A stretch of DNA of 64,000 bases from Methanobrevibacter sp. GTDB taxonomy: Archaea > Methanobacteriota > Methanobacteria > Methanobacteriales > Methanobacteriaceae. The notes beneath the pieces are model-generated. The model saw only the letters and a program-made list of their open reading frames with translations. It made no database searches and was not told the DNA's origin. Numbering within the stretch: the first letter of the stretch is position 1; each line of letters starts with the position of its first letter. The stretch is from assembly GCF_017539065.1 (NCBI RefSeq), contig NZ_JAFYHP010000012.1, positions 1 through 64,000 of the forward strand, read 5' to 3'. Both the position numbers and the translations under genes were made by a program. Shown piece by piece: positions 1 through 64,000 of the stretch.

Positions 1-160
1 GGAGTATTTGTTTTTTGGTTATGCATAATAAAAACTTTTACTCCACCTATTTATTAAATTTAACTATTTTTAAGCAAAATTAAAAATTACAAACTAATTT
101 TCATTAAAAAATTTCAAATCAACAAAGTTTTTGAAAGAGTCTAGAATTGCCTTTTCCTAA

Positions 161-210
161 TTTATATATAATATTAAAATCAAAAATTTAATCACTAATA
201 TATGGTGATT
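161..210 (+). promoter_or_regulatory. thrS promoter and ribosome site within an inverted repeat
   Basis: A TATA-like TTTATATATA lies at 161-170. A GGTGATT ribosome-binding sequence at 204-210 ends just before the thrS start at 213. The arms TTTAATCAC (187-195) and GTGATTAAA (205-213) form a 9-bp inverted repeat with a 9-base loop, so the ribosome site lies in a possible hairpin. Initiation about 25 bases after the TATA box would fall near 190, inside the left arm. Whether the hairpin is fully transcribed is therefore uncertain, and it may instead be an operator. Confidence 0.5.
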
Positions 211-212
211 AA

Positions 213-2036
213 ATGAGAATACTTCTTATTCATTCTGATTATTTAAATTATAATGTGAAAAAAGAGACACCTGTAGCTGAAGAAATCGAAGATGCCAAAA
301 AACAAGGCTCCTTTGATGATTCTTTAGTAGTGTTTACAGCTGTTGAAAAAGATGACGAAAATAATCCAGAAGGTATTGTTAAAAATTTAGTTAAAGAAGT
401 TTTAAAAACTAATGATCAAGTTCAAGCTGAAAATATCGTGTTATATCCATATGCTCACTTATCTTCATCATTAAGCTCTCCAAAAGTTGCCGTTCAAATC
501 TTAAAAGATGCGGAACAGGCGCTTTTAGCTGAAAACTTAACTGTAAAAAGAGTACCTTTCGGATGGTATAAGGCATTTGAAATTTCCTGTAAGGGGCATC
601 CGTTAAGCGAACTTTCAAGAACAATCACTGCCGATGAAGAGGAAACCAAAGTAGAGAGAAAACCTTCCAAATGGCAAATTCTTGAAGGGGACAAAATCAC
701 ACAGATTGAAGATTTCAATTTCGAAAATCATGCTTTCAAACAACTCGTCGATTATGAACTCGGCCGCGGAGCATCCGATGAAGGCGAACCTCCACATGTC
801 AAATTGATGAGGGAAAAGGAAATCTGTGATTATGAACCCGCATCCGATGTCGGAAACCTCAGATGGTATCCTAAAGGTAAGCTAATCAGAGACTTGCTTG
901 CCGATTATGTTTATGACTTGACTGTAGAACGTGGTGCAATGCCCGTTGAAACTCCAATCTTTTATGATTTGGATAATCAGGCTATTTATGAACATGCATA
1001 CAAATTCGGTGAAAGACAATACAGAACCGACACCAAAAAGAAATTAATGCTTAGATTTGCGGCCTGTTTCGGTGCGTTCAGATTAATGTCTGATTCATAT
1101 TTGACCTGGAGAAATTTCCCTGCAAAAATTTTCGAATTAACCAGATACAGTTTCCGTTATGAGAAAAAAGGAGAAGTTGTCGGTCTTAAAAGATTGAGAG
1201 CATTCACCATGCCTGATTGCCACTCATTCTGTTGTGACGTACCGTCATCTTTAGAGGAATTTTCCGCTCAAACAGACATGTGTATGCAAACAGGTGTTGA
1301 TTTGAATTTGGATTTCGAAGTAATTTTCAGAGCAACCCAAGACTTCTTTGATGAAAATGAAGAATGGATGTATGAAATAGCCGATAAATTCAAAAAACCT
1401 ATTCTTTTAGAGATTTTACCTGAAAGACACCACTACTGGGTATGTAAAATCGATTTGGCAAACATTGACGCATTAGGTCGTCCGATTGAAAACCCAACCG
1501 TTCAAATCGATGTGGAAAGTGGTGAAAGATTCGACATTACCTATTTGGGCGAAGACGGCAAACAGCATAATCCAACAATCCTTCACACTTCCCCAACCGG
1601 AAGTATCGAAAGGGTATTATGTGCAATGCTTGAAAAAACCGCATTGGAAATTGATGAGAGAGCTCCAATGTTGCCGACATGGTTAAGCCCGATTCAAGCA
1701 AGAATATTGACTGTCGGCGAATCTCACAAAGAATTTGCTGAAGAGCTATATGCTAAAATCAATGCTTCAAATATCCGTGTGGACATTGACGACAGGGATG
1801 AAAGCGTCGGCAAGAAAATCAGAAATGCATCCCAGGAATGGATTCCATACATCTTTGTTGTAGGAGATAAGGAAGCGGAATCAGGCAAATTCCAAGTTAC
1901 CGTACGTGAAACCGGCGAAAAAGTCGAAATGACAGTCGATGACTTAATTAATGAAATTAATGAAAAAACTGCTGGAAAACCTTTCAGAAGATTACCTTTA
2001 CCAAAAGATATCTCAAGAAGGATTAACTTCCAATAG
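213..2036 (+). CDS. thrS: Threonyl-tRNA synthetase, archaeal type
   Basis: Charges tRNA-Thr with threonine in the cytoplasm. The 607-residue protein has the archaeal layout: an N-terminal domain of about 140 residues (the D-aminoacyl-tRNA deacylase-like editing domain of archaeal ThrRS), a class II catalytic core, and a C-terminal anticodon-binding domain from about residue 490. The class II motif 2 region ([10 protein letters not shown]) lies near residue 312, motif 3 (GSIERVL) near 462, and the candidate zinc ligands Cys near 284 and the CHS histidine near 335 fit the family. The ATG is preceded by GGTGATT. It stands alone behind its own promoter, and the next gene follows after 43 bases. 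The length is normal for archaeal ThrRS and nothing looks broken. Confidence 0.97.
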
Positions 2037-2079
2037 TTTATTACAAATAAAAATTATATTATAATATGGAGGAAATTTA

Positions 2080-3330
2080 ATGGACCCAATGTACAAAATA
2101 GGAGAAGCTCTTATTGGAGACGGCCCGGAATTAGCACATATTGACTTATTAATTGGTGATAAACAAGGACCTGTTGGTCAGGCTTTTGCAAACGGTTTAT
2201 CCAATTTATCTGTAGGCCACACTCCACTAACAAGTGTAATCAGACCAAACTTAATGACCAAGCCAGCTACTTTAATCATTCCTAAAGTAACTGTTGGAGA
2301 TTTAGATGATGCAAGTAAAATATTCGGACCTGCACAGACAGCTGTTGCAAGAGCAGTAGCTGATGCAGTGGAAGATGGATACATTCCAAAAGACATTGTA
2401 GAAGATATCGTGATTAACGTAAGCGTATTTATAGATCCTTCTGCTCAAGATTTCAGAAAAATCTACCAATACAACTACGGAGCAACAAAATTAGCAATCA
2501 GAAGAGCAATGGAAGGATACCCATCAATCGAAAAGGTACTTGCAGAAAAAGACCGTGGAACTCACCCAATTATGGGATTCAAAGTCAAAAAACTTTGGTC
2601 ACCACCTTACTTGCAAGTTGCACTTGACCTTGACAACGAAGCTGCAATGGAAAGAATCATCAATGACTTGCCGGATAATGACAGAATCTTGCTTGAAGCA
2701 GGTACTCCACTTGTTAAGAAATTCGGTGTTGGAATTATCGGTAAAATTAGAGCTCTACGTCCAGATGCATTCATTATCGCAGACTTAAAGACCTTGGATG
2801 TTGGTCGTGTAGAAGTTAAAATGGCAGCTGACGAAACTGCTGATGCTGTAGCAATTTCCGGTCTCGGTACTGTCGAATCCATTGCTAAAGCAATTCACGA
2901 AACCCAAAAACAAGGTATTTACTCTATCCTTGATATGATGAACGTAGCGGAATTCGAGAAAAAATTAGAAAAATTGCCTGAAGACTTGAAACCGGACATT
3001 GTTTTATTACACAGAAATGTTGACATGGAAACCTACAGGGCAGAGCACGGTGAAGACACCAGTGACATGACTGAATGGGGTAACATTAAAGATATTAAAG
3101 CAGCACTCGGTGATAAAGGTTTAATCGCTGTTGCTGGAGGAATCAAACCTAATAATGTTGCAGAAGCTATAGATAAAGGTGCAAACATCATTATCGCAGG
3201 CAGATACATCATTGGTTCAAGAGATGTAAGAAGAGCTGCACAAGACTTCTTAGAACATTTCGAACCTGATCCAGACAACATGAGACTTGCTATGGATGAA
3301 GACGAAAATATTGAAGTAAAAGACGACTAA
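2080..3330 (+). CDS. fae-hps: Bifunctional formaldehyde-activating enzyme / 3-hexulose-6-phosphate synthase
   Basis: Fusion of a formaldehyde-activating enzyme (Fae, about residues 1-165) and 3-hexulose-6-phosphate synthase (Hps, about 175-390). In methanogens the Hps half is thought to run toward ribulose 5-phosphate, making pentose without the oxidative pentose phosphate route. Fae then condenses the released formaldehyde with tetrahydromethanopterin. The Fae half shows the AHIDLLIGD segment with the family's catalytic histidine (His21 here). The Hps half shows the DLKTLD motif near residue 234, typical of the OMP-decarboxylase-like barrel. GGAGG lies before the ATG. A strong hairpin terminator directly follows the stop. 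Confidence 0.96.
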
Positions 3331-3370
3331 GTAAATTAGAATTATTCTAATTTACCTCTATTTTTTTTTA
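3331..3370 (+). terminator. Hairpin terminator after fae-hps
   Basis: Perfect 11-bp arms GTAAATTAGAA (3331-3341) and TTCTAATTTAC (3345-3355) with a 3-base loop are followed by a long T tract (3361-3370). Confidence 0.8.
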
Positions 3371-3383
3371 AAGGTGTATTTTT

Positions 3384-3665
3384 ATGGGATTTTGTAATTC
3401 ATGTGGCCAACCTATTGTAAAAGAAGATTACGGAACAAATAAAGATGGAAGTTTAAATCCTGAATTTTGTAAGGATTGCTATCAAAATGGCGAGTACACT
3501 GAACCTGACATAACACTGGAAGAGATGATTGTCAGGAAAACAAAAGAGATGATGGAAAAGAATCCTAGGCTTGCTGAAACCCATGCAACAGGAATCACAA
3601 CAATGTTCATTCCGGGACTAAAAAGATGGAATCCGGAGTTTCAGGATGATTATGAAACTCTCTAA
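3384..3665 (+). CDS. Small zinc-ribbon protein
   Basis: A 93-residue cytoplasmic protein with an N-terminal four-cysteine zinc site: Cys4 and Cys7 (CNSCG) with Cys29 and Cys32 (CKDC). This matches the 'putative zinc ribbon' family of short proteins found in many anaerobes. The rest is helical and charged, with repeated Met/Lys/Glu and a conserved-looking FIPGLKRW segment near the end. The specific function is unknown, and nucleic-acid or protein binding are only general possibilities. AAGGTG precedes the ATG. Its stop overlaps the convergent coiled-coil gene by four bases. Confidence 0.8.
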   Translation: MGFCNSCGQPIVKEDYGTNKDGSLNPEFCKDCYQNGEYTEPDITLEEMIVRKTKEMMEKNPRLAETHATGITTMFIPGLKRWNPEFQDDYETL

Positions 3666-4513
3666 CTCCTGTTCAACATAAACTCTTTAACTCTACTTGC
3701 TATAAACTCATCACGGGAATGGTTGGTTTTAAGGTTATATAATTCTTCTTGCAAATTGTTGAATTGATCAACCAAATCATTATATTCTAAACGCAATGAA
3801 TCGTAATCTTTTTCTAAATTTTCATTAGCTTCAAAAATTTCTGCATAACTGGTTTTTGTGTTGAGGTTTTCTTGTTTTAAGTGGTCATATTTACTTGAAA
3901 CGTTTTCATAACTTTCTTTTAGGGAATAATGTTCTTCTTTTATTATTGAACATTTATTTTTAAGGTTTTTGTTTTCTTCTTTTATGCTTGAATATTTTGT
4001 TTTTAAGTTTTCATTTTCAGTTTTGATGTTGACAAACTTGGTTTTGAGGTTTTCATTTTCCATAATTAATTTTGAATGTTTGTCTTTTATGGATTCATTT
4101 TCTTTTTTCAAGCTATCCATATTGTCTTGATGTAAAGAATCGTATTTCTTTTCCATTTCATCTAAAGCAACGTTTTGTTTCTCAATTTTTGATTTAAGTT
4201 CTTTAATGATTTGCTCGTATTCTGAAGCAGAAGCATAATTATTTTCAGCTAATAGTTTTTCCAATTTTTTCACTTCCTCCACATATAAATAATTAGCAAC
4301 TTTTAATGAATCATTCTCTTCTTCTCTATTAATGAATTCGTTAATTTCTGAATTTGGGATAATTAAAACTTTTTCTTTGTTCTCATAGATGTCTTCGTTT
4401 TTAGATACTGTAATTTGGATTTGTTCTGTGGTGTATTTTTTTGTTTCACCATTTTTCAGTGTTCTATTGTATTCTCTAGAATATTTTCTTACAATGCCTT
4501 TTCCGAATATCAT
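3662..4513 (-). CDS. Coiled-coil protein of unknown function
   Basis: A 283-residue protein with no recognised enzyme domain. The first 80 residues form a compact mixed region (GKGIVRKYSREYNR at the start). From about residue 85 to 270 the sequence is almost entirely heptad-like, rich in Lys, Glu, Asn, Leu and Ser, with repeated ENENLKTK-like units, which indicates a long coiled coil. There is no signal peptide or membrane segment. It is transcribed opposite to the zinc-ribbon gene and its stop overlaps that gene. It could be a structural or scaffolding protein; nothing here defines a partner. Confidence 0.75.
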   Translation of the reverse strand: MIFGKGIVRKYSREYNRTLKNGETKKYTTEQIQITVSKNEDIYENKEKVLIIPNSEINEFINREEENDSLKVANYLYVEEVKKLEKLLAENNYASASEYEQIIKELKSKIEKQNVALDEMEKKYDSLHQDNMDSLKKENESIKDKHSKLIMENENLKTKFVNIKTENENLKTKYSSIKEENKNLKNKCSIIKEEHYSLKESYENVSSKYDHLKQENLNTKTSYAEIFEANENLEKDYDSLRLEYNDLVDQFNNLQEELYNLKTNHSRDEFIASRVKEFMLNRS

Positions 4514-4577
4514 ATGTACTCCCTACATTAGATATTATATTTATTTTTTTGGTTTAATAAATATTTGCTAGATTGAA

Positions 4578-4583
4578 TAATAC
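4578..4583 (+). promoter_or_regulatory. TAATAC half-site upstream of the first DUF3344 gene
   Basis: AATAATACTTTTT occurs at 4576-4588. It matches one arm of the AGTATTACT palindromes found upstream of the second DUF3344 gene and of the CobN-like gene. A single half-site in AT-rich DNA is weak evidence alone. Confidence 0.25.
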
Positions 4584-4672
4584 TTTTTCATATTTTATGA
4601 TGAATTTTGTAATAATCACATATTTAAATGTATGATTCAAATAGAATATTAGATAACATGAAGGTGGGGCTT

Positions 4673-7060
4673 ATGAAAAAACATTTCATTTTTTTATTTA
4701 TCTTAACAGTTATATTGGCATGCTCATGCTGCTGCATATATGCCGGGGATGCCCAGGATGCTTTAAATGTCACTGATGAGGATTATGTTTCCGATTATAT
4801 GAATAACCGGACGACTGATTTCGGCATCGCATCTGGAGGTGTTGATGTGGTCGATTCCAATCCATGGGATGCGCAAAAGATAAGGTATGAAGAAAACGTC
4901 ACAATAAATGGTGTTCAAAAAACGGTTAAGCGTGAAGGATACTATGGGTATCTCTCATATGACGTTCCCAAAAATGTAACGATAAAGTCATCCATCTTAT
5001 ATGCTAATGTATATTCAGGCAGCGCACAGCCAAGCTATGCCCTGGGGGCGAAGTTTACAATCAATGGAGAATCTTTTGCTAATGAAACATTATTCATCGA
5101 CCAGGGATCCATTGACGGTGAAATTTATGAGCTTAATGATTATATAACTAAAGTATATTCGGATTATGAAATGAGATATGACATTACCGATAAGATTCAA
5201 AGTTTAACCGGCACAACAGTAAATTTCACAATTCTTTCTCACGATTTGAAGGCTGAAATGGAAAAGAATTTTGACGGAAGAATAAAATGGCTGGCACTGG
5301 TTACAGTTTATGATGACGGGGATGATGATGAAATATATTACTGGATTCGTCACGGTCAGACATGGATGGACACGCCACTCTATATTGATTATGAAACAAA
5401 ATCCTTAGGAAAAACGGATTATTTTAACATTGATTCAGTTATACTTTCAAGCGGAACAGTTCAGATAGATGTTAATGGGGTTTCATGCAATTCGCTTGAT
5501 AGGGCTGATGTTAACACAGTAAGCGGAGGATATTATCAGCGCCATATTTGTAATGCAACAAACCTTTACAATGCTTCAAGTGACACTCTTATCAAATACG
5601 GTCCGGGGGCTGGATGGGCAGGCACTCCATCTTTAAAGCTGGTTTTGACCGTTATCAAATCAACTCCTAGAAAGGAAAACATTTCATTAAACATTTCAGA
5701 TGTCAGCACTGCCGGCGGATTTACATTAAATGATGATGTAACAACTATTAATGCCCACTTCACTGCAGATAAGCCGGGCAAATATTTAACCAGACTGTAT
5801 GTCGACGGCATTAAAGATGATGAGATATTCCTTGACATTCCGCAAGAGGGATGTGATTTCGAATTGTTTGACATGAATACCTACAGAAAGGAATATAATA
5901 TTTTAAACGGTCCAAAATATGTGAATTATACAATATCAGTATATGACTGCGGTGTTGTTGCCGATTCATATACATTTTCATCACCGGTCAAATATTCTCC
6001 ATTAAAAGTTAAGTTAATTTCATCCGATATCCATATAAAATACCCGAATAACGTAACCTACACTGCAAAATTAACAGACATGGCGGGCAATGGCCTGGCG
6101 AATGTTTCTTTAAATGTCACAATTGATGGGAAAACATATTATCTAAACACTGATGAAAACGGTACTGTACGGGTGAACGTTAATCTGCCTGTTGGAGTTT
6201 ATGATGTCCGATGCGATGTTTCAAACCCGGAAATTTTCAACTGTTCTTCCTGTATAAATAATGCAGTTGTGTTTAAAAATGTCAGGCTGACCGCATCCGA
6301 TATTAGTGTGGGCTGCGGTGAAAATGCTGTTTTTAAAATCAATGTTTTGGATGATGAAAACAATCCTTTAGGTAATGTGTCTTTAGATGTCACTGTTGAT
6401 GGTAAGGCCTATCACATTATAAGTGATGAAAATGGTGTTTCAGCGTTAATTCTCACTCTTCCTGCAGGTAGTTTTTTAATAACCTCCTGCGTTAATGATT
6501 CAGTGATTTATAATTCTTCTGTGATTTCAAATAAGATTAATGTCATATCCAAGGCTAAAATGACAGGATCTGACATTGTGATGTATTTTGGAGCAGGAAG
6601 CTATTATAAGGTTCGTGTTCTTGCAGATGACGGTAAACCCCTCAAAGGTGCGGTAGTTTCAATTAAAATTTCAGGAAAAACAGTTAAAGCCACCACTGAT
6701 GGTAACGGTTATGCATCATATAAGATTACACTAAAGGCAAATACCTATTATGTTACAGCCACTTATAAAAATCTTAAAGTTTCAAATAAAATAGTTGTAA
6801 AGCCGGTTTTGACTGCTAAAAACATTTCCAAAAAGAAAGCTAAAAAAATCAAGTTCACTGCAAAGCTTGTAAACGCCCAAGGCAAAGCTCTTAAAAATAA
6901 GAAAATCACTTTCAAATTTAAAGGAAAAACCTATAAGGCAAAAACCAATAAAAAGGGAATAGCCACTTTAACCTTGAAGAATCTGAAAGTGGGCAAATAT
7001 TCTATAACTACATCATATGGAAAATCTTCTATTAAAAATACTATCACAATTAAAAAATAG
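4673..7060 (+). CDS. Secreted DUF3344 / Ig-like repeat surface protein
   Basis: About 795 residues. I use the third in-frame ATG: it follows AAGGTGGGG, and the protein then begins with a normal signal peptide (MKKHFIFLFILTVI). Residues about 25-335 resemble the uncharacterised archaeal domain DUF3344, with the typical SGGVDV, NVYSGSAQP, DGRIKWLALV and YDDGDDDEIYYWI segments. Four Ig-like beta modules of 85-100 residues follow. The last is very lysine-rich (KKKAKKIKF, TNKKG) and could bind the acidic cell wall. No C-terminal membrane anchor is seen. It heads a block of three related genes before the CobN-like gene. A role as a surface binding protein for that system is inferred from position; a plain adhesin is the alternative. 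Confidence 0.85.
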   Translation: MKKHFIFLFILTVILACSCCCIYAGDAQDALNVTDEDYVSDYMNNRTTDFGIASGGVDVVDSNPWDAQKIRYEENVTINGVQKTVKREGYYGYLSYDVPKNVTIKSSILYANVYSGSAQPSYALGAKFTINGESFANETLFIDQGSIDGEIYELNDYITKVYSDYEMRYDITDKIQSLTGTTVNFTILSHDLKAEMEKNFDGRIKWLALVTVYDDGDDDEIYYWIRHGQTWMDTPLYIDYETKSLGKTDYFNIDSVILSSGTVQIDVNGVSCNSLDRADVNTVSGGYYQRHICNATNLYNASSDTLIKYGPGAGWAGTPSLKLVLTVIKSTPRKENISLNISDVSTAGGFTLNDDVTTINAHFTADKPGKYLTRLYVDGIKDDEIFLDIPQEGCDFELFDMNTYRKEYNILNGPKYVNYTISVYDCGVVADSYTFSSPVKYSPLKVKLISSDIHIKYPNNVTYTAKLTDMAGNGLANVSLNVTIDGKTYYLNTDENGTVRVNVNLPVGVYDVRCDVSNPEIFNCSSCINNAVVFKNVRLTASDISVGCGENAVFKINVLDDENNPLGNVSLDVTVDGKAYHIISDENGVSALILTLPAGSFLITSCVNDSVIYNSSVISNKINVISKAKMTGSDIVMYFGAGSYYKVRVLADDGKPLKGAVVSIKISGKTVKATTDGNGYASYKITLKANTYYVTATYKNLKVSNKIVVKPVLTAKNISKKKAKKIKFTAKLVNAQGKALKNKKITFKFKGKTYKAKTNKKGIATLTLKNLKVGKYSITTSYGKSSIKNTITIKK

Positions 7061-7142
7061 TGATTTTTCATTTTTCCTTCTTTTTTTTAGAATTCATTTT
7101 TAAAGTAAATGTTATATACTCTTAATTATATAATATTATTAA

Positions 7143-7206
7143 TAATACCTTGATTAGTATTACTAATATATTCATTTTTAGCTTTTTTGTAATACTTCTT
7201 GTATTA
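7143..7206 (+). promoter_or_regulatory. Palindromic operator cluster upstream of the second DUF3344 gene
   Basis: ATTAGTATTACTAAT at 7153-7167 is a perfect 15-base palindrome around a central T. TAATAC at 7143-7148 pairs with its GTATTA. A second inverted pair, TAATAC (7190-7195) and GTATTA (7201-7206), has a 5-base spacer. The palindrome overlaps a TATA-like TAATATATT at 7164-7172, which would suit a repressor. The same AGTATTACT core occurs twice upstream of the CobN-like gene. Confidence 0.5.
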
Positions 7207-7238
7207 TTGGTTTTTATAAATTTAAATAAGGAGATAAA

Positions 7239-10200
7239 ATGAAAAGAAAGTATTTAATTTGTTTAATAACTTTAATTTTCATCATTGCTGTTTCTATTAG
7301 TTCGGTTTCAGCAGAAGATAGTGATATTTCAAATGTTACTGCTGTATCTGATGAGATCGATGTTGATACGGATGAATCAGCAGATAGAACTATTAATGAT
7401 GTAAGTAATTTTCAAACTGTAGATAGTGGTAATGTCTCTGGGGGAGTTGATATTGCTGAGGATAATCATTTATTTACAACATATTCTTCATTTACATATG
7501 ATGTTCCATCAAATGCCACTATTAAAAAGGCATATTTGCATGCTAATGTTTATTCAGGCAGTGCTCAGCCAACATATGCTGCGAATGCCGAAATATATAT
7601 GAACGGTAATTTATTTAGAGAAGAAAATTTAGTTTGTACTCAGGGCTCTACTGATGGTACTGTGTATACTATTAATGCAAACATAACAAAAGTCTACTCT
7701 GATTATGATATGAGGTATGATATAACAGACACAATCAGTGGATTAAATGGTACAACATTAACTTTTGAAATTGGGACTTCCCCTATTAGTGGATATAGTT
7801 TTGATGGTAGAATTAAATGGTTTGCATTAGTTGTTGCTTATGATGATGGGGATGACGATATCATTTATTACTGGATTAAATCAGGTCAGGCATGGTTTAA
7901 TCAACCAGCCACTACCACTTTTGAAACATCCTCTATTTCAAATCCGAAAAATGCTAATTTGAGAAATGTTATTCTTTCAAGTTCAAATCCTGCATTTACA
8001 ATAAATGGTTGCAGTACAATTGCGAATAATACTGCTTCTGGAGGTTACTATAAATGTAATGAATGGTATGATATTTCAAACTATATGCCTGGCAGTTCCA
8101 ATACAGTTTTAGGATGGGTTCCTGGTAGTGGTTATTATGGTTTTTCCATGAAAACAGTTTTAGGTGTTTTAACTCTTGAAGAAGAACAAATTCCTGCAAA
8201 ACAATGTAATGATTTATTGGGAAGTTGTGATTTAAGTGAAGTATTGTCTGTCAATTCTGAAGAAATCTTAGCTGATCCTGATGTAAATGTAATAACTTCT
8301 GGTAATGAAAGTTATGATTGGTCTTACAATACTACTGTTAAGGGAGATATAAATATCTTCGTAGCAACTATGCCAAACAATAATTATAATATTAAGGAAA
8401 ACTATAATAATACATCAATAACTATAAAGTTAAATGATGATGAAACAATAACTGAATCTTATCTTTTCTTACCTATTGTTACTCGAAATACAAAATTTGT
8501 TGATAATATATATAATAATACTATTCTATTCAATGGACATAACATCAAAGACAACTTAATGTACGTTTATACTGCTCCTACTCTTGTAAATAGTAATATG
8601 CCGGAAAGTTTAATGATATATAATATTACTGGTTTGATAAAAGCTAATGAAAATAATGAGTTATATATAGAGAATTCTGGCACTGGTATAGCTGCCACAA
8701 ATAGACTTCATGGAGAATATATTATTACTTTATACCAGATACCTGGCGCACCCCAAAAAAATGTTTATTTCGGTAATGGTGCAAATTTTTTAAAACCTAC
8801 CGGAGTTAATAAAGGTGAAAGTGAGGTAAATGTTCCATTGGATAATGTTGTTGATGCTAAATATTATTTATTTGCAAGGGACTCTAGTTGTAATATTATT
8901 AATGTAGAATTTAATAATAATACATTTGATGCATTCCCTGGTATCAGTAATTTTCAAAACACATGTTATTTTGAAACTGATGTAACTGAAATAATTAAAG
9001 AATCAAATAATATAACCCTTATAGCAAAAAAAACTGGTACTAATGAAAATCAGTTTTATAAACTTTTAACTCAATTTATTGTTACAACAACAGGCGAATT
9101 GGATGTGGAAGTTACAAATATTGCAACTGAATATACAAATACTGCTTATGCTGGTACCAATAATGTAATAACTGCCACAGTTGATTCTACTATCCCAATT
9201 GGTTCTAATAATAATTTCACTGTTAAATTATTGGCAGACGGTCAGATAGTTAATGAAAGTGCTGTTGATTTAACCAAGGGAAGTTCAACTATTGTTTTAA
9301 CTGATCCTACAATCAGACCTGTTGATGAATTTACTGTTTATGCTGCTGATGTCACTAACAAAAAAGTTGTTTATACAGTTGAGATTTATGATGGTGATAA
9401 ATTAATATCAACTAAAAATATCACAGTTCCTATCAGATATAATGGTTATTTAAGTAAAGATTATGCTTATCCTACTGGTGATGAACCTTACACTTTAAAC
9501 ACTACCGTTTCCGGCGGTGTTTTAGTCGATATCACTGAAAGTGCATATATTAGTACTGGAATTAATAATAGAACTGATAACTTTACTTTAACTTTACCTG
9601 GAAATTCAACATTTGTCAATGGTCTTTTATATGTTCCATATACTTCTGATTTCACTCCTGCAGGTTATCCTGTATTTACCATGACCTTCAATGGAGCAGA
9701 TATTTCAGACAAAATCGTTGGAAAATACAGGGATAAAACTAATCTAGGTACTAGTGATTATGGTAAAAAATACTATGGTGTTCTTATTTATGATGTGTCC
9801 GGTTTAATTAAAGATGGAAACAACACTCTTGTTTTAATCAAAGCTAATGGAACCAATGTTGCAGTTTATCCTACCATATTAATTGGATTATACAACACTA
9901 CTAACAGTACAGTTCTAAGCGATATTTACATATTAAATGGTGCTGATCAATTATCTAAAAGTAGCTATAATAAAGCCGGCAGATTAGTGAATGTTACAAA
10001 TAAAGTAGATTTAGATGCTGGAAAAATGCAGAATGCTTATTGGTATGTATTTGAATCTGGAGGAACTTCCGGAAGAGGGGACTTAATATTCAATGATAAA
10101 CTTTACAGCAATGTTTGGAACGGTACAGACTACAATCTTGTTCAATATTATGTTGCAGATGTATCCGATTTAATAAAAGATTCCAATATTGTTAGTTTTG

Positions 10201-11039
10201 TTGCTACTGGAAGTGGAATAACTGCGTTACAACAAATATTCGTTGTTGAGAATGCTTTGTTTGATTTGAATTTACCTGCAGAAATCACCACTGGTGAAAC
10301 CTCAAGTTTCACAATGGATTTACCGAGCGATGCTAAAGGTTATGTTTTATTGGAAGTTGATGGAAATAAATTATTCTCTGAAGTTACCAATGGTACCGCT
10401 ACATTTAACATTCCTAGTTTAACCGCTGGTGACAATATAGTTAAATGCACATATTTAGGGGATGACAAATATAAACCAATGACTGTGAATTCTATTATTC
10501 ATGTATTGGCTAAACCTGTTTTAACAGCAAAAGATGTTACTATGCTTTATACCAGTAATCAGTATTACTCTGTTAAAGTAACTCAGGACGGTAAAGCATT
10601 AGCAGGTAAAGCTGTCACATTCACTGTTAACGGTAAAGTTATTACTGCAAACACTGATAAAAATGGTGTTGCTAAGGTTAAACTTAGTTTAAATCCGGGC
10701 AAATACACTGTCAGTGCATCTTACGGCGGCATTAAAGTAACCAATAATGTCAAAGTTAACAGCATCATAAAAGCTTCCAACAAAAAAGTCAAAAAATCTG
10801 CTAAAAAACTCAAAATTAAAGTTTCCCTTAAAAAAGTAGACGGAAAATTCCTCAAAGGCAAACCCCTTAAACTTAAAATTAACGGAAAAACTTTAAAAGC
10901 TAAAACCAATAAAAAAGGTGTAGCAACATTCACCATTAAGAAAAACATTCTTAAAAAACTTAAAGCAGGCAAAAAATACACTTACAAAGTCACATACAGT
11001 AAAGACACAGTAAGTAAAAAATTAACAGTAAAAAAATAG
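7239..11039 (+). CDS. Giant secreted DUF3344 surface protein with repeated beta modules
   Basis: A 1,266-residue protein with a clear signal peptide (MKRKYLICLITLIFIIAVSISSVSA). Residues about 55-305 are a DUF3344 domain closely similar to that of the preceding protein (SGGVDIAED, NVYSGSAQPTYA, DGRIKWFALV). Residues about 350-620 and 745-1005 hold further related beta modules with recurrent YVFNG, ITNGAD and GLIKD-type segments, separated by Ig-like linkers that repeat an ATEYTNTAYAGTNNVIT motif. The last 174 residues are a lysine-rich tail shared almost exactly with the next protein. AAGGAG precedes the ATG. A terminator overlaps the stop. Ligand unknown; many Asn-X-Ser/Thr sites suggest heavy N-glycosylation. 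Confidence 0.85.
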   Translation: MKRKYLICLITLIFIIAVSISSVSAEDSDISNVTAVSDEIDVDTDESADRTINDVSNFQTVDSGNVSGGVDIAEDNHLFTTYSSFTYDVPSNATIKKAYLHANVYSGSAQPTYAANAEIYMNGNLFREENLVCTQGSTDGTVYTINANITKVYSDYDMRYDITDTISGLNGTTLTFEIGTSPISGYSFDGRIKWFALVVAYDDGDDDIIYYWIKSGQAWFNQPATTTFETSSISNPKNANLRNVILSSSNPAFTINGCSTIANNTASGGYYKCNEWYDISNYMPGSSNTVLGWVPGSGYYGFSMKTVLGVLTLEEEQIPAKQCNDLLGSCDLSEVLSVNSEEILADPDVNVITSGNESYDWSYNTTVKGDINIFVATMPNNNYNIKENYNNTSITIKLNDDETITESYLFLPIVTRNTKFVDNIYNNTILFNGHNIKDNLMYVYTAPTLVNSNMPESLMIYNITGLIKANENNELYIENSGTGIAATNRLHGEYIITLYQIPGAPQKNVYFGNGANFLKPTGVNKGESEVNVPLDNVVDAKYYLFARDSSCNIINVEFNNNTFDAFPGISNFQNTCYFETDVTEIIKESNNITLIAKKTGTNENQFYKLLTQFIVTTTGELDVEVTNIATEYTNTAYAGTNNVITATVDSTIPIGSNNNFTVKLLADGQIVNESAVDLTKGSSTIVLTDPTIRPVDEFTVYAADVTNKKVVYTVEIYDGDKLISTKNITVPIRYNGYLSKDYAYPTGDEPYTLNTTVSGGVLVDITESAYISTGINNRTDNFTLTLPGNSTFVNGLLYVPYTSDFTPAGYPVFTMTFNGADISDKIVGKYRDKTNLGTSDYGKKYYGVLIYDVSGLIKDGNNTLVLIKANGTNVAVYPTILIGLYNTTNSTVLSDIYILNGADQLSKSSYNKAGRLVNVTNKVDLDAGKMQNAYWYVFESGGTSGRGDLIFNDKLYSNVWNGTDYNLVQYYVADVSDLIKDSNIVSFVATGSGITALQQIFVVENALFDLNLPAEITTGETSSFTMDLPSDAKGYVLLEVDGNKLFSEVTNGTATFNIPSLTAGDNIVKCTYLGDDKYKPMTVNSIIHVLAKPVLTAKDVTMLYTSNQYYSVKVTQDGKALAGKAVTFTVNGKVITANTDKNGVAKVKLSLNPGKYTVSASYGGIKVTNNVKVNSIIKASNKKVKKSAKKLKIKVSLKKVDGKFLKGKPLKLKINGKTLKAKTNKKGVATFTIKKNILKKLKAGKKYTYKVTYSKDTVSKKLTVKK
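10518..11039 (+). repeat. Tandem-gene 3' repeat, copy 1
   Basis: This 522-base stretch encodes the lysine-rich C-terminal tail of the second DUF3344 protein. It aligns without gaps to 13681-14202 at the end of the next gene. Most differences are single third-codon changes, so the copies look recently duplicated or kept alike by gene conversion. Confidence 0.85.
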
Positions 11040-11074
11040 AGATTGAATAATATCTCTATTTTTAATTTTTTTTT
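11036..11074 (+). terminator. Hairpin terminator overlapping the stop codon
   Basis: ATAGAGAT (11036-11043) pairs with ATCTCTAT (11052-11059) and is followed by a T-rich run. The TAG stop lies in the left arm. The same design recurs after the next gene. Confidence 0.7.
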
Positions 11075-11100
11075 AAAATTGTTTGAAGGAGGTTATTTTA

Positions 11101-14100
11101 ATGAAAAAATATTCTCTTTTATTGATTTTCATATTTTTCATGATGATTTCTCTTAGTTGCGTTGTGGCTCAGGATTCATTAAATACTACTGATAGTTTTC
11201 AAAATATTGATGATATGGCAGTAACTGAAGAGATAGATAATTCAAAAGATTACATTAGTTTATCCGAAAATGATAATTCCTCACTCAATTCTAATTCTAT
11301 AACCGATGATGTTTGCCTATCAGATGAGCCCTCTACTAATACATTAAGTTCAGATTTATCTAATGAAAAACAAACTCAGGACTCAACAGTCTCCGTTAGC
11401 AAGATAAGTACAGAATATCCTGCTGACTATATCTGTTTTCCGGGAACATTTAATATATTGACAGCAACAATCAGATCTGATGTTGAAGGTAATTTTACTG
11501 TTAAGCTGTTGGCTGATAATAATGTAGTTGATTGTGTGAATGTTCACTTAACTGCAGGCAGTCAAAGTTTCAAATTAAATGATTCTACAATCAGGCCAAT
11601 TGATGAAACTACTGTAAGGGGTGCAGATAATAAAGAAGTAAATTATACTGTTCAGGTTTATCAAGTGGATAAATTTATCACAGAAAATTCAATAATTGCC
11701 AATGTTATGTATAACGGATATTTGGGCAAAGATTATGCATATCCAAAATCTGAATCATGGGACTGGTCTTACACTACATCAGTTAAGGGTGATGTGGTTT
11801 TCTATAATTTTAAAAATACCTATAGCGGAGCATCTACAGGTCCAAGAAGCGAATCATTTAATCTCAGATTAAGTGGGGGAAAAATAACAGAATCATATGT
11901 ATATATTTTGTATAACTGGGATCACACTCCGGATGATTTGAATAATCGTCTTCCACTATGGGATCTAACTTTCAATGGTTTAGATATTTCAGATAGGCTC
12001 CTTTGGTCTTCTATTGATTTAGCCAATATGGGCACTACATGGGGTGCATTAAAATATGGTTTGCTGGGATATAATGTTACAGATTTAGTTAGGCCAGATA
12101 GAACAAATACAATTGTTGTAAATAGAGGATGTTCAACTGCATTATATTCAAGTTCCGTTGTGACATTGTATGAAAAACCTGGATCATCTTATAAAAATGT
12201 CTACTTTGGAAATGGTATGGATTTATTATATAATGACTATAATGATGGAAAAAGACCAATTGAAGCAGATAGCAAAGTAGATGTTTCAATGGATAAAGTC
12301 ACTGAAGCAATGTGGTATGTTTTTGCAGGCAGTGCTCATCAACGCGATGCTGATTTGGTATTCAATAATCATACTTTTGCAAATGTTTATGATGGTGATG
12401 CTGAAAGTATGGATATGTTCGAAGCAAATGTGACTTCAATTATTAAGGAATCAAATAATATTAGTTTTATTGCAACTACCACTACTGTTGTTGCATTTCA
12501 TCAAATTATTGTTACAACATTAGAAGATACTAATGTTACCGTTTCAAAAATTGCTACAGAATATTCAAATACTGCATATGCAGGCACTAATAATGTAATT
12601 ACAGCATCAATAAATACTAATTATAAAGATAATTACATTGTTAAATTATTGGCAGATGGAAATGTCATCTCCACTCAAACCATGAAATTAAATGATGCAT
12701 TAAATGAAATCAGTTTAATTGACCCGACCGTTAGAACTATTGATGAATCCACAGTAGCTGGTGCAATAAATAATGATGTAACCTATACGGTTGAAGTTTA
12801 TGATGGGAATATTTTACTTGCAAAAAGCAATATTACTGTTCCTATCAGATATAACGGTTATTTAAACAAAAATTTCGCTTATCCGACTGATGATTTAAAA
12901 TTCAATTTGAATACTGCTGTAACAGGAAATGTTTTAATTGATGTTTTAGGTACTGATGCATATTTAGGCAGTGATGAGCTTGCAGCCAATAAATCTTATG
13001 AGTTTACTTTAAACTTGCCAAAAAATTCTGTTTTTGTAAATGGCCTGTTGTATATTTCATATAATTATGATAAAACTCCGGCAGGTTTCCCGGTTTTCAA
13101 CATGACTTTTAACAATGTTGATATTTCTAACCGTATCGTCGGTAAATATAGGGATAAGACAAATTTAGGTTCTTATGGGTTATCCTGGTATGGAGTTATA
13201 ATTTATGATGTTTCAGATTTAATTAAGGATGGATCCAATTCTTTAGAATTAATTAAAGTGAACGGTACTTATGCTGCGGTTTATCCTCCGGCATTAATTG
13301 GATTATATAATGAAAGTGGAGGCAATTTAAAAAATATCTATATTACAAACGGCGCTGATATATTATCCAAAACAAGTTATAACAAAGCAGATAGGCCTGT
13401 AAACATCACCGAGAATATTAATGTGGATATCGATAAAATGAAATCTGCCAAATGGTATGTTTTTGCAGCTAATGCTAAAGATAATTTGGCTGATTTAACT
13501 TTTAATGGTAATGTCTATAGTAATGTTTGGAGTGGCGATAATGCCCATTCTCTTCAGTATTTCAGTAGTGATGTAACCAGTCTGATTAAAGGTTCAAATA
13601 CTGTTGGCTTTGTTTCTACCGGAGGAGGAGTTTTAGCTCTACAACAGATTTTAGTTGTAGAAAAATCAAAACCTAAAGTAGTTTTAACAGCAAAGGATGT
13701 TACTATGCTTTATACCAGTAATCAGTATTACTCTGTTAAAGTTACTCAGGATGGTAAAGCATTAGCTGGTAAAACTGTTAAATTTACTGTTAATGGTAAA
13801 GCTGTTTCTGCAAATACTGATAAAAATGGTGTTGCTAAGGTTAAACTTAGTTTAAACCCTGGCAAATACACTGTCAGTGCATCTTACGATGGCATTAAAG
13901 TAACAAATAATGTCAAAGTTAACAGCATTTTAAAAGCTTCCAACAAAAAAGTCAAAAAATCTGCTAAAAAACTTGTAATTAAAGTTTCCCTTAATAAAGT
14001 TGATGGAAAATACCTCAAAGGCAAAACCCTTAAACTCAAACTTAATGGAAAAACTTTAAAAGCTAAAACCAATAAAAAAGGTGTAGCAACATTCACCATT

Positions 14101-14202
14101 AAGAAAAACATCCTTAAAAAACTTAAAGCAGGCAAAAAATACACTTACAAAGTCACATACAGTAAAGACACAGTAAGTAAAAAATTAACAGTAAAAAAAT
14201 AG
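11101..14202 (+). CDS. Secreted DUF3344-like repeat surface protein
   Basis: About 1,033 residues. The ATG follows AAGGAGG at a good distance and opens a signal peptide (MKKYSLLLIFIFFMMISLSCVVA). An upstream in-frame TTG overlaps the ribosome site and is rejected. Residues 25-95 are acidic and Ser/Asn-rich. Then come two beta-linker plus module pairs (modules about 220-470 and 600-855) like the second half of the preceding protein, sharing YPADYI/ATEYSNTAYAGTNN-type linkers, FNGLDISDR, YGLLGYNVTDL and ITNGADILSK segments. The lysine-rich tail from about 860 is nearly identical to that of the neighbour. It lacks the first, most typical DUF3344 unit. Probably a paralogue from tandem duplication, co-transcribed or readthrough-linked with the preceding gene. 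Confidence 0.83.
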   Translation: MKKYSLLLIFIFFMMISLSCVVAQDSLNTTDSFQNIDDMAVTEEIDNSKDYISLSENDNSSLNSNSITDDVCLSDEPSTNTLSSDLSNEKQTQDSTVSVSKISTEYPADYICFPGTFNILTATIRSDVEGNFTVKLLADNNVVDCVNVHLTAGSQSFKLNDSTIRPIDETTVRGADNKEVNYTVQVYQVDKFITENSIIANVMYNGYLGKDYAYPKSESWDWSYTTSVKGDVVFYNFKNTYSGASTGPRSESFNLRLSGGKITESYVYILYNWDHTPDDLNNRLPLWDLTFNGLDISDRLLWSSIDLANMGTTWGALKYGLLGYNVTDLVRPDRTNTIVVNRGCSTALYSSSVVTLYEKPGSSYKNVYFGNGMDLLYNDYNDGKRPIEADSKVDVSMDKVTEAMWYVFAGSAHQRDADLVFNNHTFANVYDGDAESMDMFEANVTSIIKESNNISFIATTTTVVAFHQIIVTTLEDTNVTVSKIATEYSNTAYAGTNNVITASINTNYKDNYIVKLLADGNVISTQTMKLNDALNEISLIDPTVRTIDESTVAGAINNDVTYTVEVYDGNILLAKSNITVPIRYNGYLNKNFAYPTDDLKFNLNTAVTGNVLIDVLGTDAYLGSDELAANKSYEFTLNLPKNSVFVNGLLYISYNYDKTPAGFPVFNMTFNNVDISNRIVGKYRDKTNLGSYGLSWYGVIIYDVSDLIKDGSNSLELIKVNGTYAAVYPPALIGLYNESGGNLKNIYITNGADILSKTSYNKADRPVNITENINVDIDKMKSAKWYVFAANAKDNLADLTFNGNVYSNVWSGDNAHSLQYFSSDVTSLIKGSNTVGFVSTGGGVLALQQILVVEKSKPKVVLTAKDVTMLYTSNQYYSVKVTQDGKALAGKTVKFTVNGKAVSANTDKNGVAKVKLSLNPGKYTVSASYDGIKVTNNVKVNSILKASNKKVKKSAKKLVIKVSLNKVDGKYLKGKTLKLKLNGKTLKAKTNKKGVATFTIKKNILKKLKAGKKYTYKVTYSKDTVSKKLTVKK
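13681..14202 (+). repeat. Tandem-gene 3' repeat, copy 2
   Basis: Second copy of the 522-base repeat at 10518-11039. It has the same length and reading frame, ends at the same stop codon, and is followed by the same kind of AGAGA/TCTCT hairpin. Confidence 0.85.
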
Positions 14203-14226
14203 AGATTAATTTCTCTATTTTCATTT
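14199..14226 (+). terminator. Hairpin terminator after the third surface-protein gene
   Basis: ATAGAGA (14199-14205) pairs with TCTCTAT (14212-14218), followed by TTTCATTTTTT. Confidence 0.7.
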
Positions 14227-14229
14227 TTT

Positions 14230-14274
14230 AAAAGTATTACTTTTTTTATTTTTTTTCAAAAAAAAGTATTACTT
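14230..14274 (+). promoter_or_regulatory. Two AGTATTACT palindromes upstream of the CobN-like gene
   Basis: AAAAGTATTACTTTT at 14230-14244 is a perfect 15-base palindrome, and AAGTATTACTT at 14264-14274 a perfect 11-base one, about 33 bases apart. Both lie upstream of TATA-like stretches (AATATTTATTAA from 14282; ATATATTATAT from 14306). The shared core with 7153-7167 suggests a dimeric regulator common to the surface proteins and this gene. Confidence 0.5.
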
Positions 14275-14367
14275 GTTCAAAAATATTTATTAATTGTTAT
14301 AATCATATATTATATTGATAATAGATGATTGTGATTTATTATCATGCATAATTTGGAGACTAATATT

Positions 14368-17300
14368 ATGCAGAAATTTGGCATAAAGAAATGTTCTATA
14401 TTATTATTCACTTTGATTGTTCTATTGTCATTTACAATGCTTGCAATTTCGGCCGAATCACTTAATCAAACAGATTGCATTGCAATTGAAGATTCGTCTG
14501 ACATATGCGTTGAAAATGATGTTAGCAAATTGGCTGTTGAAAATAAAAATTCAACAGTTCAAGTTGATGATAATTTAGATGTTTCAAAGGACGAAAGTGA
14601 TAATTCTAATGATGATCTTGCTTTAGATAGTTATACTGAGGTAAGTGATAATTCTAATGATATTTTATCTTCTCAATCAGGTAAAAAAACCATATTCTTT
14701 ATTAGTGATAATTCCGGAACAAATATTCTGGATACTGCCGCTATAGAGTTGCTTGATAATGGTTTGGATGTAAATTTGGTTATTCGAAGCGGGGAGCAAA
14801 TCAAGGATATGCCTGAAGATGAGTTATATGCATTAATGGATAATTCTGATGCATTCATTGGCGAGTGGATCAGTACTGATGTAGATGCTGTATTGACAAG
14901 TCTCATTGCTAACTATCCTGCTTTAGCACAAAAAGACATATTTTTAATTCTCGAACCTCCTTCCGGAAAATTAACTTCAACATCAACTTCCATTGACTTA
15001 TTGAAGAAAAATGTTATTAATGGAGTAAAGATATTCGACGGATTTACCAATGAGGAAATAGTCACATACTTTACACTCACTAAAAGGGGAACTGCATTTG
15101 AAGATATCATTGAATTTTATGGAACTGACTTCGGAAGCAGATTCAACTCCATATTTAATAACATCGTCTTATATAAGGATATTAACAATAAGGATAACCT
15201 TAAAAGCCAAATCCTTTATATATTAAATAATCTTGGATTGGATGTGGAATATAGCGAACCAACAAGTGACGGAACAAGATTATATGGTATTTACAGGGAC
15301 AAATGGTATTCCCTGGAAGATTATAAGGCAGAATTCTTTGACAGTTCAAAAACTCGTATTGCTTGTGTTTTGGAAAGTACAATGTATGTGAATTCAAATG
15401 CACTGCAGCCATGTTATGAAATTGTAGAGCAATTGGAATCTAAAGGATTCAATGTAATTCCGGTATTTGCAGCTGGTGCTACTAAAGAGCAGCTCATGGT
15501 AATGGTTGAAACTTTCACAACAGCGTCAACTTATCAGGAATTTTTAGCAGATCCTTCAAAATATGATGTAAATCTCGATGCAATTGTATCTATGGTTGCA
15601 TATGGTGTTGGCGGTGAAACATTTGCAAACACTACAGATTTCTTTGAAGATGCAGGGGTTCCGGTTTTCAGAGCAGTTCATTCTGATTATGTATCAAATG
15701 CTCAGTGGGAGTTAAGTTCAACAGGTTTGACAACCACTATGAGTGATAAATGGTGGCATGTATCAATTGCCGAAGCTCAGGGTATTATTGATGCCACCTT
15801 CATTGGGGGGGCCGCTAAAACATTATCTCAGAGAACTGGTGCTTTAATCACCGGTTATTCACCTCATCATGAAAATATCAATTTATTGACCGATAGAATT
15901 TCCTCATGGGTGGATTTACGTTATACGTTAAATGATGATAAAGTTTTATCCATCATTTACTATAATTATCCACCTGGAAAGCAGAACATCGGTTCCAGTT
16001 ACCTGGACTCAATAACAAGTATCTATAATATGCTTTACGCTTTAAAAGATGCAGGATATAATGTTGGTGAATTGCCTAAAAATGTATCTGAACTTGAAAA
16101 TGAGATGATTAGATGCGGTATTAATGTAGCTAATTGGGCTCCGGGCGAGCTTCAGAAATTAGCTAACCAAACCGGCATCACATTATTGCCGGTTGACGAA
16201 TATGTGAACTGGTATAATACTTTGGATGATATTGTAAAAATACAGGTTTCAGAAGGTCCTGTTGCATATATTGCAGAGTTAACAAAAAGGGCTGTAGAGC
16301 TTCAATATACTGTAACAATTGGTGATACAATTGATGAGTGGTATAATCAGATAGTGGCTCTGCTTCCTGAAAACAATACTGTTATGGCAACAGAAGCTTT
16401 AAAAAATATTGTAGCAAGTTTAAAACAATATGCATCAACCGGTTCATACAGTGATTATCAGATATTTGAACAGTATTACGCGGAGTTCAAATCCCTTAAT
16501 ATAGCAGGTTTAAACGGATGGGGTGAAGCCCCAGGCAATATCATGATGGTGAACCGTAATGGAACCGATTACTTTGTAATTCCAGGTTTAACATTCGGTA
16601 ACATATTTGTGGCCCCCGAACCTCAAAGGGGATGGGAGTCAGATGTTGAAAACCTTTATCACTGTACTGCTGTTGCACCGACTCATCAGTACCTTGCCGC
16701 TTACTATTATATGCAAAGCCGATATTCAAATGCAATGATATTTGTAGGAAGACACGGAACACACGAATGGCTGCCAGGAAAAGAGATTCTTTTATCTTAC
16801 AATGATTATGGATCTATTGTGGTGGGAGATGTTCCTCAACTATATTTCTACATTACTGATGGTTTAGGTGAAGCAATTCAAGCTAAAAGAAGAGGATTTG
16901 CCGTGATGATTTCACACTTGACCTCTCCAATGGCATACACTCAATTATATGGTAATCTCACAGCTTCTGCAAAAATCATTGAAGAGTACGAAAATACTTT
17001 TGATGAAACTATGAAAAAAGTATTGGCAGAGGAATTGCGAGGTATTGTAATTGACAATTTGTATTACGGTAGTTTTGGCCTATCAGAAAATGAGACCAAG
17101 GCGCTTAGTGATGCTGATTTGGTCAGTTATACAAACACATTCCTTAAAGAAATGCAAAATACTTTGTACCCATTGGGTCTTCATGCAATCGGTGAGATGT
17201 GGAGTGAAAAGGATGTTGCAAACACGGTATCTGCAATGATATCACGTGATTTTGACCTGCCGGGAAATAAGGGAACTACAAATCTTTTTAAAGTATTGTC

Positions 17301-19524
17301 AAATAACTACTATTCAAAGGATTATGAAGATTTAACCGCATTTGAAAGAGAATCTATCCTAAATAAATCATATGACATTTGCAAGGCTTTAATATATTGG
17401 GATGCCGATACAGTTTACAACACTTTAAATATTGACAGTAATAATTTATTGGAATGCCTAAATCAGGCTAAAAAATACATCAATCTGATTAATGAAAGTA
17501 TTGCCAATGAATTAAACTCAATGCTTAAGGGATTGGAAGGCAAATATATTCCAGTTGGTTATGGAGGCGATTTGATTGCAACACCGGCAATATTGCCGAC
17601 AGGTTACAACATGTTCCAGGACCAGTCTGCTGAACTTCCAACAATGGATGCCTATGAATATGCAAAAACTCTTGCACTCTTGACACTGGCAGACCTTGAT
17701 GATGAAACAGAAAAAATCATTATGGGTATTTGGTGTGTAGAAACTGCAAGAGACGATGGTGCATTGGTATCCACTGTATTATATTTGCTTGGTATGCAGG
17801 TAAAATGGCACGCTTCAGCATCTGCAGGGGTAGATGATGAAGGATATGTCACCGGTATGAAAACAGAATCATATCCTGAGGTTGTTCCTCTTGACGATTT
17901 GGTAAGGCCTGAAGGATGGGCTAAAAAAAGGATTGACGTTTCAGTCATTACAAGCGGTTTATTCAGGGACTTATACTCATCTCAAGCAGTTCTAATGGAT
18001 AATGCATTTAGAATGACATTGGCCTGTTCATATAATACAATTAAAAATAATAGGACTCTTATTAAAACAAAAGAGGGAGCCAAACTATTGGAAGCTCTTG
18101 AATTCGTAATGGAAGGAATCAACTATCAGGGAATAGGTTCTGAATCTTTAGAAGATAATTATGTTGCCAAACATTGGGTTGAAGACTGTTTGTACTATTT
18201 AAGTATCGGCTATAATGCCACTTATGCTGGTGAATGTGCGATTACAAGAATATTTGCACCTCCAAATGGAGATTACGGTGCAGGGATATCAAAACTCGTT
18301 CAGATGTCCTGGACCTGGAATGATACCTCCGAACTTGCTGATTTCTATCTTGGAAGAATGGGTAATATGTACTCCAAAAACTATTGGGGAGATACAAATC
18401 CGATAGTGTTCTTTAGAGCATTATCCAATGCGGATACAATTGTAGCAAGTCGTAATACCAACCAGTATGGAGTTTTAGACAATGATGACTTCTTCGATTA
18501 CTGGGGAGGTCTTTCAATGACTCTCGAGCATATCTCAGGAAAAACTCCAAAAATGAATATTTTAATGTATGCAGATAAGACTCATCCATATGTAAAATCT
18601 CTTGAAGAAGTGATGAATGCTGAAATTACAGCAAGGTATGATAATCCTGAATGGATTAAAGGTATGATGAATGAAGGTTACAGCGGTGCCAGATATATTT
18701 CAAACAAATTTGTCACCAACTTGTTCGGTTGGCAGGTTACCCGTCCTTCAGCAGTATCAGATGAATTGTGGAAAAAAGTATATGATACCTACTATGGAGA
18801 CAAATATGGAATAGGCGTTAACGAATGGTTAAAATCAGGTAACAATGCATATTCATTAATATCCATGTCCGGAACAATGCTTACAGCAATTAAGGAAGGT
18901 TATTGGAATGCAGATGATGCAACAATAAGGGATATTGCAAATACCTGGGCACAGGCAACCGTACAAAACGGTGTGGCATGCTGTGACTGCAGTTGTGGTA
19001 ATGTGGCAATGATGCAATGGGCAATAACATATGTTAATCCAGACATTCTTGCAAAATTACTGCCAAAACTCTATGAGGCAACCCAAAACCCGGCATTTCA
19101 AACTAATGCTTCACCTGACACTCCACAAAGTGATGCTGATGCTTCAAATCCAAATCCTCAAAAGGGATCAGATGCAACATCTACCGTTGAGACAAACTCA
19201 TCTTCCACATCAAGCACCAAACAATCCTCAACTGGAAGTACTTCTTCCGGTAATGGAGTAGGTGTAGATGGAAGCCAGCCTAGTACAGGCATGTCTCAAG
19301 GCACTAGTGGTGCAGGAGAAAGTGCATCATCACAGGATGGTAAAAAAGCAGCTGAAATCAATCCGGTTGTTGCAAAATCATCATCCGACACCGGTTTATC
19401 AATCCTTGCAGTGCTTGCAGTCATTGGACTGGTAATTATCATAGGATTAGGTTACATTAGAAATAAAGACGAAGAAAAAGAGGAAGTCGTAGACTTCGAC
19501 TATAATTACAATTTTAATGAATAA
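14368..19524 (+). CDS. Secreted, membrane-anchored CobN-like chelatase homologue (HmuS-like)
   Basis: About 1,718 residues. The second ATG is chosen: it follows TTGGAG and opens a signal peptide (MQKFGIKKCSILLFTLIVLL). The long middle part is a CobN/BchH-type large chelatase subunit: GRHGTHEWLPGKE near residue 794, then the RPEGWAKKRIDVSVITSGLFRD-type region near 1190 and the C-terminal CobN helix region. A CCDCSC cysteine cluster sits near residue 1537. A Ser/Thr/Gly-rich linker (about 1575-1670), one membrane helix (about 1676-1697) and an acidic tail follow, so the chelatase domain faces outward. No AAA+ partner (CobS/CobT, ChlI/ChlD) is nearby. The order with the next three genes equals hmuSTUV. 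Likely acts on a tetrapyrrole outside the membrane; substrate unknown. Confidence 0.85.
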   Translation: MQKFGIKKCSILLFTLIVLLSFTMLAISAESLNQTDCIAIEDSSDICVENDVSKLAVENKNSTVQVDDNLDVSKDESDNSNDDLALDSYTEVSDNSNDILSSQSGKKTIFFISDNSGTNILDTAAIELLDNGLDVNLVIRSGEQIKDMPEDELYALMDNSDAFIGEWISTDVDAVLTSLIANYPALAQKDIFLILEPPSGKLTSTSTSIDLLKKNVINGVKIFDGFTNEEIVTYFTLTKRGTAFEDIIEFYGTDFGSRFNSIFNNIVLYKDINNKDNLKSQILYILNNLGLDVEYSEPTSDGTRLYGIYRDKWYSLEDYKAEFFDSSKTRIACVLESTMYVNSNALQPCYEIVEQLESKGFNVIPVFAAGATKEQLMVMVETFTTASTYQEFLADPSKYDVNLDAIVSMVAYGVGGETFANTTDFFEDAGVPVFRAVHSDYVSNAQWELSSTGLTTTMSDKWWHVSIAEAQGIIDATFIGGAAKTLSQRTGALITGYSPHHENINLLTDRISSWVDLRYTLNDDKVLSIIYYNYPPGKQNIGSSYLDSITSIYNMLYALKDAGYNVGELPKNVSELENEMIRCGINVANWAPGELQKLANQTGITLLPVDEYVNWYNTLDDIVKIQVSEGPVAYIAELTKRAVELQYTVTIGDTIDEWYNQIVALLPENNTVMATEALKNIVASLKQYASTGSYSDYQIFEQYYAEFKSLNIAGLNGWGEAPGNIMMVNRNGTDYFVIPGLTFGNIFVAPEPQRGWESDVENLYHCTAVAPTHQYLAAYYYMQSRYSNAMIFVGRHGTHEWLPGKEILLSYNDYGSIVVGDVPQLYFYITDGLGEAIQAKRRGFAVMISHLTSPMAYTQLYGNLTASAKIIEEYENTFDETMKKVLAEELRGIVIDNLYYGSFGLSENETKALSDADLVSYTNTFLKEMQNTLYPLGLHAIGEMWSEKDVANTVSAMISRDFDLPGNKGTTNLFKVLSNNYYSKDYEDLTAFERESILNKSYDICKALIYWDADTVYNTLNIDSNNLLECLNQAKKYINLINESIANELNSMLKGLEGKYIPVGYGGDLIATPAILPTGYNMFQDQSAELPTMDAYEYAKTLALLTLADLDDETEKIIMGIWCVETARDDGALVSTVLYLLGMQVKWHASASAGVDDEGYVTGMKTESYPEVVPLDDLVRPEGWAKKRIDVSVITSGLFRDLYSSQAVLMDNAFRMTLACSYNTIKNNRTLIKTKEGAKLLEALEFVMEGINYQGIGSESLEDNYVAKHWVEDCLYYLSIGYNATYAGECAITRIFAPPNGDYGAGISKLVQMSWTWNDTSELADFYLGRMGNMYSKNYWGDTNPIVFFRALSNADTIVASRNTNQYGVLDNDDFFDYWGGLSMTLEHISGKTPKMNILMYADKTHPYVKSLEEVMNAEITARYDNPEWIKGMMNEGYSGARYISNKFVTNLFGWQVTRPSAVSDELWKKVYDTYYGDKYGIGVNEWLKSGNNAYSLISMSGTMLTAIKEGYWNADDATIRDIANTWAQATVQNGVACCDCSCGNVAMMQWAITYVNPDILAKLLPKLYEATQNPAFQTNASPDTPQSDADASNPNPQKGSDATSTVETNSSSTSSTKQSSTGSTSSGNGVGVDGSQPSTGMSQGTSGAGESASSQDGKKAAEINPVVAKSSSDTGLSILAVLAVIGLVIIIGLGYIRNKDEEKEEVVDFDYNYNFNE

Positions 19525-19558
19525 AGGTTTTTTATAAACCTTTTTTATTATTTTTTTA
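19523..19558 (+). terminator. Hairpin terminator after the CobN-like gene
   Basis: AAAGGTTT (19523-19530) pairs with AAACCTTT (19536-19543), followed by a T-rich tract. Confidence 0.75.
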
Positions 19559-19560
19559 AG

Positions 19561-19598
19561 CTTAAATAAAATATTTTCGAGGAAATGTTTTATTTAAG
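19561..19598 (+). promoter_or_regulatory. Long intercistronic inverted repeat before the DUF2162 gene
   Basis: CTTAAATAAAATATTT (19561-19576) pairs with AAATGTTTTATTTAAG (19583-19598) over 16 positions with one T-G wobble and a 6-base loop. It sits between the chelatase terminator and the DUF2162 start at 19625. It may be an operator, an RNA processing site or an mRNA-stabilising leader. Confidence 0.5.
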
Positions 19599-19624
19599 TT
19601 TAAAATTATTAATAGGTGAAAATT

Positions 19625-20335
19625 ATGGATGTTATTTCAACATTATGGCAATTAGGAATATTGGCGGCGGTTTTAATATTCGGAATAAAACTTGGCCTTG
19701 CAACGGGTCTTGCCAATTTTTCCAAAAAGTATTTGCTTGGTGTATCAATAGGTTATGGAGGAGGAGTCCTAATACTGTGTTGGATTGCCTCTTTTTTTAC
19801 GCAGGAAATTACAGAATGGATTTATGCTTATAACTTTGAATTTTTCCTGATTATGGCAGCCATAATGATTGCAGCGGGAATATTCACAATAAGGGAATAC
19901 AAAGTTTATGAAAGAAATACTGCAGCAGCAACTGCAATGGCAGTTATTGCACCATGCCCGTGCTGTTTTGGATCAATCTTAGTTAGTGTACTATTGGTTG
20001 CACCGACAATCGGTTTGGGTGCGGTGAACTTGAGTGTATATGTTGCACTTGCACTTGTGGCAACAATAGTAATCACATATTTCCTGTCAAAATCATTTGT
20101 TAAAGTATTTTTAGACAAGCCATATCCAATCATATTAGGCAATTTTATGTTTTTTTTAGGATTGTATTATTTGATATCAGCACTATTCCTACCATACATT
20201 ACTGATATTTTAATAAATACAATGAATCCAATTACAATAGAATCAACTGATAATTTAGCGATATTTGTAATATTATTGGTTATAGTTATTGTGATTGGAA
20301 TGTTAATATCAAGAAATAGGAGTCATTTATCATAG
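19625..20335 (+). CDS. DUF2162-type multi-spanning membrane transporter (HmuT-like)
   Basis: About 236 residues, mostly hydrophobic, with six or seven membrane helices (first LGILAAVLIFGIKLGLATG near residue 10, last about 212-230). It resembles the DUF2162 'predicted transporter' family, distantly related to cytochrome-biogenesis/LysE-type permeases. A CPCC motif near residue 115 could bind metal or act in redox chemistry. AGGTGA precedes the ATG; an upstream in-frame GTG overlaps this ribosome site and is rejected. Its stop abuts the next gene's ribosome site, so it is cotranslated with the MotA-like and DUF2149 genes. It is the likely channel for whatever the CobN-like protein releases. 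The substrate is inferred from context only. Confidence 0.75.
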   Translation: MDVISTLWQLGILAAVLIFGIKLGLATGLANFSKKYLLGVSIGYGGGVLILCWIASFFTQEITEWIYAYNFEFFLIMAAIMIAAGIFTIREYKVYERNTAAATAMAVIAPCPCCFGSILVSVLLVAPTIGLGAVNLSVYVALALVATIVITYFLSKSFVKVFLDKPYPIILGNFMFFLGLYYLISALFLPYITDILINTMNPITIESTDNLAIFVILLVIVIVIGMLISRNRSHLS

Positions 20336-20344
20336 GTGAATTAC

Positions 20345-20992
20345 ATGGTTACAACAGTTCCGGGAAGTGAATTTTTAACATCAGCATTGAATGCAATCTC
20401 ACAGGGTTTACAAATTCCTGTAGTTATCTTTTTATTATTATTTGCACTAGTTGCAATATTGATGCTTGGAGGTCTCATATCGGAGTATACTTCACGAATG
20501 AAAGTATCGGTGGATGTAATTGAAAAGCTGGTTTTCAATATCAATAACGCTCCATCAATTGATGATGTGAAAAAAATTGTTGAAGGCGCAAAAATTCCAA
20601 AATCACAAAAATTAATATTGATGAAAGTAATAAGGGCACAATCTCTTACAAAAGAATCAAGGGAAGCGCTTGCACGTAAATTAATTGAATCAGAAGAAAA
20701 CGGATTCACCAAATCCCTTGGAAGAACAGATATTATTACACGTATTGGGCCTACATTGGGGTTAATGGGAACATTGATTCCAATGGGACCGGGTCTTGCA
20801 GCATTGGGAGCAGGAGACATTAATACATTGGCAAATTCGATTATTGTAGCTTTTGATACAACTGTAGTGGGTATCGGGTCTGGTGCTCTAGCATATGTCG
20901 TTGCTAAAATCAGACGCAGATGGTATGAGGAATACCTATCCAACTTGGATACTTTAGTGGATTGTGTTTTAGACAAATTAAATCAAGGGTGA
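20345..20992 (+). CDS. MotA/TolQ/ExbB-family proton channel subunit (HmuU-like)
   Basis: About 215 residues with three membrane helices: about 22-42 (IPVVIFLLLFALVAILML), about 135-160 around GPTLGLMGTLIPMGPGLAALGAG, and about 160-190 (ANSIIVAFDTTVVGIGSGALAYVV). The last two carry the pattern typical of MotA/TolQ/ExbB proton channels, which turn the ion gradient into mechanical work with an ExbD/TolR-type partner. The ATG lies after AGGTGA. The gene overlaps its neighbours' control signals, which indicates one operon. There is no outer membrane here, so an ExbB-like pair would have to energise a wall or surface component such as the anchored CobN-like protein. Confidence 0.88.
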   Translation: MVTTVPGSEFLTSALNAISQGLQIPVVIFLLLFALVAILMLGGLISEYTSRMKVSVDVIEKLVFNINNAPSIDDVKKIVEGAKIPKSQKLILMKVIRAQSLTKESREALARKLIESEENGFTKSLGRTDIITRIGPTLGLMGTLIPMGPGLAALGAGDINTLANSIIVAFDTTVVGIGSGALAYVVAKIRRRWYEEYLSNLDTLVDCVLDKLNQG

Positions 20993-20996
20993 TTTG

Positions 20997-21320
20997 ATGG
21001 TAAGGCAAAAAGGTAAGAAACGTTTCACTGAAAGTGAAGAAGACCCTATGGCAGGGACATCCAACCTTGTTGATGCAATGCTTGTAATTGCAGTTGGTCT
21101 ATTGATTTTTGTAGTAATCAGCTGGAATATGCAGAGTGTGGTTTTCCAGGAAAATCAGGACCAGCCCCTTCAGGAAGCACAACAGACTACTGAAGTTACA
21201 GAAGGCCATCAACTCAATGAAACTCCAGATACTTCCAACAGTTCAGGTCAAGGTTATATGGAAATGGGAAAAGTATATAAGGACCCTTCAACGGGAAAAC
21301 TAATTATGGTTGAAGAGTAA
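20997..21320 (+). CDS. DUF2149 ExbD-like single-pass protein (HmuV-like)
   Basis: A 107-residue protein with a cytoplasmic basic N-terminus, one membrane helix (about residues 27-46, DAMLVIAVGLLIFVVIS) and a short outer part rich in Gln/Thr/Ser ending in DPSTGKLIMVEE. The NLVDAML start of the helix places an Asp where ExbD/TolR proteins carry their proton-path aspartate. This fits DUF2149, the usual partner of the MotA-like protein in CobN-like operons. The ATG follows GGGTGA, just after the stop of the MotA-like gene. The external part is much shorter than in ExbD, so the coupling mechanism may differ. Confidence 0.8.
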   Translation: MVRQKGKKRFTESEEDPMAGTSNLVDAMLVIAVGLLIFVVISWNMQSVVFQENQDQPLQEAQQTTEVTEGHQLNETPDTSNSSGQGYMEMGKVYKDPSTGKLIMVEE

Positions 21321-21386
21321 ATTACTTCCAAATCGTTTTCAAGTCTATTCCAAATATATTTTAATTAATATAACCTAAATATTTCT

Positions 21387-21974
21387 ATGAAAGTTTTTGG
21401 AATCTGTGCAAGTCCGAGAAACGATACAACTCATTACGTATTGGCCCATGCTTTGGACATACTGGAAAGCCATAATTTTGAAACTGAAATGTTTACTTGC
21501 CAGGCAAAGGATATTAAGCCTTGTATGCATTGCGATTACTGTTTGGAAAATAAGAAATGCATCATACAGGATGATATGCAAGAAATCTATGAAAATCTTC
21601 AGCAAGCCGATGGTATAATATTGGCCACTCCGATACAGTCAGGATCAATTTCATCAAATCTTTCAGCAATAATGGACAGAACAAGAGCTCTTGAAGCTAT
21701 TGACTATAATCTTTTAAGAGGAAAAATCGGAATTAGCATTGCAGTCGGCGGGGACCGTACCGGGGGTCAGGATTTCGCTCATCTGGCAAACATCACCTAT
21801 TTTATGATACACGGCATAATCCCGGTCAGCGGAGGGCCTTTCGGTTCCAATTTAGGCGCATCATTCTGGTCTCAGGACTCTCTGGATAAAATAAAGGAAG
21901 ATACATATGGTATGGAGTCTTTGAATAGGACTTTGATAGAATTTGAAAATTTCTTAAATAAGTATATATATTAA
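21387..21974 (+). CDS. Iron-sulfur flavoprotein (NADPH-dependent FMN reductase family)
   Basis: A 195-residue flavodoxin-fold protein. The start MKVFGICASPRN is the FMN-phosphate loop of the family. Cys46, Cys49, Cys52 and Cys58 form the CX2CX2CX5C pattern of methanogen iron-sulfur flavoproteins (Isf), which hold one [4Fe-4S] cluster and FMN and pass electrons from ferredoxin to acceptors such as oxygen or peroxide. ATPIQSGSISSNL is the second FMN contact loop. No clear ribosome site is seen and the ATG is close to AT-rich promoter DNA, so it may be leaderless. A link to the preceding chelatase operon (a reductase for metal release) is possible but unproven. Confidence 0.85.
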   Translation: MKVFGICASPRNDTTHYVLAHALDILESHNFETEMFTCQAKDIKPCMHCDYCLENKKCIIQDDMQEIYENLQQADGIILATPIQSGSISSNLSAIMDRTRALEAIDYNLLRGKIGISIAVGGDRTGGQDFAHLANITYFMIHGIIPVSGGPFGSNLGASFWSQDSLDKIKEDTYGMESLNRTLIEFENFLNKYIY

Positions 21975-22017
21975 AATTAATTTACATATATGTAATATCT
22001 ATTTTTAAGGTTATATT

Positions 22018-23580
22018 ATGGCAAATAAGTTACTCAGAGGCAGTTTGATAATTTTCATTGGTAACATAATCTTTCGTATCGGAGGTTATCTGTACCGTTT
22101 CTTAATGGCTACTCTTTTGGGTCCTGTCAACAACGGTATCTTAGGGACTACATTGTCCTTCCAAGGGATTTTTCAAACATTGGCTGCTGGAGGGCTTCCT
22201 CCTGCAATATCCAAATATATTGCCGAATATAATGCCGTTGAAGACTATAATATGGCCAGGCAGACTATCTACACCGCGCTGAAAATCATGGTGTTTTTGG
22301 GAATATCCTTGGGATTTTTAATGATTTTTGTCATTGCCCCGTACATTGCCAATAATTTCATGGGAAAGCCTGAAGTAATGGTTCCACTGCAGATTATCGG
22401 TTTGATCACTCCGTTCAGTGTCATTATGGGAGCATTCAGAGGTTCATTCCAAGGTGTATACAAGATGGAGTATATAGTTTATACCCGTGCTATTGAACAA
22501 TTGGGAATGATTCTTTTTGCTACAGCATTTGTTTTAATAGGATTTTCCGTTGTTGGTGCATTATGGGGTACAGTCATCGGTTATGCCCTTTCTGCCGTTA
22601 CTTGCGTGTTGATATTTAAGTTTTACATGCCGAAATATATTCCCCAACCAACCGATGATTTTGAATTCAGCTTTCGCGATGAACTCAAATTAGGGCTCGT
22701 ATTAGTAAAATTCTCCATTCCGGTAATTATTACTGCAATTGCTGAAATGCTTATCTATAATATCTGTACAATCATTATGGGTAAATTCCTGACATTGGCG
22801 GATATCGGGTTTTTCACAGCCGCGGATCCTATTGCCAGATTGCCTTTGATGATTTCTATTTCTGTTGCAACTACCATTTTGCCAGCTTCTTCTGAAGCTT
22901 TTAAGGTTAGAGATATTCCAACTCTTCAAAAATATGTCAGCGAAGCTTATAAAATATCATTGTTATTTGTAGTTCCTATGTGCATTGGCCTTGCATTATT
23001 CGCAGCACCTACTTTGAAATTATTATATTTCAAAACCCCTGCTTATGTTGCAGGTGCTTCAGCTTTGGCCATATTGTCAATTGGAATGACTTTCTACTCA
23101 ATTTTTGCCATATCAACCAGTATTGTTCAGGGTATCGGAAATCCTAGGATTCCAATGTATATTTTGATATGCGGTTCTATTGCAACTGCCGCACTCTGTT
23201 GGCTTTTTGTTCCATATCTGGGTATTGCAGGTGGTGCGACTGCTACAACCATTTCCTGCTTTTTAATGATGGTCCCATGCGTATATTTCGTATTTAAATT
23301 GACTGAAACAAAAGCTCCCAAAAAACCGGTTGTTAAAATAGTGATGGCTGCTTTAATCATGGGATTGGCAGGTCTCTTTATTCCTAAGACCACCTTATGG
23401 CTGTTTCCTGGAATCATAATCTGTATGATTGTCTATTTTTTCGCGTTAATTTTAGTCAGATTTTTCACTGCGGAAGATATTGCCACTTTGAGAGGATATT
23501 CATCGAAATTAGGTCCTTTATCCAAATTTGTCAATAAGGTATTGAACTTTGTTGAAAAAATTGAATTCAGAAACAGATAA
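22018..23580 (+). CDS. Polysaccharide/lipid-linked precursor flippase (MATE/MOP superfamily)
   Basis: A 520-residue integral membrane protein with about 14 predicted helices and the RGSLIIFIGNIIFRIGGYLYR start typical of the polysaccharide-transport and stage-V-sporulation-B/MurJ branch of the MOP superfamily. Such proteins move undecaprenyl- or dolichyl-linked sugar or peptide units across the membrane. In a pseudomurein organism the candidates are the pseudomurein precursor and N-glycan or surface polymer units. AAGGTTAT precedes the ATG. It stands alone between the flavoprotein and the ModE-type regulator. The MurJ-versus-Wzx role cannot be settled from this window. Confidence 0.85.
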   Translation: MANKLLRGSLIIFIGNIIFRIGGYLYRFLMATLLGPVNNGILGTTLSFQGIFQTLAAGGLPPAISKYIAEYNAVEDYNMARQTIYTALKIMVFLGISLGFLMIFVIAPYIANNFMGKPEVMVPLQIIGLITPFSVIMGAFRGSFQGVYKMEYIVYTRAIEQLGMILFATAFVLIGFSVVGALWGTVIGYALSAVTCVLIFKFYMPKYIPQPTDDFEFSFRDELKLGLVLVKFSIPVIITAIAEMLIYNICTIIMGKFLTLADIGFFTAADPIARLPLMISISVATTILPASSEAFKVRDIPTLQKYVSEAYKISLLFVVPMCIGLALFAAPTLKLLYFKTPAYVAGASALAILSIGMTFYSIFAISTSIVQGIGNPRIPMYILICGSIATAALCWLFVPYLGIAGGATATTISCFLMMVPCVYFVFKLTETKAPKKPVVKIVMAALIMGLAGLFIPKTTLWLFPGIIICMIVYFFALILVRFFTAEDIATLRGYSSKLGPLSKFVNKVLNFVEKIEFRNR

Positions 23581-23643
23581 TAGAAAACCTATTTATTATA
23601 TAACGAATATATTTTTTAATAGTTATACTTGGGGGAGTATAAT

Positions 23644-24336
23644 ATGACTGATGTAAAGGCAGGGGTAGAATATAAAATTAATGTAGATGGCAATTCTTTT
23701 CTACTTGACAGTAAAAAATACAACTTGCTTGAATCTATTTTAGAAACTGGCTCTTTGACAGCTGCCGCTAAAGAAATTAACGTTTCTTACAGGACTGCAC
23801 TGAATTATATTGATAAGATAGAATCAACACTTGATGTAAAAGTTGTAGCAACTACTAAAGGTGGAAAAGGTGGAGGTGGAGGAACCTCTTTGACTGAAGA
23901 AGGATACTCTATCTTAAAAGAATGTAAAAAGATTAATGCTATTATGGAGCTTCACAAAGATGTAAATGAGATTGAAGCCGAAATTGTAGATATTAACGAT
24001 ACTAAGGGTGTAATGACCATTAAAATGAAGGATTTTGAGATTAATGCTCCATTGAATAGGAATTATGAGCTTGGAGATCACATATTGGCTTTGATTAGTT
24101 ATGATAACATCTTTTTAATGTTGGAGCCGCAGGCTTCCAGTATTCGTAATATCTTAAAAGGTCAAATCATTGAAATGAGGCTCGAAGGCGAAATCATTCG
24201 TGTCAAAGTCAATGTTGGCGGAATCACTTTATGCAGCGATATTACAGTATCTGCAGAAAAAGAATTGAATCTTAACATCGGAAAAGAGGTCTATGTTGGA
24301 TTTAAGGCAATGTCTGTTGCAACATTAAAACTATAA
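23644..24336 (+). CDS. ModE-type transcriptional regulator with C-terminal TOBE/Mop domains
   Basis: About 230 residues. Residues 20-90 form a LysR-like winged helix of ModE type (ETGSLTAAAKEINVSYRTALNYID, then GGKGGGGGTSLTEEG). Residues about 105-230 contain two Mop/TOBE-like beta units that bind molybdate, tungstate or other oxyanions. The ATG follows GGGGGAG; the in-frame TTG upstream lies within that signal and is rejected. ModE proteins sense molybdate and control transporters or molybdoenzymes. No modABC genes lie nearby. It is followed after 10 bases by a ferredoxin gene, so a role in regulating a Mo/W electron-transfer set is plausible. Confidence 0.88.
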   Translation: MTDVKAGVEYKINVDGNSFLLDSKKYNLLESILETGSLTAAAKEINVSYRTALNYIDKIESTLDVKVVATTKGGKGGGGGTSLTEEGYSILKECKKINAIMELHKDVNEIEAEIVDINDTKGVMTIKMKDFEINAPLNRNYELGDHILALISYDNIFLMLEPQASSIRNILKGQIIEMRLEGEIIRVKVNVGGITLCSDITVSAEKELNLNIGKEVYVGFKAMSVATLKL

Positions 24337-24346
24337 AGGGATTATT

Positions 24347-24544
24347 ATGGCACTGCAAATTTTGGTTGATGAAGATAAATGTATTGGATGCGGTAACTGT
24401 GCCGAGATTTGTCCCAAATCAGCTAAAATTTGGAAAGTTGGTCGCGTTGCACGTATATTAGATTTAAGATATTGTCATGTTTGTACGCTATGTGCCATGG
24501 AATGCCCTACAGACTGCATTAAAATTATACGTCCCGGTGAATAA
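24347..24544 (+). CDS. Ferredoxin with two [4Fe-4S] clusters
   Basis: A 65-residue protein with two CX2CX2CX3CP motifs (CIGCGNCAEICP near residue 12 and CHVCTLCAMECP near 45), each ligating a [4Fe-4S] cluster. It transfers low-potential electrons in the cytoplasm. The spacing between the motifs is a little longer than in clostridial ferredoxins, and a KVGRVARILDL strand lies between. AAAGGGAT precedes the ATG. It is ten bases after the ModE-type gene, suggesting one operon. The partner enzyme is not evident. Confidence 0.92.
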   Translation: MALQILVDEDKCIGCGNCAEICPKSAKIWKVGRVARILDLRYCHVCTLCAMECPTDCIKIIRPGE

Positions 24545-24589
24545 GCCTAAATTATTGAAGCTAAAATTAATTATTTTGTAGGTTAGATT

Positions 24590-25168
24590 ATGACTAGAAT
24601 TGCTAATGTTTCAAGAAAAACATCTGAAACAGATATAGAAATAAAAATGGATCTTGATGGAAAAGGGGTTTATAACATCTCAACAGGAGTAAACTTCTTC
24701 AATCACATGCTGGAATCATTTTCCAAACATTCAATGATAGATTTGGATGTCAAGGCAGAGGGAGACATCGAAATAGATGACCACCACACCATCGAAGACA
24801 TTGGAATACTTTTAGGAGAGGCATTCCTGGAAGCCATAGGCGATAAGAAGGGCATCAAAAGAATGGCTCATGCAATCGTTCCGATGGACGAATCAGTTTC
24901 AACAGTGGCAATTGATATCAGCGGACGTAGCTACTGCAACATGAATTTGGATTTCAAGAATGAAAAAATCGGCGACATGACAGCTGACGTTATCATTCAC
25001 TTTTTCGAATCATTTGCTTCAAGCGGTAAAGTAAACATTTATGGTACCGTTGAAGGAGCCAATGACCATCACAAGGCAGAAGCTGTTTTCAAGGCATTTG
25101 CAAAGGCTCTAAAAGAAGCAATCAAAATTGAACATGATCAAATTCCTTCAACTAAAGGAGTTTTATAG
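24590..25168 (+). CDS. hisB: Imidazoleglycerol-phosphate dehydratase
   Basis: A 192-residue monofunctional HisB, the sixth step of histidine synthesis (imidazoleglycerol phosphate to imidazoleacetol phosphate). The manganese-binding motifs are visible: [10 protein letters not shown] near residue 63 and [12 protein letters not shown] near 162, plus the FFNHMLESF segment near 37. The length and motifs are complete. It is monocistronic, with a perfect terminator right at the stop. Histidine genes are scattered in this genome: hisI and hisS lie 19-21 kb away. Confidence 0.96.
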
Positions 25169-25192
25169 CTAATTTATTAGCTATCTTTTTTT
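25165..25192 (+). terminator. Hairpin terminator after hisB
   Basis: ATAGCTAA (25165-25172) pairs with TTAGCTAT (25177-25184), followed by CTTTTTTT. The hisB stop codon lies in the left arm. Confidence 0.8.
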
Positions 25193-25252
25193 AATTTTTC
25201 ATAGAATATACTATTTGAAAAATCCATTACTAAATAGTGGTGTTAATTTTTT

Positions 25253-25292
25253 TTAAAAAAATAAAAAAAAGTAAGTAGTAATTAAACTACTT
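25253..25292 (-). terminator. Hairpin terminator after mtd
   Basis: On the minus strand AAGTAGT and ACTACTT (plus-strand 25273-25279 and 25286-25292) pair around a 6-base loop, followed by a long T-rich run. Confidence 0.8.
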
Positions 25293-26118
25293 ATTGTGGT
25301 TTACTAATTAAGTCTGTTTTACAACCTGGGTTTCCTTCTTTCATGTGAGGGGTTCTTAAAACAGTATCATTAGCTTTTTCGATTTCTCTTGCTTCTTGTG
25401 CTAATTTAGCAGCACATGCAGCAATTTCGTGAGCAGCAGCTACTAATGGGATGAAGTTTTCGAAACCTTTGGTCATGAAACAACCTTTCATGTCTAAGTT
25501 TGCAACGGATCCTGCCATTTCGTATGCAGCGATAGCTTTTGCTTTTGCGTATGGGTTTGCGAATCCACCAGCTTCTGCAGCTTTTTCAGCGGTAATAATG
25601 AGTTTAGGTAATTCGATTGCACCTGCTTCTGCTTGTTCGATTACGGTGTCAATGGTTTTTTGGACTAATCTTAATGCACCGGTTTCTGCAAGTACTTTTA
25701 AGATGTCTGAGTTGAAAATAGCCATTTCAGTTGGGTCTAACCATTCTCTTTTTGCACCAATCATTGGGTCAGACATTACGATGATGTAACCGAGTCCTTG
25801 TTCGTCCATTTCATCTTTCTTACCTTTACCAGGTGCGTCACCAATGATAATAGCAGGAATGTCTTTTTCAGATAATAATTCTCTTGCTCTTGCTGGTCCA
25901 GGAGCTCCTGGGTTTGGGCTAATGAAAATTGCGAAATCAGGTTCGAAAGCGTCTATTTTAGGTACGACGTCTTCTACTTGTTCTGGGTTCATTTTTGCAC
26001 CAGATCCAAATGTTCTTACATCGATATTTGGTCTGTCTGCTCTTTCGTCTAACAATAGGTCAATTACTGGTGAAGTACCAATATTACCACTTTTAATAAT
26101 AGCAATTTTAACTACCAT
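25291..26118 (-). CDS. mtd: F420-dependent methylenetetrahydromethanopterin dehydrogenase
   Basis: A 275-residue enzyme that reversibly oxidises methylene-H4MPT to methenyl-H4MPT with coenzyme F420, a core step of hydrogenotrophic methanogenesis. The N-terminus VVKIAIIKSGNIGTSPVIDLLLDERADR and the FGSGAKMNPEQ, SPNPGAPGPARARE and SDPMIGAKREWLDPTEMA segments are diagnostic of Mtd, and the length matches the family. AAGGAGAC precedes the ATG and ATTTAAATAG further upstream could be its TATA element. Codon use looks strongly biased, as expected for an abundant enzyme. It is monocistronic with a strong terminator. Confidence 0.98.
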   Translation of the reverse strand: MVVKIAIIKSGNIGTSPVIDLLLDERADRPNIDVRTFGSGAKMNPEQVEDVVPKIDAFEPDFAIFISPNPGAPGPARARELLSEKDIPAIIIGDAPGKGKKDEMDEQGLGYIIVMSDPMIGAKREWLDPTEMAIFNSDILKVLAETGALRLVQKTIDTVIEQAEAGAIELPKLIITAEKAAEAGGFANPYAKAKAIAAYEMAGSVANLDMKGCFMTKGFENFIPLVAAAHEIAACAAKLAQEAREIEKANDTVLRTPHMKEGNPGCKTDLISKPQ

Positions 26119-26329
26119 AATTTAGTCTCCTTATTTGATAATAATAATTTTAAGATAAAAACTATTTAAATTTTATTATTTGATAATTTGGCCATAGTTT
26201 GTTGGTCTCTTATTGAACTATTAGCATCTATTGAAACGTTTATTTAAGCATGAAATATATCGAATTTTCATCAAAAAAGAGCAAAAAATCAAGTATAATC
26301 TGAATAAATCTTTAAAAATAGAATTAAAG

Positions 26330-26401
26330 TGGTTCCGACGAGACTCGAACTCGTGATCCCCTCCTTGTAAGGGAGGTATCATACCACTAGACCACGGAAC
26401 C
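26330..26401 (-). tRNA. tRNA-Val (anticodon UAC)
   Basis: On the minus strand the acceptor arms GGTTCCG and CGGAACC pair. The anticodon stem CCTCC/GGAGG closes the 7-base loop CTTACAA, giving anticodon TAC. The T arm is ACGAG-TTCGAGT-CTCGT. The discriminator is A and no CCA is encoded. AT-rich TATA-like DNA (26420-26440) lies upstream on the same strand. Confidence 0.93.
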
Positions 26402-26509
26402 AACAAGTAATATTATAAATTTACTAATATATATAGATTACTATTTTTTAAATTTTACCTAAGAAAATTTTATTAGTTACAAAATATATATTAATTAATT
26501 GGTGATAAA

Positions 26510-27433
26510 ATGGCATGGGATGACAAAGCTAGTAAAATATGGTTTGATGGAAACATGGTAGACTGGAAAGATGCAAATATTCACGTACTTTCTCATGTTG
26601 TCCATTATGGTACCGGAGTTTTTGAAGGAATTCGTGCATATAAAAACGAAAACGGTGTAGGAGTATTCCGTTTAAAAGAACATGTACAACGTTTATTCGA
26701 TTCTGCAAAAATTTATAAAATTGATATTCCATACACACAAGAAGAAATTGAAGAAGCAATCTTAGAAACAGTTCGTGTAAATGATTTAGATGGTTGTTAC
26801 ATACGCCCTGTCGTATTCAGAGGATATGGGGAACTTGGTGTAAACCCTTTAAATTGTCCTGTTAATGTAGTTATTGCTGCTTGGGAATGGGGATCATATT
26901 TAGGAGAAGAAGGAATGGCAAAAGGTGTAGACATTGGTGTTTCCTCCTGGAGAAAACCAGCACCAGATACCTTCCCAGCACTTGCAAAATGTGCTGCTAA
27001 TTATATGAATTCTCAATTAGCAAAACTTGAGGCTATCGATAATGGATATGATGAAGCCATCATGCTTGATTATGAAGGGCATGTTTCAGAAGGTAGTGGA
27101 GAAAACATTTTCATCGTCGAAGGCGAAAAATTATTCACCCCTGCAATGTCTTCATCTAATCTTAAAGGTATTACAAGAGATTCAATAATGACTGTTGCAC
27201 GTGATTTAGGTTATGAAGTCGTTGAAGAAATAATTTCAAGAGAAAGATTATACTCCGCAGATGAAGTATTCTTCACTGGAACTGCAGCAGAAGTTACTCC
27301 AATTCGTTCAATCGACCACAGAACTATCGGTATTGGTAGCAGAGGCCCTATATCTGAAAAAATCCAATCTTCATTCTTTGACATTGTTGAAGCTAAAGTT
27401 GAAGACAAATATGGTTGGTTAACTTACATTTAA
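26510..27433 (+). CDS. ilvE: Branched-chain amino acid aminotransferase
   Basis: A 307-residue class IV PLP aminotransferase that makes Val, Leu and Ile from their 2-oxo acids with glutamate. Visible family features: the [16 protein letters not shown] start, the substrate loop [13 protein letters not shown], the PLP lysine in [11 protein letters not shown] near residue 162, the EGSGENIF phosphate-binding motif near 200, and the [13 protein letters not shown]-terminal motif. GGTGAT precedes the ATG and a TATA-like AAATATATATTAA is upstream. The gene for UppP begins 11 bases after the stop, so the two are probably co-transcribed. Confidence 0.96.
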
Positions 27434-27444
27434 TGGGGTAGTCT

Positions 27445-28278
27445 ATGAATATAGTTCAAGGAATTATAATTGGTATTGTTCAGGGATTAACTGAATTTTT
27501 ACCAGTTAGTAGTTCCGCACATTTAGTTTTCATTCAAAATATTCTTGGGGTTGAAAGCTCTCTAGCTTTTGATATCTTCCTTCACTTAGGAACTTTGATT
27601 GCTGTATTATGGTTTTTCAGGGCGGATGTCTATAAGATGCTTGAATCATGGTGGTACAGTATTAATGATATCCGAAATGGAAGATTCAAGGAAGGATTTT
27701 ATGAAGATCCTTATAAGAGACTTGCATGGTATGTGATACTAGCAACAATTCCTGTGGGGATTGCGGGTGTGCTATTTGAAGACTCAGTAGATGCATTGTT
27801 TGCAGGCGCATTATATGTTCCGGCCTTCTTCTTATTTGTCACAGGAACAATATTATATCTATCACAAAGAATGCCTAGCGGTGAAATTAATTACGATTCA
27901 ATCACTGCAAAAGAAGCATTGTTTATGGGATTAGGTCAGGCATGTGCAATTCTTCCAGGGCTTTCACGTTCAGGAACAACAATTGCAGCAGGTTTAACAA
28001 TCGGTCTTGAAAAGGAATTTGCAGCAAAATTCAGTTTCATATTATCAATACCGGCAATTTTTGGTGCCTTTGTTTTCCAACTTAAGGATATTGGTTCTGC
28101 AATGAATGTTAACTTCCTTCCAATATTTTTAGGGTTCATCGCTTCAATAATTGCAGGTTATCTAGCTATCAGATGGATGTTGGACTTAATTCAAAATAAG
28201 AGTTTAGACATTTTTGCCTATTACTGTTGGTTGGTAGGTATAATAGTATTTATGGGCTCAATCGCTCATATATTCTAA
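27445..28278 (+). CDS. uppP: Undecaprenyl-diphosphatase (BacA family)
   Basis: A 277-residue integral membrane phosphatase that recycles undecaprenyl diphosphate to the monophosphate carrier. Both BacA signatures are present: GLTEFLPVSSSAHL near residue 14 and LPGLSRSGTTIAAGL near 172, with about eight membrane helices. In Methanobacteriales the carrier serves pseudomurein precursor assembly, so it belongs functionally with the Mur ligases at 36-39 kb and the flippase at 22 kb. GGGG precedes the ATG. It shares an operon with ilvE and ends at a convergent hairpin. Confidence 0.95.
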   Translation: MNIVQGIIIGIVQGLTEFLPVSSSAHLVFIQNILGVESSLAFDIFLHLGTLIAVLWFFRADVYKMLESWWYSINDIRNGRFKEGFYEDPYKRLAWYVILATIPVGIAGVLFEDSVDALFAGALYVPAFFLFVTGTILYLSQRMPSGEINYDSITAKEALFMGLGQACAILPGLSRSGTTIAAGLTIGLEKEFAAKFSFILSIPAIFGAFVFQLKDIGSAMNVNFLPIFLGFIASIIAGYLAIRWMLDLIQNKSLDIFAYYCWLVGIIVFMGSIAHIF

Positions 28279-28291
28279 AATTAAAAATAGT

Positions 28292-28315
28292 AGAGATTAA
28301 AAATAATCTCTATTT
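28292..28315. terminator. Convergent hairpin between uppP and cobT
   Basis: AGAGATT (28292-28298) pairs with AATCTCT (28305-28311) between two converging genes, and the right arm overlaps the cobT stop. T-rich DNA lies on both sides but no long T run directly follows. Confidence 0.5.
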
Positions 28316-29371
28316 ACATACTTTTTCTATTTTTTTTCTTAATTTTTCAACGGAATTTCCTAAAACAAGTGCGGTGTACATTGCTCCTCCAGCTCCAGCA
28401 CCTTCTTTAACAAATCCCTTTAGGTAATTTTTCAATCCTTCATGTTCGGATTCTTCAAATCTAGGGTCCACTACATTGACGGTAATGTTATCGTCAATCT
28501 GTTCCAGGATACCGAACAGGTCTGCGGTTTCATCAGCGGCAACAAATACTGTAGTGGCTAAATTGATTCTTGAAAAATCGAATGTTGGCTGTATGGATTT
28601 GATTACAGCGCAGGTTGCGGCCATTTGTGTTCCGCCTGCTAAAATGATAGGGATATCGGAACCTAATACCAATCCTGCAATTGCAGGGATGGTCGGGTCG
28701 CCAACTGCACCGATTGCCTGCATCGCATCCGCTTTTCCTATTTCAATTCCGGCATTTTTCAATCCTTCGTTCACGGTATTTGACTTTAAATCGTGAGGGT
28801 TATGAGGCATGCTTCCGCTGACTTTCTCATTAGCTTCATATCCAAGTGCTTTCAATACTCCAAGAGCTGTTGTTGTTCCTGCAGCGATGCTTTCACCGAT
28901 AATGAGCATTTCATGCCTGTATGATAATTCACTACCTAAATCTTTTGCATTTTCAAATATTTCCAATGGGTTCAAGACACCTTTACCTGTTCTAATGTCT
29001 CTTCCATAATCTTTGCCTAAGCTGACATAGTCGAGGTCAGGTTTGATTTTGGAACCTGCATCAACAATAACGAATGGGATGTTTGCAACTTGAAGAGATG
29101 CTTTGGTAAGTCTTGCAGGTGTAGGTGCCGCTGCGTCTCCAACTACGGTTTCCGCAGGAGCTTCACAACATCTTACTTCGCCCAGAACCATAAATTCAGC
29201 ATCGGAAGCAGGTGTGTATATTGTTAATTCTGCAGAAGGTCCCGCTCCGGAAATGCCTTCTATCAATGATGTATCGGTTGTTCCGATTGTAAGTAGAAAT
29301 ACTGGATCGTCACATTCCTGTAATTTTTCTGTCAATTCTGTTGATCCGTATGTTTTAATTCCATCAATCAT
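28310..29371 (-). CDS. cobT: Nicotinate-nucleotide-dependent phosphoribosyltransferase, archaeal CobT
   Basis: About 353 residues. The archaeal (UPF0284-type) CobT family activates the lower base of cobamides to its alpha-ribotide, feeding nucleotide-loop assembly. Segments seen: FLLTIGTTDTSLIEGISGAGPS, the GDAAAPTPARLTKA region, MLIIGESIAAGTTTALGVL and the glycine-rich QAIGAVGDPTIPAIAGLVLGSD. The ATG follows AAGGTGA; the in-frame GTG nine bases earlier is part of that ribosome site. The start lies inside the end of the upstream 167-residue gene, so translation is probably coupled. With cbiE at 62 kb it shows that the cell makes or remodels cobamides, which it needs for methyl transfer. Confidence 0.9.
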   Translation of the reverse strand: MIDGIKTYGSTELTEKLQECDDPVFLLTIGTTDTSLIEGISGAGPSAELTIYTPASDAEFMVLGEVRCCEAPAETVVGDAAAPTPARLTKASLQVANIPFVIVDAGSKIKPDLDYVSLGKDYGRDIRTGKGVLNPLEIFENAKDLGSELSYRHEMLIIGESIAAGTTTALGVLKALGYEANEKVSGSMPHNPHDLKSNTVNEGLKNAGIEIGKADAMQAIGAVGDPTIPAIAGLVLGSDIPIILAGGTQMAATCAVIKSIQPTFDFSRINLATTVFVAADETADLFGILEQIDDNITVNVVDPRFEESEHEGLKNYLKGFVKEGAGAGGAMYTALVLGNSVEKLRKKIEKVCK

Positions 29372-29867
29372 CTTTTTCACCTTGTTTTTTCAATAAATCA
29401 ATAATTACCTTATTCTGATTAATTATTTTTTTGTTTTGAAGCATGATTTTCTTCAACAGTTCCCTTTCCGGAAGTTCATCATCAGTTGGGAATGTCTGTC
29501 CGTCTCTTGCTCTTGGAGGGATTTTAATTTGATCTTTTGGAGGCAGTGAAGATTTTTCATCTCCTCTTGGAGGTATTGTGCCTCTTGAAGCGCTGTCTTC
29601 TTTTGCAACGAAATCGACATATCTGTGGGTTACTTTATTTTTTCCTCTCTCGTCAAGCAATTCCATCAATCTATCGTCTACTTGTTTAACACCAACCAAC
29701 TGTTCCTGTTCAACTTCATGTATTAACCTTTTTTGGATGTTATACGCATTGTAAATAGGTATTCCCCTTGTATTGCATTCGTTTTTAAACATTTCGTTGA
29801 TGTTAATGTCTCCTGTCAGTTGTTTTACTCTCTTTTGTTCTGGAGTATTTGCACTATAAAATCCCAT
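29364..29867 (-). CDS. Unknown protein coupled to cobT
   Basis: A 167-residue soluble protein I do not recognise. Residues 1-85 are compact and mixed (MGFYSANTPEQKRVKQLTGD at the start, then IPIYNAYNIQKRLIHEVEQEQ). Residues 85-125 are Pro/Arg/Gly-rich and probably disordered. Residues 130-160 form a basic amphipathic helix with heptad-like repeats (LLKKIMLQNKKIINQNKVI), so it may oligomerise. Its end overlaps the start of cobT, suggesting a shared transcript. It is divergent from the winged-helix gene at 29987, with which it shares a promoter region. Confidence 0.72.
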   Translation of the reverse strand: MGFYSANTPEQKRVKQLTGDININEMFKNECNTRGIPIYNAYNIQKRLIHEVEQEQLVGVKQVDDRLMELLDERGKNKVTHRYVDFVAKEDSASRGTIPPRGDEKSSLPPKDQIKIPPRARDGQTFPTDDELPERELLKKIMLQNKKIINQNKVIIDLLKKQGEKDD

Positions 29868-29928
29868 ACTTTCACTTTTGTTTTTTAAATTTAAAATTGT
29901 TTCTATATTGGATTATTGTCTTTTTTTT

Positions 29929-29963
29929 AGACATTAAAAAAATATTTATATAAAAAAATGTCT
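29929..29963 (+). promoter_or_regulatory. Inverted repeat around the TATA box of the winged-helix gene
   Basis: AGACATT (29929-29935) and AATGTCT (29957-29963) flank a TATA-like TTTATATAAA (about 29945-29954). They are an obvious candidate operator for the regulator encoded immediately downstream, controlling it and possibly the divergent gene. Confidence 0.5.
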
Positions 29964-29986
29964 AATTATTATACATTGGTGATTAA

Positions 29987-30436
29987 ATGATAAAAGATAT
30001 TTTGGGAAACCACCCTCAAATTAAGGTAATCGACTATATGCTGTCTTGTCCTTTCCATGAATTTACAAAACAGCAACTGGCAGTAGGATCTGAAATATCT
30101 AGGTCAACTTTAGATAAATTTATTGATGATTTTCTTGAATATGAATTATTATGTAAAAAAGGACCTAAATATATTGTAAATCCTAAATCCGAGTTCATAA
30201 AAGATTTTTTCAGTATTAATGATAAGCTCGTAAAAATAGAAATCGAAAAACAATTAAAAGTTCCGGAAGAAGTGGGAGAGGAATTTACAGATGAAGAATT
30301 GGATGAGATCCTTAATGAAATTCCTAATGAAGTAGATTTGGATAAACTAGAATTTGAAATTGAATCAAGAGAATTTTATATATTTTCCTCCGATAAATCC
30401 AGTAAAAATTCTTTTGATTTGTTATTGAGCAGGTGA
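29987..30436 (+). CDS. Winged-helix DNA-binding protein
   Basis: A 149-residue protein. The first 70 residues read as a winged helix-turn-helix (HPQIKVIDYMLSCPFHEFTK, then QQLAVGSEISRSTLDKFIDDFLEYELL). Residues 85-140 are very acidic, with EEVGEEFTDEELDEILNEI, and may mediate binding to a partner. The start follows GGTGAT with a TATA box enclosed by an inverted repeat, which suggests autoregulation. It is the first gene of a tight three-gene cassette, with 4 and 9 bases between genes. No family name can be given from sight. Confidence 0.75.
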   Translation: MIKDILGNHPQIKVIDYMLSCPFHEFTKQQLAVGSEISRSTLDKFIDDFLEYELLCKKGPKYIVNPKSEFIKDFFSINDKLVKIEIEKQLKVPEEVGEEFTDEELDEILNEIPNEVDLDKLEFEIESREFYIFSSDKSSKNSFDLLLSR

Positions 30437-30440
30437 TAAA

Positions 30441-30692
30441 ATGAAGAATATATCTGATATACCGTATGATGAGAATGTTAAAATAAATAAAGACTCTAAA
30501 GTCGTTCATGCTTCATCTTTTGGTGTAGGCGGCACTAATGATGAAATTAGGATAATTATCTGTGATAAAAAATTAATCACTGATGAAAAAGGATTTAAAT
30601 TAATCAACGAATCTGATTTACAAATTGTCATGGATAAAAAAACAGCCAATGATTTAAAAAATCTTTTAGAAAAGTACACTGAGAAAGAATAG
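30441..30692 (+). CDS. Small unknown protein in the winged-helix cassette
   Basis: An 83-residue soluble protein. The layout (VVHASSFGVGGTNDEIRIIICDKKLI, then a hydrophobic strand and a C-terminal helix TANDLKNLLEKY) weakly recalls the DUF3467 fold, in which a short beta sheet is followed by a helix. That assignment is only a guess. AGGTGAT precedes the ATG, four bases after the regulator's stop, so the two are cotranslated. It may be a partner or antitoxin-like binder of the regulator. Confidence 0.65.
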   Translation: MKNISDIPYDENVKINKDSKVVHASSFGVGGTNDEIRIIICDKKLITDEKGFKLINESDLQIVMDKKTANDLKNLLEKYTEKE

Positions 30693-30701
30693 GGTGTTAA
30701 A

Positions 30702-30977
30702 TTGAAAACCAACACCATTATTCAGGAAGAAATCCTATTCTTCTTATATCATAACAAATATTTCAACAAACGCCACACTCCAATTTCCAATGTTTGCAAT
30801 AAGTTATCCCAAATTCCATGCAAACATGTAAAAAATGAGTTAAAAAATTTGTACAAGCTTAAAATGATTAGATTTAAAAAAACTCAGCATGGAACTGATG
30901 TATATTTAAATGTTAAAATGAAAAAGGAAATTGAAAATATTATTTCAGAAAAACTACAATCATGGTATTCATTATAG
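30702..30977 (+). CDS. Small basic winged-helix-like protein (TTG start)
   Basis: A 91-residue basic protein, probably starting at TTG with AGGGTG just upstream; no in-frame ATG gives a comparable product. The sequence (IIQEEILFFLYHNKYFNKRHTPI, then VKNELKNLYKLKMIRFKK and a C-terminal helix) fits a small winged helix with a wing around KKTQHGTDVYL. It ends the three-gene cassette, 45 bases before kae1-bud32. The specific function is unknown. Confidence 0.65.
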   Translation: MKTNTIIQEEILFFLYHNKYFNKRHTPISNVCNKLSQIPCKHVKNELKNLYKLKMIRFKKTQHGTDVYLNVKMKKEIENIISEKLQSWYSL

Positions 30978-32621
<1,644 letters not shown>

Positions 32622-32667
32622 TTCATAACCAACACATATAATAAAAATCATCATCATAGTTAAAAAT

Positions 32668-33219
32668 ATGATAACATTTATAACTGGTAACGAACATAAA
32701 GTAAAAGAAGCAGAGAATATTTTCAAAGATTATGACATTACTTTAGAGCATATTGATTTAGGCTATACAGAACCCCAAGGAACTCTCGAGGAAGTGGCCT
32801 TATCAGGCGCAAAATATGCTAGTCGTAAGCTTGACAAACCTGTGATTGTGGAAGATGCTGGTTTATTCATTAAAGCTTTAAATTGGTTTCCGGGAACTTA
32901 TTCACATTATGTTCAGGATACTATTGGAAATCAAGGTATTTTAAAGTTATTAGCAGATTCTTCTGACCGTTATGCCGAATTCAGGTCAGTTATTGGGTAC
33001 TGTGCCCCCAATTCTGAGCCCAAGACTTTTTTAGGCAAGGTCGAAGGTGAAATCGCAGTTGAAGAAAGAGGAGATTTAGGATTTGCATTTGATCCTATAT
33101 TTTATGTCCCAAGTGAAGGCAAGACCTTTGGGGAACTTACAACTGATGAAAAAAACCAATTTTCACATAGAAAGAATTCATTAAAGAAATTTATCGAATG
33201 GTATTCTAGTCAAGAATAA
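32668..33219 (+). CDS. rdgB: XTP/dITP diphosphatase (Ham1/RdgB family)
   Basis: A 183-residue housecleaning pyrophosphatase that hydrolyses XTP and dITP to monophosphates, keeping deaminated purines out of nucleic acids. Family motifs are [13 protein letters not shown] at the start, EDAGLFI near residue 69, and [10 protein letters not shown] near the C-terminus. The length is typical. The ATG has no clear ribosome-binding sequence and may be leaderless. It lies 46 bases after kae1-bud32. Confidence 0.94.
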
Positions 33220-33280
33220 CATTATTTTCTGTTTATATTGGGCTTATTTAAGATTTAAAAAATTTAAAGAGGTTTATATT

Positions 33281-33679
33281 ATGGCAAGACCAGAATGGGT
33301 AACTTATAGTGATGAAGAAATTGAAGAAATGATTTTAAAATTTAACAGAGAAGGTAAAAGTACTTCCGAAATTGGTATTATCTTAAGAGACCAATACGGA
33401 ATTCCATCAGTAAAAGACGTAACTGGTGAAAGAATTACTCAAATTTTAAAAAGAAACGGTCAAGCTGGTGACTACCCAGAAGATTTATTAAACTTAATCA
33501 GAAGAGCAGTTAACATCAGAGACCACTTAGAAGAAAATCCTAAAGATTTACACTCTAGAAGAGGATTAACCATTATTGAAGCTAGAATCAGAAAATTAGC
33601 ATCTTACTATGTAAGTGAAGGTGCATTACCAGAAGGTTGGAGATATAATCCAAAAGAAGCAGCACTCCTTGTTAAATAG
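33281..33679 (+). CDS. rpsO: 30S ribosomal protein S15 (archaeal/eukaryotic S13 type)
   Basis: A 132-residue small-subunit protein. [18 protein letters not shown] and the [14 protein letters not shown] segment mark the archaeal uS15 with its N-terminal extension. The C-terminal helices carry the rRNA-binding LHSRRGL and RIRKLASYY segments. GAGGT precedes the ATG. The end overlaps the start of the recJ-like gene. Confidence 0.98.
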
Positions 33680-35003
33680 GGCTAGTGAAGCTACCGATAT
33701 GCTTAAGGGGCATATCGACAATGATAGTGTTATCAGATTAATTTCTCATAACGATGCTGATGGTATATCAGCCGCAGCAGTTATAGCGAATGCTTTGAAA
33801 GAAGAAGATGTTCAATTTCACACTACAATAATCCCACGTCTTAAGGAAGATATTGTAAATCAACTTAGAAGTGAGAAATACGATTTATTCATATTTTCAG
33901 ATATGGGAAGTCCATTTATTAAGGAATTCAACACTTATAAGCATGATGTTATAGTTGCTGATCACCATCAAGTAGATAATACTGAATCTGAAAGTAATGT
34001 GGTCCATGTAAACCCTCATTTGTTTGGAATTGATGGTAGTAAGGACTTGTCCGGTTCAGGTTCAGCTTATTTAACTATTCGTGATTTGGATAAAAAACAC
34101 CTTGCCTATTTTGCACTTGTTGGTGCATTTGGGGATATGCAAGGTCAAGACGGTTTTACAGGCGTTAATAAATTAATTTTAGATGATGCAGTAAGTAGTG
34201 GGAGCGTTGAAATTCATGAAGGTTTAAAAACAGTTTCTAAAGAATCCGAACCTGTTTTCAAATCACTCGCTTATACTTTTTCACCTCCTTTGCCGGGAAT
34301 TAGTGGAGATTTAGAAGGGGCTCAGGAATTTTTAGAACGCATGAATTTATCCTATGGAATTAAATTCACAGATTTGGAAGATGAGGAAAAAGACCTCCTA
34401 AAAGATGCGCTCATCAATGTTAATCAAGAGATTTTTGGTGATTGTTATACTCTTCCAAAAGAAGTTCCATTACTCAGAGATTTAGAAGAATATGCATACA
34501 TTCTAGATGCCTGCGGTAAAAATAAAAAACAGGGTTTAGGTTTAAGTATTGCACTTGGTGAGAGAGACCAAGCATTGGATGCGGCTTTAAAACTCCAACG
34601 CCAATATCGCGATCAAATAGTTAGAGGACTTGAATGGGTTAAAAAGTATGGCGCAGAACAATTAAACGCTATTCAATATCTATATTCAGATGACAAAGTA
34701 TTAAAGTCCGTAATGGGAACTATTGCAAGTATTGGATTGTCAGTTGAGTTATTAGATAGTTCAAAACCAGTCATTGGAATGTCAAGACTTCACAGGGATA
34801 TTAAAATTTCCGGACGTACCACCCGTGAAATGGTTGCACGCGGAGTTAATTTGGGCCAAGCACTTAAGGATTCTTCAAATAACTTTGCAGGAACCGGCGG
34901 GGGACATGATATTGCAGCTGGTGCAATGATACCATTTGAAGCAAAAGATAATTTCCTACATTTAGTAGATGAAATGGTCGAATATCAATTAAATAATGAT
35001 TAA
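33669..35003 (+). CDS. RecJ-like DHH-family single-strand exonuclease
   Basis: About 444 residues. The DHH phosphoesterase motifs are seen as [11 protein letters not shown] near residue 27 and VADHHQVD near 98, with DMGSP between. The DHHA1 RNA/DNA-binding domain ends in [13 protein letters not shown]. Archaeal RecJ-like proteins act on single-stranded DNA or RNA in replication and repair, and some (GAN/Cdc45-like) join the replisome. The start is uncertain: TTG at 33669 begins [11 protein letters not shown], which looks like the family's N-terminus and overlaps rpsO by 11 bases; ATG at 33699 is the alternative. Cotranscribed with rpsO and acnX. Confidence 0.9.
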
Positions 35004-35004
35004 T

Positions 35005-36192
35005 ATGTTTTTAACAAAAAAAGAACAGGAAATGTGTGATGGAGAGTATGGAGAAACCATTAGAAAAAGTATGGACATCCTTGTAGCTTTAGGAGATATC
35101 TATGGTGCTTCTAAATTGGTCGATATTACTTCTGCTCAGGTATCAGGTGTTTCTTATAAGACAATTGGGGATGCAGGTTTAGAATATCTTGAAGATTTGG
35201 CTCGTGACGGTTCAGGTAAAGCCACCATCAATGCTTCACTTAATCCGCCTGGAACAGATTTGGATAACTGGGAGGAATTAGGTTTCCCTCGCGATTTTGC
35301 AATCAAGCAGAATCAGATTGTAGATGCATATGCAAAGCTCGGCATTTCCAAAACATGTACTTGCACTCCTTATTTGGTTGGTAATGTTCCAAGATTCAGA
35401 GACCATGTTTCATGGTCCGAATCATCAGCTGTAGCTTATGTTAACTCTGTAATAGGTGCCCGTACCAATCGTGAAGGAGGACCGGCCGCTCTTGCAGCCG
35501 CTATTGTTGGAAAAACTCCTCTTTATGGCTTCCATTTGGATGAAAATAGAAAGGCTAATTTGGTAGTCAATGTCAGCACTGAGTTAAAGGGCGCAGACTT
35601 TGGTGCATTAGGATATATCATTGGTAAAGTTGTTGGTGGAGGAATACCTTATTTCAAACTGCAAAATACTCCAAACAACAATGATTTGAAAACCTTGGGT
35701 GCAGCTCTCGCATCATCAGGTTCAGTAGCGCTTTACCACATTGAAGATGTTACTCCTGAGTTTAATTTAAATTCAGAAGATGAAATTGAGGATATAATGT
35801 TTATTTCTGATAAGGAAATTTCAGAAACTCGCCAAAAATTGTCAACTACCGACAAGACTCCTGATTTGATTTGTCTTGGCTGTCCTCACGCATCACTTGA
35901 AGAGATTAAGCAGGTAGCGACTATTGTCGAAGGAAAAACCATTAAAAACAAGTTATGGATTTGCACATCAGTCAGCGTCAAGGCAACAGCTGACAGAATG
36001 GGATATACCCAAACAATCGAGGCTGCAGGTGGAAATGTCGTTTGCGACACCTGTATGGTTGTGGCTCCTATTGAAGAAATGGGCTTTGAAGTCATCGGTG
36101 TAAATTCTGCAAAGGCAGCAAACTATGTTCCATCAATGTGTGGACTTGATGTTGTTTATAATGATGTTGAAAATCTTATTCATTTTGAATAA
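35005..36192 (+). CDS. Aconitase X catalytic (large) subunit, probable phosphomevalonate dehydratase
   Basis: About 395 residues of the aconitase-X family. In archaea the large and small AcnX subunits form phosphomevalonate dehydratase, which converts 5-phosphomevalonate to trans-anhydromevalonate 5-phosphate in the modified mevalonate pathway to isoprenoid lipids. Conserved parts seen: [12 protein letters not shown], the CTCTPYL motif near residue 114, [22 protein letters not shown], and the cysteines of [10 protein letters not shown] near 291 and CDTCMVV near 348, which would hold the Fe-S cluster. The second ATG is preferred because MFLTKKE is a normal start; 34996 is possible and overlaps the preceding stop. 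The small-subunit gene is not in this window. Confidence 0.88.
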
Positions 36193-36293
36193 GGTTTAAA
36201 TTCTTTTTTTTTAAATATTTTTAATCAATTTTATTAAACTTTAAATTTAATAAAATCTATAAATTATACTAGAAATTATAAGGAAACTTTTTT

Positions 36294-37679
36294 ATGAATT
36301 ATTTAGTTGTTGGTGCAGGAAACGCAAGTAGGCCTGTTGCAAGATTGCTCAATTATCTAGGGCATAATGTTGTAATAACAGACTTAAAAGATATTTCTGA
36401 ATTTAAAATTGAATTTCAAAGAAGTTTAATCGAAATGGAAAAGGAAGGTGTAAAGTTAGACATGGCCAATAAGGATCCATCAGTGGATGGATTTGAAGCG
36501 GCATATATGCCTCCTACCTTACCGGAATCCGCTCCAATCGCTAAAAAGATTAAAGATTCCGATTTAAAAGTTCTTACAAATGAGGAATTCTCAGAAATCG
36601 TCAATGATTTGATTCCGGTTGACATTATCGGAATAACCGGAACTATGGGCAAAACCACAACTACTTTTATCACAACAAGCTTATTTAAACAGGCAGGATT
36701 TAATGTATGGTCCTGTTCATCTTTAGTAAATAACTTGGTTTCTGAAGCCATTATTGATGGTATTGTTAAAGGCAAAGCGCAGGAATGTGATATTGCTATT
36801 TTTGAACTTCCTCATGGTACAATTGGTCTCTTAAACAAGCTAAATGTTAAAATTGGTCTTTTAACTAATATTGCAGAAGACCACCTCTCAGAGTTTGGCG
36901 GTTCACTAATGTTATATCAACAGCGCAAACTCATTTTGGAAGCCATCAGTGAAACATTCATCGCAAACTATTCATGCTTTAATCTCATAGACCCTATAAG
37001 GGATGATGCCCTATACTATGCGTTGGATGAAGATGTTGATTTCAAGGGCACTATTGGCGATAAATCATTAACCATTGAATATGATGATGATTCTTTTACA
37101 ACTCCGTTCTATATGATGAGTTATTTCTTTGAAAATTCAGTTGCGGCTTCAGCTGTTGCACTCACATACGGAGTTAAAAAAGAAGATATTATTGGCGCAT
37201 TAACCGAGTTTAAGGGATTGCCTGCACATATGGATGATGTGGGGGAGTATAATGGAAGAAAAGTAATCTTAGACTCTGCATTTTTATATGATGGAATGAA
37301 AATTACACTCGATTACTTTAAAGATGAAAGTGTTGTATTGTTCCTGGATCATTTTGATACTTTATCTGTTAGAGATAAAACGGAAGTTGGCGAATTGGTA
37401 AGTAATTATGACCTTAAATGTGTAATAGCAAGCGGATTTAATGAAGTAACTCAGGAAGTCGAAATGGAAGCGGCTCAGGAGATTTTAGATGCAATTTCAA
37501 ATCCGAACATTAAGAAGGTGGCTGTGGAAAACATTGAAATAGCCGCCGAAGAGACATTCAAATACTCCGAGCCGGGAGATATCATATTGCACATGGGGCC
37601 GCTTATAGCATACGATAGGTTGACAACCGTTGAAAAAATCATGAAAGGACTTGAAATAGGAAGTAAGAAATATGAATAA
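36294..37679 (+). CDS. Mur-family peptide ligase of pseudomurein synthesis (MurD-like)
   Basis: A 461-residue ATP-dependent ligase that probably adds an amino acid to the pseudomurein peptide precursor. The N-terminal Rossmann domain opens with NYLVVGAGNASRPVARLLNYLG. The central P-loop is GTMGKTTTT near residue 116, NIAEDHLSEFG near 197 holds the metal/ATP-binding His, and the C-terminal domain follows from about 315. The ribosome site AAGGAAAC and a TATA-like CTATAAATTATA lie upstream. It overlaps the next Mur ligase gene by eight bases, so the two are coupled. Paired Mur ligases are known in Methanobacteriales pseudomurein clusters; which residue this one adds cannot be told here. Confidence 0.88.
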   Translation: MNYLVVGAGNASRPVARLLNYLGHNVVITDLKDISEFKIEFQRSLIEMEKEGVKLDMANKDPSVDGFEAAYMPPTLPESAPIAKKIKDSDLKVLTNEEFSEIVNDLIPVDIIGITGTMGKTTTTFITTSLFKQAGFNVWSCSSLVNNLVSEAIIDGIVKGKAQECDIAIFELPHGTIGLLNKLNVKIGLLTNIAEDHLSEFGGSLMLYQQRKLILEAISETFIANYSCFNLIDPIRDDALYYALDEDVDFKGTIGDKSLTIEYDDDSFTTPFYMMSYFFENSVAASAVALTYGVKKEDIIGALTEFKGLPAHMDDVGEYNGRKVILDSAFLYDGMKITLDYFKDESVVLFLDHFDTLSVRDKTEVGELVSNYDLKCVIASGFNEVTQEVEMEAAQEILDAISNPNIKKVAVENIEIAAEETFKYSEPGDIILHMGPLIAYDRLTTVEKIMKGLEIGSKKYE

Positions 37680-39177
37680 AAAAACCTTTGGAGTCATCGG
37701 AGTTTGCGGAGCAAACGGTAATTTAATAGCAAGAATACTTAAACAAAGAGGATATAATGTCATAGGTACAGACTTGTCCTTTAAAAAAGATTGCAGATTC
37801 GTAAAATCTCTGGAAGGTTATGATATTGAAGTCTTTTATGGAAAAACTCCAGATTCATTTTTCAAAAAAGTCGATTGTGTTGTTCGTCCTTTAAGCTTAT
37901 CAAAAGATTCTGAAATTCTTAAAAAATGCGATAAACCAATTTTAGATTTATATGATATTATTGATATGATTAAACCTGAAAAACCGGTGTTTGGAATAAC
38001 AGGTACCAACGGTAAGACAACCACAACAACATTGCTTAAAAAAATTGCATATGACAATGGAATCAAGCCATGTGAACATGATTTGGAAGGAATGCAAGGC
38101 AATGCTGAATTCATTCCGATTTTACAGTCAAGATTAGATGGTGATGTGGGGATATTGGAAGTCGGAACCTTTGGTAAGCCGGGAACTATCGGAAGGATAG
38201 TTAAAAATACCGACATGACAGCGGGTTTAATTACAAACATCACTCCGGACCATCTGAATGACCTTGGAAGCTTTATGGATTATGCGAATGTCAAAGCGGA
38301 ATTCATAAAAGAGATAGGTGAAGGCAAATTGATTGTTAATGCCAATGACCCGACAATCATCGGCCTTTTGAGGGAATTGGATTTCAAAGGTGAACTCATA
38401 ACCTTTGGCATAAATGAAATTCCGGATTCCATGGGCATGAAAGAATGCGTTTGCGGACGTGAAATTGCTGTAAAAGAAATAATTTCAGGTTGCGGATATT
38501 ACTTCTGCAAATGTGGCATAACAACTCCTCAAGTCGATTATATTGCAACAAATGTGGATTTGGTCAACCGTACTTTCGATCTGTTTACTCCAACCGAAAA
38601 ATTAACAGTGAAAATGGGTATAGACGGTCTTCACAACGTTTATAATCTAACTGGTGTTATTATTGCAGCACATGAATTCCTGGACCTTCCATATGATAAG
38701 ATTTTGCCGAGCATAGCTGATTTTAACGGTGTAAGTGGAAGGATGGAAGAGGTAGGAAAAGTTAAAGGCAAGGACATTTATGTAGATTATGCCCATAACC
38801 CTGCAGGTGTCGAAACTGTTTTGAAAGAATTTAAAAAACTGTTCGGCGAATTTACAACCGTCATAACAGTTTCATCAGAATCAGGTTACATCGGTGACAT
38901 TGATATATTTAACAGTGTTTTAAAATTCTCAAAATTCATTGTACCTGCTTCAGTTGCTTCACAAAAAATAGCAGTTGAAAAACTAAGGGAAAATCCTAAA
39001 TTAAATGATAGGATATTTTTAAACCATGTCGATGATTTTGTAAAAACAGGAACATTAGGCGCTTCTGAAGAAGAAGTTCGTGATGGTTTGATAAAAGCTT
39101 TAAATCTCGATTGTGAAATGATAATAGCTATTGGCGAAGCCGCCACTAAATTTAAATCTGTAGTATTTGAATTATAA
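37672..39177 (+). CDS. Mur-family ligase with a cysteine-rich insert (MurT/MurE-like)
   Basis: A 501-residue Mur ligase. An N-terminal Rossmann-like domain (TFGVIGVCGANGNLIARIL) precedes the P-loop GTNGKTTTTT near residue 111, NITPDHLNDLG near 188, and the C-terminal YVDYAHNPAGVE near 370, close to MurE/MurC/MurT. Residues about 258-283 carry five cysteines (CVCG, then SGCGYYFCKCG) that look like a zinc ribbon, as in MurT, the partner of the amidotransferase GatD. No GatD-like gene is adjacent. It is translationally coupled to the preceding ligase. It probably acts in pseudomurein peptide assembly. Confidence 0.88.
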   Translation: MNKKTFGVIGVCGANGNLIARILKQRGYNVIGTDLSFKKDCRFVKSLEGYDIEVFYGKTPDSFFKKVDCVVRPLSLSKDSEILKKCDKPILDLYDIIDMIKPEKPVFGITGTNGKTTTTTLLKKIAYDNGIKPCEHDLEGMQGNAEFIPILQSRLDGDVGILEVGTFGKPGTIGRIVKNTDMTAGLITNITPDHLNDLGSFMDYANVKAEFIKEIGEGKLIVNANDPTIIGLLRELDFKGELITFGINEIPDSMGMKECVCGREIAVKEIISGCGYYFCKCGITTPQVDYIATNVDLVNRTFDLFTPTEKLTVKMGIDGLHNVYNLTGVIIAAHEFLDLPYDKILPSIADFNGVSGRMEEVGKVKGKDIYVDYAHNPAGVETVLKEFKKLFGEFTTVITVSSESGYIGDIDIFNSVLKFSKFIVPASVASQKIAVEKLRENPKLNDRIFLNHVDDFVKTGTLGASEEEVRDGLIKALNLDCEMIIAIGEAATKFKSVVFEL

Positions 39178-39243
39178 TATTGAGATTACTTTTCAAATGC
39201 TCTCTCTTAATATATTAATATTACTTTTAATTAATATGATATC

Positions 39244-41562
39244 ATGACAAGCTACATTAATCATCCCTTATTAAAAAAAGATGCAATCGAATCAAGATTA
39301 TATCAACAGATTCTTGCAGGAGATGTCTTAAAAAAAGGAAATACGATGGTTGTTGCACCTACAGCATTAGGTAAAACAATTGTAGCGATTCTTGTAGCTG
39401 CCGACAGATTAAATAAAGTCAAAAACTCAAAAGTTCTAGTTTTAGCACCTTCTAAACCTTTAGCCATTCAACATGAAGAAAGTTTTAAAGAATTCATTAA
39501 TTTACCATGCACCTCATTAACAGGTGCCGTTAAAACTGATGAAAGAATTAAAAGATGGGAAGAATCCAGAATTATTTGTGCAACTCCACAAACTATAGAA
39601 TCTGACTTGTTAAACGGCAGGTATGATTTAAGTAATGTCTCATTAATTGTTTTCGATGAATGCCATCATGGAGTTGGATCTTATTCTTATGTGTATTTAG
39701 CATCAAGATACGTTCAGGAATCTAATTTTAATCTTATTTTAGGCTTAACTGCTTCTCCAGGTTCAGATAAATATAAAATCAAAGAAGTATGTGAAAACCT
39801 TTATATTCAAAATATTGTTGTCAAGACTGAGGATGATGCTGATGTAAAACCATATTTCAACCCTGTGGAAATCGAATGGGTCAAGGTTAAAATGAGCGGT
39901 GAACTTGCAAAAATTAAAGAAAATGTTGATAAAGCTCTAAAAGTAAGGCTTAAAGCCTTAAAAAATATGGGCATTATTAAAACAGTTTCTGTTAATAAAG
40001 TGGATATTTTAAAAGCAAGAAGCAGAGTTCAAGGCGAAATCGCTCGCTCAGCAAATCCTGATAAAGAGTTATTCCAAGCCATATCTATTTTAAGTGCGGT
40101 TATCAATGTTCAACACGCTCAAGAGTTAATTGAAACTCAGGGTGTTCAAACTTTCAATAAATATGTTGCAAGGCTGCGTAAAAAACAAACTAAAGCAGCT
40201 AAATCATTGATGTGGGATGATAATTTCAGTCGTGCTGTTAGATTGGCAAGAGAAGCGGAAAAACATGGCTGGGAACATCCAAAATTACGTGAAGTAACAA
40301 AAATTCTTAAACAAGAATTAGGTGATAATGGTCAAACTAAACTCAGTACTTCTCGTTTTGAGGATAAAAGTGATGAATCAGCTTCTAAAATTATTATATT
40401 TACACAATATCGTGACACACTCGAAATGATTCATCAAAAACTTGAAAAAGAAGGAATTAAATCTGCAAAATTCTTTGGTCAGGCACCTAAAGACGGTGAA
40501 AAAGGCCTAACTCAAAAAGAACAAAAGGCAATCATAAAATCCTTTAGAATGGGGGAATATGATGTATTGCTCTCCACTAGTGTAGCTGAAGAAGGTATTG
40601 ATATTCCTGCAGTCGATTTAGTAGTATTGTATGAACCGGTGCCGTCTGAAGTGAGAATGATTCAAAGAAGAGGTAGAACTGGTCGTAAAAGAACAGGTCG
40701 TGTAAAAGTTTTAATTACTGAAGGAACTCGTGATGAGGGTTATTATTGGTCAAGTATAAGAAAAGAAGACCGTATGAAAAACCAATTAATTGATCAGGAG
40801 GTTTTAGAGGAGTTAAATGCATCGGCAGTTGAAAGAATGGAAAATCAAAGAAATGTTAAAGTAATTGATAAACCTAAAAAAGAAAATAATTTTCCAATTG
40901 TTTATGCAGATTCTCGTGAAGGCAATTCTAAAGTAATTAGGCATTTAACTGAAATGGAGATTGACGTTCAAGTTCGTTCAATGGCTGTTGCAGACTATCA
41001 GGTAAGTGATGAAGTAGCTATTGAGAGAAAAACTGCAAAGGATTTTGTAGACTCAATTATTGATAAGAGATTATTTAAACAAGCAAAAGAGCTTTCTGAA
41101 GAGTTCAAACATCCTATTTTAATTCTTGAAGGCGATGATTTATATACTGGATTCATTAATCCTAATGCAATTAGGGGATCTATGGCTTCTATTGCAATTG
41201 ATTTTGGAATAAGTATATTGCCTACAAGAAATGCTCAGGATACTGCAGCTATGATTAAAAGAATTGCAGTTAGAGAACAAAACGGCGAAAGAACTCCAAT
41301 TCAGATCAGAACTGATAAAAAACCAGTTAGCCTTTTAGAACAACAATTATTTATTGTAGAATCATTACCTAATATTGGACCAGTTAATGCCAAAAACTTA
41401 TTAAAACACTTTGGAAGTGTATCAAAAGTCCTTAATGCTTCTGAAACTGAACTTCAGGAAGTTGAAGGGATTGGTAAAAAAACAGCTAAAGATATCAGAA
41501 AGGTAATTGATTCGAAATATTTGTATTTTGAAAAAGAAATAAAAGAAAAGAAACTTCTTTAG
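39244..41562 (+). CDS. hef: Hef helicase/nuclease (archaeal FANCM/XPF homologue)
   Basis: A 772-residue two-part repair protein that unwinds and cuts stalled forks and flap structures. Residues 1-510 are a superfamily 2 helicase: VAPTALGKTIVA near 38, DECHHG near 139, LTASPGSD near 169, SVAEEGID near 446 and QRRGRTGRKR near 475. Residues 550-690 are the XPF-family nuclease with the ERKT motif near 594 (AIERKTAKDF). Two helix-hairpin-helix motifs (LPNIGPVNAKNLL, GIGKKTAKDI) end the protein. The full length and active motifs suggest both activities are intact. No clear ribosome site; possibly leaderless. It overlaps the convergent isomerase gene by four bases. Confidence 0.96.
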   Translation: MTSYINHPLLKKDAIESRLYQQILAGDVLKKGNTMVVAPTALGKTIVAILVAADRLNKVKNSKVLVLAPSKPLAIQHEESFKEFINLPCTSLTGAVKTDERIKRWEESRIICATPQTIESDLLNGRYDLSNVSLIVFDECHHGVGSYSYVYLASRYVQESNFNLILGLTASPGSDKYKIKEVCENLYIQNIVVKTEDDADVKPYFNPVEIEWVKVKMSGELAKIKENVDKALKVRLKALKNMGIIKTVSVNKVDILKARSRVQGEIARSANPDKELFQAISILSAVINVQHAQELIETQGVQTFNKYVARLRKKQTKAAKSLMWDDNFSRAVRLAREAEKHGWEHPKLREVTKILKQELGDNGQTKLSTSRFEDKSDESASKIIIFTQYRDTLEMIHQKLEKEGIKSAKFFGQAPKDGEKGLTQKEQKAIIKSFRMGEYDVLLSTSVAEEGIDIPAVDLVVLYEPVPSEVRMIQRRGRTGRKRTGRVKVLITEGTRDEGYYWSSIRKEDRMKNQLIDQEVLEELNASAVERMENQRNVKVIDKPKKENNFPIVYADSREGNSKVIRHLTEMEIDVQVRSMAVADYQVSDEVAIERKTAKDFVDSIIDKRLFKQAKELSEEFKHPILILEGDDLYTGFINPNAIRGSMASIAIDFGISILPTRNAQDTAAMIKRIAVREQNGERTPIQIRTDKKPVSLLEQQLFIVESLPNIGPVNAKNLLKHFGSVSKVLNASETELQEVEGIGKKTAKDIRKVIDSKYLYFEKEIKEKKLL

Positions 41563-42308
41563 AAGTTCTCTTTCATATATTCATAACTTTTTTTGATAGA
41601 ATCAGTGTCATTTACTTCAATGATGTAGATGCCATTATAATTTTTTTCTTCTAATTTATCAACGATAGATTTTAAATCAATAGACCCTTCACCAAATGCA
41701 AGGTGTGCATCATCATCACCAAAATTATCATGCATATGTATGTGTTTAATTGAATCAAAAATCATTTCGTCTGGGGAATATCCTGCATGATTTGCATGGC
41801 CGATGTCTAAGGTCATATACATATCTAGTGAAACAAGCAGTTCATGTAAATCATTCATATCTTTATAAAGCATGCCATCAAATGTCGGCATGTTTTCAAC
41901 AGTAGTTAAAACTCCCAAATCTTTCCCGTAATCTCCAATTTCCTTAATTGATTCATTTGCATATTCATAAACAGTATCTAAATAATATTTATTTGCTAAA
42001 AAAGGTGCCAGGCCAGGATGTACAACAACCGCCTCTGCATTTATTTTATTAGCTAGGTCAATTGATTCTTTTATCTGCTCAATTGAGTTAATCCTGCTCT
42101 TTTCTTGAAGTGCTGCAATATTCACGTCCATAAATGGGGAATGAACTGAATATTTTAAATTAAAACTTTCTAAAATATCAATGTCAAAATTATCATGAGG
42201 GTACTGATGTACGATTTCAGCATAATCCAGGCCTAAATTTTCAATGAATTCTAAATTTTCTTCTAGTTTATTAGTCATTCCTGCTAGTGTAGATGCTCCA
42301 ATTTTCAT
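41559..42308 (-). CDS. Sugar phosphate isomerase/epimerase-like TIM barrel protein
   Basis: A 249-residue protein of the xylose isomerase-like / AP endonuclease 2 superfamily. KIGASTLAGMTNKLEENLEFIENLGLDYAEI opens the barrel. Metal-ligand candidates are seen in YSVHSPFMD, VVHPGLAPF, TVENMPTF, DIGHANHAG and HMHDNFGDDDAHLAFGEG, so the metal site looks intact. The substrate is unknown; both sugar isomerases and endonuclease IV-like enzymes use this fold, and the short length favours the former. It is the last gene of the hisS-hisI-PIN/ATPase operon, four bases after the preceding stop. Confidence 0.82.
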   Translation of the reverse strand: MKIGASTLAGMTNKLEENLEFIENLGLDYAEIVHQYPHDNFDIDILESFNLKYSVHSPFMDVNIAALQEKSRINSIEQIKESIDLANKINAEAVVVHPGLAPFLANKYYLDTVYEYANESIKEIGDYGKDLGVLTTVENMPTFDGMLYKDMNDLHELLVSLDMYMTLDIGHANHAGYSPDEMIFDSIKHIHMHDNFGDDDAHLAFGEGSIDLKSIVDKLEEKNYNGIYIIEVNDTDSIKKSYEYMKENF

Positions 42309-42312
42309 ATTA

Positions 42313-44157
42313 TCACATTTTTTGAATAGCTGTAATCTTTAATCCCATTTCAAGCGCTTCGATAATGTAATCGGATAGTTCTATTCCTCTTTTAATTTTA
42401 ATTTCTCCCTTTTTAGATGTTGTTGCAGTTAACAAATACTCTCCATCAATTTGAATATCAAAGTTTTTTCTTCCATTTTCTCGTCCAAGTTCTAAAATTA
42501 ATTGTTTTTTTGTATGAAGAATATCCACTTCAAATGGAGCTTTATTAACAGGTTTTGATTCAATTACTTCAACACCTAAACTTATTCCAATAGTTTCCTC
42601 TATTTCAGCAATTCTTTTTCCATTTTTACCGATGATTTTTGGAATAAACTCTTCTGGAATGTAGATATTCGCCCTTTCAGGTGAAATGACTTCAACATCA
42701 ACTTTAGCTTTTTTAGGTAGGAGTTTCTTAACTTTCCTTAGAATTTCTTTTTCAGCAATTTTATCAACCGAGGATTTATAATTGGCGTCACTGCTGCTGC
42801 CGTTAACTAGATTAATGTCCATTACAATAGTTTGCTCACCATAGGTATAAATTTCGTTTTTAAGCTCACCAGTTTCAAAGTCTCTTACTTCAATGACCGG
42901 TCTTGCAAGATCTGCTTCTTTCATGCCTGTCGGAACTTTGACGGTCATTTTAGTTTCGTATACGCTTGTAACTTTACCGTCTTCAATATAAATGCTTGTA
43001 TCAACAATTGATGGAATTACTCCAAGTTCAACTCTTGAAGCGATTCTTTGGATTGCATCTATCGGACGTGTTGCGTGCACCACTCCAATCATACCAACGC
43101 CCGCAAGCCTCATATCAGCAAAAATACTAAAATCAGTATTTTTTCTAAGCTCATCATAAATAGTATAATCGGGCCTTACAAGCAACAGCACATCAGCAGT
43201 ATTTTCCATACTTCCTTCTAAAGGTGCATATTGTGTTATTTCATCTGGGAGTTGCAAATCTCTTGGGGATTCCATTGTTTTTACAACTTTATTTAATTTT
43301 GATGAGTAATATTTACCGATTGCCTGTACAAATGTTGATTTGCCCGCTCCGGGAGAACCTGATATTAGAATACCTTCAGCATTTGTCCTGATTCTTTCTA
43401 ATAATTTATCAGATAAATGATACTCATTTAAATCAATATTGGCAACTGGTCTTACAGCCGTAATTTCTAAACCTTCAGAAAATGGAGGGTAAGCTATTGA
43501 AATCCGGTATTCTCTTGATTGGACAACATATGAACCTTTTTTTTCACTTTCTAAGTAAGTTTTAGGGTCGTTTTTTGCTTTATCAAGGATTTCATCAATG
43601 ATTTCTTGAAGTTCTTTGTAGGTATAACGTTTTTCGTTTAATATAACGAAATCAATATGTCCAGGTGTTCCTTTTTTAGCCATTGGAACTACATTTTCTT
43701 TTAAATGGACGGACATTGTGTCATCATCAAAGTATCTCTCAATTGAAAGTGGCTTTTCTTCAATTTTTTGCTCATAAAAGTAAACAGGTATTCCTTGAGA
43801 TTTTGCAACTTCTGCCTGCACTTTATCGTTTGTGACAAGAGTTCCCATTTCACTTCTAGCAATATCTCTAATAATGCTGTCTATTTCACCGCTTTTTGCA
43901 TATTTGATATCATAATTAGTAGGTCTTTTTCCTTTAAAGCTTATTGCAAGTTCCCCTTCATCTTGCAAATCCTGTAATTTTTGAAGTTCCTTTAAACCTT
44001 TTCTTCCTTCGGATCTATTTGCATTAGCTTGGTGTTCAAGTTCACAAACTACAGCTTCAGGTACAATAATTTCCGGATAATCCAAATTCTCTTTTTCAAT
44101 AATTTCTGATATTGCACCTATAATAACAGCGCTTGTGTCCGGTATTATACATTTCAT
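42313..44157 (-). CDS. PIN domain - VirB11-like ATPase - KH domain protein
   Basis: About 614 residues. Residues 1-135 are a PIN nuclease domain with the acidic residues of DTSAV, the CELEH segment and VTNDKVQAE. Residues about 230-430 are a type II/IV secretion-type ATPase with Walker A GSPGAGKST near 275 and the DADMRLAGVGM and VVHATRPIDAIQRI segments. Residues 490-550 form a KH RNA-binding domain (IPKIIGKNGKRIAEIE). This three-part family is widespread in euryarchaea and is thought to process RNA; the exact target is unknown. The ATG at 44157 gives a normal PIN start (MKCIIPDTS) and overlaps the end of hisI. A longer start at 44169 is less likely. Confidence 0.9.
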   Translation of the reverse strand: MKCIIPDTSAVIIGAISEIIEKENLDYPEIIVPEAVVCELEHQANANRSEGRKGLKELQKLQDLQDEGELAISFKGKRPTNYDIKYAKSGEIDSIIRDIARSEMGTLVTNDKVQAEVAKSQGIPVYFYEQKIEEKPLSIERYFDDDTMSVHLKENVVPMAKKGTPGHIDFVILNEKRYTYKELQEIIDEILDKAKNDPKTYLESEKKGSYVVQSREYRISIAYPPFSEGLEITAVRPVANIDLNEYHLSDKLLERIRTNAEGILISGSPGAGKSTFVQAIGKYYSSKLNKVVKTMESPRDLQLPDEITQYAPLEGSMENTADVLLLVRPDYTIYDELRKNTDFSIFADMRLAGVGMIGVVHATRPIDAIQRIASRVELGVIPSIVDTSIYIEDGKVTSVYETKMTVKVPTGMKEADLARPVIEVRDFETGELKNEIYTYGEQTIVMDINLVNGSSSDANYKSSVDKIAEKEILRKVKKLLPKKAKVDVEVISPERANIYIPEEFIPKIIGKNGKRIAEIEETIGISLGVEVIESKPVNKAPFEVDILHTKKQLILELGRENGRKNFDIQIDGEYLLTATTSKKGEIKIKRGIELSDYIIEALEMGLKITAIQKM

Positions 44158-44158
44158 T

Positions 44159-44566
44159 TTAATACACATCTTCTGGGTTTACAAGTCTTTTTAAAATGAT
44201 TTCAACATCTTCTTCTTTCAGGTCATCAATGTTAATCTTATTTTCAGTATTCAATTTTCTAAAAAAGCAGGATTTATAACCTTCATGGCATGCCGCACCG
44301 GTTTGAGAGATTTTTAAAATGATTGCGTCCATATCACAATCTACAAGGATTTCATGAACCTCCTGGAAGTGACCTGAAGATTCACCTTTAAGCCATAACT
44401 GATTACGTGAAGTACTCCAATAATGAGCTTTGCCTGTTTCTATGGTTTTAATTAGAGCTTCTTTATTCATGTTAGCCAACATTAAAATTTCATTGGTTTC
44501 GACATCTTGTGCAACTGCAGTAATGACCTTAATGCCATTAATTTCATGCCTGAAGTTTATATTCAT
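44159..44566 (-). CDS. hisI: Phosphoribosyl-AMP cyclohydrolase
   Basis: A 135-residue enzyme for the third step of histidine synthesis, opening the purine ring of phosphoribosyl-AMP. The DCDMDAI motif near residue 81 supplies the magnesium aspartates, and Cys in [15 protein letters not shown] near 100 supplies zinc ligands. The [19 protein letters not shown] block is the family signature. It is not fused to HisE, as is usual in archaea. It lies between hisS (two bases upstream) and the PIN/ATPase gene, so the histidine-related genes share a transcript. Confidence 0.96.
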
Positions 44567-44568
44567 TT

Positions 44569-45864
44569 TTATTCCTCTTTTAAATATGTTATAAGATTAT
44601 CAGTTTCAACTAATTCCTGCTCGCCACTAATCATATTTTTAACAGTGACTTTTCCTTCAGCAAGATCGTTAGCACCAACAATGATGATTTTTTCAACTTT
44701 AATCTTATCAGCATAGTTCATTAATTTTTTGAACTTTTTGCCGTTTAAATCGACATCGGTTTTAATTCCATTTTTTCTAAGCAATTGGGTTATTTCAAAT
44801 GCTTTTGTGCGAACATCTTTTGTAATTGGGGCTACGTATACGTCTAAGTGTGAAGGCAATTCCTCTTGTTCGGTTAATTCTTCAATTGCATTCATTAACC
44901 TGTCAAAACCAAGTGCAAATCCAGTGGATTCGACTTCCTGGCCTCCAAATACTTTAACAAGACTGTAGGATCCTCCACCACAGATCTGTTTTTGAGCGCC
45001 AAGTTCAGGAACATATATTTCAAATACAATTCCGGTATAATAATCAAGACCTCTTGCAACGCCGAGGTTCAAAGTATAATTTTCAACTTGGAAAGACTCT
45101 AATAAGGATATTAATTCTTTTAACTCTTCTAAAGCTTCTTTTGGTTCTTCATATGGGGCAATTAATTCTTCCACATCTGTGATGATGGATTTATCTCCAA
45201 CAAGGTCAATTAATTTTAATAATATTTGGTTTAATTCATCATTATCGATTACTGGAGTTTCTCCACTTAACGATTCAATCAATAAGTCTTTATCTCCTTT
45301 GTCAATGACAACCATTATTTCCCTTTGGGTTTCATCAGTGATGTTAAAGTGTTTAAACAAACCTCTGATAATTCCTAAGTGGTTAATATTTACGTCCGCT
45401 GTAGTGATTCCAAGTGAGTTAATCGCATCACTACATAGAGCTATCACTTCTGCTTCTCCCTGTGGAGTTTTAGCACCAATCAATTCACAACCAAATTGCC
45501 AAAATTGTCTGAATCTGCCTTTTTGAGGTCTTTCATATCTAAAACAGCTGCCGTAATAATATAATTTGATTGGTTTAACAGCGGTTTTTTCAAGTTCATT
45601 TAAGTATAATCTGGCAACTGGAGCGGTAATTTCTGGTCTTAAGGTCAATTCCCTGTCGGATTTGTCTTTAAAATTGTATAATTGATCAACAATTTCTTCT
45701 CCAGATTTTGTTGTAAATAAACTTAATTCCTCAAATAAAGGTGTTTTTATCTCTTGATAACCATAACTTTCAAAAACTTCTCTTAAGGTACTTTCTGCTT
45801 GCTTTCTTTGTCTCATTTCATCAAATAAAAAATCTCTTGTACCTCTTGGTCTTGTAAATTCCAT
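44569..45864 (-). CDS. hisS: Histidyl-tRNA synthetase
   Basis: A 431-residue class II synthetase that charges tRNA-His. Signatures: [14 protein letters not shown] at the start, motif 2 [18 protein letters not shown] near residue 112, [15 protein letters not shown] near 270 and [27 protein letters not shown] near 300. The C-terminal anticodon domain spans about 335-430. It is the first gene of a four-gene minus-strand operon; the start is divergent from aroE with 85 bases between. Confidence 0.97.
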
Positions 45865-45949
45865 TTTTACACTCCTTGTATGTGATATATTATAGTTTAA
45901 TTTTGTATGTACAAAGTTATATAATCTTTGTTAATCAATTAAATAATAT

Positions 45950-46801
45950 ATGAATATTAAAGGTAGTACAAATATTGTAGGTTTAATAGGCCATCCTGTT
46001 GAGCATAGTTTTTCACCACCAATGCATAATGCTGCTTTTAAAAAGTTGGGAATGAATTATGCTTATGTTGCTTTTGATGTTAGTCCTGATAATTTAAAAT
46101 CAGCAATCGAAGGTGCTAAATCATTGAATATCAGGGGTTTGAATGTTACAATCCCCCATAAAATTGAAGTCATGAAATATTTGGACGAAATTGATGAGGT
46201 AGCTAGTTTGATAGGTGCCGTAAACACAATCGATTTTAAAGATATGAAAGGATATAACACTGATGGAATCGGTGCAGTTAGGGCCATTGAAGAGGTTACA
46301 TCAATTAAAGATAAAAATGTTGTTATTGCAGGAGCAGGTGGCGCTTCAAGAGCTATTTCATTTTACATTGCAAAATATGGCGCAAATAAATTAACAATTT
46401 TAAATAGGAATGTTGATAAAGCTCAGAAATTAGCAAATGATGTTTTAGATTCTAATTTAATCAGCAATGTTGAAGCTGGTTCTATTTCTGAAATTAGTTC
46501 TTATTTAAGGGAAGCAGATATCTTAATTAACACAACCCCAACCGGCATGCATCCAAATGTCAATGATGAACCTATCGCATCAGCTAGTGACATGCATGAA
46601 GACTTAGTTGTATTTGATGCCGTTTACAATCCAAATGAAACAGTACTTTTAAAGGAAGCTATCAAGGCAGGTGCAAAACCGGTATACGGAATTAAGATGT
46701 TGCTTTACCAAGGAGCTGAAAGTTTTAAAATCTGGACGGGCAACGAAGCTCCGGTTGATGTAATGGAAGATGCCTTGAGAAAAACAATTGACTTAAAATG
46801 A
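45950..46801 (+). CDS. aroE: Shikimate dehydrogenase
   Basis: A 283-residue NADP-dependent enzyme reducing 3-dehydroshikimate to shikimate in aromatic amino acid synthesis. GHPVEHSFSPPMHNAAF holds the substrate-binding serines, NVTIPHK near residue 65 the catalytic lysine, and GAGGASRAISFYI near 131 the nucleotide loop. The closing YGIKMLLYQGAESFKIW region is typical. A TATA-like GTTATATAAT lies about 35 bases upstream and no ribosome site is visible, so the mRNA has little or no leader. The next gene follows after four bases. Confidence 0.95.
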   Translation: MNIKGSTNIVGLIGHPVEHSFSPPMHNAAFKKLGMNYAYVAFDVSPDNLKSAIEGAKSLNIRGLNVTIPHKIEVMKYLDEIDEVASLIGAVNTIDFKDMKGYNTDGIGAVRAIEEVTSIKDKNVVIAGAGGASRAISFYIAKYGANKLTILNRNVDKAQKLANDVLDSNLISNVEAGSISEISSYLREADILINTTPTGMHPNVNDEPIASASDMHEDLVVFDAVYNPNETVLLKEAIKAGAKPVYGIKMLLYQGAESFKIWTGNEAPVDVMEDALRKTIDLK

Positions 46802-46805
46802 TAAT

Positions 46806-47492
46806 ATGGATTTAATTTTTGACATTTCTGGTTTAAAATCTCAAGATGATGAATTTGGCTCATCTAAAAAAGATGTGCTTAAATATTTGAAGATAATTGG
46901 AGTTGACACTCGTTTTATATCATATACTCCAGATAAGATTTACATTAATAATTTAAGATTTTCAAAGTTTTCAAGAACAAGAGAAGCTACCTTTAAAAAG
47001 CAATATCCGGAAATTGAAGTTGTAAGAAGCAAATTATTCCAAAAAATATGCTCAAAATCCTCAAAACATCTGGCTCTGGAAATTGAACCTAATTCTAAAA
47101 TATTAATGCCTAAAGACAATTATCTGGTTGAATTGTTAATGGAGCCATATACTCGAAAATATGGTGTTGAACTAGTTTATGAGGGAGATTATGATTTGAA
47201 GGTTAATCCTATAATTTTGGATGATCAAGTAAACAATATCTTTGAAGGTATTTTTTCAGGCGAAGGCCTAAATTATTCTAACGAAGAAAATGAAATTTAT
47301 CCTTTAGCTAACGTATCCTTTGATTGGATTAATTCATTTTTGGAGATGGATGGTCAGGAGCTGATTGAAAAGGAAAATAAAGATGAATTGGCCAATTCCT
47401 TTTCCAAGTTTTTGGAAGATGTGGCTCCACAATATAAGGACAATGTTGTGAGCGCCGCAGAGTTTATTAATAATAAATTAGAAACTGAATAA
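46806..47492 (+). CDS. Unknown protein in the aroE operon
   Basis: A 228-residue soluble protein I do not recognise. It opens with a short hydrophobic strand and Asp/Ser-rich turn ([20 protein letters not shown]). A basic stretch (about 50-90, [19 protein letters not shown]) follows, and an acidic C-terminal half with probable helices ([19 protein letters not shown]). There is no signal peptide, membrane segment or cysteine cluster. It is cotranscribed with aroE and its stop overlaps the end of the convergent rfcL by 15 bases. Confidence 0.7.
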
Positions 47493-48995
47493 ATCTACTT
47501 GCTTATCGGTTTTCTTTTTCTCTTTTTTCTCTTCTTTTGGGGGTTCTTCCTCAATTTCTTCTTCAACTGCAGGTTCAAGGGTTTCCTCAACTAAAGGTTT
47601 TTCGACGACGTCATCTTCAGGACTTTCATCAATTCCTGGAATTTCAAACGGCAATTCGTCTTCGGCAGGTTCTTCAACTTCTGGAATGACATTCATCATT
47701 TGATTTTTAAGCTCTTCAGCACGTTTGTCACGCTCTTCAACTCTCATTTCTTCTTTTTGTTTTTCCATTTTTGCGATTACTTTTTTAGGAATTTTCTTTT
47801 TCCTGAATCGTTTGATTTCATCTTCTTCGAGCTCTAAAAAGTCAGAGATTTCCCAAGCAAGTTCATCATTTTGAAACATTATTTCAAGGTATGGAAACAT
47901 TGAAACAGCAACCCTACGGGATACATGCATTTTATCGAACATTTTATCCGCAATGGCATCCCTCAAATTCCTTTTTCCACGGTTACGGCTCATTAAGCCA
48001 AAAATAGTTGGGGTTTGGATTTTTGTGAATTTCTTGTATGTTTCATGTTTGGAATTGCTGACTCCGATTCCCATGAAATCTGTTGCATATTTCCAATAAC
48101 CGTAATTTCTGCTTACCTGAGTTCTTCCAAAGTACACGTCCGCTTTTGATATGTAGTTATATGCCTTTTTGATTTCATCCTTCTTCTTGTATTCCCGTGG
48201 AATGTTTTCCGCAATGTATTCCATGACAAGAGTCGGATCTTCTTCAACCCACAATGCTTCTTTGACGTGTGCAGGGGTTTTGCTTTTTAGAACTCCAGTA
48301 ATTGCATTGAAGATGTCTGAACGTGTATCTTTTGTAACCATGCCTTCCACATCAGCCACCTCTAGTGTGGTGTCTTTATCAGCAAGTGCTTGCAATGTAT
48401 TTATAGCTGATCTCACATCTCCTTGTGATTTTACAGCTATTTCTTTTAAAGCTTGTGGATTTGCATCAACACCTTCAGCTATTGCTATTTTTCTCAGTAA
48501 TGCGGATATTGAGTTCCATCTTGATTTTTTCATTTTGATTACTTGGCATTTTGGCTTTATGGATTGTAATCGTTTTGAGTAAAAATCATTGGCTATTAAA
48601 ATCATTGGGTGGTGTGAAGATTTAATTATCTCTCCAATTGCCTTTACGCCGCCACGGTCATTTGTTCCATGAATTCCGTCTACTTCATCAAGGATAATTA
48701 ATTTGTACTCATCACCAAAAAGAGATCTGGAAGATGAAGACTCACCAATTGTATTTTTAATCACGTCTTGGGAACGTTTATCACTAGCGTTTAACTCAAT
48801 GTATTCTGAAAATTCTTTTGCTATGATTTGAGCTAGTGTAGTCTTTCCGATACCCGGGGGTCCGACTAAAAGTAGAGGGATTTGCGGGTTACCTTTTTTC
48901 CACTCATCAACCCAATCAGTGATTATTTTAATCTCTTTTTTATTACCGACCACTTCTGATAGCTCTTGTGGCCGGTATTTGTCTGTCCATAACAT
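47478..48995 (-). CDS. rfcL: Replication factor C large subunit
   Basis: A 505-residue AAA+ clamp-loader subunit. It joins RfcS to open and load the PCNA ring at primer ends. Residues 1-230 carry Walker [13 protein letters not shown] near 46, the DEVDG Walker B near 104 and the sensor/arginine-finger region. A helical collar follows to about 400. Then comes a long Glu/Lys-rich, probably disordered tail. The last residues KQVDLFSF are a PCNA-interacting (PIP-box-like) motif. Nine bases separate it from rfcS, so one operon encodes the whole clamp loader. Confidence 0.96.
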
Positions 48996-49004
48996 TTAAA
49001 TACC

Positions 49005-49952
49005 TTATAAGAATTGAGTTAATAAAGCTTCAAGTTGTATTCTTGGATTTGCTCCTTCCCTTATTCTAAAATCACACTCAGCTATTGCTTCAATCAAATC
49101 CATATAGATGCTGGCATCCATTTTTCCTTCAATAACTCTTTTTGAAACATCTTGATAAATCTGAGTAACCATGTCCTCTCCACTGGTTCCTTGTAAAACC
49201 ATTGTTTCTCTTAAGATATTACGGGCACCCATAAAGTCTCCCATTAAAGCTTTATTTATCATATTCCCAATATCTTGCGGTTTTGCTTTGGATATTACTT
49301 CATAAATAGATTCTTCTGTTATTGTTTCTCCTTCTGAAGCTGCAGCCTGCAACACGTTCACTGCTTTTCTCATATCTCCTTCAGCAAAATAAACAATAGT
49401 TTCAAGACCTTCATCAGATGCTTCAAATCCTTCATTTTCACAGATGAACTGTAAACGTTCCTTAATTTCTTCTCCTTTTAATGGAGCAAATCTGAATATT
49501 GCACATCTGGACTGAATCGGATCAATGATTTTTGAAGAGTAATTACATGAGAGTATAAATGAAGCGGTTTTGGTATACATTTCCATTTCACGACGAAGTG
49601 CATGCTGTGCATCTTTTGTCATGTTGTCTACTTCGTCTAAAAAGATTATTCTGAATGGAGCACCAACAGGTTTCAATCTGCAGAAATTTTTAATACGGTC
49701 TCTTACTGTGTCAATTCCTCTTGCATCAGAAGCATTCAACTCTAAGAAGTTTTGTCTCCAGTATTCTCCAAGAATAGATTTTACTAGTGCTAAGGCTGTG
49801 GTTGTTTTACCGACACCTGCAGGACCGGTGAACATTAAATTAGGCATGCTTTGTTCGCCTACATATTTTTCAAGTCTTGTCACGATTTGCTTTTGTCCTA
49901 CAATGTCTTCTAATTTTTGTGGTCTATATTTTTCTACCCATGGTCCGCTCAT
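49005..49952 (-). CDS. rfcS: Replication factor C small subunit
   Basis: A 315-residue AAA+ subunit, normally four per clamp loader. Walker [14 protein letters not shown] near residue 42, the DEVDNMT Walker B near 106 and the SRC box ([12 protein letters not shown]) near 145 are all present. The collar domain runs from about 225 to the end. The start [20 protein letters not shown] is the family's usual N-terminus. It is first in the rfcS-rfcL operon. No intein or other insertion is seen. Confidence 0.97.
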
Positions 49953-50101
49953 TTAATCACCATTTTATTATAGTAAAATTTTTGTACCTTGTAGTTAAAT
50001 TATTTTTTGCTTAACTTTTTTATTATATGAAATCTAATTAATATATAATTAAAGTGAGCATTTGAAAAGTAATATTTTCAAAAAAATTTAAGGTGTTAAA
50101 A

Positions 50102-51061
50102 ATGAAAGGCACATGGAAACTTAAGTTAAGAATGATTCTTACATCTATACTAATGTTTACAACTGTTTATATTCTCATAATGCTTGTAGGATGGTATTTG
50201 GGAATCAGCAGTTGGATGTTGTACATGGGTGCAAGCTTAGTCATTGTATTTTTACAATATTGGTTTGGTCCATCTCTTGTTAAACGTTCAATGAATGTAA
50301 GGCCATTGTCAGAGGCCGAAGCCCCTCACATCCATCAAATGGTTCAGGAATTGGCTGACGCTGCCGGCGTTCCTAAACCTGAAGTCGGATTGTCTGAAGT
50401 AAATATTCCGAATGCATTTGCATATGGCCGAACAAGCAGAAGTGGCCATATTGCTGTTACTCGCCCTATCTTAGGTTTACTTGACCGTGATGAGCTAAGG
50501 GCAGTATTGGGTCATGAAATGGGTCACATTAAACACAACGACATGGCAATAACTGCTGCAGTAAGTGTTGTCCCTATGATTTGCTATTACATCGCATTGG
50601 CCTTCATGTTTTCCGGAGACAGCAGGAATGGCGGCGGAATTATCATAGGTATATTGGGTTATGTATTCTACTTGATAGGACAATTGCTAGTGTTGTTCAT
50701 CTCAAGAATCCGCGAATACTATGCTGATGAAGCCAGTGTTGAATATGGAAATCGCCCGGCCGCTTTAGTGTCCGCACTCTATAAATTGTCTTATGGTGCT
50801 GCAAAATGCGATAAGGAAACAATTGCTGAGCTAAACACTAACAGAGCATTTTTTGTAAATGATGTTAACAATGCAAAACATGACGTTACAGATTTCAGAC
50901 AAATAGACTTTGACGGTGACGGAAAAATTTCCGATGAGGAATTAATGAGACTTGCTGCGTCAGGAGTGAAAATTTCAAAAACAAGCGGAATCATGGAACT
51001 GTTGTCCACTCACCCGGATTCACTTAAAAGGGTAAAAAGATTAGCAGAGTTAGAAAATTAG
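50102..51061 (+). CDS. htpX: HtpX-type membrane zinc metalloprotease with an EF-hand loop
   Basis: About 319 residues of peptidase family M48. Two N-terminal membrane helices (about 10-60) precede the zinc motif HEMGH near residue 138 (GHEMGHIKHND). Two further helices follow (about 155-215), then the third-ligand region YYADEASVEYG near 205. HtpX enzymes clear damaged membrane proteins. Unusually, residues near 265-276 read DFDGDGKISDEE, a complete EF-hand calcium loop, just before the conserved end STHPDSLKRVKRL. The ATG follows AAGGTG; the in-frame GTG at 50093 belongs to that signal. trmI begins 10 bases after the stop. Confidence 0.92.
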   Translation: MKGTWKLKLRMILTSILMFTTVYILIMLVGWYLGISSWMLYMGASLVIVFLQYWFGPSLVKRSMNVRPLSEAEAPHIHQMVQELADAAGVPKPEVGLSEVNIPNAFAYGRTSRSGHIAVTRPILGLLDRDELRAVLGHEMGHIKHNDMAITAAVSVVPMICYYIALAFMFSGDSRNGGGIIIGILGYVFYLIGQLLVLFISRIREYYADEASVEYGNRPAALVSALYKLSYGAAKCDKETIAELNTNRAFFVNDVNNAKHDVTDFRQIDFDGDGKISDEELMRLAASGVKISKTSGIMELLSTHPDSLKRVKRLAELEN

Positions 51062-51071
51062 GTGTATTATT

Positions 51072-51803
51072 ATGAAAATGATTTTAGATGAACGTGGTAA
51101 AAAGTATGTTTTAAAACCTGGTGAAGAATTTCAAAGTGATTTAGGGATTATCAAAGCAGAAATCTTAGATAATGCAGCAATAGGTGACGAGGTTAAAAGC
51201 CATTTGGACCACTCATTTAAAATTGTTAAACCAAATATCAATGATTTCATTGATGTTATGGATCGAAGATGTTCAATACTTATCAAAAAGGATATTGGGC
51301 AGGTTTTGGCCCACACGGGTTTGGGAGCAGGCTCACGTGTAGTTGATGCCGGAACCGGTGCTGGAGCTATTGCACTTAATTTCGGAAATGTTGTCGGACC
51401 TGACGGCGATGTTTTCACCTATGAGATACGCGAAGACTTTGCAGAAGTTGCGTCTAAAAACATTGAGAAGTTTGGAATTGAAAACATTCATGTAAAAAAT
51501 CAAAATATTAAAGATGGTATCGATGAAGATAATATTGATTTAGTATTTTTGGATTTGCCCAAACCATTTGAGATATTTGAAGAGGTGCTTGAAGCATTAA
51601 ATGTGGGAGGATGGCTTGCGGTTTATGCACCTTACATCGATCAGGCTGAAACCTCTTATCGTGTTGCTAAAAAATTAGGTTTTTATGATATAGAAATATT
51701 CGAAACTTTAGAAAGAGGTCTGGAGGTTAGAACTCAAGGCGTAAGACCTAAAACACGTATGGTTGGACATAGCGGATATCTAATGTTTGCAAGAAAATTA
51801 TAA
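51072..51803 (+). CDS. trmI: tRNA (adenine-58-N1)-methyltransferase TrmI-like
   Basis: A 243-residue SAM-dependent methyltransferase. The SAM loop VVDAGTGAGAIALNFG lies near residue 88, the acidic YEIRED near 117 and the catalytic-face LVFLDLPKPFE near 158, all typical of the Trm61/TrmI class that methylates A58 (and A57) in the T-loop of tRNA. The C-terminus VRTQGVRPKTRMVGHSGYL is also characteristic. AGGTGTA precedes the ATG. It is in an operon with htpX. Confidence 0.9.
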   Translation: MKMILDERGKKYVLKPGEEFQSDLGIIKAEILDNAAIGDEVKSHLDHSFKIVKPNINDFIDVMDRRCSILIKKDIGQVLAHTGLGAGSRVVDAGTGAGAIALNFGNVVGPDGDVFTYEIREDFAEVASKNIEKFGIENIHVKNQNIKDGIDEDNIDLVFLDLPKPFEIFEEVLEALNVGGWLAVYAPYIDQAETSYRVAKKLGFYDIEIFETLERGLEVRTQGVRPKTRMVGHSGYLMFARKL

Positions 51804-51841
51804 TAAGTAAAAAATTAGAATAGAGGGATTAACCTCTATTA
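51804..51841 (-). terminator. Convergent hairpin between trmI and leuS
   Basis: AATAGAGG (51819-51826) and CCTCTATT (51833-51840) pair around a 6-base loop. On the minus strand CTAATTTTTT follows, so it mainly serves leuS. The leuS stop lies in the arm. Confidence 0.65.
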
Positions 51842-54694
51842 TTCCATAAATAATGCAGGTTTATAAGGCATTGCATTTTTAGCCTTATTTTGTGGGTCGT
51901 ATGAGTCATCAGTATGGATAATAACCTCATTACCACATTCTTCTTTGATGTATTCAAGAGCATCAGTTAAAATTTCTTCTTCATTAATTTTACCAATGTA
52001 TCTTGTTTTAGTTATTTCTTTACCGATTTTTTTAGCTACCATTGCTATTTCCTTTTTGTCATCGTAGATATTAGCTCCAATAGCTCTACCCATAATTTGA
52101 CCGATATCTGGTTTTCCAACTTCATCAGCTATTTTGTATAAGTCCCATTTCCAATCAGGAGCTAAGTAAACGTGGACTTTTTCAACGTCGTCCCCAACCA
52201 TTTGTTTAATATGTGCGATATCTTTAATGATATTTTCCACTAAATCTTCTGATTTTTCAATTTCAAGACTTATTGCTGATTCATCCACTTCAGGCCATGC
52301 AGCCTCACTTACAAAGCCTTCTCCACCATAGGTTGCCCATAATTCTTCTGAAGTGTGTGGTGTGAATGGTGCAAGAAGTCTAATCCAAGCTTCCAATACA
52401 GTGGATAAAACATAAATGACTGCAGGGTCCTGTGCATCGATAATATGTTTGACCCTATATAGGTAGTGGTCTACATCTTTTTTAAGCAAGAATAATGAGT
52501 TTTGAAGCGCTTGTCTTGTTTGGAAAACTTCTAATGCTTCAGTTGATTTTTTGATGTGCTGGTTAAGCTGGCTGATCATCCATAAGTCGATTGTACGGGT
52601 TAGTTCAACTTCTTCAATATTGCTTAAATCTAAAGGTGAACCTTTGATTTCTTCAACTCTTGCTGCAAATTCTCTAAACCATTCGAGTCTTCTTTTGGTA
52701 CCGAGTACCTCTTTTTCTCTCCAGTCGAAGTCTTGCCATGGTTCAGCTGAAGCCATTAGGAACAATCTTACAACATCTGCTGTGTAATCGCTGATTGCAT
52801 CTTTCAAGAGGATTACATTACCTTTGGATGATGACATTTTATTTCCTTCTAAAAGACCCATACCGAAAACTACGGTTCCTTTAGGCCATTTTTCTTCAGG
52901 ATAAATTGCACTGTGCGCAAACATTAGGAAGCTTAAGTGGTTACCTACTAAATCTTTTGCAGATAGTCTCCAGTCTAATGGATACCAGTAATTAAATTCA
53001 TCTTGGATTTCTTTGACTTTTTCCTCAGGAACTGTAATTTCACCTGAATCTTTACCTAAGAGAACTTTATCAAAGAATGCAAGGTTTAAATCATCCGGAT
53101 CCATGTCTTTTAAGTATTTTGCAATTGTGTAGTAAGACATGTAAATTGTAGAGTCGGTCAATGGTTCAATCAACCATTGATTGTCCCATGGAAGTCTTGT
53201 TCCAAGCCCTACTTTCCTTGAACATGCCCAGTCATCCAACCAGTTGATGTAATAATCGAAGTTATTTTTAAGTTCTTTTGGAATGATTGTTTCGCCTTCA
53301 AGCACTTTCAAGGTTTTTTCAGTCCATTCTTCATCACCGTATCTCATGAACCATTGGTCATCCATGATTTTAACAACACAATTGTTACCGCATCTGCAGA
53401 TTACTGGCCTTTCGGCGAAATCGTACATTATTGTGGCCATGTTCTCAGAGATTAATTTTTCTTTTAACTCTTCACGAGCAAAGCGAACCTTCATACCTCC
53501 AAATCCTGGAATGGATTCTATGATGGTACCTTTACTGTGTTGCTGTTTGTATAATTCATTAGTGGCTTCATGTAATTTTTCATCGTTTTGGTCAGTAATG
53601 CCTAATCTTTCAATGATGTCGGCTGCAGGGATTTCCCCATAGCCTTTAAGAGTACATACAGGAATAGGTTCGACATTTTCAATAATGCCTTCTAAATTAT
53701 ATTTTGCTATCATTTCGGCATTGTTTTTCAAATCTTGAAGAGCTATATAATCTGCTGGTGCATCAGCAGGCTCGGAAAATACGACCCCACTTCCGTAAGA
53801 TGCACTTACAAAGCTTGCAGGGAAAATTGGTAATTCATCTCCGGTAAATGGATTTTTAGCCATTTTACCAATAAAATCATTAGGGTCAATTTCAGAGATG
53901 ATATTTAAATCTTTAATTTGGTTAGATAAGTTATAGTGAGCTTCTTTTGTTATTATCCAGTTTTCGCCTTCAGCATCGACAAGAACATACTCTACATCAG
54001 GGTTTAACCAGATGTTGGTTGCTCCAACGATTGTTTCTGGCCTTAAAGTTGCGGTTACAAGGATTTTATCTTCTATTGGGAATTTTAAAAGGGTAAGTTC
54101 GTTGACGCCTACTCCTTCACCTTCAAGAAGGTCATGGTCTCCGACGGGGTTATCACAGTTTGGACAGTATTTTACTGGGTGTTCCCCTCTTGCAACCAAC
54201 CCTTTGTCGTGTAAGGTTGTAATCTGCCATTCGATGAATTTTCTGTAAGTCGGATCGATTGTTCTGAATTCTCTTCTCCAATCAATTGAATATCCCATTT
54301 CATCCATTACTTCGTGATATTCTGTTGAGAAGTATTTTACAATGAATTCAGGTTCTTCCAATTTAGGCAAGGTTTCCTTTGGAACGCCATGAACTCTGTG
54401 GTATAAATCAAGTGTCCATGGATCTTTTCTTTTAATCCTGTCAGCTATTCCAATAACTGGTGCACCAGTTACGTGCCATGCCATTGGGAATAATACATTG
54501 TAACCTTCCATTCTTTTAAATCTTGCATAAACATCCGGTACAGTATATGTACGTCCGTGTCCTATATGCATTGCTCCACTTGGATATGGAAAAGCTACTG
54601 TAAGATATAATTTTTCTCTTTCGTCAGGGTCTGATTCAAATAATTTTGCATCTGCCCATTTTTTCTGCCATTTCTTTTCAATATTTTCGCTCAC
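51839..54694 (-). CDS. leuS: Leucyl-tRNA synthetase, archaeal type
   Basis: A 951-residue class Ia synthetase. The HIGH motif is HIGHGRTY near residue 42 and the KMSKS motif is KMSSSKG near 620. A large editing domain lies between (about 180-470, with the [12 protein letters not shown] editing region near 220). The archaeal C-terminal extension ends the protein. [13 protein letters not shown] zinc-knuckle-like segment is near 180. It follows nadE by 10 bases and probably shares its transcript. The length is typical. Confidence 0.97.
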
Positions 54695-54704
54695 TAAATC
54701 ACCA

Positions 54705-55493
54705 TTATATTATTTTTTGAGGGTATTCCGGAACTTTACTTTTGTGTTCGCTCCTAATAATTTTATTAATAATCATATTAATGTCATCAATCGAAATATC
54801 TAATTTTTCAGCTATTTCAGTTTCTTTTATATCCTTTTCAGTGTAAAGATACAATATTTTATCAAGCAAATCATAACTCATTCCAATTTCGTCTTCATCA
54901 GTTTGGTTGGCCCAGAGGCCTGCCCTCGGAGGTTTGTCGATGATTTCCTTTTGGACATTTAAGTATTCGCTTAATTTATAGACTTCAGTCTTGTATAAGT
55001 CTCCAATCGGTTCCATGTCACATGCGCCATCCCCATGCTTTGTGAAATAACCGATTAGGATTTCACTTTTGTTACCTGTTCCGCTGACGAGGTAATTTTT
55101 AGCGTTTGCATAATAATAAATGATTGACATTCTTATTCTGGCTTTGAGATTTCCTATTGCCAGATTGTTTTCTTCAAGCTGTGTCATGGATAAAAATTCA
55201 TTTAGGATACTGTCAATAGCAATCTCTTTGTATTCGATACCTAAGTGCTGTGCTATTTCGATTCCATGAACTTTATCTTCAGGAGGTGTTGTTGCAGACG
55301 GCATGATAATTCCAAATACATTTTCCTTTCCGATGGCTTCACAGGATAAATAAGCTATTAAAGTTGAATCTATTCCTCCGCTCAAACCAACTACAATTCC
55401 ATCGGTTTTGGAGTCGGATACTTTGGTTTTGATGAATTCAACAATTGCATCATTTGTTTTTTCGCAGTCTATTTCTGGAATTTCACAAATAAT
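54705..55493 (-). CDS. nadE: NAD+ synthetase, apparently with an ATT start codon
   Basis: Ammonia-dependent NAD synthetase (PP-loop family). SGGIDST is the PP loop, and [30 protein letters not shown] and [13 protein letters not shown] are diagnostic of NadE. The TTG in front of SGGIDS is clearly internal: coding continues upstream as [16 protein letters not shown], then IVVGLSGG, with no ATG, GTG or TTG before the in-frame TAG at 55503-55505. Candidate starts are ATT at 55493, 55490 or 55481, with GGTGAG just before the first two. This gives about 258-262 residues, normal for archaeal NadE. The exact start is uncertain, and a sequencing error is the alternative. Confidence 0.85.
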
Positions 55494-55556
55494 CTCACCA
55501 ACCTATAATCATTCATACATAAAATAATATGTACTTATTAATTTATATATTATATC

Positions 55557-55952
55557 ATGTCTGATGTAGAATTACTTTGTGAGAAATCATTCTCTTTTGC
55601 TGACCAGGAGATTGTTGATAAGTTTGTTGAGTTTCAATATGCATTAATTGAAGCGGACATTGATAAATTAGATGAGATTCTTTTAGATGATTTTAAACTT
55701 ACTCAAGCCCCAAATAAATCCCAAGTTAAAAGAGAATTTATCTCCGAGATAAAAGACGGTTCTATGGATTTTTCCAAATCCGATATTATGGAGCCTACCA
55801 TATTATTAGATGATGATGCCTCTGCTTCTTTGATATCTAAAGTAAGATTAACTGCTAAAGTCAAAGGCAAGGAACTAAGGTGGATTTCCAATACTGTAGC
55901 TAATTTTAAAAAAATTGATGAAATTTGGTATCTTATTGGATGGGACAATTAA
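55557..55952 (+). CDS. NTF2-like (SnoaL/DUF4440-type) protein
   Basis: A 131-residue soluble protein with the NTF2-like alpha+beta cone layout: an N-terminal helix (QEIVDKFVEFQYALIEADIDKLDEIL), a DDFKLTQAP strand-turn and four C-terminal strands ending in FKKIDEIWYLIGWDN. Members are small ligand-binding proteins or enzymes; no catalytic residues can be assigned here. It is divergent from nadE. TATA-like DNA lies so close to the ATG that the transcript is probably leaderless. Confidence 0.75.
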   Translation: MSDVELLCEKSFSFADQEIVDKFVEFQYALIEADIDKLDEILLDDFKLTQAPNKSQVKREFISEIKDGSMDFSKSDIMEPTILLDDDASASLISKVRLTAKVKGKELRWISNTVANFKKIDEIWYLIGWDN

Positions 55953-56256
55953 TTTAGTATAATAACTAACTTTATATACTATAATGAATTAAAATAACAT
56001 TTAGTTACTAAAAGCATGTAATTGGAATTTCGATTACTTACCACTTTTCCGTGGACAATTTACAGAATAATATATTTTTATTATCTGTAATAAAGATTAT
56101 TATATTCTCCATTTCATAATCATATTCTAATTTAATTTTATATTTCTATCAATTCTTTTTCACAGTAAATTTTATATATGATGTTTTTCTCACTACAATT
56201 TTACAAAATGACTTCAACAAGCCTTAAATAATTTATAACACATATATGCTCTCTTG
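55953..56256. other. Intergenic stretch without a recognised gene
   Basis: It holds a TATA-like promoter at 55971-55979 followed by TTTAGTTACTAAA (55990-56003), both closely repeated before the Get3/ArsA gene. A CCAC/GTGG mini-hairpin lies near 56041-56054. A longer inverted repeat TACAGA/TCTGTA with TAATA/TATTA arms lies at about 56060-56089. More TATA-like sequences follow at about 56170 and 56230. No reading frame with a ribosome site is seen. Confidence 0.6.
55969..56016 (+). promoter_or_regulatory. Orphan promoter repeated before the Get3/ArsA gene
   Basis: TTTATATACTAT, then about 10 bases, then AAATAACATTTAGTTAC and AAAAG. It aligns to about 58009-58055 before the Get3/ArsA gene with only a few differences. 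The element includes TTTAGTTACTAAA, a perfect 13-base palindrome around a central T. It faces no large gene and would drive the RNA region at 56.0-56.6 kb. Confidence 0.5.
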
Positions 56257-56572
56257 AAAGGCCTCAAACTATATAACATTTTTGAAAGGAGGTGAATAAA
56301 CATGAGAATATTTATTATATTCGCTGTTTATTTATTAATCAGAGTAGTTTCACCGTATGGCTGTTCTGGTGTTCTTTCCATGCATCTGAATGGAGGTGGA
56401 AAAAGTGGAGTTGATTCTCTTCCTCATAGGATCATACTGTCTTAATATCATGACGATAATGATTCTAATAAAAGGTGGAAGATAAGGACTCAAATTTTCA
56501 CCTCATCAATGGCAATTAAATATAAACAAGTCAATGAAGGGTTTTGAAAACTAATGTTTTTGTGAGGCCTTT
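56257..56572 (+). ncRNA. Candidate structured RNA (or structured mRNA of a micropeptide)
   Basis: AAAGGCCTC (56257-56265) and GAGGCCTTT (56564-56572) are perfect 9-bp complements 316 bases apart, unusually GC-rich for this DNA, and flanking bases CAAAC/GTTTTTG extend the pairing. Inside are further possible hairpins: GAATAAAC/GTTTATT, TTTCC/GGAAA around 56375-56405, and GGTGGAA/TTTTCACC near 56473-56503. A TATA-like TTTATAAC at 56231-56238 is about 25 bases upstream. I looked for the hallmarks of SRP RNA and RNase P RNA and did not find them. Confidence 0.35.
56302..56445 (+). CDS. Possible 47-residue membrane micropeptide
   Basis: A small reading frame preceded by AAAGGAGGTGA, a near-perfect match to the archaeal anti-Shine-Dalgarno sequence at the correct distance from ATG. 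The product starts with a hydrophobic helix (MRIFIIFAVYLLIRVV) and continues with a Gly/Ser-rich part (LNGGGKSGVDS) ending HRIILS. Such a shape fits a membrane micropeptide, a small toxin or a leader peptide. It lies within the candidate structured RNA, so the ribosome-site-like sequence could instead be a structural element. Nothing similar is recognised. Confidence 0.4.
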   Translation: MRIFIIFAVYLLIRVVSPYGCSGVLSMHLNGGGKSGVDSLPHRIILS

Positions 56573-56649
56573 TTCCGGAGATAGCTACTATTTAATTGTC
56601 TATTTTTTAAAATTAGTTAAGTTTATATATTTTATTTAATAATAGTATT

Positions 56650-56772
56650 ATACAAGAGATTTACTTTTATGTAAACTCTATTCAGATGCAAAAAATGTAT
56701 TATTAATGTCGAATACGGGATATTGTAGAGATTTTTCTCTACAATAGGACATTAATTTGAATTTTTTTTTTA
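56650..56772 (+). ncRNA. Candidate small RNA with intrinsic-type terminator
   Basis: TTTATATAT at 56622-56630 places a start near 56650-56655. The region then holds a hairpin (AGAG-TTTAC, 56655-56664, with GTAAA-CTCT, 56671-56679, one bulge). A larger nested hairpin follows (TTAATGTC 56703-56710 with GACATTAA 56748-56755, and ATTGTAGAG 56722-56730 with CTCTACAAT 56737-56745), then a run of T at 56762-56770. No reading frame is evident. Alternatively only the terminator of an upstream transcript. Confidence 0.45.
56703..56772 (+). terminator. Nested hairpin followed by T run
   Basis: Two nested perfect stems of 8 and 9 bp (56703-56755) are followed within six bases by a T run. It is the strongest terminator-like structure in the gene-poor stretch. 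Confidence 0.65.
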
Positions 56773-56868
56773 AGAACCCGTGCCTTTCAACTTAAAACAT
56801 CACATACTAAGATAAACTAACCACATATGATTATATTGTAATTGTTAGTTAATTTGGGGGATAAAAAT

Positions 56869-57615
56869 ATGGACAAAAGTTTAAATGAAATTATGAAGAC
56901 TAAATGGATGTATTTGAATGAGGATGAACTTAAATTTTATTCATTGGGCATTTTTATAGAATGCATCTGTTTGAGTGTCGTTATTTCAATAATATTAAAT
57001 TTATTGTTCAAATCTGATTTTATGCTCTGCATGTCTGGTTTTACTATTGTTAGTATCATGTTTACTATTTTAATATATAAACGTGACTTTTTTGATGAAA
57101 AATTTGAATTATTTTCTCCGGATTTAATGCAAGGCACTAATCAAGGATTAATCTTATTTTTATTTGTATCCTCATTTTTAGTATCATGGGCTTTTTTTTG
57201 TGCAGCTTTAAAATATGGATTATATAATGCCATTGCATTTTCTTTAGCAGTATGTTTTCCGGGAATTTTCCTGCTTTTAAGAAGAAATGTATACTCTAAT
57301 GAAAACAACAACTCATTTTATGAGGGTAATGGATATCATCCACTTTTTCATTGGGTTTTAGGTATTACTGTAGGTTCTGGACCTTTGGGGGTCTCTTTAA
57401 CTAATTTTTTAAAAGACATGTTTGTTAAAGGTTCATTTTTGAATATGGATTTAATTTTGGTTGTATTGGCATTACTTTTAGAATGCTTTGTTCTTTCTCC
57501 GGATGTTGCAAATAAGATTTTACCATTTGATTTAAAAAATGATGGCATGAAGAAATTTATTCTAATTTCTTTTGGTTTAATGATTATATTGCTATTTTTT
57601 AATATGATATTTTAA
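56869..57615 (+). CDS. Unknown multi-spanning membrane protein
   Basis: About 248 residues with roughly seven or eight hydrophobic helices: the first two near residues 22-75, two more near 100-140, and four in the second half. The soluble N-terminus is short (MDKSLNEIMKTKWMYLNEDE) and a polar loop with NSFYEGNGYHPLFHW lies near residue 155. No transporter or enzyme signature is recognised. The ATG follows TTGGGGG. It stands alone between gene-poor regions on either side, which is unusual in this compact genome. Confidence 0.75.
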   Translation: MDKSLNEIMKTKWMYLNEDELKFYSLGIFIECICLSVVISIILNLLFKSDFMLCMSGFTIVSIMFTILIYKRDFFDEKFELFSPDLMQGTNQGLILFLFVSSFLVSWAFFCAALKYGLYNAIAFSLAVCFPGIFLLLRRNVYSNENNNSFYEGNGYHPLFHWVLGITVGSGPLGVSLTNFLKDMFVKGSFLNMDLILVVLALLLECFVLSPDVANKILPFDLKNDGMKKFILISFGLMIILLFFNMIF

Positions 57616-59091
<1,476 letters not shown>

Positions 59092-59098
59092 AAAAATT

Positions 59099-59127
59099 AA
59101 AAGTTAAAATAAGTCTATTTTAACTTT
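59099..59127. terminator. Convergent hairpin after the Get3/ArsA gene
   Basis: AAAGTTAAAATA (59100-59111) and TATTTTAACTTT (59116-59127) form a perfect 12-bp stem with a 4-base loop. It serves the Get3/ArsA gene and the converging small membrane protein gene. Confidence 0.7.
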
Positions 59128-59128
59128 C

Positions 59129-59308
59129 TTATTCTTCTTTTTTAAAATATCTTAGATACAGAGTAATAGCAATAATCAGTCCTAATATCCATAGACTTAT
59201 ATTAACACTATTGCATGTTGTAATTTCATAAACAAGCGAAATTATAAACGCAGTATCCAATATTTTAACAATCAACGGCTGATTTTTAAACGTTTCAATA
59301 AGATACAT
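59129..59308 (-). CDS. Small two-helix membrane protein
   Basis: A 59-residue protein starting MYLIETFKNQPLIVKIL, with two hydrophobic helices (about 12-28 and 37-53) and a basic-acidic end YLRYFKKEE. The ATG follows GGAAGTGAT, which lies in the last codons of the large surface-protein gene, so translation is coupled. A longer upstream frame would overlap that gene further and is not supported. It may be a membrane partner or small accessory of the surface protein; function unknown. Confidence 0.7.
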   Translation of the reverse strand: MYLIETFKNQPLIVKILDTAFIISLVYEITTCNSVNISLWILGLIIAITLYLRYFKKEE

Positions 59309-59312
59309 GTTA

Positions 59313-62207
59313 TCACTTCCACGATTCGTCCCAATATTTTGTCGGCATGCTGAATGGCGTCCAGTAATCCTCACAGAAGTACTGGTAGGTTTCTTCTGAT
59401 GTCAACTTCCTTGTTTTCCCGGCGCTGATATAAGTCGCATTGTTTCTATCTAAAGTTAAGTCATTGTTGATTTTTACTTCCAGATAATCCGTTCCTCCGT
59501 TTTCATTAGGAATGTTGTAGATCTTTTTACTTTGAATATAACCTGGCCTAGTGATGGTGAAGGTATCCATTGCACTATGCCAGTCCTTTTCGCTTATCAT
59601 TGCATCCCTGTATTTTACTGCACCGTCTTGGAGAAGTATTATTCCTGTAGCAAGGCCAAAAACGGAAGCTGATGCGCCACTCAGTGTTTTACCCAATAAA
59701 AAGCTCAATCCCTTATAGGCTATAAGGCTTAGGGGGTGTATGTCCTTAAAATGATTTGAAAGGAGATATGTCGCTGGCGAAGCTATTTTTAAAATGTCCC
59801 TAATGCCTCTTATGATGTCCTTGGGCATTATTCCGACTCCGCAACAGTCTTCGCTCGTATGAATTCTAGATCCTTTGTAAACAGTATTTTCATTTGATAA
59901 AATGACACTACTGACTCCACTTGATGTATTCAACACAATTGCCGAATCATTTTGGCAGAATAAGTATAACATCTCTCCTAATTGGGCAATGCTGTAATTG
60001 TTCTCTGATATTGATTTTAAAACATTATCAAGTGAATTTTCAGTATTGTTCCAAAATCGGTCTGCAACGGGTTCAAGAACATAATCTTCAATGTTTGGAA
60101 GATTTAGGGAGTTTATCAGTCTGAATAATTCGATATTTTGTTTATTGCCGCTTATGCTCATACCCATGTCTGCATTTAATATATGCAGGTAGGTATCTTC
60201 CAGATTAATTCCTCCAAGTATTGTTGCGGTATTTCCGCGATTCCATTTTACATTGAATTCCTTTGCATAACTGTCAGCTATTTCATCTGCAAGCCATGCG
60301 GTTTCAAGTGATGCCAGATGCATTCCATAAACGTTCATGACTCCAAATCTGGATAGATATGCTGAATTTCTATTTGTCCAGTTTTCCATTATGTTTCTGG
60401 TTACTTTTTCATTGATGATGCTATAACTCTGAAGCACTTCAAATCCTAAAGCTATTCTGTATTTATTGGCTCTCCCATAACTGATTTGTTCAACTTTTTC
60501 AAGCTCTTCTCTGCCGTTAATGGTAAATTTGGTAATGATGTCTTCTCTGGTTGGATAACCTGCAATAAAATTTGTATAATAACTGTAGGTTACAGGTTCT
60601 CCCGTATTTGTAAATATGATGGGATTTGAGACATGGTTTGTTATTTCATAGTAATTGAAATCTGTATTTATTCTTTGGTAAAGCTTAGCCAAATTGTATT
60701 TCACTCCCGTTTCATCATAATATTGTGTTTGCACGTTAATCTTGGCTATTATCTTATCATTTTTTAGATAGGTGAATGTTTCACTGTTTTCCATGCCTTT
60801 ATCAGCATAAAATCCGATTAATTCAGTATTGTCGTTTGTTGTGTCCCTGTAATCAATTTGGGTGTATGTTGGAGTTCGGGTAATGATTATTCCGTTTCCT
60901 TTTAATGACTCTTTATTAACACATGCCCTTATCCCATAGCCCTGGAATGGAATGAAATAGCTTTTTTCCTCTAGAATTACGGCATCTTCAACATTTGTTT
61001 TGCCGGTTGCGAACTGTTCAACACTGGTTCCGATTTCAACCGTAAAAACTTCAACTTTTGGCATTTTAACTGTTCCATTGGCGCCGGTTTTAAGTGTATA
61101 TGCGCTATTGTGGAATGCATAGGGTATTGTAACATTTACATAGTTTGGAATTATTATGGAATGTGTGAATTCACTTTTTTTCACAGGATTTTCTACAGCA
61201 ACATTTTTGACGATAATCTGGTTTGTATTTTTAAGCCCTTCATATTCTGTTGTTATTGTGTATTTCCCTGCAGGCAAATCGATTATCTGTGTTGCAATGC
61301 CGTTTGAATTGCTTTTTGGAGTGTATGTTTCACCGTTAATTTTTAATGTTATTTTCTTATTTGGAGAAACTTTCCCGTTGCTGTTCAGGACTTTAACTGT
61401 GAATTTGCTACCATCTTTTTCATTCATTGTCAAATCTTTTGTTTCAAGAATTGATTGGATTGTGATTGCTTTTGTGATGCTTTCTGAAGTTTTAGAGTTT
61501 ATTGATGAAATGCTATATTTTCCAGGATTTAAGTTAACGGCAAGTTTTCCAACGCCCTTTTTATTGGTTTTAACGTAATAGGTTTTACCATTCAGCTTGA
61601 ATTTCACATTTGTGTTCTCTAAAACTTTTCCTTTCTTATCGTAAAAAGTGGATGAATATGCGGCTTCATTTTTATAATATTTTGAAAGATCACCGCATTT
61701 TATTGTGCTTTTAATTGTCACAGTGTTTTTAACGCTTTGTTTTTTGTAGAGTTTTGTTTCTTCGAATGTTGTCACAACCGAATATTTTCCACTATTTAAC
61801 TTAAGATTCAGTGATGCTTTACCTTTTGAATCTGTTGTTTTCACATACGTTTTTCCATTAATGGCGATTTTTACTTTAAAGTTTTTCATTGCCTGATTTT
61901 GCTGATTTTTGAGCGTAACTGTGAATTTACTGCCGTCTTTGTAATACATTTTCACGTCATTGGATTTTATCTTGACCTTCGCTTTGCTGTTCTTCACTGC
62001 CTGGTTGGCTGGGGATTCAATTTTATCTGTATCAATATTGCTCGCTTCAAGGCAATCCTGATTTTCAAAACTTTCCTGACAAATTTTATCATCAGATTGT
62101 TCTATGGTTTGTTGTAGGGTTTCATTATCCGTGTCAGTTGCTGAGGCAACTCCAATCAATAAAAACAGTAGGAAAATGAACCACGTGGTGTTTAATTTAA
62201 TGTTCAT
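59313..62207 (-). CDS. Large secreted surface protein with N-terminal Ig-like repeats and an unknown C-terminal region
   Basis: About 964 residues. The ATG at 62207 follows AAAGGTAG and opens a signal peptide (MNIKLNTTWFIFLLFLLIGVASA). Residues about 50-325 are three Ig-like repeats with GKTYVKTTDSKGKA/GKTYYVKTNKKG-type units, as in the other surface proteins. Residues about 345-964 are a single large region I do not recognise. It includes aromatic and Asn-rich parts, a hydrophobic stretch near 850 (SASVFGLATGIILL), a CC pair in SEDCCGVG near 800, and a WDESWK end. The reversed order (repeats first) suggests that the repeats are a stalk in the wall and the C-terminal part is the active domain. 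Enzyme or binding function unknown. Confidence 0.83.
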   Translation of the reverse strand: MNIKLNTTWFIFLLFLLIGVASATDTDNETLQQTIEQSDDKICQESFENQDCLEASNIDTDKIESPANQAVKNSKAKVKIKSNDVKMYYKDGSKFTVTLKNQQNQAMKNFKVKIAINGKTYVKTTDSKGKASLNLKLNSGKYSVVTTFEETKLYKKQSVKNTVTIKSTIKCGDLSKYYKNEAAYSSTFYDKKGKVLENTNVKFKLNGKTYYVKTNKKGVGKLAVNLNPGKYSISSINSKTSESITKAITIQSILETKDLTMNEKDGSKFTVKVLNSNGKVSPNKKITLKINGETYTPKSNSNGIATQIIDLPAGKYTITTEYEGLKNTNQIIVKNVAVENPVKKSEFTHSIIIPNYVNVTIPYAFHNSAYTLKTGANGTVKMPKVEVFTVEIGTSVEQFATGKTNVEDAVILEEKSYFIPFQGYGIRACVNKESLKGNGIIITRTPTYTQIDYRDTTNDNTELIGFYADKGMENSETFTYLKNDKIIAKINVQTQYYDETGVKYNLAKLYQRINTDFNYYEITNHVSNPIIFTNTGEPVTYSYYTNFIAGYPTREDIITKFTINGREELEKVEQISYGRANKYRIALGFEVLQSYSIINEKVTRNIMENWTNRNSAYLSRFGVMNVYGMHLASLETAWLADEIADSYAKEFNVKWNRGNTATILGGINLEDTYLHILNADMGMSISGNKQNIELFRLINSLNLPNIEDYVLEPVADRFWNNTENSLDNVLKSISENNYSIAQLGEMLYLFCQNDSAIVLNTSSGVSSVILSNENTVYKGSRIHTSEDCCGVGIMPKDIIRGIRDILKIASPATYLLSNHFKDIHPLSLIAYKGLSFLLGKTLSGASASVFGLATGIILLQDGAVKYRDAMISEKDWHSAMDTFTITRPGYIQSKKIYNIPNENGGTDYLEVKINNDLTLDRNNATYISAGKTRKLTSEETYQYFCEDYWTPFSMPTKYWDESWK

Positions 62208-62331
62208 GATATCTACCTTTTTGCTAATTCTCGAACCGACCGACAATTAATGTATGATATCTAGAACATATAAACTTTAATTTTAAAATTAAATAGAAAT
62301 AGACTTTTAAAATGAATTTTTAAGGTCAATT

Positions 62332-62973
62332 TTATGCATCAATGACCATAATACACATGTAAGTAAACTCGCTTTCTGCAATGTCGGATAATGTTGCGTT
62401 GACGATTTTTTCATCAGGGTAACTTAAACGCTCACAGACTGTGACTTTACGGTCTTTTTCAACCCCGTTGTCAAGCAAAAACTGCGCCATATCCTTGACT
62501 TTTCTAGATGGCAAAGCAATGGTTTTCTTGCCATTGTTGATAACCGGTAAAATATCTTCAATGTTTTCCCTGCCGTGAAATGTCATTACATTGGCATTGT
62601 CCCATTGGATGTGGCATTTTGCCGCTGCAAGCTGCAAGGAACTGATTCCAGGTATCACTTCAATATTTTCTTTTGGAAAATCGTTTTCATCTGAAAGTCT
62701 TAAAACAGTATTCAAAACACCTGAAAAACCAGGATCGCCAGTAGATAAAATTGACACGGTATTTCCATCAACTGCTAGCTTGACACCTTCTTCTAATTTA
62801 TCAAGCAATTCCTTAACATTAAATGCGATTTTATTTTGCACATCATCGAATAAATCAATCGCACGTGTACTTCCAACAGTGTAATCACTCATTTTAACAG
62901 TATCGATTGCTTTTTTTGTTAGGTATTCACTAGAACCCGGCCCAATTCCAACAATATAAATTTTACCAGTCAT
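62332..62973 (-). CDS. cbiE: Cobalt-precorrin-7 (C5)-methyltransferase
   Basis: About 213 residues of the tetrapyrrole methylase family. KIYIVGIGPGSSEYLTKKA is the N-terminal SAM/substrate loop, ILSTGDPGFSGVL near residue 78 the second SAM motif and VIPGISSLQLAAAKC near 108 the third. The set fits CbiE, which methylates C5 of cobalt-precorrin-7 in the anaerobic cobalamin/corrinoid route; CbiT (C15, decarboxylating) is a separate protein and is not seen here. The ATG at 62973 is preferred over in-frame starts four and five codons upstream. With cobT it shows an anaerobic corrinoid pathway. Confidence 0.9.
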   Translation of the reverse strand: MTGKIYIVGIGPGSSEYLTKKAIDTVKMSDYTVGSTRAIDLFDDVQNKIAFNVKELLDKLEEGVKLAVDGNTVSILSTGDPGFSGVLNTVLRLSDENDFPKENIEVIPGISSLQLAAAKCHIQWDNANVMTFHGRENIEDILPVINNGKKTIALPSRKVKDMAQFLLDNGVEKDRKVTVCERLSYPDEKIVNATLSDIAESEFTYMCIMVIDA

Positions 62974-63053
62974 TTCAATCATCAATTCTAAAACTTGTTA
63001 TAATTAAAAGTTGATTAAATTATTATTTATATTTTTTAGTATAAATTCTTGGA

Positions 63054-64000
63054 TTAATTATTTAAATTCTCAATTTCATTTTTCAAGAATTTATAAACTG
63101 ATTCAGAGCCAATAATTTCACCAGGGTCTTCCCATTCGGATGGATAAAGAATAAATGGTTTGGTTTGATTCCCGCCGAGACCTCCATGGCTTCCAACCAA
63201 TTCTTCAAAAGCGCATACTTCATTAGCGGCACTGTCATAAAAACTGTTAACCAGTAAATCAGGCATATTTTTAAAGTTATTTTCTCTTTTCAGGTGTTGA
63301 GCTGCATGTTTGCCAAAGCCTTCAAGTGGATTTTGACCAACTATTTTATCAGTCTCTAAGTAGTAGATACCATTTTCACCTATTACCATTCCGCCGTTTG
63401 CAATAGAATCAACTAAAACAAATCCGATTCCCGGATGTTTTACAAGTCCTGGAATTAAGTCTGGGAATAGCATGACAAGTTCTTCATAAGTGAGGCGTTG
63501 TTTCCATTGAGTTAAATAAATCAAACCCAAATTTCCAGAGCCTAATACAATTAATTCAGAATTTTCAGCTTTTTTAGTGCTGTGTTCCACACTTTCATAT
63601 CCGGTAATGTACTCTAAACTGTTTGAATACTTTTTTTGCAGATTAATGAACTGGTTATTTTCAAAAATTATTGCAGGCTTTCTGCTTTGAAGTCCACCAC
63701 GGAAATTTTGAAAAGATTCATTCTCTTCGAATAAATCGTAACGAATGTTTCCAATATGCTGTTTTATTGTTTGCAATTGCTTGTTTTCTGGAAGAAAAGC
63801 ATCTCTAAAGTGGTCAATATTATATTCGGTTTTGTATACTTTCAAATCGTTTGGAAGCAATCTTCTAACATAGTTTCCTAATGTTATGCCATATCTTTGT
63901 TTGAATGTTGCGCCGTTACTTTGGCCGTGGTCTGATAAGATCACTAACTTATAATCTCTTTCACTCCTTTCGATAGTTGAAAGCAATCTTGAAAACTGAA
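63054..64000 (-). CDS. Alkaline-phosphatase-like / phosphodiesterase protein (5' end outside the window)
   Basis: The 3' part of a gene; the frame is open to the window edge, so at least 315 residues are coding and the start is missing. The TTG at 63986 is probably an internal leucine. LVILSDHGQSNGATF near the left edge of the fragment carries the metal-binding DHG motif of the alkaline phosphatase superfamily (type I phosphodiesterase/nucleotide pyrophosphatase branch). GSGNLGLIYLTQ and a late histidine pair (KHAAQHL, VGSHGGLGGNQTKPF) fit the C-terminal metal site. Larger members have N-terminal membrane segments. The substrate is unknown. Confidence 0.8.
   Translation of the reverse strand, partial: QFSRLLSTIERSERDYKLVILSDHGQSNGATFKQRYGITLGNYVRRLLPNDLKVYKTEYNIDHFRDAFLPENKQLQTIKQHIGNIRYDLFEENESFQNFRGGLQSRKPAIIFENNQFINLQKKYSNSLEYITGYESVEHSTKKAENSELIVLGSGNLGLIYLTQWKQRLTYEELVMLFPDLIPGLVKHPGIGFVLVDSIANGGMVIGENGIYYLETDKIVGQNPLEGFGKHAAQHLKRENNFKNMPDLLVNSFYDSAANEVCAFEELVGSHGGLGGNQTKPFILYPSEWEDPGEIIGSESVYKFLKNEIENLNN

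Follow-up and report, generated by a model that had tools for sequence, protein, structure and literature searches.

Four consecutive genes of a methanogenic archaeon probably (the likelihood can be put at roughly 70%) constitute a nickel acquisition system induced by nickel starvation, in which a membrane motor would drive a nickel de-chelatase at the cell surface. All four lie on the + strand among the open reading frames of a 64,000-nt window (the whole stretch of DNA analysed), which covers C9:1-64000 of a Methanobacteriaceae genome of 1.84 Mb (94% complete; G000), most of its named relatives being rumen Methanobrevibacter. The first gene (14344..19524, with the Met at 14368 as the likelier start) encodes CobN1, a secreted, membrane-anchored protein resembling class I chelatases (Pfam CobN-Mg_chel, PF02514, E=8.5e-225). 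It is followed by a DUF2162 membrane protein, a candidate metal (Ni/Co) permease (19616..20335; 1.1e-63), by a MotA/TolQ/ExbB-like channel subunit of the HmuU subfamily (20336..20992; MotA_ExbB, 9.4e-11) and by an ExbD-like DUF2149 protein of the HmuV family with a single TM segment (20994..21320; 3.5e-23). The Pfam matches and the ORF positions confirm the four types, in the order that a previous sequence-only reading had given them. The FMN_red gene located downstream (21387-21974) is not kept behind other cassettes and was not counted as part of this one, and an Rfam scan of the window returned tRNA only.

The gene order turned out to be kept across the Methanobacteriales. CobN is found in 71 and DUF2162 in 75 of up to 83 genomes of the family (at least 90% complete), and DUF2149 is present in 123 of 139 genomes. 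Considering the 76 named loci, which were fetched by DUF2162, CobN lies directly 5' of DUF2162 and on the same strand in 27, and MotA and DUF2149 then follow in 26 of these (the remaining one is cut at the contig end). One further locus has CobN on both sides of DUF2162, and several Methanosarcina/Methanosphaera loci show the order DUF2162-MotA-DUF2149-CobN. There is also a "free" second DUF2162-MotA-DUF2149 set, present on contig C29 of the host genome and in many relatives, and in the DUF2162 tree the CobN1-linked copies stand apart from the free ones (98-99% support). In another genome (G134 C4, locus L065), three successive CobN genes precede DUF2162-MotA-DUF2149, and the far end of the locus carries a CbiM gene. 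A DUF2162 search of plasmids gave no match, and no mention of DUF2162 was found in the literature searched.

The control of the cassette points to nickel. CobN1 is preceded by a paired palindromic operator (AGTATTACT at 14233-14241 and 14265-14273, i.e., 14233..14273, 32 bp apart and without strand), recognised by pattern search and by its conservation, since the form AGTAWTACT-N23/24-AGTAWTACT is found before CobN1 both in the window and in related Methanobrevibacter, with a spacing of usually 31-33 bp. A whole-genome pattern search returned nine operator pairs at six promoter regions, against none in the reversed control and none in 12 Markov simulations of 724 kb. The only promoter regions of the host genome that carry the pair are those of CobN1, of the divergent hmd/hmdC, of the cbiM of an ECF Ni/Co transporter, of two ABC operons (SBP_bac_5/NikBC/NikDE-type) and of a heavy-metal P-type ATPase; three pairs stand in tandem before the latter (C11:7324-7558). 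The site is absent from the other MotA/DUF2149 loci and from CobN2, the second secreted CobN of the host genome (C9:113089-117984). Hmd is a known nickel-limitation hydrogenase (PMC3087415, PMC12350162), and one NikR is encoded in the host genome. An operator shared with nickel-response genes is what a nickel-starvation (NikR-type) regulon would display, and this one, as a putative NikR site, points to such a regulon. Upstream of CobN1 (7156-14202), the window also encodes tandem DUF3344 surface proteins with near-identical C-termini, with a single AGTATTACT 83 bp before the first of their genes, and in two further loci (L135 and L160) the cassette is closely followed by an operator pair; neighbouring surface genes may therefore belong to the nickel regulon as well.

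Two genomes, G142 and G147, which we take to be Methanothermobacter marburgensis and M. thermautotrophicus, respectively, provide a link to proteomic data. Both contain FmdE-CobN-DUF2162-MotA-DUF2149, with CobN as three ORFs in the former (L205:10867-15795) and as one intact frame of 1708 aa in the latter. The intact protein shares 41% identity with the CobN1 of the window over 1367 aa (CobN2 only 25%) and is its apparent orthologue. The CobN-like MTBMA_c10550-10570, equivalent to MTH673, has been filed under cobalamin biosynthesis (PMC3087415). Three ORFs in one genome and a single one in the other fit that equivalence so that, counting back, MTBMA_c10530 would be the orthologous MotA gene, provided that the presumed genome identities are right. 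According to PMC12350162, "CobN1" (that paper's label, which may refer to any CobN paralogue) and NikR1 of M. marburgensis occur at high levels only under nickel limitation, and the "transporter" MTBMA_c10530 is up together with Hmd, an induction that the paper gives without a function.

Genomic neighbourhoods elsewhere speak for nickel too. In sister DUF2162-MotA-DUF2149 cassettes, CbiM (E=1e-39 to 1e-40), an FmdE surface protein and two small secreted proteins are encoded directly before DUF2162. The cassette of Runella slithyformis (pRUNSL01) lies inside a hypABF...hypCDE nickel-hydrogenase operon and resembles the archaeal one in combining CobN, MotA and DUF2149 with nickel-related surroundings, although it includes a TBDR and a NicO/DsbD_2-like permease replaces DUF2162 in the third position. 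A point against nickel is that bacterial relatives have links to haem, corrinoid or zinc, so the substrate varies. For instance, PA1922-PA1925 of Pseudomonas aeruginosa, which form part of the Zur regulon (PMC4542158, PMC9431628), are by their description similar in that CobN-like, proton-channel and DUF2149 genes are induced by metal starvation, and different in their zinc control, their TBDR and the absence of DUF2162.

Could the metal be cobalt instead, with CobN1 removing it from, or loading it into, corrinoids at the surface, and with cross-regulation between both metals? Trichlorobacter encodes a true DUF2162 (E=1.5e-63) behind two cobalamin riboswitches, DUF2162 of Verrucomicrobiia loci is likewise found near such riboswitches, a Marinobacter relative lies within a BtuFCD/cob cluster, and both the CbiM partners of the sister cassettes and the Asp-Asp active-site motif that CobN1 has in common with CobN would agree with corrinoid salvage. 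The TBDR-DUF2162-MotA-(DUF2149)-CobN operons of Trichlorobacter lovleyi and Verrucomicrobiia indeed share with the archaeal cassette a CPxC-containing DUF2162, MotA and an Asp-Asp CobN, to which Trichlorobacter specifically adds DUF2149 (not detected in the Verrucomicrobiia loci examined) and the C-terminal Cys motif of CobN. Unlike it, they have the order T-U-V-S, outer-membrane receptors and corrinoid control. However, the operator of CobN1 also fronts Hmd/HmdC, a classical response to nickel limitation, and Nik-type ABC operons, and the Methanothermobacter proteome (PMC12350162) ties the proteins to nickel limitation. Corrinoid salvage is an unlikely alternative, and, to judge by the riboswitches, cobalt/corrinoid may rather be the bacterial analogue of the nickel substrate.

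CobN1 itself reads as a signal sequence, a low-complexity linker of ~100 residues, a chelatase domain, a C-terminal TM anchor (19393..19458, + strand, by hydropathy) and a charged tail. Signal sequence and anchor, both of which had been noticed beforehand and are borne out, would make the enzyme part face outwards and support the surface location that was proposed with them. The PF02514 profile of the class I chelatase superfamily is matched over the body domains, and the best match among solved structures (PDB) is HmuS 9d26 (E=1.1e-86), with CobN and ChlH ranking behind it. In a 39-protein tree (midpoint-rooted, inferred by a quick method and with long branches), CobN1 clusters with HmuS and with motor-linked bacterial CobN proteins (the corrinoid-linked one of Trichlorobacter, the nickel-linked one of Runella, that of the Marinobacter Btu cluster and others), and it separates from the CobN2 type as well as from cytosolic CobN/BchH (99 SH-aLRT). 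The proposed kinship with HmuS is thus supported both by the best PDB match and by the side of the tree. Another Methanobacteriaceae genome (L067:2504-6109, G133 C18) encodes a cytosolic protein of 1201 aa that resembles CobN/ChlH, has a DH motif (TDLDHYYEFLGG) and groups with BchH.

This kinship raises the question of whether CobN1 strips iron from haem (or another iron-porphyrin) at the surface, energised by U and V, as in the HmuSTUV system of Bacteroidota. HmuU and HmuV homologues do adjoin CobN1, according to profiles and alignments (HmuV matches PF09919 at 2e-34), and the S-x-U-V order is the same in Prevotella, Bacteroides and Aureibacter. The hallmarks of HmuS are the haem ligands Met79/His254 (HGR), the motif LSLDHxxEFMGG with His1209/Glu1212 and a Met-rich insert in domain IV (PMC12583661). 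In CobN1, by contrast, Ile176 and Ala419 align with Met79 and His254, LDNDDFFDYWGG takes the place of the LSLDHxxEFMGG motif in an alignment of 40 CobN/HmuS/BchH proteins, and the Met-rich insertion is absent (two Met in residues 938-1042, and no 60-aa window with more than six). Moreover, HmuT of three Bacteroidota gave no PF09930 match at E<=1. The earlier proposal of the four hmuS-T-U-V types in the same order therefore holds for three of them: MotA and DUF2149 are homologous to HmuU and HmuV, while the third cassette protein matches the DUF2162 profile and HmuT, unrelated to it by sequence, does not. With the operator belonging to a Ni-type regulon in addition, haem is not supported as the substrate, and its de-chelation is very improbable. 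Of the proposal that a tetrapyrrole is stripped or imported at the surface, the haem part falls away, and the operator regulon, the Methanothermobacter proteomics, the CbiM of sister cassettes and the hyp operon of Runella move the substrate to nickel.

To judge by these residues, CobN1 is not an HmuS member as defined in PMC12583661, though the layout of the module is HmuS-like; in that paper, archaeal HmuS homologues are left unexplained, and their species have no complete hmu operons. The similarities comprise a CobN-type chelatase anchored outside the inner membrane, the U and V homologues, the order and the lack of an ATPase partner. The differences, besides DUF2162 and the missing haem ligands, DH motif and Met-rich insert, are that the archaeal system has neither HmuY/HmuR nor an outer membrane, and that its control is of nickel type, that of hmu being iron. 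Most likely, the cassette is a variation on the HmuSTUV-like chelatase-motor module that serves nickel in place of haem.

Regarding the active site, the counterpart of the catalytic His538 of HmuS (whose H538A mutant is inactive; PMC12583661) is kept in the alignment as His804 of GRHGTHEW (16753..16755, + strand); because this G-x-H-G His is common to the whole superfamily, it is not diagnostic of HmuS. Asp1382 of LDNDDFFDYWGG (18487..18489, + strand) occupies a position that is His in HmuS and ChlH and Asp in the cobaltochelatase CobN. Towards the C-terminus, the extracellular CCDCSC (18979..18996, + strand) is, from sequence comparison, a candidate metal-relay or redox site. The motif CC(D/H)x(S/T)C is found in the extracellular CobN of archaea and Trichlorobacter, partly in Runella and in some HmuS (it is seen in Aureibacter, and 9d26 has CSGFVC), is absent from cytosolic CobN/ChlH and has been lost in the HmuS of Prevotella and B. 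finegoldii.

As a member of the CobN family, CobN1 might alternatively be a chelatase that inserts cobalt or nickel during the biosynthesis of B12 or F430, the role given to it in older annotation, and PMC3087415 names its Methanothermobacter orthologue as a possible F430 Ni chelatase. Cytosolic CobNST and ChlHID share with CobN1 the class I chelatase fold, and CobN also the Asp-Asp motif, but they are anabolic, cytosolic, driven by ATP through AAA+ partners and located on a separate side of the tree. CobN1 is placed outside the cell by its signal sequence and anchor, shares its operon with motor genes and scores far under the CobN equivalog cut-offs (452.6/822 bits for TIGR02257; 695.4/1619 for NF004645). 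As for a CobS/ChlI-type AAA+ partner, a TIGR02442 search of the 94% complete genome detected fragments only (best E=0.012; cut-off 779 bits), which bears out the lack of a chelatase ATPase that had been read from the sequence, and no CobST/ChlID partner was detected. Furthermore, nickel is inserted into the F430 precursor by CfbA, and anaerobic cobalt insertion is carried out by CbiX/CbiK-type enzymes. A biosynthetic role is hardly credible on these grounds.

Among the membrane partners, DUF2162 has a CPxC motif that does not vary across 37 sequences, which range from Verrucomicrobiia to Methanobrevibacter (CPCC at 19955-19966 in the window). Its AlphaFold model is a helical membrane protein (pLDDT 82) without a significant match to PDB folds. 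The CPxC, together with the C-terminal Cys motif of CobN, has suggested that DUF2162 might be a CcdA-like thiol-electron relay, against which stand the missing fold match and the loss of the Cys motif in some HmuS. MotA contains an ExbB-type LGLMGTLIPMGP segment that the alignment shares with HmuU, and DUF2149 a near-invariant Asp27 within its TM (21072-21074, by alignment). An ExbB-type profile with an acidic TM residue in the partner is the signature expected of a MotA/TolQ/ExbB plus ExbD-like motor, which the pair would thus form.

Sequence context indicates that such motors serve non-chelatase clients too. Two more MotA/DUF2149 pairs of the host genome (L044:2465-10251, C26; L046:7495-14738, C14) come after surface proteins of ~2000 aa with PKD, beta-propeller or beta-helix domains and a C-terminal TM helix. 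A third locus (L047:6596-11911, C6) has the order Peripla_BP_2 binding protein-FecCD-ATPase-FmdE-weak DUF2162-MotA-weak DUF2149, i.e., an archaeal motor pair beside a siderophore/B12-type ABC importer. CobN, FmdE and beta-propeller clients have in common a TonB-box-like tag near the membrane, [KGN]-x-Y-E-[VIML], which ends up 12-25 aa upstream of their final TM helix (the juxtamembrane variant preceding the helix of CobN1 is KKAAEINPV). The tag is also carried by two anchored proteins that have no motor next to them, so it was discarded as motor-specific and is suggestive only. Taken further, these loci and the Y-E-[VIL] shared by unrelated clients could mean that MotA/DUF2149 is a general surface motor and CobN1 just one client, with a mechanical role other than metal removal. 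The chelatase active-site His kept in CobN1, its nickel-type regulation and the two tagged proteins lacking a motor leave this a very small chance; its motor half is nonetheless compatible with the nickel explanation.

According to the nickel explanation, CobN1, anchored outside the membrane, would bind a nickel chelate and take the metal out of it, removal being the presumed direction. Ion flow through MotA/DUF2149 would power the release, replacing the AAA+ ATPase of cytosolic CobN/ChlH and acting on CobN1 via its C-terminal TM helix. The metal would then be handed over, perhaps via CCDCSC, to DUF2162 (CPxC) and/or to the NikMNQO-type ECF transporter of the same regulon. Since this family typically handles tetrapyrroles and the regulon is of nickel type, the natural and leading candidate substrate is a Ni-tetrapyrrole, for example F430 or debris of it; other nickel chelates and corrinoids are possible. 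In its most specific form, which is a tentative proposal, methanogens would recycle nickel from the F430 freed by dead methanogens, with CobN1 as a surface F430 de-nickelase driven directly by the ion gradient via MotA/DUF2149, and with interchangeable surface clients docking to the same motor through the TonB-box-like tag. Such a de-chelatase would draw its power from a membrane motor and not from ATP, and would do so in a cell that has no outer membrane.

Methyl-CoM reductase depends on the nickel tetrapyrrole F430, which is why nickel limits methane production, and little is known about how methanogens acquire this metal. If the nickel explanation is true, the many archaeal "CobN" proteins would gain a function, and MotA/DUF2149 would be shown to power chelatases outside the cell where there is no TonB/outer-membrane system.
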